32,956 nt of DNA, taken from positions 1 to 32,956 of the forward strand of contig CAIJPN010000011.1 of the NCBI GenBank assembly GCA_903822545.1, in the 5' to 3' direction. The notes beneath the pieces were generated by a model that saw only the letters and a list, made by a program, of their open reading frames with translations, did no database searches and was not told the DNA's origin. Shown in pieces: positions 1 through 32,956 of this stretch (the stretch's first letter is position 1; each line of letters begins with the position of its first letter). Origin of the DNA: an uncultured Anaerolineae bacterium (lineage in GTDB: Bacteria > Chloroflexota > Anaerolineae > Anaerolineales > Villigracilaceae). Both the position numbers and the translations under genes were made by a program.

Positions 1-2
1 GG

Positions 3-245
3 CACATCCTGCCCACCCCCAAACCGGGCTGGACGGATGCCGATGTGGTTGGCACGCTCAAAGCGGCGCTCAACATCCCGGTTGGGTTTGATACAGACGT
101 GAACGGCGCCGCCTTGGCCGAATCACGCTGGGGCGCGGGCCGGGGTTGCAACCCGGTGTTATACCTGACCATTGGGACGGGGATCGGCGGCGGGGCAGTG
201 GTTAACGGCAAACTGCTCCACGGCCTGATCCACCCCGAAATGGGT
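3..245 (+). pseudogene. ROK-family sugar kinase, internal fragment
   Basis: The open frame entering from the left edge encodes about 81 residues of a ROK (repressor/ORF/kinase) glucokinase- or fructokinase-like protein. Visible family motifs are the phosphate-binding/active-site stretch [11 protein letters not shown], the glycine-rich [11 protein letters not shown], and HPEMG, which begins the conserved metal-binding segment of ROK kinases. The 5' part lies outside the window. Immediately after HPEMG the family match stops, and the same DNA becomes the 3' end of the ABC exporter gene on the opposite strand. The expected H-x(n)-C-x-C zinc segment and C-terminal half are absent. The frame stays open far beyond this point only as the antisense of the ABC gene. 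The gene is therefore truncated, by a real rearrangement or by misassembly. Confidence 0.75.
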
Positions 246-2030
246 CTCTTCCTGGTGCCAGATGTAACGCATTTCCTGGCTGGTTTGCAGCAGCTCGTCC
301 AGCGTGCCTTCGGCCTCGACGCGGCCATCTTTCAGCACCAGGATGTGATCGGCGCGCATCAGCACCGGGCGGCGATGGGAAACCACCAGGCAGGTGCGCC
401 CGTTTCCAGCAAACAGGCGCTCCCAGAGCTTGATTTCCGTTTCAACATCCAGCGCGCTGGAAAGGTCGTCAAAGACCAGCAGCTCGGGCTGGCGCACGAA
501 CATGCGCGCCGCGGCGGCGCGCTGCCCCTGCCCGCCAGAGAGTTTGACGCCGCGCGTGCCCACCAGCGTATCCAGGTGCGCTTCCAACGCTTCCAGATCG
601 CGCTCCATCACCGCCAGGCGGGTGGCAGACAGGATTTCATCGTCGCTTTTGGGCAGGCCAAGCAGGATGTTGTTGCGCAGGCTGTTGCTGAACAGGCGCG
701 GGATTTGGGATGTGTAGGCGCTGCGCGGGGGGATGAAGAAATCTCCCGGAGCCTGAACCTTGATCCCGTTCCAGAAAATCTCACCCGTATCTGCGGGCAA
801 CAACCCCAGCAGGGTGCGCAGCAAGGTGGTTTTCCCAGACCCGATCCGCCCGGTGATGACTGTCAGCGAGCCGCGCTCGAGGTGCAGGTTCACGCCCTCG
901 ATGCCGTGCTCACTGTTCGGGAAGTGATAGCCCAAATTAACGGTATCCAGCTGCTCCAGCCGGTCGGTTTTGCTCCAGGCGGGATAATGCACCTCGGGCA
1001 GGGGGCCATCCAAATTCACCGGGCTGTGCTCCACCAACGCTTCCAGCGGAGCGCCATCCATCAGCCGGTACATGCGCCGGACGGAGACATCCAACTGCTT
1101 GTAGCGCGCCGAAACCATCCCGGCGAAGGTGGTCAGGTCGCCCATGCTTTGCAGCAGGTAGACGAACAGCGAAAAATCACCGATGGTGAAGTTGCCGGTG
1201 CGCATGGACTGCCCGACCAGCACCAGGATGATGCCCGTGCTGAGCGTGGACGTGTTGCGGTAGAGCGAATCCAGCACTTCGTTGAACAGGCGCTCTTTGA
1301 GCGTCAGGCGGCGGCGCTCGTCGTTGAGTTTGTGGAACCGCTCAATCACGTGTTTTTCGGCGCTGGCGACCTTGACGGCCTGGACTGCGCCGAAGAATTC
1401 ACCGATGAAGCCGGTCACTTTGCCGGTGGCCTGGCGGCTGGCGCTGCGATATTGCTCGATGCGCTGCATGGCAATGTTGGCGACCACGCCCACCACCAGC
1501 AGCGGCAGCAGCGCCATCAGGGTGATCGGCAGGCTGATGCGGATCATCAGGATAATCGAGACCAATATGATGGCGATGCCCACCAGGATGTCGTTGATCC
1601 AGATAACAAAAAGCGGGATTTCGCTGACATCGTTGCGGAAGCGGCTGACCGCTTCGCCGGGGGAATCGGGCAGGGGCGCGGCCCCGGGTCGGCGCAGGAT
1701 GTGTCGCAGCAGGTTTTTGCGCAGCAGGGTGTTCATTTCGGCAAAAATGGGCACATCGGCGTAATAGAAGCCATAGCTGGCTACCACACGTCCCAGCCAG
1801 AGCGAGACCAGGAGCGCGAAGATGCCCCAGATGCCAAAGGTCATTTGGGCGGAGCCAGTGAGCATATCAAAAAAGGTTTTGATGATGAGCGCCGGGCCAA
1901 GCTGCCAACAAAAGCGGATCAAGGCCACGGAGAGCAGGTCGATGAACCAGTACCAGGGCCGAAAGCGCAGCATATCCCAGATGACGCGCCAGGCGGGGAG
2001 GGCGGGGGTTTGGAGGGTGGAGGTTGTCAT
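159..2030 (-). CDS. ABC exporter half-transporter, degenerate-site subunit
   Basis: 623 aa fused membrane-plus-ATPase ABC exporter half. The N-terminal ~330 residues hold the hydrophobic transmembrane domain. The nucleotide-binding domain follows, with Walker [12 protein letters not shown] near residue 398, Q-loop TSQIPRLF, a canonical LSGGQGQ signature near 498, Walker B LLVFDD near 518 and an H-loop SHRR. The catalytic Glu after Walker B is Asp (FDDLSSALD), as in the degenerate site of heterodimeric exporters. The start overlaps the partner gene's stop by 4 bp (ATGA), so the two are probably translationally coupled and form a heterodimer. The last ~27 residues (after HQEETHF) are read from DNA antisense to the ROK fragment, so the native C-terminus appears to be replaced. 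Substrate unknown; a multidrug or lipid-like substrate is the usual guess. Confidence 0.9.
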
Positions 2031-3772
2031 GCGAGCACTTCTTCCAGGCCAGTTTGTAAAAGCTGGTAAAAACGGGAGGTTGGGTCGGCGGCCAGCTGGC
2101 GGCGGTCGCCGTATTCCTGCATCCGGCCAGATTCGAGAATCATGATCTCGTCTGCGCGGTGGACGGTGCCCAGGCGGTGCGCGATGATGATGGCGGTGCG
2201 GTTGCGCAGCAGTTTGTCGATGGCGCGTTCCAGGCGCTGCTCGGTGGCCGGGTCGAGGCGCGAGGAAGCTTCGTCTAGGATGACCAGGCCGGGGTCACGC
2301 AGGAAGACGCGCGCAAAAGCCAGCAGCTGCCCCTCGCCTGCCGAAAGGCTGCGGCCACCCGAATCCAGCTCGGTATCCAGCCCGTTGGGCAGGGTGTTGA
2401 GCCAGTCGAGCAGTTCCAGCTCGCGCAGGGTGTGCAGGATGCGCTCATCGGGGATGGAACGGTCAAAAAAGGTCAGGTTATCGCGCACGCTGGCGCGGAA
2501 CAACTGCACATCCTGGGTGACGATGGCGACTTTGTTGCGCAGGACGGCCAGTTGCAGGCTGCGCAAATCGGCATTGTGCAGCAGCACCTTGCCAGAAAGC
2601 GGGTCGTGCAGCCGAAAAACCAGCCGCGCCAGGGTGGTTTTGCCGCTGCCGGTGCGTCCCAGTAGCCCCAGCACCGCGCCGGGCTTGAGTTGGAAGGAAA
2701 GGTCGCTCAAGACCGGGTCGCTGCCGTTGTAGGAAAAAGATACCTGCTCGAAGCTCAACCCGGGCGGGTTGGCTGGCAGTGCCGCGATATTCCCTTCCTG
2801 CATGGATGATTGGACTTTGCGGAACTCTGTCAGCCGTTCGACGCAGGCCCCAATGGCCTGGAAGCTCTGGATTTCGTGGGTCATGGCCCAGAGCGGCTCT
2901 TCCAGCAGGTTGATGTAGTGGATGAACAGGTACACCGTCCCGATGGTGATGACCCCGGCGGTGAACAGCCAGTAGCCGCTGCCGACTGCCAGCAGGGTGC
3001 CGGTGGTCATGGACAGGCCCATCGCGTTTTCGATAATCCAACGCTTGAAGTGTGAGCGGCGGTCGTGGGTGAAGATGTCCTTTTGGATGCGGAACAGCTC
3101 GCGGATCGAAAAATCGACTGCGCCGCTGGAGCGGATGTCTTCGGTGCCGGTCAACTGCTCTTCGATGAAGCCGAACAAATCCGCTTCGGCCTGGCGGCGG
3201 GCTTTTTGGTGCGGGATGGCGATATCTTTGAAACGGTTCAAGACCAGGATGGCGCCCAGCGCAAACACGCTGAAGCCCAGCCCTACCCGCCAGTCTTCGC
3301 GGAAAAGCGCGGCCAGGATGCCCACCAGCAGCAGGCTGTTGCCGATCAGCACGATCAGGAATTGCGAAAAGAAGGTCGCCATCTCGGTCACATCGCCGTC
3401 AATGCGTTCGATCAACTCCCCGGGGGTGTGGTCGTTGTGGAAGCGCATATCCAGGTGCAGGGCGTGTTCGGCCAGTTCGGCGCGCAGGGCGTTGGTGGCC
3501 GTCCAAGCGACGTTTTCGCCCAGGTAGGTGACACTGACCGAAACGACCTGTTGCAGGATGGCGATGCCGATGAAGGCCAGGGCGGTCATGGTCAGGGCAG
3601 AAAGGGCATCCCCGGCCAGGGCTGAGTCGATAAAGCGGCGCATCACCTGCGGGTTGATGATCCGCAGCCCAATGCTGGTCAGCAGGAGCGTCACCAGCAG
3701 GCTGAAACGGCCCTTTTGCGGGCGAATGTGTTGGGAAAGCAAATCCCAGTAGGCTTTGAAGGGAAGATTCAT
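2027..3772 (-). CDS. ABC exporter half-transporter, catalytic subunit
   Basis: 581 aa ABC exporter half with a transmembrane domain (~residues 20-310) and an ATPase domain. Walker A is [10 protein letters not shown] near residue 370, the Q-loop region reads VTQDVQLF, Walker B is LVILDEAS with the catalytic Glu, and the H-loop is IAHR. Its signature is LSAGEGQ rather than LSGGQ. The partner's Asp-type Walker B would face this non-canonical signature, while this protein's Glu faces the partner's perfect LSGGQ. That is the one-good, one-degenerate site arrangement of heterodimeric exporters such as BmrCD or TM287/288. I chose the ATG at 3772 ([10 protein letters not shown]), with GGA 10 nt upstream. 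An in-frame upstream extension exists, but it runs through a terminator hairpin and is not protein-like. Confidence 0.88.
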
Positions 3773-3792
3773 GATTTTTTCCAGGAACAGGC

Positions 3793-3826
3793 AATAAAAA
3801 AGCCACGCTGCGGAGTGCAGCGTGGC
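3793..3826 (-). terminator. Intrinsic terminator in the ABC operon leader (attenuator)
   Basis: On the minus strand a perfect 10-bp stem GCCACGCTGC / GCAGCGTGGC with a 5-nt loop (3802-3811 and 3817-3826) is followed directly by six U residues (3801-3796). It lies between the promoter and the ATG at 3772, so it must be read through for the exporter genes to be expressed. A smaller hairpin (CCGTG, TTTT loop, CACGG at 3826-3839) abuts it upstream. The loop and base GCACTCC (3812-3818) are complementary to GGAGTGC inside the leader ORF (3866-3872), a possible but short anti-terminator pairing. Confidence 0.8.
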
Positions 3827-3849
3827 CGTGAAAACACGGAAAGTACCGT

Positions 3850-3921
3850 TTAGCGGTTTACGGGCGCACTCCAGGAAGGACAAATCTGGCGGGGAAACTT
3901 GTTGCAACGCGAGTGGATCAT
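3850..3921 (-). CDS. Putative leader peptide ORF of the ABC exporter operon
   Basis: A 23-codon ORF starts MIHSRCNKFPRQIC and ends APVNR-stop. It has a strong ribosome-binding site (AAAGGAG, 8 nt before the ATG). It lies ~35 nt after the predicted transcription start and ends 24 nt before the terminator stem. The arrangement (promoter, short translated ORF, intrinsic terminator, exporter pair) resembles BmrB upstream of BmrCD in Bacillus subtilis, where ribosome stalling on the leader peptide prevents termination. The peptide sequence itself shows no similarity that I recognise, so the role is inferred from position only. Confidence 0.5.
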   Translation of the reverse strand: MIHSRCNKFPRQICPSWSAPVNR

Positions 3922-3960
3922 GGAATGCGCTCCTTTCTTTTGGGATGGTGGTACAAAGCA

Positions 3961-3989
3961 AGTTTACATCAGCGGGGGGATAGCGTCAA
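3961..3989 (-). promoter_or_regulatory. Sigma-70-like promoter of the ABC exporter operon
   Basis: Minus-strand TTGACG (3989-3984), a 17-nt spacer and TAAACT (3966-3961). It is correctly spaced and immediately upstream of the leader ORF and attenuator; transcription would start near 3954. Confidence 0.6.
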
Positions 3990-4097
3990 GTTGTTGAATT
4001 GCTGTATCCCTGCACAATTTGGGCAACACATAAAACAATCGCCAGGGGTACTCCGCCGGTGCGGTGTCGCACCGGCAGCGATACCAAAAAGTTCCAT
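3969..4097 (-). CDS. Small Cys-containing peptide, unknown function
   Basis: A 42-residue ORF with an excellent ribosome-binding site (AAGGAGG, 8 nt before the ATG). It begins MELFGIAAGATPHRRS, has a central GDCFMCCPNCAG segment (Cys 21, 24, 25, 28) and ends LTLSPR. The paired Cys-x2-Cys could bind metal or form thioethers/disulfides. A perfect 9-bp hairpin (GCCGGTGCG arms, ACAC loop) lies inside the frame. A TTGAAC / TATATT pair with a long 19-nt spacer (4205-4175) is a weak candidate promoter. The ABC operon promoter overlaps its 3' end. I recognise no family. It could be a genuine small protein, a peptide precursor exported by the adjacent ABC pair, or chance; the strong start signal is the main support. 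Confidence 0.45.
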   Translation of the reverse strand: MELFGIAAGATPHRRSTPGDCFMCCPNCAGIQQFNNLTLSPR

Positions 4098-4221
4098 GCT
4101 TTCTCCTCCTTAAGCTCTGGCAGTGATTCTTCCCATCATGGAAAGAAAAGGATTGGGCAATCATCAATCACAACAATATACGCGGTTTTGGTCAAATCTG
4201 TTCAAGCAGGATGGAGATTTC

Positions 4222-4563
4222 TCAGCCTCCTGCGATCTTTACCCGGTACCCGAGCTTTTTCAGCGCCTCGGCAATTTTCTCGCGCTGGTCGCCCTGGATC
4301 TCGATCAGGCCATCCTTGACAGTTCCCCCACTGCCGCAAGCCTGCTTGAGAATCTTCGCCAGGGCAGCCAGGTCTGCTTCAGAGAGCGCCAGCCCCTTGA
4401 GCAGGGTCACACCCTTGCCTCCGCGTCCTTTGGTTTCGCGGTGCAGGGAAACTATCTGCTCCCTGGGTGGCAGGGATTGGGTCACAACCGCCGCTTTGGC
4501 AGGCTGTTTGCGCAAGTCGCCATCCTCAGAAGACCAGACCGTGCGGGCTTTTTCGGGGCTCAT
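4222..4563 (-). CDS. yciH: SUI1/YciH-family translation initiation factor (eIF1-like)
   Basis: 113 aa, close to the usual ~108 aa for bacterial YciH. The N-terminus (TVWSSEDGDLR) matches the family's short leader. The body carries the SUI1 fold signatures: ETKGRGGKGVTLLKGL, then LKQACGSGGTVKDG with the conserved CGSGGTVK turn, then EIQGDQREKIAEALKKLGYRVK. The protein is thought to monitor initiation fidelity on the 30S subunit, as eIF1 does in eukaryotes. The start at 4563 has GGAA 7 nt upstream. It overlaps the stop of a 21-codon upstream ORF by an ATGA junction, so translation is probably coupled. A longer in-frame start exists upstream but lacks a usable ribosome-binding site and reads as non-family sequence. 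Confidence 0.88.
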   Translation of the reverse strand: MSPEKARTVWSSEDGDLRKQPAKAAVVTQSLPPREQIVSLHRETKGRGGKGVTLLKGLALSEADLAALAKILKQACGSGGTVKDGLIEIQGDQREKIAEALKKLGYRVKIAGG

Positions 4564-4625
4564 AACTGTTCCTGCCATTCCTGCGCCACCTTGCGCATGC
4601 TTCCTTGCTCGCTGCTTTTGGTCAT
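4560..4625 (-). CDS. 21-residue ORF translationally coupled to yciH
   Basis: The ORF begins MTKSSEQGSMRKVAQ and ends QEWQEQL-stop, with AGGAG 8 nt before the ATG. Its TGA overlaps the yciH ATG (ATGA). The sequence is charged and could form a short amphipathic helix. It may be a real micro-protein or a regulatory upstream ORF that sets yciH translation. No family recognised. Confidence 0.45.
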   Translation of the reverse strand: MTKSSEQGSMRKVAQEWQEQL

Positions 4626-4644
4626 AACCACACTCCTGGTAAAG

Positions 4645-4670
4645 TGGTGGGTGGGCTTGTGCACCCACCA
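4645..4670 (-). repeat. Perfect 9-bp inverted repeat upstream of yciH
   Basis: TGGTGGGTG and CACCCACCA arms with an 8-nt loop, 20 nt before the small coupled ORF. It could form a hairpin in the 5' leader; there is no U tract, so it is not an intrinsic terminator. Confidence 0.5.
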
Positions 4671-4735
4671 GCCTGAAAGTATGGCTATTTTAGCCCAAAA
4701 ACAGCCTGGGGCTCGCATTGGTTTGCCCTGGCAGC

Positions 4736-4773
4736 TCAAAAAACAGTTCCCCAGATGGATCTCTGGGGAACTG
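4736..4773 (-). terminator. Intrinsic terminator after the octahaem cytochrome gene
   Basis: Perfect 12-bp stem (CAGTTCCCCAGA arms, 4744-4755 and 4762-4773) with a 6-nt loop, followed on the minus strand by six U residues (4743-4738). It lies 48 nt past the cytochrome stop and separates that gene from yciH. Confidence 0.85.
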
Positions 4774-4820
4774 CCAACCTAAAGCCGATGAGAATAGAAA
4801 AACATCGGTATTCAATACCG

Positions 4821-6095
4821 TTATTCGCCAGGTAGGTGATACCCCTTGGCGCGCTCCATCAGCTGCTCATCTGTTAGGGCAAAGTTGCCATTGTGACAGT
4901 GACGGCAGGCAAAATCCAGGCCCACCTGTGAAAGCGCGTAAGTTTTTTCTACATCGCCTTCTTTGACGGTGTAAAACTGACCGATTTGCTCGGGGTCAAT
5001 CGCCATCAAGTGCGTGCGAATATCGCCAGTGAAGGTTTCTGCATTGCCCTGGGCATTCTTAGTGATGCGCGGCATGTGGCAGGCAACACATTCAATAGAA
5101 ATCTGGTGTTTTTGCGTCTTTGCTTGTTTGAAGTGGCAATTCTCGCATGATGTGCGGGTGGTTTGCTTGTCTGCCTCTCGTAACTGATAGACGCCCGTAT
5201 GCGGATCATGGCAAACCACGCAGTCGATGGTAACGTGTTTGCTCTGGAAGATTTCCTCATACTGTTCGTGATGTTCGATAAAGCCACCCTTGGCATCCAC
5301 AAATTCCTGTGCGCCGCGATCATGGCAGCGTCCGCATAAGGCAGAAGAGCGTTCCACTGCCAGCGCTACACCATGCGGATTGGCAACATGCAGGCTTGCA
5401 GGGCCGTGACAGGCTTCGCACTGGATGCCAGGCTCGGCCCAGGTGCCTTTGATTCCTTCCAGACCATCCTGGTGGGCATCGGGCGGCCAGGAAGAATAAC
5501 CGGTGGTGTGACAGGTGCCGCAATCGTAAACCAGGCCGGGTTTATCTTTGGTAGTTTTGCCAGAATTGTAGAGCACCCATGCGCCACCTTTGCCAACGAT
5601 TGAGTTGGCATAGTTCCACTGGTTTTTGTATTCTTTATGTTTTTCAGCATCCGGGGCTTCGCCTTTGGGGGCTGTGATGATATAACCCTTTTGATCCATG
5701 AAGCGGGCTTTCCAGCCATAACCGCCAATAACGTAAGAAATATCTGCCCAGGTATAACCTTCAGGTGGCGTTATTTCCCCATTTTTGCTGGCGAATGGAT
5801 AAACTGGCGATTTCCCATCCACAACCTTGTTCAATTTCCAGGGGTGACCAGACTTCATAAAGGTGTCATACAACCCCTGGTGGCATTGAGCACAGGCTGC
5901 CGAACCAACATATTCCGCGCCTGCCGGAGCAGCCGCAGGTTCCCCGGCGGGGCCTTGTGAGCCTGCATCACCTTTGGGGCCTTGCGGGCCAGCGGGGCCT
6001 TGTGGACCTTGTGGGCCAGCCGGCCCAGCGCAGGAAACCAGCGCCAAAGCTACCAGCGCCAGGCCAATAACAATTAACAACAGTTTTCGTGACAT
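4821..6095 (-). CDS. Octahaem c-type cytochrome lipoprotein with collagen-like stalk
   Basis: 424 aa extracytoplasmic electron carrier. Residues 1-21 form a signal peptide ending in the lipobox LVSC (Cys22 the likely lipidated residue). Residues ~24-51 have Gly at every third position (GPAGPQGPQ... type), ten collagen-like triplets forming a probable extended stalk, followed by an Ala/Pro linker. The globular part carries eight CxxCH haem-c sites: CAQCH, CGTCH, CEACH, CGRCH, CVVCH, CENCH, CVACH and CRHCH. The fold and spacing resemble cytochrome c554/multihaem nitrite-reductase-like proteins, but I cannot assign an enzyme activity. The start at 6095 has AAGGAG 7 nt upstream. It is divergent from a sensor kinase that shares its promoter region, so respiratory or redox control by that two-component system is plausible. 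Confidence 0.9.
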
Positions 6096-6187
6096 ATGCA
6101 TTCTCCTTATTCTGATGAAGTATATTGGTGGGCCAAAGTACAATTAAATAAAATTGGGGTCGGCTACCTCCTTCAGGGCAAGAGATG

Positions 6188-6248
6188 CCCAATTATTATT
6201 GGGTTATGTGACCCAATGAACATTAAAGCAGAATTAACTTATTGGGTC
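6188..6248. promoter_or_regulatory. Cluster of TTGGGT half-sites in the divergent promoter
   Basis: CCCAAT (6188-6193), 4 nt, ATTGGGT (6198-6204), 6 nt, ACCCAAT (6211-6217), then a further ATTGGGTC (6241-6248). These overlapping inverted repeats lie between the cytochrome and the sensor kinase. They are candidate sites for a dimeric regulator, possibly the adjacent NarL-type response regulator. The 9-mer ATAACCCAA recurs at 32838-32846 upstream of the CODH locus. Confidence 0.5.
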
Positions 6249-6252
6249 AACT

Positions 6253-6266
6253 GTGACAAATGTCAC
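6253..6266. promoter_or_regulatory. CRP/FNR-like inverted repeat
   Basis: GTGAC-AAAT-GTCAC is a perfect 5-4-5 inverted repeat of the type bound by CRP/FNR-superfamily regulators (TTGAC-N4-GTCAA for Dnr/NnrR, TGTGA-N6-TCACA for CRP). It lies ~47 nt before the predicted start of the sensor-kinase mRNA. The core GACAAATGTC also occurs upstream of the CODH operon. Confidence 0.5.
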
Positions 6267-6293
6267 TAATTCTTCCCTGACCCAGTCCTGGTG

Positions 6294-6299
6294 TAAAAT
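6294..6299 (+). promoter_or_regulatory. -10 box of a probable leaderless promoter (sensor kinase)
   Basis: TAAAAT lies 12 nt before the ATG at 6312, so transcription would start ~5 nt before the start codon. No Shine-Dalgarno sequence is visible and the -35 position is weak, consistent with activator dependence. Confidence 0.45.
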
Positions 6300-6311
6300 A
6301 CCTTACTAGCT

Positions 6312-7781
6312 ATGTTGAGATACGAGATACTTTTTGCCATTTATTTTTTGTATGGGCTGGCTTTTTTTAGCATGGGTTTGCTTTTGCTGCTTGAAACCTG
6401 GCGGCTGGATCCCGGCGCGCCTCAGCAGGCTCTTTTGCGTCCGCTGGCTGTTTTTGGCCTGCTTCATGGCGCCCATGAATGGCTGGAAATTTTTATCATC
6501 CAGAGTACACGCCTGGCCGGGCAACTAACAGGAGCTTGGGAATGGGTACGGGTAATCATACTGGCCCTTTCCTTTGTGGCGCTCTGGTCATATAGCTTGA
6601 ATGCATATCGCTATGGACGCGGACACATTACACATCTCAACCTGTTTGGAGCTGTAACCTTGCCATTGTTTGCCCTGTTTGCTGCCTGGGACATGGGCAC
6701 GGCCTTTTGGAGCGGACGAATTCCGCTGGCGATGTTTTCAGAAGGGTTAGTGCGCTATGTTTTGGGCGTCACCGGCGCGGCGATTGCTACCCTGGGGTTG
6801 CGCACCACTGCCCTGCGAGCCCGCGCAGATGGGCGTCGCCCGCTCGATATGTACTTAACGGTGGCATCCCTGGGTTTTGGGCTGTACAGCGTTAGCCAAG
6901 TTTTTGTGCCTTCCATGGATACGATCCTGGCAAACCTGCTCAATGCCGAATTGTTCCACGCCAGCACCAACATTCCCATCCAGGCTGTGCGCACTTTTGC
7001 CGCTATTGTCATTACAGGCGGTCTTTTCTATGGAACGCGATTCCTGGAGGGGGAACGCCAAAAGGTGATGGCTGCCGCCCAAAAAGCCCGACTGGATGCC
7101 TTGGAACAACACGAAGCCATGCGTCGTGAATTGCTTCGACACATCGTTCGCGCCCAGGAGGAAGAGCGCGCCCATATTGCGCGTGAACTACACGATGAGA
7201 TGGCGCAAATCTTAACGGCTTTTTCGCTCGACCTGGGCACATTGCAGGTTATTTTGACGCGTAACCCCAAAGCCAGCCCCATCTTGAAGCGGTTGCAAGA
7301 CTTATCTCGCCAGATGTCGCAGGGCATGTACCGCATGGTGCGCGCCTTGCGCCCGGCGCACCTGGATGAGTTGGGGCTGGAGGCGGCCCTGCGCTATATG
7401 CTGGAACACGAGTTCAGGCTGCGTGGGCTGTCTGTGGAACTGGAAATTCACGGTGAGACTCACCGGATGCCGCCGCTGGCCGAAACGGTGCTGTTCAGGG
7501 TGGCGCAGGAGGCCCTGACGAATGTCCAGCGCCATGCAGCGGCTACCGAAACCAGGGTTTGCCTGTGCTACGAAGCGGATGCTGTTTTGCTGCGTGTCAG
7601 CGATAACGGCCGGGGGTTTGATCCCACCCAAAACTTCACCGCCCCGCAGGGCTGGGGATTGGCCGGGATGCAGGAACGCGCTGAATCAATGGGAGGCAGG
7701 CTGCGGGTTGAGTCTGCCCCCGGAAAAGGCGCGAGTGTGGAAATTTTGATTCCGTGTGGGAATTCCCAAGGAGGTGAGTAA
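6312..7781 (+). CDS. Membrane sensor histidine kinase, NarL/HisKA_3 type
   Basis: 489 aa. The first ~240 residues form a hydrophobic sensor region with about seven predicted membrane segments and no large extracytoplasmic domain, so the signal is probably membrane-borne or small. A coiled-coil linker follows (~245-280). The HisKA_3 dimerisation/phosphoacceptor motif EEERAHIARELHDE has the phosphorylated His at about residue 294. The HATPase domain contains FRVAQEALTNVQRHA (N box), DNGRGFDP (G1) and GWGLAGMQERAESMGG (G2). It is followed without a gap by its response regulator and is divergent from the octahaem cytochrome, a likely target. The ligand cannot be read from sequence. Confidence 0.92.
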   Translation: MLRYEILFAIYFLYGLAFFSMGLLLLLETWRLDPGAPQQALLRPLAVFGLLHGAHEWLEIFIIQSTRLAGQLTGAWEWVRVIILALSFVALWSYSLNAYRYGRGHITHLNLFGAVTLPLFALFAAWDMGTAFWSGRIPLAMFSEGLVRYVLGVTGAAIATLGLRTTALRARADGRRPLDMYLTVASLGFGLYSVSQVFVPSMDTILANLLNAELFHASTNIPIQAVRTFAAIVITGGLFYGTRFLEGERQKVMAAAQKARLDALEQHEAMRRELLRHIVRAQEEERAHIARELHDEMAQILTAFSLDLGTLQVILTRNPKASPILKRLQDLSRQMSQGMYRMVRALRPAHLDELGLEAALRYMLEHEFRLRGLSVELEIHGETHRMPPLAETVLFRVAQEALTNVQRHAAATETRVCLCYEADAVLLRVSDNGRGFDPTQNFTAPQGWGLAGMQERAESMGGRLRVESAPGKGASVEILIPCGNSQGGE

Positions 7782-8456
7782 ATGTCCCCAATCCGCTTGA
7801 TGCTGGTGGATGATCACCAGGTGGTGCGCACCGGCTTGAAATCGTTCCTGGAAGCCCAGCCCAACCTGCAAGTGGTGGACGAGGCCAATAATGGACGCGA
7901 GGCGATTGAACACGCCCTTAAGTCCCGTCCTGATATTGTGCTCATGGACATTACCATGCCTGAAATGGATGGTCTGGAGGCTACCCGCGCGTTGAAGAGA
8001 CTCTGGCCGGAGGCAGTGGTGCTGGCCCTGACCGTCCACGAGGATAAGGTGTATTTTATGGAGATGCTGGCGGCGGGGGCATCTGGTTACCTGACCAAGC
8101 AAGCCGCCTCGGACGAACTGGTGCAGGCAATCCAGACGGTGGCGCAGGGGCATGTTTACCTGCAACCGGCCCTGGCGCGCTGGCTGTTGGATGATTACCA
8201 GCGCCTGGTCGCAGAGAAACCCCTCCTGGCCGAGGCAGAAAGCGCCATTGGCCTGGATGCGCTCAGCGTGCGCGAACTTGAGGTATTGGAGTTGGTGGCG
8301 CAAGGCCTGAATAATGCGGAAATCGGCGAGCGCTTGAAACTCAGCCCCAAGACGATTGCCCGCCACCGCGAGCGGATTATGAATCGGCTGAACCTGCACT
8401 CACGCACCGACCTGGTGAAGTTTGCCATTCGGACCGGGCTGGTGAAGTTACAGTAA
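7782..8456 (+). CDS. LuxR/NarL-family response regulator
   Basis: 224 aa. The receiver domain (1-~120) has acidic residues D10/D11, phospho-acceptor D56 in VLMDITMPEMDG, T84 and K106. The C-terminal LuxR-type helix-turn-helix reads LSVRELEVLELVAQGLNNAEIG and SPKTIARHRERIMNRL. It starts one base after the kinase TAA, with AAGGAGGTGAG as ribosome-binding site inside the kinase 3' end, so the pair is co-transcribed and co-translated. It probably binds the inverted repeats in the upstream divergent promoter; that link is inferred. Confidence 0.93.
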   Translation: MSPIRLMLVDDHQVVRTGLKSFLEAQPNLQVVDEANNGREAIEHALKSRPDIVLMDITMPEMDGLEATRALKRLWPEAVVLALTVHEDKVYFMEMLAAGASGYLTKQAASDELVQAIQTVAQGHVYLQPALARWLLDDYQRLVAEKPLLAEAESAIGLDALSVRELEVLELVAQGLNNAEIGERLKLSPKTIARHRERIMNRLNLHSRTDLVKFAIRTGLVKLQ

Positions 8457-8498
8457 GAAAGAGATGCTCTCGTTCTGGATTACCCGTTCCCTTTGTTA

Positions 8499-8537
8499 GA
8501 AAAGCCCCGGGCTGCAACAAGCCCGGGGCTTTTTTTG
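8499..8537. terminator. Bidirectional intrinsic terminator
   Basis: Stem AGCCCCGGGC / GCCCGGGGCT (8503-8512 and 8521-8530) with an 8-nt loop, followed by seven T on the plus strand and preceded by four A. It serves the response regulator (plus) and the convergent GyrI-like gene (minus). Confidence 0.9.
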
Positions 8538-8538
8538 C

Positions 8539-9000
8539 TCACTCCCTGATCGGCAGGAATAGGTCGAGCGTGAAATGCTCCCCGCCTGGCTCACCATTCG
8601 GGGCGATGTGCTCCTCCAGCCACTGGTGCGAGGCTTCGCGGTAGCGGCTGTCTTCGCGCCAGCGCACCAGCGCCTGCCAGGTGGCGGGGATATCCTCCCA
8701 CGGCCGGGTCACCTGGCAGCGCGTTACCGCATACAGCCCGCCAGGGAAATCGATCAGGCGCGCTTCACCTTGCGCCTGGGCTTGCTCGTTCACCACCATC
8801 CAGGCATCATAGCCATAGTTCGGGCTGCCCACCGCTGGGTTCGGGTTGTTGAAACCGAACACGCGCCCGTTTTGCCCGTGCGCCTTTGCCCAGGTGAACA
8901 ACTTCTCCAGCGCCAGCCCTTCTGGCGATTCGCCAAAACCGTTGAAGCATATCACCCGCAGCGGCTCCAGGTTGACAATTTTTACATCCAGGTTACTCAT
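8539..9000 (-). CDS. GyrI-like / AraC effector-binding domain protein
   Basis: 153 aa, a stand-alone GyrI-like (SOUL/BRE-fold) small-molecule-binding domain. It matches in the N-terminal strand VKIVNLEPLRVICFNGFGESPE, the central NNPNPAVGSPNYGYDAWMVV segment typical of these domains, and the C-terminal LYAVTRCQV plus EHFTLDLFLPI. There is no DNA-binding domain. Related proteins bind hydrophobic or cationic compounds or inhibit gyrase (SbmC). The start has AAGGAG 7 nt upstream. It is divergent from a WYL regulator with a shared operator-like repeat, a common pairing in which the WYL protein controls the GyrI-like gene. Confidence 0.88.
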   Translation of the reverse strand: MSNLDVKIVNLEPLRVICFNGFGESPEGLALEKLFTWAKAHGQNGRVFGFNNPNPAVGSPNYGYDAWMVVNEQAQAQGEARLIDFPGGLYAVTRCQVTRPWEDIPATWQALVRWREDSRYREASHQWLEEHIAPNGEPGGEHFTLDLFLPIRE

Positions 9001-9050
9001 AGCATCTCCTTGAAAAGGTTTTTTGTACGAACAACCTTATTCTACGGAAT

Positions 9051-9075
9051 ATACCTGACATCTCCTGTCAGGTAT
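9051..9075. promoter_or_regulatory. Operator-like inverted repeat between gyrI-like and WYL genes
   Basis: A perfect 10-bp inverted repeat, ATACCTGACA on the left and its reverse complement on the right, around the 5-nt centre TCTCC. It lies between two divergent genes and overlaps the likely promoters. It is the obvious binding site for the WYL regulator encoded next to it. Confidence 0.75.
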
Positions 9076-9115
9076 TGGTGCTACAATAGAAAAAACCTGC
9101 AGAAACGAGAAATTC

Positions 9116-10084
9116 ATGCGCGCTGACCGTCTGCTTGCCCTGCTGATGCTCCTGCAAACTCGAGGCACCGCCACCGCCCAAACCCTGGCCGCCGAACTCG
9201 AAGTCACCGAGCGCACCATCTACCGTGATGTGACCGCCCTCAGTTCGGCAGGCATCCCCGTCTACACCGAACGCGGCCCAGGCGGCGGCATTGCCCTGCT
9301 CGAAGATTACCGCACCAATTTGACCGGGCTCAGCCCCAGCGAAGTGCGCGCCCTGTTCATGCTCAGCATCCCCCAGGCGCTCGACCAGCTTGGGGTTGGG
9401 GATGAACTGCGGATGGCGCTGCTGAAACTCTCCGCCGCGCTCCCCGGCAGTCGTCGTGCCGAAGAAGCCTCGGCCCGGCAAAAGATCCATCTCGACGCTG
9501 CCGAATGGTTCCAGGCCGAAGAGCCGCTCCCACAGCTGAAAATGATCCAATCTGCCCTGTGGCGTGATCTTTTGCTCGAGATCACCTACCAGTCTGATTT
9601 TGGAGCGGATGTACCGATGCGCATTGCGCCCTACGGGTTGGTATCCAAGTCTGGGGTCTGGTACCTGGTTGCGGCGCGGGATGACCATATTCGTGTACTG
9701 CGGGCCTCGCAAATCAGGCAAGCCAGCATCTGCGAAGAACACTTCATCCATCCCCCCGATTTTGACCTGCCGGGTTTCTGGAAAACCTGGTGTGCTGAGT
9801 TCGAGTCCAGCCGCCCGCAGTACCAGGTAAAAGCCAGGCTCTCCCCAAGACTGGCAAAAACCCTGTCTGGAGATGCTCTCCCCATCCCGACCCAACCGCC
9901 CAGTCTTGCCCCGGATGGCTGGCAAATCGTCAGCCTGACTTTCGAATCGCTCGAAGCGGCGCGTGATCGCCTCCTGGGCTACGGCGGCGCCATCGAAGTA
10001 CTTGAACCGCTGGCGCTGCGCCATAGTATTCAGGATTTCGCTACCCAGACCATCCACCGTTATTCAACAGATTCGATTGGGTAA
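9116..10084 (+). CDS. YafY/DeoR-type HTH and WYL-domain transcriptional regulator
   Basis: 322 aa. The N-terminal winged HTH (MRADRLLALLMLLQTRG, then LAAELEVTERTIYRDVTALSSAGIPVYTERGPGGG) is the HTH_11 type of YafY-like regulators. The middle WYL domain contains MRIAPYGLVSKSGVWYLVAA and the ligand-binding RVLRASQI. A C-terminal WCX domain ends near LRHSIQ. Such proteins sense nucleotides or other small ligands. A TACAAT box at 9082-9087 lies 29 nt before the ATG. The operator-like repeat sits just upstream, consistent with autoregulation plus control of the divergent GyrI-like gene. Confidence 0.92.
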   Translation: MRADRLLALLMLLQTRGTATAQTLAAELEVTERTIYRDVTALSSAGIPVYTERGPGGGIALLEDYRTNLTGLSPSEVRALFMLSIPQALDQLGVGDELRMALLKLSAALPGSRRAEEASARQKIHLDAAEWFQAEEPLPQLKMIQSALWRDLLLEITYQSDFGADVPMRIAPYGLVSKSGVWYLVAARDDHIRVLRASQIRQASICEEHFIHPPDFDLPGFWKTWCAEFESSRPQYQVKARLSPRLAKTLSGDALPIPTQPPSLAPDGWQIVSLTFESLEAARDRLLGYGGAIEVLEPLALRHSIQDFATQTIHRYSTDSIG

Positions 10085-10143
10085 GCACTTGTGGCCCCTG
10101 CTCGGCCATTTTGCCCGCCCCGCAGAGACCATCATCTCGTTGT

Positions 10144-10362
10144 CTACCTTTCTTCCAGGATTTCATCCAACAACCTGACCGATTCAGCCACCATCCGGGG
10201 GCACACGCTTTGGAATAGTCCCTGCTGCCTGGCGCGTTCCAGGTTTTCCGGGGTATCCAATCGCCCGCATAGCAACTCGCGGCACAGGGTCGAGCCATTC
10301 CTTTGCTTGAAAGTTTCCATAAAACGGTGGCCCAACTGATAGGTTTGTTCTTTGGCTGTACG
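10144..10362 (-). pseudogene. C_GCAxxG_C_C-family redox protein, C-terminal remnant
   Basis: The frame encodes about 72 residues matching the C-terminal half of C_GCAxxG_C_C proteins: LGHRFMETFKQRNGSTLCRELL, then LDTPENLERARQQGLF, then CPRMVAESVRLLDEIL. The N-terminal half with the defining C-x-GCAxxG motif is missing. Upstream, the DNA shifts into another frame that encodes protein-kinase sequence. There is no start codon with a ribosome-binding site. I read it as the decayed tail of a lost gene. Confidence 0.65.
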
Positions 10363-10718
10363 CTGGTTGCGCAGGGGGAAGCGCCGCTACCGCGGGCATT
10401 GGCGCATCTTGTTGAAAAACAACCGGCCCATCTGGCAGGTAATCCATCGCCGTTACCGGCGCAGCTGCATCCATAAAACGGCCATCCAGGCTGCGGGCCA
10501 GGGCTTTGATCAGCAGGTATTCCAGTCCTTCCGGCAAATCAGGCGCAAACTGGCGCGGCCTGGGCAGCGGTTCGATGGCCTGTTTAAGCAAAATTCCTGC
10601 CGGAGTGTCAGCGATGCAGGGTTTTCACCCCGCCCCCTGGCAGGTACTCCATCACCAGGAAAGGCGACGGTTCAAGGAGATGATAACGCCCAAAAGATAG
10701 ACCCGCTAAATTTGGCAT
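10363..10718 (-). pseudogene. Serine/threonine protein kinase, decayed fragments
   Basis: Three pieces of a bacterial PknB-like kinase survive. An N-terminal start, MPNLAGLSFGRYHLLE (from 10718), is joined directly to SPFLVMEYLPGG, the hinge region. The ATP-binding Gly loop and catalytic Lys between them are therefore deleted. A stop after VKTLHR and a frame change follow. Then comes C-lobe sequence in another frame: AGILLKQAIEPLPRPRQFAP and LPEGLEYLLIKALARSLDGRFM, the end of the kinase domain. The HRD and DFG catalytic segments are absent. The gene cannot make an active kinase. Confidence 0.7.
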
Positions 10719-10752
10719 ATTCTTCTTCACCACACCTTCACAAGTGACAGAT

Positions 10753-11058
10753 ATACCCCGGACGGGCGCAACTTTTACTTTGCCAAACCCAAAAAGCGCA
10801 AATCGCGCGCAGGCATTACAAAGATTATCCGCGAATGGCAAGTAAAAATCTTGCAGCCGGCCAGGTTGGGTACGGTTTTGATAAAATCAATTTTTTTACC
10901 GCAAAATTTGCCCAAATAGCACAAGACCCAATAAAAAATTTGGCGAATCTTGGCTTTATGACAGTTTCAATGTCTTGGATTTTACGAAAGCCCTGCCAGC
11001 GCGAGAGTCCCACCACGGATAACGCCATGGTGCCACAAACGAGCATCGCTCTTACCCT
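10753..11058. other. Intergenic stretch with no recognisable gene
   Basis: About 300 bp, AT-richer than its surroundings. It lies between the decayed kinase and the phosphatidylcholine synthase promoter. Short frames exist on both strands but show no family motif, no good ribosome-binding site and no repeat structure. It is probably residue of the same decay that affected the neighbouring remnants. Confidence 0.5.
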
Positions 11059-11086
11059 TTGACCCCCTGCACCCTGCCCTTATAAT
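11059..11086 (+). promoter_or_regulatory. Strong promoter giving a probable leaderless pcs mRNA
   Basis: TTGACC (11059-11064), a 16-nt spacer and a perfect TATAAT (11081-11086). The ATG at 11093 is only 6 nt past the -10 box, so transcription should start at or next to the A of ATG. No Shine-Dalgarno sequence can fit. Confidence 0.75.
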
Positions 11087-11092
11087 TACCCC

Positions 11093-11806
11093 ATGACCCC
11101 ACAAACCCAACCCAAACCCCTTGTCCGAGTTGCCCTGGCCTATGGCGTCCACCTTTTCACTGCCACCGGAGCCATCTGGGGCCTGCTTGCGCTCATCGCT
11201 ATCTTCCAGCACGAATGGCGCTACGCCATCTTCTGGATGATCCTGGCGATGGCCGTTGACGGTTTCGACGGCATGTTGGCGCGCTGGGCCGACGTAAAAA
11301 CCTACGTACCCAACATCGACGGCGCCCTGCTCGACAACATCCTCGACTACTTCAACTACGTTATCGTCCCGGCGCTCTTCCTCATCGAAGCCGACATCCT
11401 GCCCGCCGGGCTGGCAATGCCCATCGCCTTCGTCATCCTGCTCACATCTGCCTACCAGTTCACCCAAACCGACGCCAAAACCGACGAAACCAACGAATAC
11501 TTCTTCAAAGGCTTCCCCTCCTACTGGAACGTCGTGGCCCTCTACATGCTCGTCATGAAAATGAACCCCTGGGTCAACCTGGCCTTCCTGGTGGTCTTCA
11601 ACATCCTCGTCTTCGTCCCGGTCAAATACGTCTACCCCACCCGCAGCGTCCGCATGAAGCGCGTCACGCTCGTCCTGTCATACATCTACGCCATCATCGG
11701 CGTCTGGGGAGCCATGCAATACCCCAACACCCCGCCGTGGGTCGTCTGGGCCTCGTTTGTTTACGTCGGCTACTACGCCATCCTGAGCCTGCTGCCAAAA
11801 AAGTAA
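11093..11806 (+). CDS. pcs: Phosphatidylcholine synthase (CDP-alcohol phosphatidyltransferase)
   Basis: 237 aa integral membrane enzyme with about seven to eight hydrophobic segments. The catalytic CDP-alcohol phosphotransferase motif reads VDGFDGMLARWADVKTYVP followed by IDGALLDNILDY, with the Asp residues that bind Mg2+ and CDP-diacylglycerol. The opening AYGVHLFTATGAIWGLLAL and the GALLDN-x-LDY spacing are those of Pcs, which condenses choline with CDP-diacylglycerol, rather than PgsA or PssA. The length matches Pcs (~240 aa). It sits beside acyltransferase and lipid-kinase genes. A perfect 28-bp palindrome overlaps its stop codon. Confidence 0.85.
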   Translation: MTPQTQPKPLVRVALAYGVHLFTATGAIWGLLALIAIFQHEWRYAIFWMILAMAVDGFDGMLARWADVKTYVPNIDGALLDNILDYFNYVIVPALFLIEADILPAGLAMPIAFVILLTSAYQFTQTDAKTDETNEYFFKGFPSYWNVVALYMLVMKMNPWVNLAFLVVFNILVFVPVKYVYPTRSVRMKRVTLVLSYIYAIIGVWGAMQYPNTPPWVVWASFVYVGYYAILSLLPKK

Positions 11807-11830
11807 GGCAAATCTATAGATTTGCCTTAC
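11803..11830. repeat. Perfect 28-bp palindrome over the pcs stop codon
   Basis: Arm GTAAGGCAAATCTA (11803-11816) is followed directly by its exact reverse complement. The TAA at 11804-11806 is the pcs stop. In RNA it would form a hairpin with a CUAUAG-type loop. There is no U tract, so it is not a standard terminator. Confidence 0.85.
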
Positions 11831-11852
11831 AGCGCAAACGTTAAGGAATTTT

Positions 11853-12287
11853 ATGAAATATTCCATCGAAAAGGTGGATACCGCCACACAAGAATTGACC
11901 GACGCCCTGGCCTTGCTCATGCCCCAACTGACCAAAGCCCCCGCCCTGACGCTGCCCCAGTTGGCCCAAATCATCGCCTCCCCGAGTGTTTTGCTGGTTG
12001 CCCGCGCCCCCGGCGCTCCCGGCCCGCTGGTTGGGATGGGAACCCTGGGCATCTTCCACACCCCCAGCGGACTCCACGCCCACATCGAAGATGTCATTGT
12101 CGATGAAGCCCATCGCGGCCGGGGGCTGGGCGAAGCCATCGTCAACGCCCTGCTCCACACCGCACGCCAGATGGGCTTTCACGGAGTCTCACTCACCTGC
12201 AACCCGCGCCGCGCCGCCGCCAACGCCCTCTACCAAAAAATGGGTTTCAAAAAATGGGAAACGAATGTGTACTGGTACGAATTGTAA
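11853..12287 (+). CDS. GNAT-family N-acetyltransferase
   Basis: 144 aa. The GNAT core is visible: strand GPLVGMGTLGIFHT, then HIEDVIVDEAHRGRGLGEAIVNALL, which contains the acetyl-CoA-binding R-G-x-G-L-G loop, then GVSLTCNPRRAAANALYQKMGFKKWETNVY, the C-terminal motif with Asn and Tyr near the active site. The substrate is unknown; similarity is to the general amino/phosphonic-acid acetyltransferase type. AAGGA lies 5 nt before the ATG. It is 46 nt after pcs, beyond a palindrome, and convergent with the acyltransferase gene. Confidence 0.9.
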   Translation: MKYSIEKVDTATQELTDALALLMPQLTKAPALTLPQLAQIIASPSVLLVARAPGAPGPLVGMGTLGIFHTPSGLHAHIEDVIVDEAHRGRGLGEAIVNALLHTARQMGFHGVSLTCNPRRAAANALYQKMGFKKWETNVYWYEL

Positions 12288-12307
12288 ATTCAGAATTCTG
12301 AATTTAC
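12284..12307. repeat. Perfect 24-bp palindrome covering two convergent stop codons
   Basis: Arm GTAAATTCAGAA (12284-12295) is followed by its exact reverse complement. It contains the TAA of the GNAT gene (12285-12287) and the TAA of the opposing acyltransferase gene (12306-12304). It probably serves as a 3'-end hairpin for both mRNAs. Confidence 0.85.
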
Positions 12308-12978
12308 ACAAACCGCAAATACTTCTCGGTCGCATTCTCCAAATCTGAATACTCGCCGCGCAGTTCTTCGGGCAGCAGCGCCGCAAGCTGGTACATCATC
12401 TCATCCGCCATCTGCTGGCGGATTTCTTTTGATACCCTCTCCCCGCGCGCATCGAGATAGAAAACCCGCCCAACCTTGAGATTGACCTTCGTCCGCTTAA
12501 TTTTTTTGACATTCGCCCCGAAGTGCTGGCTGCCCCACTGCCCGATAGGCTGCAGTGGCGCGCCGCTTTTCAGCGCCAGCAGCGCAATCCCGCCATGCGC
12601 GCGCAGCAGCGCCCCGTTTTTACTGCGCGTCCCCTCCGGCGACATGCCCAGGATCAGGCCTTTTTCCAGCGCATCCAGGCATTTGCGCAGGGCTTCCATA
12701 TCCGCCTCGCCGCGATGAATGGGAATGATGCCCCACAAGTTGAAGACCCATGCCAGGAATTTGATATCCCAGGTTTCAATTTTCGCCAGACCGGTGGATT
12801 TGCGCGGCTGGAGTTGGGTAAAAATCAGTGGCGCTTCCACCATGCCGGTATGGTTGGCGTAGGCGATCAGCGGCCCGGCAGGTGGGACGGCATCCCAGTT
12901 CTCTTTTTTGATGTCACACAAGATTTCCAGGCCAAGTTTGCAGCCGTAGGTCACGATCCAGCGTAAGATGGCTTCCAT
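12304..12978 (-). CDS. PlsC-like 1-acylglycerol-phosphate acyltransferase
   Basis: 224 aa from the ATG at 12978. Motif I is NHTGMVEAP (His43), motif II is GIIPIHRGEAD, and motif III is the SPEGTRS phosphate-binding loop. It would acylate lysophosphatidate or a related lipid during phospholipid synthesis, fitting the neighbouring phosphatidylcholine synthase and lipid kinase genes. The usual H-x4-D catalytic pair is H-x4-E here (H43, E48), a variant seen in part of the superfamily. The start is uncertain: an upstream ATG at 13017 would add 13 residues, partly encoded by a palindromic repeat, and the nearest good GGAG lies 12 nt before 12978. Confidence 0.85.
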   Translation of the reverse strand: MEAILRWIVTYGCKLGLEILCDIKKENWDAVPPAGPLIAYANHTGMVEAPLIFTQLQPRKSTGLAKIETWDIKFLAWVFNLWGIIPIHRGEADMEALRKCLDALEKGLILGMSPEGTRSKNGALLRAHGGIALLALKSGAPLQPIGQWGSQHFGANVKKIKRTKVNLKVGRVFYLDARGERVSKEIRQQMADEMMYQLAALLPEELRGEYSDLENATEKYLRFV

Positions 12979-13010
12979 AAAACGGGTTTTCTCCAGGGTG
13001 TGGGTAAATT

Positions 13011-13046
13011 CTCCCATCTCCCTTTGGGAGAGGGTCAGGGTGAGGG
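13011..13046. repeat. Dispersed palindromic repeat, copy 1
   Basis: The reverse complement begins CCCTCACCCTGACCCTCTCCC and continues with a small hairpin (TCTCCC, TTT, GGGAGA on the plus strand). It closely matches the first half of the element at 15630, in opposite orientation. It lies between the lipid-kinase stop and the acyltransferase start. Confidence 0.65.
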
Positions 13047-13050
13047 AAGA

Positions 13051-13968
13051 TCAGCCGCAGAGTATTTCAATCTCGCTCGGAAGCAGGTGCACTTCCAGGG
13101 CGGTTCCGGCCACACACAGCGTTTCCCCATCTGCGTGCGCGGGGAAAGCTCCCTCGAGGGCGGTAATGCTGATGCGGCGCGCCCTCCGCATTTTGATCTC
13201 TGGCTGGCCCTCCTGGGTTCCCTGCATGAACATGCCGATGAGTTGGAAGATGCGCAGTTTCCCGGCGGTTTCGGCAATGCACAGGTCGAGCAGGCCATCG
13301 TCGGGTTTGCCGTTGGGCGTCATGCGGAAGCCGCCGCCCATGCGCTGGCCGTTCATGATGGAGACCATGAGGGAGTATTGTTCGATGGCCTGTCCATCGA
13401 GTTCGATGCGCAGGCGCGGGGCTTTGAAGTAGAAAAAGACGGTCTGGATGGCGCCGACCAGGTAGGCCAGCAGCCCGCGCACGAAGCGCACTTCCAGCGC
13501 CGCGAAGCCGACGGCGGCGTCGAAGCCCAGGCCGATGCCGTTGCCGAAGTAGCGCCCTTCGGGGTAGTCGCCGCCGGTTACCAGGCCGATGTCGATTTTT
13601 TTGCGCTTCCCGGCCAGCAGGGTTTTCAGGCTGTCTTCCAGCGTGGTTGGGATGCCCACGCCGCCCGAAAAGTCGTTGCCGGTGCCGATGGAGATGACGC
13701 CGAAGGCGGTGTTGGTGAAGCCGTCTTTGCGCGCGCGCATCAGCCCGTTGAGCGCTTCGTTGATGGTGCCGTCGCCGCTGGCGCAGATGATGGCATCCCA
13801 GCCGGCGCGGGCGGCTTTTTCGGCCAAATCCAGGGCGTGCATGCGCTTTTCGGTGCAGATAAGTTCAAATTCCAGGTGGTTCTGTTTGAAAAAGGCTTCA
13901 ATCGCCGGGATAGATTTCTCTCCCAGACCGCGCCCAGATGTTGGGTTGACAATGATGTAATAGCGCAT
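13051..13968 (-). CDS. Diacylglycerol/lipid kinase (DagK/YegS family)
   Basis: 305 aa. The N-terminal catalytic domain has IIVNPTSGRG (nucleotide-binding), ASGDGTINEALNG around residue 64 (GGDGT motif with Ser for the first Gly) and ISIGTGNDFSGG. The C-terminal beta-sandwich includes GNGIGLGFDAAVG and NGQRMGGGFRMTPNGKPDDGLLDLCIAE. It phosphorylates diacylglycerol or a related lipid; substrate specificity is not evident. The start at 13968 has GGAGG 7 nt upstream. It probably shares a transcript with the downstream acyltransferase, 72 bp away across a palindromic repeat. Confidence 0.9.
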   Translation of the reverse strand: MRYYIIVNPTSGRGLGEKSIPAIEAFFKQNHLEFELICTEKRMHALDLAEKAARAGWDAIICASGDGTINEALNGLMRARKDGFTNTAFGVISIGTGNDFSGGVGIPTTLEDSLKTLLAGKRKKIDIGLVTGGDYPEGRYFGNGIGLGFDAAVGFAALEVRFVRGLLAYLVGAIQTVFFYFKAPRLRIELDGQAIEQYSLMVSIMNGQRMGGGFRMTPNGKPDDGLLDLCIAETAGKLRIFQLIGMFMQGTQEGQPEIKMRRARRISITALEGAFPAHADGETLCVAGTALEVHLLPSEIEILCG

Positions 13969-14090
13969 GGGGCATCCTCCGGCGGCGAGTCTATCACAAA
14001 AGCCCCAAATTATCGATTTTCAAGAGTTGGTTGGGAATTTCACTGATAAAAGCCAGGAAAATGGTGATTGATGATTTCGCCTAAAAACCA

Positions 14091-14142
14091 GTACACGGAA
14101 GTCACGGCTTTTATAAATTGGTTTTCCGCGTTTTCCGTGTAC
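14091..14142. repeat. Intergenic inverted repeat
   Basis: GTACACGGAA (14091-14100) and its exact reverse complement (14133-14142) enclose 32 nt. They lie in the ~200-bp gap between the lipid kinase and a membrane protein gene. The cacggaa...ttccgtg composition is typical of dispersed intergenic repeats; nothing else is evident in this gap. Confidence 0.55.
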
Positions 14143-14201
14143 AAAAAGGTTTGCCGGTTTTTTCGACAATTATCGTTCCCATCACCTAACAAGAAAATGC
14201 T

Positions 14202-14642
14202 CTAGGCAGCTTCCCCAGCCCTGGCCCGGAACACGTCACGGCTCAATAATGCCCCGCCGACACCCAGCGCCGCCAGCGCCAGGATGTAAACGCCCAAAGA
14301 TGCCACCACCAGCGCCCACTGCCAACCGGTTGGCTCAATATCTCCCGATGCCAGCCCGGTCACCGAGGCAATCACCTGCCCACCCACAATCGCCACAACG
14401 GCAACGCCAATACTCCCGCCAATCAACTTTACCTGTGAATGCGCCAGGATTGCCACCACAATCAGCATCACCGCCCCGGCAATCGCCAGGAAACCGAACT
14501 CCGCGGGCATCAGGAAGTCAAAGTTAAACTCTCCAGACATGGCAAGACCCGCCAGCCCAAAAAACACCGGCGCCAGCAGCGGAATCCACACCAGCACTGT
14601 TCCCAGCGCCGAAAGAACTTTAATGACCATCGGGTTTTTCAT
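14202..14642 (-). CDS. Four-TM membrane protein, unknown
   Basis: 146 aa with four strongly hydrophobic segments (about residues 8-32, 48-66, 72-95 and 108-131), short polar loops and a basic C-terminus (SRDVFRARAGEAA). AAAGG lies 7 nt before the ATG. No family motif is recognised. It is 58 bp after a small cytoplasmic protein on the same strand and may be co-transcribed with it. Confidence 0.7.
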   Translation of the reverse strand: MKNPMVIKVLSALGTVLVWIPLLAPVFFGLAGLAMSGEFNFDFLMPAEFGFLAIAGAVMLIVVAILAHSQVKLIGGSIGVAVVAIVGGQVIASVTGLASGDIEPTGWQWALVVASLGVYILALAALGVGGALLSRDVFRARAGEAA

Positions 14643-14700
14643 GGCACACCTTTCCTGCTCACATTTTGGGCTGCAGCAAGCCGCCGCGCTCCAAACCGCC

Positions 14701-14985
14701 TCACGATTCTTTCACCACATAATGCGGGATGCGGTGATACCCCTCGCGCTCACCCAACGTGCGGGCCAGCCCGGCGGCCACCTCATCCATCGTATAAGTT
14801 GCCTCGTGCGTCAGGATTTCCTTCATCAACTCCAAATGCTGCTCCAACTCCAGCATCCTGGCGCGGAAAGCATCCAACTTCTCAGAATCAGCACTCTTCT
14901 TCAACTCTTCCCCGGCAGTGTGCGCCTGCTCCACCGCCTGCATCGCGGCATGAATGCGTTCCACCATCAAATCACGGTCTGTCAT
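14701..14985 (-). CDS. Small helical protein, unknown
   Basis: 94 aa from the ATG at 14985 (MTDRDLMVERIH), chosen because GGGAGG lies 6 nt upstream; a longer frame has no such signal. It is almost entirely helical and charged, with a heptad-like stretch around residues 15-60 (AMQAVEQAHTAGEELKK, LELEQHLELMKEILT), so probably coiled-coil. It ends YHRIPHYVVKES. No family recognised. Confidence 0.7.
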   Translation of the reverse strand: MTDRDLMVERIHAAMQAVEQAHTAGEELKKSADSEKLDAFRARMLELEQHLELMKEILTHEATYTMDEVAAGLARTLGEREGYHRIPHYVVKES

Positions 14986-15033
14986 AACAACCTCCCGGAA
15001 GTGTGAACGCGCTTCCATATTCACAATAGCACG

Positions 15034-15717
15034 CTACTGGGCGTTTTTCAAGTATCTTTCATAATCCTCGGGCGTATCCAAATCGAGCAAAATCGACTCA
15101 TCCGCCGGAACATATAAAATCTCACCCCCGTGCGCATTCAGGAAGTCGCGCAGCGTCTGCGGCGGCTGCATCGCCAGCAACTCCGCCCAAAAAGCCCGGT
15201 CGAGCAAATAGGGATGACCGCGCCGCATCTCAAAACTGGGGATAATGATCCCGCGCCGGGTCTGGTTATACGCTGACAAAATTTCCCGCGCGGTACACAC
15301 CCCGCCCTGTGGCTGGTCACCCAGCCCGATGAACGTGGCATCCACATCCGGGCCGAGCGCCGCCAACCCCGCCTGGACAGATTCCAACATCCCCCCGCTT
15401 TCATACAGGCGATTGAACACCGCCCGCACCGGGAAATTCCCCGCCAAACGGGCAACTTCCGCCTCCACAATTTCCCGCGCCCCGCCGGTGACTGCCACGA
15501 TTTCTGAAACCCCCGCCTCGCTGAAAGTTTTCACCACCTGCCCCAGCACCGACGTCTCACCCCAGGGTAACAGCATCTTCGGCCTGCCCATTCGCCGCGA
15601 CATCCCCGCCGCCAGGATAATTGCGCCAACCCTCACCCCAGCCCCTCTCCCCTTGGGAGAGGGGCTTTGCTCCCTTCCCCCCAAGGGGGAAGGGCAGGGG
15701 ATGATGGTATTATTCAT
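15034..15717 (-). CDS. MocA-like molybdenum cofactor nucleotidyltransferase with repeat-derived N-terminus
   Basis: 227 aa. The NTP-transferase fold of MocA/MobA-like enzymes starts at VGAIILAAGMSRRMGRPKMLLPWG. It continues with IVAVTGG, then FIGLGDQP (metal-binding Asp) and the C-terminal GHPYLLDRAFW...LRDFLNAHGGEILYV...LDLDTPEDY. MocA transfers CMP to molybdopterin for xanthine-dehydrogenase-type enzymes. The start at 15717 overlaps the upstream gene's stop by ATGA. The ~27 residues before the fold (PCPSPLGGREQSPSPKGRG...) are encoded by two perfect hairpins, so a palindromic repeat has inserted in frame between the start codon and the domain. Confidence 0.85.
   Translation of the reverse strand: MNNTIIPCPSPLGGREQSPSPKGRGAGVRVGAIILAAGMSRRMGRPKMLLPWGETSVLGQVVKTFSEAGVSEIVAVTGGAREIVEAEVARLAGNFPVRAVFNRLYESGGMLESVQAGLAALGPDVDATFIGLGDQPQGGVCTAREILSAYNQTRRGIIIPSFEMRRGHPYLLDRAFWAELLAMQPPQTLRDFLNAHGGEILYVPADESILLDLDTPEDYERYLKNAQ
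15630..15694. repeat. Dispersed palindromic repeat, copy 2, inside a coding sequence
   Basis: After CCCTCACCCC come two perfect 10-bp hairpins: CCCCTCTCCC arms (15642-15651 and 15655-15664) and CCCTTCCCCC arms (15672-15681 and 15685-15694). It is translated as the low-complexity N-terminus of the MocA-like protein. It is related to the copy at 13011. Confidence 0.8.
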
Positions 15718-17156
15718 TCCTTCACCCCCCAATCCAATAATTTCCGATAATCCGCTTCGGTATCAACATCCAAAAGCAGGCTTTCATCGTGCCAGGGCAC
15801 ATATTCCACCTTAAACCTGGTAAACAGCGCCCGCCCGCCGGTATCGCCCGTCAGCGTCAGCATTTCCGCGAAAGTGTCACGGTCGAACAATACCGGGTTG
15901 GCGCGCCGGTCTGCTGCCAGCGGCGCAACAATGGATGGCAACCCCTGCCCGTGCCGCTCCACCAGCGCGCGGATGATGTGCGCCGTCACCTGCGGCTGGT
16001 CGGCAAGCAGGAAGACTGCGCCGCCAACACTCAGCCCCCACCCCCCGCCTTCCCCCATTTTCAAACCCGAAAAATGGGGGAGGGGGCCGATGCTGCGCTC
16101 CTCCCCCAAAATCCCCCGGTTTTGGGGGAGGCCGGGAGGGGGCTTTTGCTCGCTTAAAACACCAACCGCCTTAATCACCGACCCCGCCTGCCCATCCTTC
16201 CACTGGTCATTCCTCGCAATCACCACATCCAGCCCGGCCAGCGCCGCTTCGATTTGCCCTGCATACGCCCCGGTGACGACCACCACCGGCCAAAGTCCAG
16301 CTTCCAGCGCAGTTTGGGCCACTTTGCGCACAAAGGGCTGGCCGTGATAATCCAAAAGCTGTTTGGGGCGGCCAAAACGGGATGCTTCGCCCGCTGCCAG
16401 CACCACCCCGGCGATGTTTTCATACACAGCGTGGATTTCCCCGCGCTGGACGCTGGCAACGGCCACCGCATCATAGACTTTGAGCAGGTTGTGGGCCATG
16501 TTCCCGGCGCGGGATTGCAGTTCGGGCGTATCGGCCTGGTTGAGTAAAACCACCTTGCGCGCGCGCGGCGGGATGTTTTTCAGGCCACCCTCGGGGTTGG
16601 TCAAGACCCTGGTAACGGCCTCTGCGCTGACGGGTTGTTCCGGGCGGAGGCCGCTCAATGCCCCGAAAATCTCCGGGCGGTGGATGAAGTTCTCGTTTAG
16701 CGGCCTGTCCAATCCACGCATCCCGGCGGTGACGATGACCACATCTGCAAAGGGTGGGATGGCCGGTTCGTGCGCCGCCGGGGCTTTGAGCGGTTTCTGG
16801 CGCGAGCCATCCGCTTCGATCAGCAGGGGCAGGTCGTGGTATCCGGCGAATTCTTTGAGTAATTGCAATTGTTCTAGCGTGGGGGCAGTGACGCGGGCAA
16901 TATCCTCGCGGAATGGGCCGGTGATGAGCGTTACGCCGCTCATCTCAATTTCTGGCAGTGGCTCGCCCGGCGTCCAGAGAATGTGCCGGTCTGCGTTGGA
17001 GACCTGGCGCGCTGCCAGGTGTGTGGATGTCGTCACCAGTGCCGGGGCTAATTCACGCGCAGCCATAAACAGTGCGGATGTCTTCCCGCCGCCGCCGGTG
17101 AAGGCGATGGTTTGGGATTTTGTGAGACGCAGGGAGTGGGAGAGTGGGTTGGTCAT
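15714..17156 (-). CDS. YqeC-MocA fusion, selenium-dependent molybdenum hydroxylase accessory protein
   Basis: 480 aa, two enzymes in one chain. Residues 1-~245 are YqeC: P-loop TGGGGKTSALF, LVTTSTHLA, LIEADGSRQKPLKAPAAHEP, VVIVTAGMRGLDRPL and VVLLNQAD. Residues ~250-480 are a MocA-like nucleotidyltransferase: GVVLAAGEASRFGRPKQLL, VVVVTGAY and FLLADQPQVT. YqeC accompanies selenium-dependent molybdenum hydroxylases, and MocA makes the cytidylated cofactor. About 40 residues (336-376: PPPGLPQNRGILGEERS...) interrupt the MocA domain between a helix and the strand GGAVFLLADQP. They are encoded by two long perfect hairpins and look like an in-frame repeat insertion in a surface loop. Confidence 0.88.
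   Translation of the reverse strand: MTNPLSHSLRLTKSQTIAFTGGGGKTSALFMAARELAPALVTTSTHLAARQVSNADRHILWTPGEPLPEIEMSGVTLITGPFREDIARVTAPTLEQLQLLKEFAGYHDLPLLIEADGSRQKPLKAPAAHEPAIPPFADVVIVTAGMRGLDRPLNENFIHRPEIFGALSGLRPEQPVSAEAVTRVLTNPEGGLKNIPPRARKVVLLNQADTPELQSRAGNMAHNLLKVYDAVAVASVQRGEIHAVYENIAGVVLAAGEASRFGRPKQLLDYHGQPFVRKVAQTALEAGLWPVVVVTGAYAGQIEAALAGLDVVIARNDQWKDGQAGSVIKAVGVLSEQKPPPGLPQNRGILGEERSIGPLPHFSGLKMGEGGGWGLSVGGAVFLLADQPQVTAHIIRALVERHGQGLPSIVAPLAADRRANPVLFDRDTFAEMLTLTGDTGGRALFTRFKVEYVPWHDESLLLDVDTEADYRKLLDWGVKE
16029..16150. repeat. Palindromic repeat inserted in frame in the YqeC-MocA gene
   Basis: Two perfect hairpins. TCCCCCATTTT arms (16051-16061 and 16071-16081) enclose a 9-nt loop, and CCTCCCCCAAAA arms (16100-16111 and 16120-16131) enclose an 8-nt loop. 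The ~120-nt segment keeps the frame open. Its sequence family differs from the copies at 13011 and 15630. Confidence 0.8.
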
Positions 17157-17169
17157 GGGGAAAAGAAGG

Positions 17170-17221
17170 CAGGTAAACGAGGAAACAAGAGAACCTGTTT
17201 ACCTGTTTCCTCGTTTACCTG
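17170..17221. repeat. 18-bp inverted repeat at the yqeB 3' end
   Basis: CAGGTAAACGAGGAAACA (17170-17187) and its perfect reverse complement (17204-17221) enclose 16 nt that include the yqeB stop codon (17201-17199). The right arm encodes the last six residues of YqeB (TGKRGN), so the element also extends into coding sequence. Confidence 0.8.
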
Positions 17222-17996
17222 TTCCTGCAAGAATCGCCTCCAAGGCCGCGCCGCCGATGGCGAGGGCTTTGTCTGAGACGGTGAAGCAGTATTCGCGGAT
17301 TCCACGCGGGTCGATGTCGCCGATTTTCAGGTTTTTACCCACTTCCAGGCCGGGGCGGATGAGGCCGCGCAGGACGCCATCCATTGCGGCGGTGACGGGC
17401 TGGCCGTTTACTTCGGCCAGGAGTTGCCCGGTGGTCACAAAATCGCCAATTTGGGCGTGAGTGTTGATGACTCCGTCCGCCGGGGAGCGCAGGACGCGGC
17501 GCGGGTCGCCATCGGGTTGGCCGGTGTCGGGGGCGGTGGAGCCAGTCCAGTAGACACGGCCCAGGTTGTGTCCGCGCTGGGTTTCGATGGCGGCGTGGCA
17601 GTTTTTGCCAGCAGTGAAGCCGGGGCCGAGGCCAATGATGAGGGGGGCGAGGGAAAGCTCGTATGATGTGAAATGTTTGGTCAGGCGGGCGTCTATCAGC
17701 GTGGGGAGAGGCAAGATATGAGAGGTAAGAAGCGTTAGGGCGGGGTCTATAATGACCGGGATGTTGTTTTCGGCAAGGATAGAGTCAATTTGGGTGAAAT
17801 CCGCAGCCAGCGTGGCAGTCACACTTTCCACTTTCCACTTTTTTTCATACACAGCTTCAGAGAATGAAACTACTCGCCGCACGGAGAGCGGCTGGGGCAG
17901 TTCGGTGATGATGACGGGGAACCCGGCGCGGTGCAGGCGGATGGCGACGCCGGTGGCGAGGTCTCCGCCGCCGCGGATGATGATGGGGTTGGGCAT
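17199..17996 (-). CDS. yqeB: YqeB, selenium-dependent molybdenum hydroxylase accessory protein
   Basis: 265 aa from the ATG at 17996, with AGG 6 nt upstream. The Rossmann-like start IIIRGGGDLATGVAIRLHRAGF is the signature opening of YqeB. It is followed by LPQPLSVRRVVSFSEAVYE, the acidic LIDARLTK, IGLGPGFTAGKNCHAAIETQRGHNLGRVYW, and a biotinyl-like C-terminal region (SPADGVINTHAQIGDFV, MDGVLRGLIRPGLEVGKNLKIGDIDPRG). The family travels with YqeC and MocA and is linked to a labile selenium cofactor in molybdenum hydroxylases. All three occur here in order on one strand, but no hydroxylase structural gene lies in the window. Confidence 0.9.
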   Translation of the reverse strand: MPNPIIIRGGGDLATGVAIRLHRAGFPVIITELPQPLSVRRVVSFSEAVYEKKWKVESVTATLAADFTQIDSILAENNIPVIIDPALTLLTSHILPLPTLIDARLTKHFTSYELSLAPLIIGLGPGFTAGKNCHAAIETQRGHNLGRVYWTGSTAPDTGQPDGDPRRVLRSPADGVINTHAQIGDFVTTGQLLAEVNGQPVTAAMDGVLRGLIRPGLEVGKNLKIGDIDPRGIREYCFTVSDKALAIGGAALEAILAGTGKRGNR

Positions 17997-18024
17997 GTTT
18001 ACCTGCATGTCGGAATGGAATGAA

Positions 18025-18120
18025 AAATTTTTACGAAGCGCTAAGCTCGCGAAGAATGCCAAGAACAACTTTTTAGAAATCTTTGCGCTCTTGGCGGTTC
18101 GTTTAACGGTGCTTAACGCG
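18025..18120. repeat. Imperfect long inverted repeat, dispersed type
   Basis: GCGCTAAGC near 18037 pairs with GCTTAACGC near 18112 with one mismatch. Inner segments GCCAAGA (18057 region) and TCTTGGC (18090 region) also pair. The text (ctttgcgctcttggcggttcg) is of a kind repeated between genes in many bacterial genomes. It covers the gap between the methyltransferase and yqeB and the last codons of the former. Confidence 0.5.
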
Positions 18121-19092
18121 CAATACCGCGATCTTTGTCGGGTGGTTGAACGGACTCGGGTCGACCGGTGGATTTCCGGCGCGGGTGGATGGAAACCCGG
18201 TGAAATCTTCTGGCACGGGGATAAGTTCTTCGATTGTCAGGTGGCCATCGTGGCACAGGGCTTCGAGTTCGGCGTGGTAATCCTGCCCGCTCAGGAACAG
18301 GGCGTTGTTGATGGCCACTAACCAACCGCCATCGTTGACCAGGGGACGCAGTTTGTTGATGAGACGGGTGCTGTCTTGCTGCAAATCCACGCGGCCTTTG
18401 GATGTGGTTGAGAAGAAGGGCGCATCCAGGAAGATGCAATCGAAGGTCTGGTTTTCACGTTTGAGCTGGCTGATGGCGGGGAAAAAGTCGAGGGCGAGAT
18501 AATCTTTTTTGACAATGGGAAAGCCATTCAGCGTGCAGGATGTTTTGGCCTGGTTGAGAAACTGCCGGTTCAGATCAAGCTGGATAACGTGGGATGCGCC
18601 CCCGGCCAGGGCGGCTATCCCCAGGCTGCCGGTGTAGGCAAAGGTGTTGAGCACGCTTTTGCCGCGCAGGGTTTCGATGGCCCATTTGCGCAGGTTGCGC
18701 GTATCTATGTATAAACTGGCGTCGCGGTTCATGGTCAGGTTGATGGCGTACCAGACGCCGTGTTCGCGGATTTTGCGGTCGGGCTGGCTGCCGTAGGTGA
18801 GCTGGCCATTTTTCTCGAAAGGTGTGGCTCCTCGCCGAACTTTGACGAGGATGCTTTGCAGGCGCGGCAGGCTGGCGCGCAGGAATTCTTGTGCGGTGCG
18901 GACGGCGGCAGCGCCATCGTAGGGCACATCGGCGTAGTTGTAGATGATGGCGGTGGCGGCGTACAGGTCGATGCTCAGGCTGGGGTAACCTTCGTAGAAT
19001 CCGTTGAACAGCCGCAGGGCGGTCTGTTGTTTGGGGTCGAGTAATGCCTGGCGGGCGGTGAGGGCTTTTTCGAGCAGGGAAGTCAAATCCAT
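18103..19092 (-). CDS. RlmI/RlmK-like SAM-dependent methyltransferase
   Basis: 329 aa. The N-terminal RNA-binding/EEHEE-like region (LRLFNGFYEGYPSLSIDLYA, SILVKVRRGATPFEKNG) is followed by a class I Rossmann methyltransferase. Motif I is LNTFAYTGSLGIAALAGGA, the acidic SAM-ribose residue lies in VIQLDLNRQFLNQA, and motif IV is DCIFLDAPFFS. It resembles the 23S rRNA m5C/m7G methyltransferases RlmI and RlmKL, but the active-site Cys of m5C enzymes is not obvious and motif IV has DAPF instead of DPPK. Exact substrate uncertain. A TTTAAT box lies 6 nt before the ATG with no Shine-Dalgarno, a possible leaderless start. Confidence 0.82.
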   Translation of the reverse strand: MDLTSLLEKALTARQALLDPKQQTALRLFNGFYEGYPSLSIDLYAATAIIYNYADVPYDGAAAVRTAQEFLRASLPRLQSILVKVRRGATPFEKNGQLTYGSQPDRKIREHGVWYAINLTMNRDASLYIDTRNLRKWAIETLRGKSVLNTFAYTGSLGIAALAGGASHVIQLDLNRQFLNQAKTSCTLNGFPIVKKDYLALDFFPAISQLKRENQTFDCIFLDAPFFSTTSKGRVDLQQDSTRLINKLRPLVNDGGWLVAINNALFLSGQDYHAELEALCHDGHLTIEELIPVPEDFTGFPSTRAGNPPVDPSPFNHPTKIAVLRVKHR

Positions 19093-19147
19093 GGGGTGAT
19101 TAAACCATATAAATGTTGGGAAAAGGGCCTGGACGCTATAGGAGAAT

Positions 19148-19184
19148 CAAAAACGCTCCGCTTTTGGCAAGCGGAGCGTTTTTT
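19148..19184. terminator. Intrinsic terminator ending the CODH/ACS transcript
   Basis: A perfect 12-bp stem AACGCTCCGCTT / AAGCGGAGCGTT (19152-19163 and 19169-19180) with a TTGGC loop, flanked by A and T runs on both sides. On the minus strand it lies 2 nt after the HdrC-like stop and closes the Wood-Ljungdahl operon. Confidence 0.9.
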
Positions 19185-19185
19185 G

Positions 19186-19464
19186 TCAGGCCAGTCCCCG
19201 GCGGTGGGCTTCTTCGCGCAGCACCAGGATGATTTTTTTCAGGTTTAGTCCTTCGGCGCAGCTGACAGTGGCTTTTGCCAGGACATCTTCTGACCAGAGT
19301 GTGCTACAGGTGAGACACTCGTCGTCATCCATCAGGGCTAGCTGGATGATGCTGCCGAGCGGCACATCCTGTCCTTCGGCTTCAAGGTTACAGTCGAGGC
19401 AGCCTACGCAGCGTTGGATGTTCTGGTTGGTGGCGTCTTTGACAATGCGGCGCAGCGATGGCAC
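19186..19464 (-). CDS. HdrC-like iron-sulfur protein with incomplete cysteine sets
   Basis: 92 aa from a GTG start that overlaps the preceding stop (TAGTG), with AGGAG 10 nt upstream. The layout follows HdrC (heterodisulfide reductase subunit C). A first Cys cluster RCVGCLDCN (C19, C22, C25) is followed by DVPLGSIIQLALMDDDE, then C50 and C53, then C69 in SCAEGLNLKKIILVLREEAHRRG. Canonical HdrC has two CxxCxxCxxxC(P) sets; here both are incomplete, so at most altered clusters could form. HdrABC normally partners MetVF in acetogens, and this gene follows metVF, but no hdrA or hdrB is present. Last gene of the operon. Confidence 0.7.
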   Translation of the reverse strand: MPSLRRIVKDATNQNIQRCVGCLDCNLEAEGQDVPLGSIIQLALMDDDECLTCSTLWSEDVLAKATVSCAEGLNLKKIILVLREEAHRRGLA

Positions 19465-20030
19465 TAAAACTCTTCTCCTCGGGGTTTGAGATAAAGCGCC
19501 AGCAGGGCGACATCGCAGGTTTCGCCATCGGGGAACATGAAGTAATCTTCGAGCATGCACTTGTTGGTGAAGCCCAGTTGTTCAAAGGCGCGCACCACTT
19601 TGGTTTGTTCGGCGATCACTTCGCCCACGATGACGCGCACATCCTGTTTGCGGGCCATGTCGATCAAGACGCGGGTCATTTTCATGCCCAGACCGCGTTT
19701 GCGGAAATCTTTTGCCAGGAACAGGCGATATTCGGCGATGTGGCGCTTGGGGCCATCGTAGAAGCGCAGGGAGGCCGAGCCGACGATGCGGTCTTTGACG
19801 ATGGCGACGATCGGTAAAACCCGGCTGTAATTCAGGTTTTCGCACCAGTTTTCGATGACAGATGGGTCTTTGACGTTGTGGCGCATGTAGCGCAAATCGT
19901 CTGGGGCTACATGCGAGAAATACTCGATCAGCATGGCTTTGTCATCTTTCACCATTGGGCGAATGAGCACGCGCACGCCATCGTGCAGGGTCACAACATC
20001 GCGGTGAGTTTCGATTTCTTTGGGAAGCAT
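19464..20030 (-). CDS. GNAT-family N-acetyltransferase in the CODH/ACS operon
   Basis: 188 aa. GNAT features: DGVRVLIRPMVKDDKAMLIEYFS (first strand/helix), VGSASLRF, the acetyl-CoA loop FLAKDFRKRGLGMKMTRVLI, and VVRAFEQLGFTNKCMLEDYFM. It resembles the acetyltransferase domain often fused to acyl-CoA synthetases (Pat-like), suggesting protein lysine acetylation, but the target is unknown. AATGGAGG lies 4 nt before the ATG. It sits between metVF and the HdrC-like gene and is coupled to the latter by a TAGTG junction. Confidence 0.87.
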   Translation of the reverse strand: MLPKEIETHRDVVTLHDGVRVLIRPMVKDDKAMLIEYFSHVAPDDLRYMRHNVKDPSVIENWCENLNYSRVLPIVAIVKDRIVGSASLRFYDGPKRHIAEYRLFLAKDFRKRGLGMKMTRVLIDMARKQDVRVIVGEVIAEQTKVVRAFEQLGFTNKCMLEDYFMFPDGETCDVALLALYLKPRGEEF

Positions 20031-20055
20031 GGAACCTCCATTGGAGAACCTGTCT

Positions 20056-20089
20056 CCCCGCCCCGTATCTTTTTATGGATGGGGCGGGG
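20056..20089. repeat. GC-rich inverted repeat between metVF and the GNAT gene
   Basis: CCCCGCCCC (20056-20064) and GGGGCGGGG (20081-20089) with a 16-nt AT-rich loop. No U tract follows on the minus strand, so read-through is expected. Confidence 0.6.
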
Positions 20090-20102
20090 CAGGTAATTGG
20101 CT

Positions 20103-21602
20103 TTAGGCGGGAGCAGATTCTTTCTTCTCGGGCTTTTCTGGGGCGACAAAGCCCTTGGGCAGCAGCCCTGCTTCGGTGACGATGCGCGGGACGATATCTT
20201 CCCAGCCAACCGGCATGATGTGCAGGCCGTGGATGCCCTGTTTGGTGCGGATTTTCTCGATGATTTCCAGAGAAATCTTGATGCCTTCTTCCTGTGCGCC
20301 TTTGGCGCCGCCCTTGGCTTCGGCGTCCACCATGCGGTCGATGATTGCCTTCGGGACGAACACACCCGGCACCTGGGTCATGAACTGGGTCATCTTGGCG
20401 CTCTTGAGCGGGGTGATGCCGATCATGATGTAGACTTTGTCGAGGATGTTACGTTTGGCCAGTTCGTTCAGCCAGATTTCCATTCGCTCGGGGTCGTAGA
20501 CCAGGTTGGTCTGGAAGAATTGCGCGCCAGCGTTGACTTTCTTGTGTTCGCGCAGCGCCTGGAATTTGGGATCGGATGCAAATGGGGCGGCTGCCGCGCC
20601 GAGGAAAAACTTGGGCGGGAATTTTAACTCGCGCCCATCGAGATAGTGACCTTCGTCGCGCATGCGGCGCAGGATCCAGATCATCTGGACGGCATCCATG
20701 TCGTTGATATCCATGCGTCCACGCGGGGTGGGGGCCAGCACGGGGCTGTCGCCGGTGATGGCAAGCACATTGCGGACGCCCATGGCGGTTGCGCCCAGGA
20801 TTTCTCCCTGGAGGCTGGCGCGGGTGCGGTCGCGAGCGGCAATCTGCATCACGGGTTCAGCGCCAGTATCCACAGCGATCTTGGAGCAGGCCCAGGAGGT
20901 CATGCGCGGGGTGGCAGAAGCATTGTCGGTGAAGTTGATGGCGGTTACGTAGGGCTTTACCAGTTGGATATTTTCCACCAGTTTTTTGGTGGACATGCTC
21001 AGTGGGGGAGCAATTTCGCAGGCTACGACAAATTCACCAGCTTTGAAGCCTTTTTCCAGGTTTGACATGGGTTCGGTGTAGGCCGGGGCGTGGTACTGGT
21101 CATCGCCTTGCCACCAATCTGGCTGGCGGACGGTGCGGAAGATTAAATCCCAGGTTTTGTAGCGTTTTTCGCCCTGGTCGAGCACCAGGCTTTTGATGAC
21201 ATTGCCGGTGCCGTTCTTTTTGACCGTGGAGACAACATCGCCCCAAGTTTCGGTGCCGACTTTTTCCCAGTCTAGCGGAGGCAGCACTTCGAGCAGTTTT
21301 TCCTGGCGTCCCATGGCAAAGGAGCGCTCGTAGATTTTGTACCAGATGCAGGGGCGGGTTTTATCCACATAGCAATGTTCGGGCGTGGAGCCACCGCAGG
21401 GGCCGTTGCGCAGGCCCTTGGGGCATTCCATCGGGCAGATGAAGGCTGTTTCCTGCAAAAGGCAGTTTCCGCACATGCGGCAGCCGAACAGCGGGCCTTT
21501 TAGGGCGTATTCGATGTTTTCGAGAACGGCATTGCCAAACGATTCTTTTTTAAAGGGCGAGTAGGCGGGCTGCCAGCGTCGTCCAGGAGTGAAGATGGGC
21601 AT
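20103..21602 (-). CDS. MetV-MetF fusion, methylenetetrahydrofolate reductase
   Basis: 499 aa. The N-terminal MetV-type domain (to ~residue 170) holds a Cys-rich site, FGCRMCGNCLLQETAFICPM (C41, C44, C47, C56) and C60/C69 in PKGLRNGPCGGS, for iron-sulfur or zinc. The C-terminal flavin TIM barrel is MetF: VACEIAPPLS, VTAINFTDNA, LGATAMGVRNVLAITGD, FFLGAAAAPF, AGAQFFQTNLVYD and YIMIGITPLKS. It reduces methylene-THF to methyl-THF, the substrate of AcsE. In Moorella MetV and MetF are separate subunits working with HdrCBA-MvhD; here they are one chain. GGAG lies 7 nt before the ATG. It ends in a Lys/Glu/Ala-rich tail. Confidence 0.92.
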   Translation of the reverse strand: MPIFTPGRRWQPAYSPFKKESFGNAVLENIEYALKGPLFGCRMCGNCLLQETAFICPMECPKGLRNGPCGGSTPEHCYVDKTRPCIWYKIYERSFAMGRQEKLLEVLPPLDWEKVGTETWGDVVSTVKKNGTGNVIKSLVLDQGEKRYKTWDLIFRTVRQPDWWQGDDQYHAPAYTEPMSNLEKGFKAGEFVVACEIAPPLSMSTKKLVENIQLVKPYVTAINFTDNASATPRMTSWACSKIAVDTGAEPVMQIAARDRTRASLQGEILGATAMGVRNVLAITGDSPVLAPTPRGRMDINDMDAVQMIWILRRMRDEGHYLDGRELKFPPKFFLGAAAAPFASDPKFQALREHKKVNAGAQFFQTNLVYDPERMEIWLNELAKRNILDKVYIMIGITPLKSAKMTQFMTQVPGVFVPKAIIDRMVDAEAKGGAKGAQEEGIKISLEIIEKIRTKQGIHGLHIMPVGWEDIVPRIVTEAGLLPKGFVAPEKPEKKESAPA

Positions 21603-21620
21603 AGGATATCTCCAGTTGGC

Positions 21621-21660
21621 GTAGGGGCGTAGTAGGGGCGTAACATTGCTACGCCCCTAC
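21621..21660. repeat. GTAGGGGCG palindrome between acsE and metVF
   Basis: GTAGGGGCGTA (21632-21642) and its exact reverse complement (21650-21660) enclose 7 nt. A partial extra copy of the left arm is at 21621-21631. It is nearly identical to the palindrome at 24612, so both belong to one dispersed family. Confidence 0.85.
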
Positions 21661-21672
21661 CGCTACCATTCT

Positions 21673-22596
21673 TTACTGATTTAAATACGCATCGGCGTAG
21701 ATGACTTTGTTGAGCAGGATCTGGGTGGTCTTCCAGATGGCAAGCTGCTCGGGATCAGACATGTCAAAGTCTTCGGGCTGGGGTTCTTCGTTGGCGCCGG
21801 TGCGTTCGGCAATCTTATTGTAGACGGCCGCCAGCGGGTTGGAAGTGTCTTTGTTTTCGATCCAGCGAATGACATCGTTCTGCTTCTGATCAAACGGGTT
21901 CGCAATCATCATTTGCAGGCCCACACCCATCAGCATGGAGAGATAAACACGGTTGATCAGCGGACGGTTTTCGTTCGGCACGGCATTGGAGACGTTGCTC
22001 AGGCCGACGGAGATCATCGGGGCCGGGTCCCAGGCGTATTGCAACATTTGCACAGCGCCGATCAGGTGCGGGCAATATTGCTGGCAGCCGGATGTGGTGA
22101 GCACCAGCGGGTCGATGATCAGGTCCTGCACGGGCATCCCAACTTCCAGGGCGCGTGGGATCAGTGTTTCAACGGCGATATTGACGCGGGCATCGGCTTC
22201 TACCGGGATGCCGCTGGAGCCCATCGTCAGGGCGATGACTTTCGCGCCGTATTTCTTGGCCAGCAGCGGGATTTTCTCCAGGCGTTCGGGTTCAGCTGAA
22301 GTGGAGTTCAGGATCGGCTGGGCTTTGGTGATATTTTGCAGGGCGGCTTCCATACCGTCCACGTTGGTGGTGTCGATGCACAGCGGCACATCCACAACTT
22401 GCTCCACAGCCTTGACGATCCAGGGGAAGACTTCGGCCCAGTCCTTTTTGCGCGGGCCCATGTTGATGTCAACCGCTGAAGCGCCGGCTTCCACCTGCCG
22501 CACAGCCAGATCCATGAAAAATTCGCTGTCACGGGCGGTCAGCGCCTCTTTGACTTTTTCTGAAATGATGTGAATATTCTCGCCGATGATATACAT
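21673..22596 (-). CDS. acsE: 5-methyltetrahydrofolate:corrinoid iron-sulfur protein methyltransferase
   Basis: 307 aa. A pterin-binding TIM barrel with IIGENIHIIS, GASAVDINMGPRK, VPLCIDTTNVDGMEAAL (the Asp that contacts methyl-THF), ILNSTSAE (the conserved Asn), VIALTMGSSGIP, LIIDPLV and SVGLSNVSNAVPNE, which holds the mobile Asn that helps activate the methyl group. It moves the methyl group from methyl-THF to Co(I) of AcsCD. The core matches Moorella AcsE (262 aa). The extra ~45 residues lie in the C-terminal part (NKDTSNPLAAVYNKIAE, EEPQPEDFDMSDPEQ). AAGGAG lies 6 nt before the ATG. Confidence 0.95.
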   Translation of the reverse strand: MYIIGENIHIISEKVKEALTARDSEFFMDLAVRQVEAGASAVDINMGPRKKDWAEVFPWIVKAVEQVVDVPLCIDTTNVDGMEAALQNITKAQPILNSTSAEPERLEKIPLLAKKYGAKVIALTMGSSGIPVEADARVNIAVETLIPRALEVGMPVQDLIIDPLVLTTSGCQQYCPHLIGAVQMLQYAWDPAPMISVGLSNVSNAVPNENRPLINRVYLSMLMGVGLQMMIANPFDQKQNDVIRWIENKDTSNPLAAVYNKIAERTGANEEPQPEDFDMSDPEQLAIWKTTQILLNKVIYADAYLNQ

Positions 22597-22668
22597 GGGT
22601 TCTCCTTAGGTTTTCCAAAACAAAGTTGAATTGTTTTGAAAGATGAAAGATGAAAGAAATTTATTCTT

Positions 22669-24603
22669 TTATCTTTTCTCTTTCGATAGAAGCGCTTCTG
22701 CCACCGTGGGGAATTTATCCATATCGGTATGGGGCAGGAACAGCGCCGAAGTGAAAGCATCGTAAAACGTATTGTCAGCCGAGAGTTCCAAATAGGTCAT
22801 CCGGCTGGCGATTTCTGAAATGCGCTCACGCTGGCGGGTATCAACCAGCGCAAAATACGCGCCTTTGACCGAGGTATTGCCCAGGAATTTGAATTTGTCC
22901 CAGGGCATATCAGGCAGCAGGCCAATTTGCATGGCCTTTTCCACATTTACATATTTACCGAACGAGCCGCCGATGACCATCGTTTCTACGTCGGCCAGGG
23001 TCATGCCGACCTGCTCGGCCAGAATGGTGAAACCGGCGTAAATCGCGGCTTTGGCGCGCAGCAGGTTGTCCACATCCACGCGGGTGATGGCAATATCGTG
23101 CCCGTGTGACGTTTCATCGGCCCAGGCGATGACATATTCGCCGCCCTGGTCGGTGGCGCGCACTCTTTTGGTGGGAAGGCTGAGATTGACGTTGCCAGCC
23201 TTGTCCAGGATACCGGTTAAGAACATTTCGGCGATCAGGGAAATCAACCCCGAACCGCATACGCCCCGGGGCTTGCTCCCGCCAATTACGCGGATGCTCG
23301 GCTCGTAGGTGTCGCCGTTAATCCATACTTCTTCAATTGCGCCGGTAGTGGCGCGCATGCCATCTTTGACGCCCGCACCTTCGAAGGCCGGGCCTGCCGA
23401 ACAGGCGCAGGTCATCAACCAGTCGCGGTTGCCGAGCACGATTTCACCATTGGTGCCGACATCGATGAACAGGGTGATTTCATCGGTGTCATCCATTCCA
23501 TTAGAAAGCACACCCGCAGTGATATCCGCACCCACATAGCTGGCGACGCCGGGCAGGCAGTCCACTACAGCATCGGGACAGAAATGCAGACCCATTTCGC
23601 GGGCAGCCATCAGGGGCGGATGGTTAACGGCGGTGATGAACGGGGCCAGGCGAATCGAGGCAGCGGGAATCCCCAAAAGCAGGTGGATCATGGTCGAATT
23701 CCCAGCGATGATGGCTTTGACGATTTGGTCGGGCCGGGTTTTGAGCCGTTTGCAGGCGGTTTCGCCCAGTTTGTTGATGGTGCCAACTACCCGGTGTTGC
23801 AGGTCATCGCTGCCGCCATGTTTGCTGGCGTAGATGATGCGGCTGATTACATCTTCGCCGCGCACGATCTGGTCGTTGTATTCTGCTACCTGGGCTTTGA
23901 CCTGCCCGGTGACAAGATCGACCAGCCAGAGTGAAACGGTGGTGGTGCCAATATCGATGGCGGCGGCGTAAATGGGCTCATCTTCATCGCAAATCGAGGG
24001 GCGCACATCGATGATGTGCGCGGCGCTGTGGTTGTCGAGGTTTTTTAGCTCGTAGATGACGTTGACTTCCCAATTGCCATCGCGCAGAACCTGCCCGAGC
24101 CGCCGCAGCAGGGAGATGGAGGCTTCGACCGTTTCCAGTTTGTGCTGTACGCGCAGGGCGGTTTGCAGGCGCGCCCAGTCGTCGGTCTGGTCATCCATGG
24201 ATGGTTCGTTCATGCGCACATTGACGCGGCGCACGGTCTGCGACCAGTTGATATCGTAGCCGCTGGGGACGCTGACTTCTGCCGCAACGCGGTCAGTGGT
24301 CAGGTTTCGTTCGATTTTTTCCTGTTCGGGTACCAGGATGGATGCATCCCCCTCGATCACGCTCTGGCAGGCGAGGGCGTAGCCCTGTTCGACGGCTTCT
24401 TGCGAAAGCCGCAGGGTGGAGCGCCTCCGCACGTTGCCACCGGTGATCTGGATTGCGCAACGCCCACAGCGTCCCTGACCGCCGCACGGCTGGGTGATTT
24501 CTATTCCAGCTTGTTGCGCAGCGTCAGAGACCAATGTCCCGGTGAGGGCGCTGGCGGTGACGGTTTTACCGTCGGAGGTGGTGAAGGTGATGGTGTGGTT
24601 CAT
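22669..24603 (-). CDS. acsV: Reductive activator of the corrinoid iron-sulfur protein (RACo/AcsV)
   Basis: 644 aa. The N-terminal plant-type 2Fe-2S ferredoxin domain has Cys 40, 46, 49 and 79 (QPCGGQGRCGRCAIQ ... ALACQS). A linker follows, then a C-terminal ASKHA ATPase domain with YAAAIDIGTTTVSLWLVDL (phosphate 1), IVKAIIAGNSTMIHLLLG, TLFIDVGTNGEIVLGN (phosphate 2), GVCGSGLISLIAEM and VETMVIGGSFGKYVNVE. It uses ATP to push an electron uphill onto Co(II) that has become oxidised in AcsCD. Standard length. It lies between acsC and acsE as in known acetogen clusters. The ribosome-binding site is weak, just after a perfect palindrome that could influence translation. Confidence 0.95.
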   Translation of the reverse strand: MNHTITFTTSDGKTVTASALTGTLVSDAAQQAGIEITQPCGGQGRCGRCAIQITGGNVRRRSTLRLSQEAVEQGYALACQSVIEGDASILVPEQEKIERNLTTDRVAAEVSVPSGYDINWSQTVRRVNVRMNEPSMDDQTDDWARLQTALRVQHKLETVEASISLLRRLGQVLRDGNWEVNVIYELKNLDNHSAAHIIDVRPSICDEDEPIYAAAIDIGTTTVSLWLVDLVTGQVKAQVAEYNDQIVRGEDVISRIIYASKHGGSDDLQHRVVGTINKLGETACKRLKTRPDQIVKAIIAGNSTMIHLLLGIPAASIRLAPFITAVNHPPLMAAREMGLHFCPDAVVDCLPGVASYVGADITAGVLSNGMDDTDEITLFIDVGTNGEIVLGNRDWLMTCACSAGPAFEGAGVKDGMRATTGAIEEVWINGDTYEPSIRVIGGSKPRGVCGSGLISLIAEMFLTGILDKAGNVNLSLPTKRVRATDQGGEYVIAWADETSHGHDIAITRVDVDNLLRAKAAIYAGFTILAEQVGMTLADVETMVIGGSFGKYVNVEKAMQIGLLPDMPWDKFKFLGNTSVKGAYFALVDTRQRERISEIASRMTYLELSADNTFYDAFTSALFLPHTDMDKFPTVAEALLSKEKR

Positions 24604-24611
24604 CGTTTCAC

Positions 24612-24640
24612 GTAGGGGCGCAGCATTGCTGCGCCCCTAC
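24612..24640. repeat. GTAGGGGCG palindrome between acsC and acsV
   Basis: GTAGGGGCGCAGCA (24612-24625) and its exact reverse complement (24627-24640) around a single T. It ends 8 nt before the acsV ATG, so in mRNA a very stable hairpin would sit where the ribosome binds. Same family as the copy at 21632. Confidence 0.88.
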
Positions 24641-24649
24641 CACAAGAAA

Positions 24650-26014
24650 TTAGTTGTTAAGTGCCGTCTTCATGTATCCCGGCAGGTCAACCGCTTCGCG
24701 CGGGCCAACGCGGATTTCCCAATCGGGAAGTTCAGCTTCGAGTTCGCCAGAGAGCACGGCCACGTGCCCGGGCAGGACAACGCGTTTGCGGCTGACTTTG
24801 CTGGCCACATTGAAGCCCTTGATGGCTTTGGCGATGCGCTCAGAGTCAAATTTACCGGCGGCCCAGGCGGTCAACACGGACATGCCTTCGGCGTCGCAGA
24901 CCAGCAGCCAGGCGGGCAGGCCAGAGCCTTCGACTTCGTTCGCCACCGCAAAGTAGGTGATGCTGAAGTTGGTGGTGATGAGTACGGGGCTTTCGGGCTT
25001 GGGGTTGTTGATTTCGTAGATGCCCGGGGTGACCTGGATGGGTTTCTGTGGGTCGGTGTAGATGTTTTCGCGCAGCACGAGCAGGCCGTAGAGCAGTTCG
25101 GGGACGAATTTGTCGAGCACGACGAAGCCAGCGTATTTGGCGATGGCCTGGGCAGCGGCGATGCCTTCATCGGCGGCGTTGCATGCAAAGGAAATGACCG
25201 GGAAGCCCAAGGCGCGGAAGTTTTTGAGCGCCAGGCGGCGAATCTGGGTGTATTTGGCAATCGAAGCGCCGAGTTTGGTGCTGGATGGGTCAATGACGAA
25301 ATCTTCGAGGCCTTTGCCTTTGAGTTTGTCGGTCAGGTCGGCCAGGGTGTCGAGGTTGTCGGCGCAAACAGCCAGGGGGGCGTTGAGCTTTTTGGCCAGG
25401 TCGCCCATGGCTTCCCAGTTGGCGGAATCGGCGCCGTAGAGCAGGGGAGTTTCCCCGGGCAGGGCTGCGGCTCCAGCTTCGAGCACTTTTGCATCTTTGG
25501 CAACCAGGATCAGGGGCCGTTTGGTGGCGGAGCGAACCGCTTTAACGGCATCTGCAAATTTGGTGGGATCACTTGTGCCCGATAGGGTATCTGCTTCAAC
25601 GGCGAAGCCATCCACGGTGAAATCCATACCCACGTAGTTGACTTTGTAGGCGTCAGCTTTGGCGACTTCGGCGGCGATGTTGGCTTGGGATGCTTTGACG
25701 CGCACGAACAGACCGGGTTTGTTATAGAAGGTTTTTTCGTGGCGGAACAGGCAGACTTCGTTGCCGGCCTTGATGCTGCTGCCGGGGCCTTTGAGTGTGA
25801 TCAGGCGGATGGGCGGCGCGGAAGATTCGGCCAGTTTTGTCTTGGATTCTTCGCTGACGTAGGGGCAGGCCGCGAGTTCAACCTGTTTGGCGGCAAGTTT
25901 CATGGCGAAGGCCATGCAGGTGGGGATGCCGCATTCTTTGCAGTTGGCTTTGGGGTGCGGTGGGCGCTGGCCGCCGGGCAGTAGTTTGAAAATTTCAATA
26001 CCAGTGAGTGCCAT
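24650..26014 (-). CDS. acsC: Corrinoid iron-sulfur protein, large subunit
   Basis: 454 aa. The N-terminal 4Fe-4S domain has four Cys (C25, C28, C33, C50: NCKECGIPTC ... AACPYV) and carries electrons to the corrinoid. A TIM barrel follows (LYGADSANWEAMGDLAKKL, DFVIDPSS, FPVISFACNAADEG). The C-terminal Rossmann-like cobalamin-binding domain has ITTNFSITYFAVANEVEGS and PAWLLVCDAEGMSVLTAWAAGKF. With AcsD it carries the methyl group from AcsE to AcsB. AAGGAG lies 7 nt before the ATG, and the gene follows acsD by 10 bp. Confidence 0.96.
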   Translation of the reverse strand: MALTGIEIFKLLPGGQRPPHPKANCKECGIPTCMAFAMKLAAKQVELAACPYVSEESKTKLAESSAPPIRLITLKGPGSSIKAGNEVCLFRHEKTFYNKPGLFVRVKASQANIAAEVAKADAYKVNYVGMDFTVDGFAVEADTLSGTSDPTKFADAVKAVRSATKRPLILVAKDAKVLEAGAAALPGETPLLYGADSANWEAMGDLAKKLNAPLAVCADNLDTLADLTDKLKGKGLEDFVIDPSSTKLGASIAKYTQIRRLALKNFRALGFPVISFACNAADEGIAAAQAIAKYAGFVVLDKFVPELLYGLLVLRENIYTDPQKPIQVTPGIYEINNPKPESPVLITTNFSITYFAVANEVEGSGLPAWLLVCDAEGMSVLTAWAAGKFDSERIAKAIKGFNVASKVSRKRVVLPGHVAVLSGELEAELPDWEIRVGPREAVDLPGYMKTALNN

Positions 26015-26024
26015 GGTTCTCTCC

Positions 26025-26969
26025 TTATGCTGCCATGAGTTCGTTGATGGCAGCGCGGATGCGCTTCATCGATTCGGGGTGGCGCAGAACAACAATGCTG
26101 GCGCCGGATTCAAGCAGGGCGGTGGTGGTCAGGGTTTCCCAGTGAATGGCGCGGGCTTTCCAATCGCCCCAGGCTTCGGGAACGCCGGTGCCAACTTTGG
26201 ATTCTTTGGCTTTCCAGGCTTCGAAGCCAACGGTGACCATCATGGGGAATTGGGTCATGCCATCGCCTTGCAGGGATGCCAGGCGCAGGCGTTCCATGAC
26301 CGAGTAGCCGTATTCGATGCCATAGCCGAGTGCGCCGGTGGTCGGGTCCATGATGATGCGGTTGGCGGGCAGGCCCATATCGGTGATGAGGATGTTAAGC
26401 TGTTTGGCCAGGTTAACATCCATGGGGGTGCGGGCGCTGACGAGGTGCCCGTTGGCCATGGCGGTGGCAACGATGGTGCGGTAGTTTTTGTCTTCGCAGA
26501 TGCCCAGGACGAGTTTTTCGCCTTTGGCGGCTTCAGAGACTGCGACAAGCAGTTCGTTGTCTTTCTCAACCTGCCCGGGGCCAAAGACCATCAGCGGCAG
26601 TGCAGAGGCGGCCAGGACGGCTTTGGTGGCCTTGACAGCGTCTTCGGGAGTATCCGCCAGGGTCAGCCACAGGACGAGTGCATCGGCCCCGGCAGCTTCG
26701 GCGGCTTTGGCCCATGAGGCCGGGTCGTTCATGGCATCGCCCCAGGTCTCTTCCAGCAGCGTAGACCAGTCTTCGGGCCTGCGTGATTTAATTTCGACAG
26801 CAATAACCGGGGTGTGTGGTGTGGGGGCTTCGAACTGCATATATGGCAGTGTGGTATCCCCGCCCACAACGATGGATTTGGAGCGGGTGCCGCCATCTGC
26901 GGCGGTTGCTCCAAAACTGACTTCCCGTACTTTGCCTGTCCATTTATCTTTTGGGATTTCTACTGGCAT
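26025..26969 (-). CDS. acsD: Corrinoid iron-sulfur protein, small subunit
   Basis: 314 aa from the ATG at 26969 (MPVEIPKDKWTGKV), chosen because AAGGAG lies 7 nt upstream. Family features include VVGGDTTLPYMQFEAPTPHTPVIAVEI, the TIM-barrel strands DALVLWLTLADTPEDAVK and LPLMVFGPGQVEKD, IIMDPTTGALGYGIEYGYSVMER and FPMMVTVGFEAWKAKE. It forms the heterodimer with AcsC that cradles the corrinoid. Normal length (Moorella ~323 aa). It follows the CBS gene after a short palindrome-bearing gap. Confidence 0.96.
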   Translation of the reverse strand: MPVEIPKDKWTGKVREVSFGATAADGGTRSKSIVVGGDTTLPYMQFEAPTPHTPVIAVEIKSRRPEDWSTLLEETWGDAMNDPASWAKAAEAAGADALVLWLTLADTPEDAVKATKAVLAASALPLMVFGPGQVEKDNELLVAVSEAAKGEKLVLGICEDKNYRTIVATAMANGHLVSARTPMDVNLAKQLNILITDMGLPANRIIMDPTTGALGYGIEYGYSVMERLRLASLQGDGMTQFPMMVTVGFEAWKAKESKVGTGVPEAWGDWKARAIHWETLTTTALLESGASIVVLRHPESMKRIRAAINELMAA

Positions 26970-27015
26970 GGTGTCTCTCCTTGGGTTGAAAAGTATCGGT
27001 GTTATAAGTTCACAG

Positions 27016-27042
27016 GTAGGCAGGGGCAAATGGCCTGCCTAC
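27016..27042. repeat. 9-bp inverted repeat over the CBS-gene stop codon
   Basis: GTAGGCAGG (27016-27024) and CCTGCCTAC (27034-27042). The TAG stop of the CBS-domain gene (27041-27039) is inside the right-hand arm. It lies in the gap before acsD. Confidence 0.7.
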
Positions 27043-27530
27043 TTATTTATGCTTTTTCGGCGTGCTTCATCACGGCGCTCGATGAATTGTTCGAGCGGGG
27101 ATTTGCGCGCGGCTTCCAGGCCCAGGTCTTTCAATTCGTTTGCATCCCTGGCAGACATGTGGCGCAGGATGTGTTTATAGGTGATAAAGGCCGCCGGGTA
27201 GATGATCCCGGCTGAGTTGTGGGTCATGTAGGCGATGCGGGTGTGCTGGTCACGCATGAACTGGGCAGCCAGTTCAAGGGGCATCTCGGCTTGCAGGGTG
27301 GGCATGTCCTCGCGCATGATATCTTCAGCGGTCAGCTCGGGCAGGTTTTCCTTCCCATAGACGGCCACCAACTCCTCTGCGCTGACCAGACCCACGCCGT
27401 GACCTTCTTCATCCAGCACGCACATGCCCTCAACGTTGTGTTCCAGCAGGAAACGAGCAATATCCACAACGGGAGTTGTGGTTTTGCAAGTCGGCACGCC
27501 GACAGACATGAGATCGCGCACAAACTTCAT
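27039..27530 (-). CDS. CBS-domain pair protein in the CODH/ACS operon
   Basis: 163 aa with two CBS motifs in tandem. One is VRDLMSVGVPTCKTTTPVVDIARFLLEHNVEGMCVLDEEGHGVGLVSAEELV; the other is AEDIMREDMPTLQAEMPLELAAQFMRDQHTRIAYMTHNSAGIIYPAAFITYKHIL. A basic helical tail follows (KSPLEQFIERRDEARRKSINK). CBS pairs bind adenine nucleotides such as AMP, ATP or SAM, so this is a plausible energy or cofactor sensor. No catalytic domain is attached. It starts 3 bp after the zinc-ribbon gene and precedes acsD, so it is co-translated with carbonyl-branch genes; any regulatory role on them is inferred. Confidence 0.88.
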   Translation of the reverse strand: MKFVRDLMSVGVPTCKTTTPVVDIARFLLEHNVEGMCVLDEEGHGVGLVSAEELVAVYGKENLPELTAEDIMREDMPTLQAEMPLELAAQFMRDQHTRIAYMTHNSAGIIYPAAFITYKHILRHMSARDANELKDLGLEAARKSPLEQFIERRDEARRKSINK

Positions 27531-27533
27531 CTG

Positions 27534-27794
27534 CTATTCGTCCTCAAGCCGATCTCCACAATTCCTGCAATATTTGTCAAATTGCCCAACCTTATTGGCA
27601 CACTTGCTGCAAAGCCATTCTTCCGGTTCTTCGTCATTGCTGACAGTTTCAGATACATTCTCAAAATCTTCTACGCTGAAATCAATCGTTGCAACCGGGA
27701 GATTCATCGCGCGCTTGATCGCATCTATATCCGCCTGGAGTTTTTCCAGCCGGGCGATCACTTCGGCGCTTTGCAGGTAATTGAACGAGTCCAT
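27534..27794 (-). CDS. Coiled-coil plus zinc-ribbon small protein
   Basis: 86 aa. The N-terminal helix (SAEVIARLEKLQADIDAIKRAM, residues 9-30) is followed by an acidic linker (VEDFENVSETVSNDEEPEE) and a C-terminal zinc ribbon with Cys 62, 65, 76 and 79 (WLCSKCANKVGQFDKYCRNCG). GGAG lies 9 nt before the ATG. It follows a terminator-like hairpin after acsB and leads directly into the CBS gene. No family function recognised; the helix-plus-ribbon layout suits an oligomeric adaptor or metal-handling protein for CODH/ACS, but that is a guess. Confidence 0.8.
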   Translation of the reverse strand: MDSFNYLQSAEVIARLEKLQADIDAIKRAMNLPVATIDFSVEDFENVSETVSNDEEPEEWLCSKCANKVGQFDKYCRNCGDRLEDE

Positions 27795-27877
27795 GAAACA
27801 AGCTCCAGTTTTTGCAGGAAAATCAAACCGGTTGGAAGAAAGATAATTCCCTGAATCCTCGTGCTTTACTCATTCAT

Positions 27878-27918
27878 AAAAATGGGGGATTGGGACAGTT
27901 TCCCATCCCAATCCCCAT
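27878..27918 (-). terminator. Terminator-like hairpin after acsB
   Basis: On the minus strand GGGGATTGGGA (27916-27906) pairs perfectly with TCCCAATCCCC (27895-27885) across a 10-nt loop. The stem is followed after CAT by five U (27882-27878). It lies 16 nt past the acsB stop, so it would reduce expression of the downstream acs genes relative to cooS-acsB. Confidence 0.75.
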
Positions 27919-27933
27919 ACAACAAGCTACAGC

Positions 27934-30204
27934 TTAGAACATGGCCTCCATGATCATCGCCGGATGACCATGCGCTTCCAGCCAGGCCAGGAGTTCATCG
28001 ACGGTGGTCACATTGCGTTCGTCGGCGATTTTGTCGATCAGGTCAGGATCGCCTTCGCGCTCTGCCACGGCCTTGAATTCATCGGCCATGGCTTCTTTCA
28101 GTACAGAGGACATCCAAACCACGCGCTTGAAGCCGCCATCCGCCGAGATGAATTTGGGGCTGATCAGGTAATACTTGCCGACACCCATCACGCCCGGGGT
28201 CTGGAGCCCGCCACCGGCGATGCCCGCCAGCGTCGAGAAGGTCATGCCGGCCGGGGTCATGCTGGTATCTTCGCGGCTCACTACCATCACGCCGTTGGCT
28301 TCTGGGATGAGCATCACGATGCACTCGAAGCAGCCGCAGGCCGTCATCGGGTTTTCCATGATGGAGTACATGGAAACTTCGTTGACCACGCCGTGCGAAC
28401 CCATCGAAGCGTATTCGTTCGTGCCGGTCCAGTAACCCTTCTTCGTGTCCATCGGGATGCCGAGTTTGATGGGCTGGTTGGGGCCGGTCGGGTTGATGTT
28501 GAAGGATGCTTTGCAGTCCAGCCAGTTGTAGGCGCCGCACAGGCCAAGACGCTGCGGGCTGACCACGCAAACATGGTTGGGAGCGAAGCTCTGACAAAGT
28601 GTGCAAGAATAGAATTCTTCCACCTTATCATCGGTCAGGTCGGCCAGGCGCCTGTTGCGGAAATCGTACGTTTCGCGCGCCTTGCCCAGCATTTCCTCGA
28701 ACAGCGCCGGGTCGGTGTAAACCGTTACCTGGACTTTGTCCACGATCGCGCCAAAGTCAGCGTGGAAACGGGCGTGCAGGATTTTGCCGATATCGGCCAG
28801 GCCGAAGCCCTTATCTGCTGCGGCATTAGAGATGCGCACCCAGGCAATATCGCGCTGGCCGACATGCTGGATGCCGCTCGCGCCGTTGACAAAGTAGTGG
28901 ATCTGACGCTCGAGCACCGGCTCGAAATCGGCCTGCATCGACCGCCCTGCCACTTTGATCACCACGCCCACGCTCATGTGGCCCTGTGGCGGAATCTGGC
29001 TGAAATCGGGGCCGACCACTTCCACTTTGCCATCCACCACTTCTTCCAGCGGGGCGGTATAGAGATATTCGAAGCAGCGGCTGTGCTTGCCGCCAAATTC
29101 CACACGCAGGTCGGCCTTGCGGACAACTTCGCCTTCAAACGCCGAGCCGTACGGAACCGGGATCGGCACTTCGGTCATCTTGATCTTGACGCCGCGCACT
29201 TCGATACACTTTTGGATCAGCCGTTCGGCGCGTTCCAGGTCATCCGCGCCATCGATTTTGTCGAAGGGCATAGAGACGACGTGTTCGTAGGTGGTCACGC
29301 CGGTCGGCAGGATTTCAGGGATGATCGTATCCGCGATGACGGGGAAGCCATAGTTGATGGCGCCCGCAGCCGCAGCGTACTTGAGATCATCCACTTCGCC
29401 GAGAGCCAGCACGAAGGCAAACACACGCTCTTTGTTATAGAGCAGGATTTCTTTCGCCATGCCCGCTTTCAGGCCGCCGAAGGTCAGCGCGGAGCGCGAG
29501 GCAAAACCGATTGGGTAGATGGCAGAGATGGTGTCGGTGCCAAAGGGTACGGTATAAGTATCGTAGCCGAGTTCCACACCTTCTTCCTGGAGCTGGTCAA
29601 TGATCGAGCGACCGTTGACGTTGCCGCACAGGAAGGTCAGGATGTTGCGCTTTTGCAGTTCACGCACGATTTTCACTGCAACTTCGTTCGATTTCGCGCA
29701 GCCAACGATGGCCGCGAAACCGGGCATACGACCATCCACCAGTTGGATACCCCACGAGCGCAGGCGGATGTCGTCGATCGGGCCGTTCAGGTAGCCGCCA
29801 TCTTCACCCAGGTGCGGGTAAGCCGTGCCGCCGCCGAGTTTGAATCCAGGGCGCGGTTCGGGTTGCAGGCTGTAGATGAATCGAATGGTTTCGATGGTTT
29901 CAGCGGCGAACAGGGTCGCCATGCCGCTGTCGAGGGTTTCACCCAGGTAGGGCGTCCACTTGCTGGCGGATGGGACGGGGTGCAGCAGCGAGCGGGCCAA
30001 TACCATCACATCTTTGAGCTGGCCGAGTTTTTCAACTGCAATGCCGGTCATGGCATAGATGGTCGGCAGGTAATAGGCCGTGTTGGGGAATGAAACCGGG
30101 GTTTCGGGGCCTTTTTCGGCCAGGGCCTTGTTCAGCATGAACTCGGCTTCGTTTACAAGAGCATTTGCGCCGCGGATGGCGCGAGTAGCGATATATCGAG
30201 ACAT
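27934..30204 (-). CDS. acsB: Acetyl-CoA synthase, bacterial type
   Basis: 756 aa (Moorella AcsB 729). The N-terminal CODH-docking domain is present (LGGGTAYPHLGEDGGYLNGPIDDIRLRSWG, GFAAIVGCAKSNEVA). The middle CoA-binding domain follows, then the A-cluster domain: SCTLCQSFAPNHVC, GLCGAYNWLDCKA and ACGCFEC supply the Cys ligands of the 4Fe-4S cluster and the two-metal (Ni-Ni) site, including the Cys-Gly-Cys-type backbone ligand, here C-G-C-F-E-C. It makes acetyl-CoA from CO, the AcsCD methyl group and CoA. The presence of the N-terminal domain marks the bacterial rather than archaeal CdhC form. GGAGG lies 8 nt before the ATG. Confidence 0.97.
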   Translation of the reverse strand: MSRYIATRAIRGANALVNEAEFMLNKALAEKGPETPVSFPNTAYYLPTIYAMTGIAVEKLGQLKDVMVLARSLLHPVPSASKWTPYLGETLDSGMATLFAAETIETIRFIYSLQPEPRPGFKLGGGTAYPHLGEDGGYLNGPIDDIRLRSWGIQLVDGRMPGFAAIVGCAKSNEVAVKIVRELQKRNILTFLCGNVNGRSIIDQLQEEGVELGYDTYTVPFGTDTISAIYPIGFASRSALTFGGLKAGMAKEILLYNKERVFAFVLALGEVDDLKYAAAAGAINYGFPVIADTIIPEILPTGVTTYEHVVSMPFDKIDGADDLERAERLIQKCIEVRGVKIKMTEVPIPVPYGSAFEGEVVRKADLRVEFGGKHSRCFEYLYTAPLEEVVDGKVEVVGPDFSQIPPQGHMSVGVVIKVAGRSMQADFEPVLERQIHYFVNGASGIQHVGQRDIAWVRISNAAADKGFGLADIGKILHARFHADFGAIVDKVQVTVYTDPALFEEMLGKARETYDFRNRRLADLTDDKVEEFYSCTLCQSFAPNHVCVVSPQRLGLCGAYNWLDCKASFNINPTGPNQPIKLGIPMDTKKGYWTGTNEYASMGSHGVVNEVSMYSIMENPMTACGCFECIVMLIPEANGVMVVSREDTSMTPAGMTFSTLAGIAGGGLQTPGVMGVGKYYLISPKFISADGGFKRVVWMSSVLKEAMADEFKAVAEREGDPDLIDKIADERNVTTVDELLAWLEAHGHPAMIMEAMF

Positions 30205-30218
30205 GGGTTCTTCCTCCG

Positions 30219-30269
30219 TAGCGAAAGAAAGAAGAAAGATTTCTTTCCTCTTTCCTTCTTTCTTTGCTA
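30219..30269. repeat. Near-perfect A/G-rich inverted repeat between cooS and acsB
   Basis: On the minus strand the arm starts at the cooS TAG stop (TAGCAAAGAAAGAAGG...). It is mirrored by ...CTTCTTTCTTTCGCTA, ~21-nt arms with one bulge and one mismatch around ~9 nt. It ends 6 nt before the acsB ribosome-binding site. There is no U tract that would terminate. Confidence 0.75.
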
Positions 30270-32279
30270 GTCAGCTGCAACGCCGTAGATTGCGGCGCGA
30301 CGTTGGTCAAGCGGCAGGGCTTCAAGTTCAACCATCTGGGCATCGCCAGAGCGGCCAAAGCGGTCAGCTTTCCATTCGGGCAGGCCGAGCGCAGCGCGTT
30401 TCTTGTCGATATGTTCCAGTGTGGCGCGGATCATCTCATCAGGATCTGCGATAAATTCCAGCTTGCCACCGAATTTCTTCTCCCAGCCTTCGGAGATGTA
30501 CTTCAAAACGTGATCGCTGTCGGTCACGCGATCGGGCATACCGCTGATGGGTGACTGCCCGCCGAAGATGACATAGGCGCCGGATGCCACGCAGTAGGTG
30601 GCAATCGCCAGGGCTTTTTCAGACATCCACTCAGGGGCCAGGCCAACTGCCGGGACCTGGTCAATATCATCGCCCAGGCCGCCTTCTTCCACCATCTGGG
30701 TCAGCACGGTCAGGATGCGGGTATTATCCACGCAGGAGCCCATGTGCAGCACGGGCGGGATGCCAACCGTTTCGCACACTTCGCGCAGGCCGGGGCCAAC
30801 CTGGTCGATGCCAGCTTCGCCGAGCAGCAGGCCGAGCTTGGCAGATGCGATCGCGCCGCAGCCGGTCTGGACAACGAGAACATCCTTCTTTAGCAGTTCG
30901 CGCACCACCTGGACGTGCAGGTAATCCTGCTTCGAGCGCGGGTTGTTGCAGCCGACGATGGCTGCCACGCCACGAATACGTCCGCTCATGATGGCATCGT
31001 TCAGCGGGCGGAAGCTGGCGCGGTACGAGCCGCCCAGCATGTAGTTAATATATTCATGCGAGAAGCCCGGAATCAGGTCTTCTTTGATCTGCGGAATGTG
31101 AGTCTTGCCACGATTCTTATAATTATCGATGGATTCCTTCAAAATCTGCTTGGCGATTGAGAAGGCATGGTGTTCATCGAACTCGATGTGCGTTGCGCCC
31201 TTAATCTTCACCTTGGATGAAGTGGTGATGATCTTGGTGTGGAAATTCTTGGCAAGTTCCACCAGCGCCTGCATGATGCACTGCACATCCACCACCATCG
31301 ATTCAACCGCGCCGGTCATAATGGAAAGTTCCTGGTGCAGGAAATTCCCCGCAGCCGGGATGCCCTGGCGCATCAGGATTTCATTGGCGGTGCAGCAAAT
31401 GCCAGAAAGCTGGATGCCTTTGGCACCGGCGGCTTTGGCGTATTCGATGATCTCGGGGTCTTGCGAAGCCGCTACGATCATCTCGCTCAGGGTCGGTTCG
31501 TGCCCGTGAACGACAACATTGACCATGTCATCCTTTAGCACGCCCAGGTTGGCCTGTCCCAGCACCGGGGCGGGAGTGCCGAAAATGATGTCAGAAACAT
31601 CCGTGGCAATCATCGAGCCAGCCCAGCCGTCCGAAAGGCCGGTCTTGATGGCATGGTCGAGAATGTGTTCGTAATCCTGGTCATCGCCGATGTGTGTGCG
31701 GTGCAGGGCTTCCACTACTTCGCGGTCAACGCCGCGAGGAATAACATTGTGAGCCTTCCAGCGTTCCTGGCGCTTCTTGGGAGCGCGGCGCACCGGGGCA
31801 ACCTCGCCGCGCTGCTGGCCGAATTGGGCAATATACAGGTCCGCCAGATCATTGGCGATTTCTTCTGGCGCGCGGCCTTCGATTTTGATGTCATAATAAG
31901 CAGCCACCATGCGCAGCTTGGCAACATCCTTGATGCGGTAGCCTTCGGCTTCGCCGTTGGCAGCCGCCTTCAAAATGAAAGCCATATCGCGCCCGTGGTC
32001 AGAGTGTGCAGCAGACCCAGCGGCAATCGCGCGAGTCAGGTTGCGAGCCTGGATGGTTTCCAGCGTCGCACCGCAGACGCCCACATCACCATTCTTGGTC
32101 AGGCGGCAGGGGCCCATACCGCATTGCTTACAGCACATGCCCGCCGCGCCGATATTGCACGGAGCCATATTGTCGGCGCGAGAAAAAGCGGTGCCAATAC
32201 CCAACTCTTCCGCGCGAATAATCATCTGCTGCGCGGCAGGATCAATAGTATATTCCTGGATTTCACGTTTCTTAGCCAT
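30267..32279 (-). CDS. cooS: Ni-Fe-S carbon monoxide dehydrogenase catalytic subunit
   Basis: 670 aa (typical ~630-675). N-terminal cluster ligands are Cys 41 and 49 (D cluster) and Cys 50, 53, 58 and 69 (B cluster) in PCNIGAAGMCCKQCGMGPC ... VGVCGAT. C-cluster ligands are visible in VVHGHEPTLSE (His), GICCTANEILMRQG, VGCNNPRSKQDY, QTGCGAIASAK, MGSCVDNTR and ATYCVASGAYVIFGG. It interconverts CO and CO2, and as the AcsA subunit feeds CO through a tunnel to AcsB. GAGG lies 6 nt before the ATG. It starts 9 bp after the HMA-like gene. No cooC nickel-insertion ATPase is present in the window. Confidence 0.97.
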   Translation of the reverse strand: MAKKREIQEYTIDPAAQQMIIRAEELGIGTAFSRADNMAPCNIGAAGMCCKQCGMGPCRLTKNGDVGVCGATLETIQARNLTRAIAAGSAAHSDHGRDMAFILKAAANGEAEGYRIKDVAKLRMVAAYYDIKIEGRAPEEIANDLADLYIAQFGQQRGEVAPVRRAPKKRQERWKAHNVIPRGVDREVVEALHRTHIGDDQDYEHILDHAIKTGLSDGWAGSMIATDVSDIIFGTPAPVLGQANLGVLKDDMVNVVVHGHEPTLSEMIVAASQDPEIIEYAKAAGAKGIQLSGICCTANEILMRQGIPAAGNFLHQELSIMTGAVESMVVDVQCIMQALVELAKNFHTKIITTSSKVKIKGATHIEFDEHHAFSIAKQILKESIDNYKNRGKTHIPQIKEDLIPGFSHEYINYMLGGSYRASFRPLNDAIMSGRIRGVAAIVGCNNPRSKQDYLHVQVVRELLKKDVLVVQTGCGAIASAKLGLLLGEAGIDQVGPGLREVCETVGIPPVLHMGSCVDNTRILTVLTQMVEEGGLGDDIDQVPAVGLAPEWMSEKALAIATYCVASGAYVIFGGQSPISGMPDRVTDSDHVLKYISEGWEKKFGGKLEFIADPDEMIRATLEHIDKKRAALGLPEWKADRFGRSGDAQMVELEALPLDQRRAAIYGVAAD

Positions 32280-32288
32280 AATTTACCT

Positions 32289-32678
32289 CTACTCTTCATC
32301 CATTTTGGAAACCACACCCATGCCGGGGCAATTCCACAGCGGGCGGCCGCTATAAGGCACAGTCTGGGCAAAACTGACAGTTTTCTTTACCGTCTCATAG
32401 GTCGCAGTATGCCTGAAATGACCATCTGCTTCGGTGCGCTGGGCCGCCACACCCGTTTCCATCATAAGCAAACTGTCATTCAGGTAACCGAGATCATCCA
32501 GCGTCTTCATCAGGACATCGTGCGTCACCTTGGATTCGTCAAAACTGACTTCCACCATGCGGAACGCACTGCTGGCATACACATCTGTCACACCATCGAC
32601 AGCAAATAAAAGACGCCTGACCTCAGTGACGTGATGGTCACCGTACAGGGCAGGCGCATTAAAAATGGATTTTTGCAT
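32289..32678 (-). CDS. HMA-like domain protein without CxxC, first gene of the CODH operon
   Basis: 129 aa from the ATG at 32678, chosen because GGAGG lies 7 nt upstream. Residues ~8-70 fit the ferredoxin-like heavy-metal-associated fold: HHVTEVRRLLFAVDGVTDVYAS, RMVEVSFDESKVTHDVLMKTLDDLGY. The metal-binding M-x-C-x-x-C loop is replaced by ALYGDHHVTEV (His15-His16). The C-terminal half (VKKTVSFAQTVPYSGRPLWNCPGMGVVSKMDEE) matches nothing I recognise and holds the only Cys. Being the promoter-proximal gene directly before cooS, it may handle nickel or assist CODH maturation, but that is inference. Confidence 0.75.
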   Translation of the reverse strand: MQKSIFNAPALYGDHHVTEVRRLLFAVDGVTDVYASSAFRMVEVSFDESKVTHDVLMKTLDDLGYLNDSLLMMETGVAAQRTEADGHFRHTATYETVKKTVSFAQTVPYSGRPLWNCPGMGVVSKMDEE

Positions 32679-32749
32679 AGCAAAACCTCCTCCCGGGGAT
32701 TTATTTTGTTGTACTTGCAGGTTAATAGCAATACAATTACATAGAAGTA

Positions 32750-32758
32750 TTCTAGCAC
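32750..32758 (-). promoter_or_regulatory. Extended -10 promoter of the CODH/ACS operon
   Basis: Minus-strand TGCTAGAAT (32758-32750), a perfect TGn extension plus TAGAAT. The -35 position is poor. Transcription would start near 32743, giving a ~65-nt leader before the ATG at 32678. Confidence 0.55.
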
Positions 32759-32800
32759 TGCGGTTTTCCATCTCATCGTGCTAAATGTCACACAAAATTT

Positions 32801-32812
32801 CGACAAATGTCG
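32801..32812. promoter_or_regulatory. CRP/FNR-like site upstream of the CODH/ACS promoter
   Basis: CGAC-AAAT-GTCG, centred ~64 nt before the predicted start, close to the -61.5 position used by class I CRP/FNR activators. Another AAATGTCAC half-site lies at 32783-32791. The core GACAAATGTC is identical to the site at 6255-6264. Confidence 0.45.
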
Positions 32813-32815
32813 TGC

Positions 32816-32840
32816 TTATTGATGGAACATTCATCAATAA
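32816..32840. promoter_or_regulatory. Perfect 9-bp inverted repeat in the divergent region
   Basis: TTATTGATG (32816-32824) and CATCAATAA (32832-32840) with a 7-nt centre. It lies between the CODH operon and a divergent gene at the right edge; candidate operator. Confidence 0.55.
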
Positions 32841-32896
32841 CCCAAAGTGATAATAAAAAGACCCTTGTAGTGGCGGAAGGTTATAATCACAGCTCT

Positions 32897-32956
32897 ATGC
32901 GGAAACTGACCATCACCTTCTTACTTAGCCTGTTGGTTTTCACCGCCACCTGGCAA
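32897..32956 (+). CDS. Start of an exported protein, cut by the window edge
   Basis: Twenty codons are visible: MRKLTITFLLSLLVFTATWQ, a basic N-terminus followed by a hydrophobic core, i.e. the beginning of a signal peptide or membrane anchor. TATAAT at 32882-32887 lies 9 nt before the ATG and no Shine-Dalgarno sits at the usual distance, so the mRNA is probably nearly leaderless. Divergent from the CODH/ACS operon. Function cannot be told. Confidence 0.6.
   Translation, partial: MRKLTITFLLSLLVFTATWQ

Follow-up and report, generated by a model that had tools for sequence, protein, structure and literature searches.

The window, i.e. the whole stretch of 32,956 nt analysed here, carries an operon for carbon monoxide dehydrogenase (CODH) and acetyl-CoA synthase (ACS). 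Its first gene encodes a small protein that resembles the copper chaperones of the heavy-metal-associated (HMA) type without having their CxxC motif, which raises the question of what such a protein does in front of a nickel CODH. How nickel gets to the C-cluster of CODH and to the A-cluster of ACS is little understood. A partner that is small, invariant and genetically fixed offers a direct test of nickel delivery. According to excerpts of PMC6006190, CooC is proposed to open the C-cluster during maturation, with CooJ and CooT bringing nickel in Rhodospirillum rubrum, and the functions of the latter two are still unclear.

The gene and its operon

The gene (32289-32678, minus strand, 129 aa), named DHH-HMA here after its Asp-His-His loop, is a real gene. 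Its ATG is preceded by GGGAGGAGG (32686-32694, minus strand), a strong ribosome binding site as read from the sequence, and GGAG-type sites precede the starts of most relatives examined. An alternative, longer ATG is present at 32771. At the position of Met1 of the window protein, the relatives share a start codon, being ATG in 125, GTG in 19 and TTG in 3 of 147 places, as picked by a script. Both the open reading frame and the 9-bp gap to cooS given in the initial annotation of this DNA were confirmed in the window.

The operon is a Wood-Ljungdahl CODH/ACS operon, with all of the following genes on the minus strand. Downstream of the 9-nt gap lies cooS/acsA (30267-32279), encoding the 670-aa catalytic subunit of the Ni-CODH (TIGR01702, 599.5 bits against a cut-off of 478), followed by the acetyl-CoA synthase gene acsB (27934-30204; NF040764 and Pfam). 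The two subunits of the corrinoid Fe-S protein come next, the small one at 26025-26972 (CdhD family) and the large one at 24650-26014 (CdhD and FeS), which we take to be acsD and acsC, respectively, based on position. The remaining genes encode AcsV, a RACo-type activator of the corrinoid protein (22669-24603; RACo families), an AcsE-like methyltransferase (21673-22596; Pterin_bind) and a methylenetetrahydrofolate reductase with a DUF5981 (MTHFR C-terminal) domain (20103-21602; MTHFR and DUF5981).

Some minor features of the operon can be added. The TIGR01702 match stops at residue 633 of 670, so that about 37 residues at the end of CooS lie beyond it (30267-30380 in the window). Between acsB and the CBS gene, a protein of 86 aa with a zinc-ribbon-like C-terminus is encoded (27534-27794, minus strand; weak Pfam matches below cut-off), for which no tblastn match was found at 1e-6 in 147 stretches, the window's own copy being outside its stretch. 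A CBS-domain protein (27039-27530, minus strand; domain match), possibly an energy-state regulator, is also part of the operon and has matches in 55 of the 147 stretches.

HMA core and loop

Residues 1-66 (32481-32678, minus strand) are an HMA domain, judging from sequence matches and predicted fold. The window protein itself matches Pfam HMA with E=0.003 and 18.4 bits, below the cut-off of 24.8, and NCBIfam CopZ at 3.9e-6, also below its cut-off. Among the 72 members of alignment A3, 71 match Pfam HMA (PF00403) at E<=1, the best at 6.6e-9. Two structure models were made, from 21 and 72 sequences. In the second AlphaFold model, the core is predicted in the order strand-helix-strand-strand-helix with a pLDDT of about 95, and CopZ (2qif) fits it with a Z of 12.9 over 68 residues; the listed PDB matches include CopZ, MerP and Menkes domains. 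The HMA-like domain proposed at the outset is thus supported by the Pfam matches of the members, NCBIfam CopZ and the predicted fold. As a whole, the CopZ/MerP metallochaperones (PF00403; 2qif, 6ff2 and 1osd) share their fold with residues 1-68 of DHH-HMA, at Z 11.9-12.9 and 25-28% identity, as well as the position of the loop. In contrast to them, DHH-HMA has [A/G]DHH instead of CxxC, a conserved tail and CODH/ACS genes as neighbours, and its predicted models are without the last beta-strand of the core.

The codons for Gly13-Asp14-His15-His16 occupy 32631-32642 (minus strand), so the metal loop of the window protein had been correctly read as GDHH. When aligned to CopZ, its MxCxxC loop corresponds to [M/L]-[Y/W/F]-[A/G]-D-H-H in the family. 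The first Cys is replaced by Gly or Ala, Asp14-His15 take the place of the x-x residues and His16 alone stands at a Cys place. Describing the loop as His-His instead of CxxC is therefore loose: CxxC is indeed absent, but only one His is at a Cys place, with Ala/Gly at the other, and the position of His15 is already His in CxHC relatives.

A profile scan of the class gave matches in 205 of 396 genomes at E<=1e-6. Only matches with E<1e-15 were counted (147 places in 146 genomes; the next listed match is at 2.4e-11). The [A/G]DHH loop, and not the CxxC of CopZ/Atx1-type proteins, is found in 146 of these 147 places, 98 with Ala and 48 with Gly; in the sole exception (G417), the gene begins at the contig end, downstream of the loop. 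D14, H15 and H16, invariant in the first alignment of 21 sequences, remain so in an alignment of 145 (two short fragments dropped from 147), where the mean pairwise core identity is 48% and the only strictly invariant core columns are D14, H15, H16, G29 and Y65. Since G29 and Y65 recur in ordinary CxHC relatives, Asp-His-His is the mark of the family itself. A35-S36-S37 are well conserved too (138, 143 and 123 of 145) and lie in the loop between strands 2 and 3, which in this fold shares a face with the metal loop. In a scan of 400 genomes of the phylum, 15 of 26 matches are of the DHH kind; the other 11 include nine whose sequences were extracted (all but L022 and L026), each with C-x-H-C. 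Weak matches in genomes lacking the DHH type (L286-L293, n=8) all have CxxC.

Could the protein be an ordinary CopZ copper chaperone which has lost its motif and is decaying? The weak Pfam score of the window protein would fit. However, the loop stays invariant when representatives of 49 clusters with less than 60% identity in the core are compared, which refutes this reading and leaves it with next to no probability. Judged by this conservation, the change in the loop is no chance lapse.

Linkage to cooS and acsB

With cooS called at E<1e-100 (157 of 396 genomes of the class), 145 genomes have both genes, 1 has only DHH-HMA, 12 have only cooS and 238 have neither (Fisher P 1e-92, relatedness being ignored). 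In the single DHH-only genome (G688), the gene is at a contig end. The linkage to cooS, for which the initial annotation had called together with conservation of the His pair, is very strong in the class: in 142 of the 147 places, cooS begins downstream on the same strand, at most 900 nt from the DHH-HMA start. In G504 and G439 it lies about 4 kb away, and three further stretches end first. Of the 25 genomes in the family of the window, 9 carry the two genes and 16 carry neither. The phylum scan agrees, as all 15 DHH-type genomes have cooS, side by side with DHH-HMA in 13. The other two, G002 and G015, lack cooS on the contig of the DHH gene, which in G015 lies 581 bases from the contig end and in G002 is a damaged or misassembled copy. 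Within the one class of one phylum covered by these counts, DHH-HMA resembles CODH accessory proteins in being encoded with CODH and occurring in CODH genomes.

As a side observation, ferredoxin-, NuoE- and NuoF-like genes, named from reading the sequence, lie between the DHH gene and cooS in G504 (L222), and in G439 (L232) the two are likewise about 4 kb apart.

The link extends to acsB: 130 of the 142 stretches have it after cooS on the same strand and no more than 4 kb away, 112 of them at a distance of up to 500 nt and the remaining 18 at 0.5 to 3.9 kb. Where there is at least 1 kb of room after cooS, 123 of 125 stretches have acsB; in the two exceptions, G427 and G622, acsB is on another contig. 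Twenty fetched cooS stretches were counted as DHH-less. Fifteen of these have no acsB in the stretch, which covers about 3 to 7 kb after cooS, and none of the fifteen has DHH-HMA; three others are cut at or near the edge and the last two belong to G471 and G089. The second cooS of G471 is acsB-linked, and the last part of a DHH gene is visible at the edge of its contig. In G089, the cooS-acsB pair is truly without DHH-HMA. For four genomes (G425, G428, G455 and G404), a cooS of a second kind, with no acsB in the stretch, was fetched, and here DHH-HMA accompanies the acsB-linked copy alone.

The idea that all cooS without DHH-HMA encode stand-alone enzymes was considered and rejected, as eight of the genomes with acsB-less stretches carry acsB elsewhere (G408, G434, G029, G121, G081, G270, G177 and G194). 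In G029, a third cooS on contig C17 adjoins acsB, with no DHH match on C17. Among the cooS-only genomes of the class, G361, G415, G424, G520 and G525 are without acsB at E<=1e-50, G408 and G434 have acsB on another contig, and G458 and G592 have acsB and no DHH match. The contig starts at cooS in G524 and G647, and 1.4 kb before cooS in G536, a genome from a family in which two genomes have DHH-HMA about 4 kb away. Outside these, five members of the phylum with small genomes of 1.1-1.9 Mb (G298, G066, G057, G178 and G162) have cooS-acsB without DHH-HMA, with acsD upstream of the pair. The DHH-less ACS-linked CODHs (the five small genomes, G089, C17 of G029, and G408 and G434) indicate that DHH-HMA is not indispensable. 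It goes with the acsB-linked CODH of certain lineages and is not needed by all.

Some cooS copies (G404:C167, G415:C301 and G011:C12; 53-55% identity) have one in-frame TAG within the match, and those that were fetched (L262 and L266) have no acsB in the stretch.

The C-terminal tail

Residues 67-129 (32292-32480, minus strand) form a tail for which no confident fold is predicted, with mean pLDDT blocks of 41-51 and 48-59 from residue 71 on in the two models, though it is conserved. The single Cys of the window protein (C117) is located here, as had been said of its C-terminal segment, within the conserved motif RPLWNCPGMG (residues 112-121; 32316-32345, minus strand). This motif belongs to one of two tail types: W-x-C-P-G or close forms against the rest, which mostly end in forms of M/L-S/A-G-(D/E)-F-R-K-Y. 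As the Cys is absent from the second type, it is ruled out as a ligand shared by all members. The types, represented by 57 (W-x-C-P-G) and 85 sequences with cooS in reach, differ in their cooS, with a median identity to the window cooS of 81% and 62%, respectively.

These observations bear on the strongest rival explanation, namely that DHH-HMA is a metal-free small subunit or an assembly/docking protein of CODH/ACS, in which the HMA fold is kept as a protein-binding surface. The Asp-His-His and A-S-S loops would then be the contact face, with the tail folding on the partner. The match of the two tail types with two cooS groups, the missing last beta-strand, the conserved tail without predicted fold, the conservation of A35-S36-S37 and G64-Y65 besides the loop and the company of acsB-linked cooS in the class would all suit such a protein. 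In our judgement, however, an unsubstituted Asp and two adjacent His at exactly the metal place of HMA domains exceed what a contact face usually needs, and we consider this explanation rather unlikely.

CooC-type genes on the overlapping contig

The initial annotation stated that no cooC is present and suggested a search of the genome. The statement is true of the window contig only, and none is visible there because the window is a whole contig which stops at the contig end. Its last 141 bases (32816-32956) match the end of another contig of this genome, C227, without a difference, an exact overlap as expected of k-mer assembly contigs. A CAP/LysM gene is cut by the end of the window and runs on into C227. 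Divergent from the CODH operon, C227 encodes this CAP/LysM protein, a formate/nitrite transporter, a DUF3786 protein and two CooC-type ATPases, which match the solved CooC 3kje at 1.9e-45 (first) and 3e-16 (second). If the joint between C11 and C227 is right, the first CooC starts about 3.4 kb from the DHH-HMA start. In ten near relatives (L082-L086, L088 and L027-L030), one contig carries both the DHH gene and, next to it, the divergent CooC-CooC pair; in an eleventh (L087), the pair is absent from the 18-kb stretch and a CooC is found about 33 kb off on the same contig. In more distant members of the class, the pair is mostly no neighbour of DHH-HMA: 74 of 83 wide stretches contain neither CooC nor DUF3786, the first CooC being present in 5 and the second in 8.

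At the genome level, a CooC-type gene (E<=1e-10) was found in 54 of 54 DHH genomes tested. All 4 cooS-only genomes have one as well, and none of 22 genomes without cooS does. Within the 54, the CooC match is below 1e-80 in 51 and a fragment in G583, and G413 and G420 have only a weaker one. The setting in which DHH-HMA replaces CooC, suggested by a window contig without cooC, is refuted by the two CooC-type genes on C227 and by CooC-type matches in all 54 DHH genomes tested, and can be given practically no weight. CooC/AcsF thus occurs in the same genomes as DHH-HMA, near the window even at the same locus, and is probably its partner. CooC/AcsF is a P-loop ATPase to which DHH-HMA has no visible sequence relation: the window protein has no P-loop ATPase Pfam domain at E<=1 and, with one Cys only, no CxC.

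The DUF3786 protein adjoining the CooC pair (L051, 5691-6359 on contig C227; Pfam 6e-41) is encoded next to the pair in 8 of the 10 near relatives having it. It may be another CODH/ACS accessory protein; DUF3786 is not mentioned among the literature matches listed.

Putative role in CODH/ACS maturation

The invariance of the His pair and the very strong linkage to cooS make a role in CODH assembly or as nickel carrier a good hypothesis, and neither of the two outcomes named in the initial annotation as refuting it was observed. This part of the original proposal stands, whereas that of a stand-in for CooC does not. We propose that DHH-HMA is an accessory (maturation) protein dedicated to the ACS-linked nickel CODH, putatively passing nickel together with CooC, and we see the chances of this as even. 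A putative nickel carrier working with CooC is the most likely form, and the protein probably helps to load or assemble the CODH/ACS complex in many Chloroflexota.

Asp and His suit Ni2+ better than Cu+. Asp14, His15 and His16 may provide a site of nitrogen and oxygen ligands that favours Ni2+ over Cu+, from which nickel would be passed to the C-cluster of CODH or the A-cluster of ACS, with CooC opening the site. Given the link to acsB, the A-cluster is as likely a target as the C-cluster. The tail, whose type varies with the type of cooS, might dock on CODH, ACS or CooC. Speaking against a metal site is the presence of His at only one of the two Cys places; Asp14 could also be a helix cap instead of a ligand, and CooC alone may suffice.

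A metal binder with another task, either a sensor or a guard keeping Cu or Zn out of the A-cluster of ACS, which is inactivated by Cu or Zn in its proximal site, should also be weighed. The listed relatives of the fold are mostly Cu, Hg or Zn proteins, and in the class DHH-HMA is tied to the acsB-linked CODH rather than to every CODH. On the other hand, loops of His and Asp bind Cu(I) poorly, neither a transporter nor a regulator was seen as a constant neighbour of the DHH-HMA gene, and the genome of the window has CxxC HMA domains elsewhere (four other HMA matches on another contig, with CxxC loops). A sensor or guard thus appears improbable, more so than a docking protein.

Returning to the nickel carrier, DHH-HMA would fill for these bacteria the role proposed for CooJ and CooT in R. 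rubrum. Both of these are likewise small, their genes lie next to CODH along with that of CooC, and nickel delivery has been proposed for them, CooJ having a His-rich tail and CooT being an all-beta dimer that binds Ni via Cys2 (excerpts of PMC6006190). DHH-HMA shares with them its small size, its place beside CODH and the presence of CooC in the same genomes. Its tail, unlike that of CooJ, is not His-rich (two His in 63 residues of the window protein). CooT (PF10133) gave no match at E<=1 among the 72 DHH-HMA members, and none was found in the window genome.

As described in excerpts of PMC4186839, the Streptomyces protein SCO4226 has a ferredoxin-like fold without CxxC and binds Ni via His, Asp and other residues at exposed sites of low affinity (Kd 10 uM); histidine is reported there as a common nickel ligand. 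Such a fold without CxxC is common to SCO4226 and DHH-HMA. No shared Pfam family appears among the rows listed for the 72 members, a comparison at Pfam level only, and in contrast to DHH-HMA, SCO4226 has no CODH link in those excerpts.

Somewhat more tentatively, at a little below even chances, DHH-HMA could represent a histidine-based branch of the HMA metallochaperones that serves, together with CooC, nickel or another borderline metal of CODH/ACS, and as such a further kind of maturation protein. DHH-HMA accompanies the majority of cooS-acsB pairs in one class of Chloroflexota and occurs in three families of other classes. If true, a change in one loop can adapt the fold of copper chaperones to a harder metal. 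The protein also bears on the heterologous production of CODH/ACS for CO2 fixation.

Earlier descriptions and distribution

Among the literature matches listed, judged by title and opening of the abstract, none describes a protein that combines the HMA fold with an invariant Asp-His-His loop and a fixed place with CODH/ACS. A 2026 survey of CODH gene neighbourhoods gives CooC, CooJ and CooT as the maturation machinery, and a term search of the main text found neither 'HMA' nor 'heavy metal' (PMC13056359). A plasmid search gave no match to the DHH-HMA gene, and among viral contigs 31 stretches fitted a pattern, none of which encoded a relative. Named records, in a scan that picks up only close relatives, hold close relatives of the window protein at 7 loci, all from Anaerolineae or Chloroflexi by title. 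The genome scans were made within Chloroflexota, where DHH-HMA reaches beyond the class into the three families of other classes.
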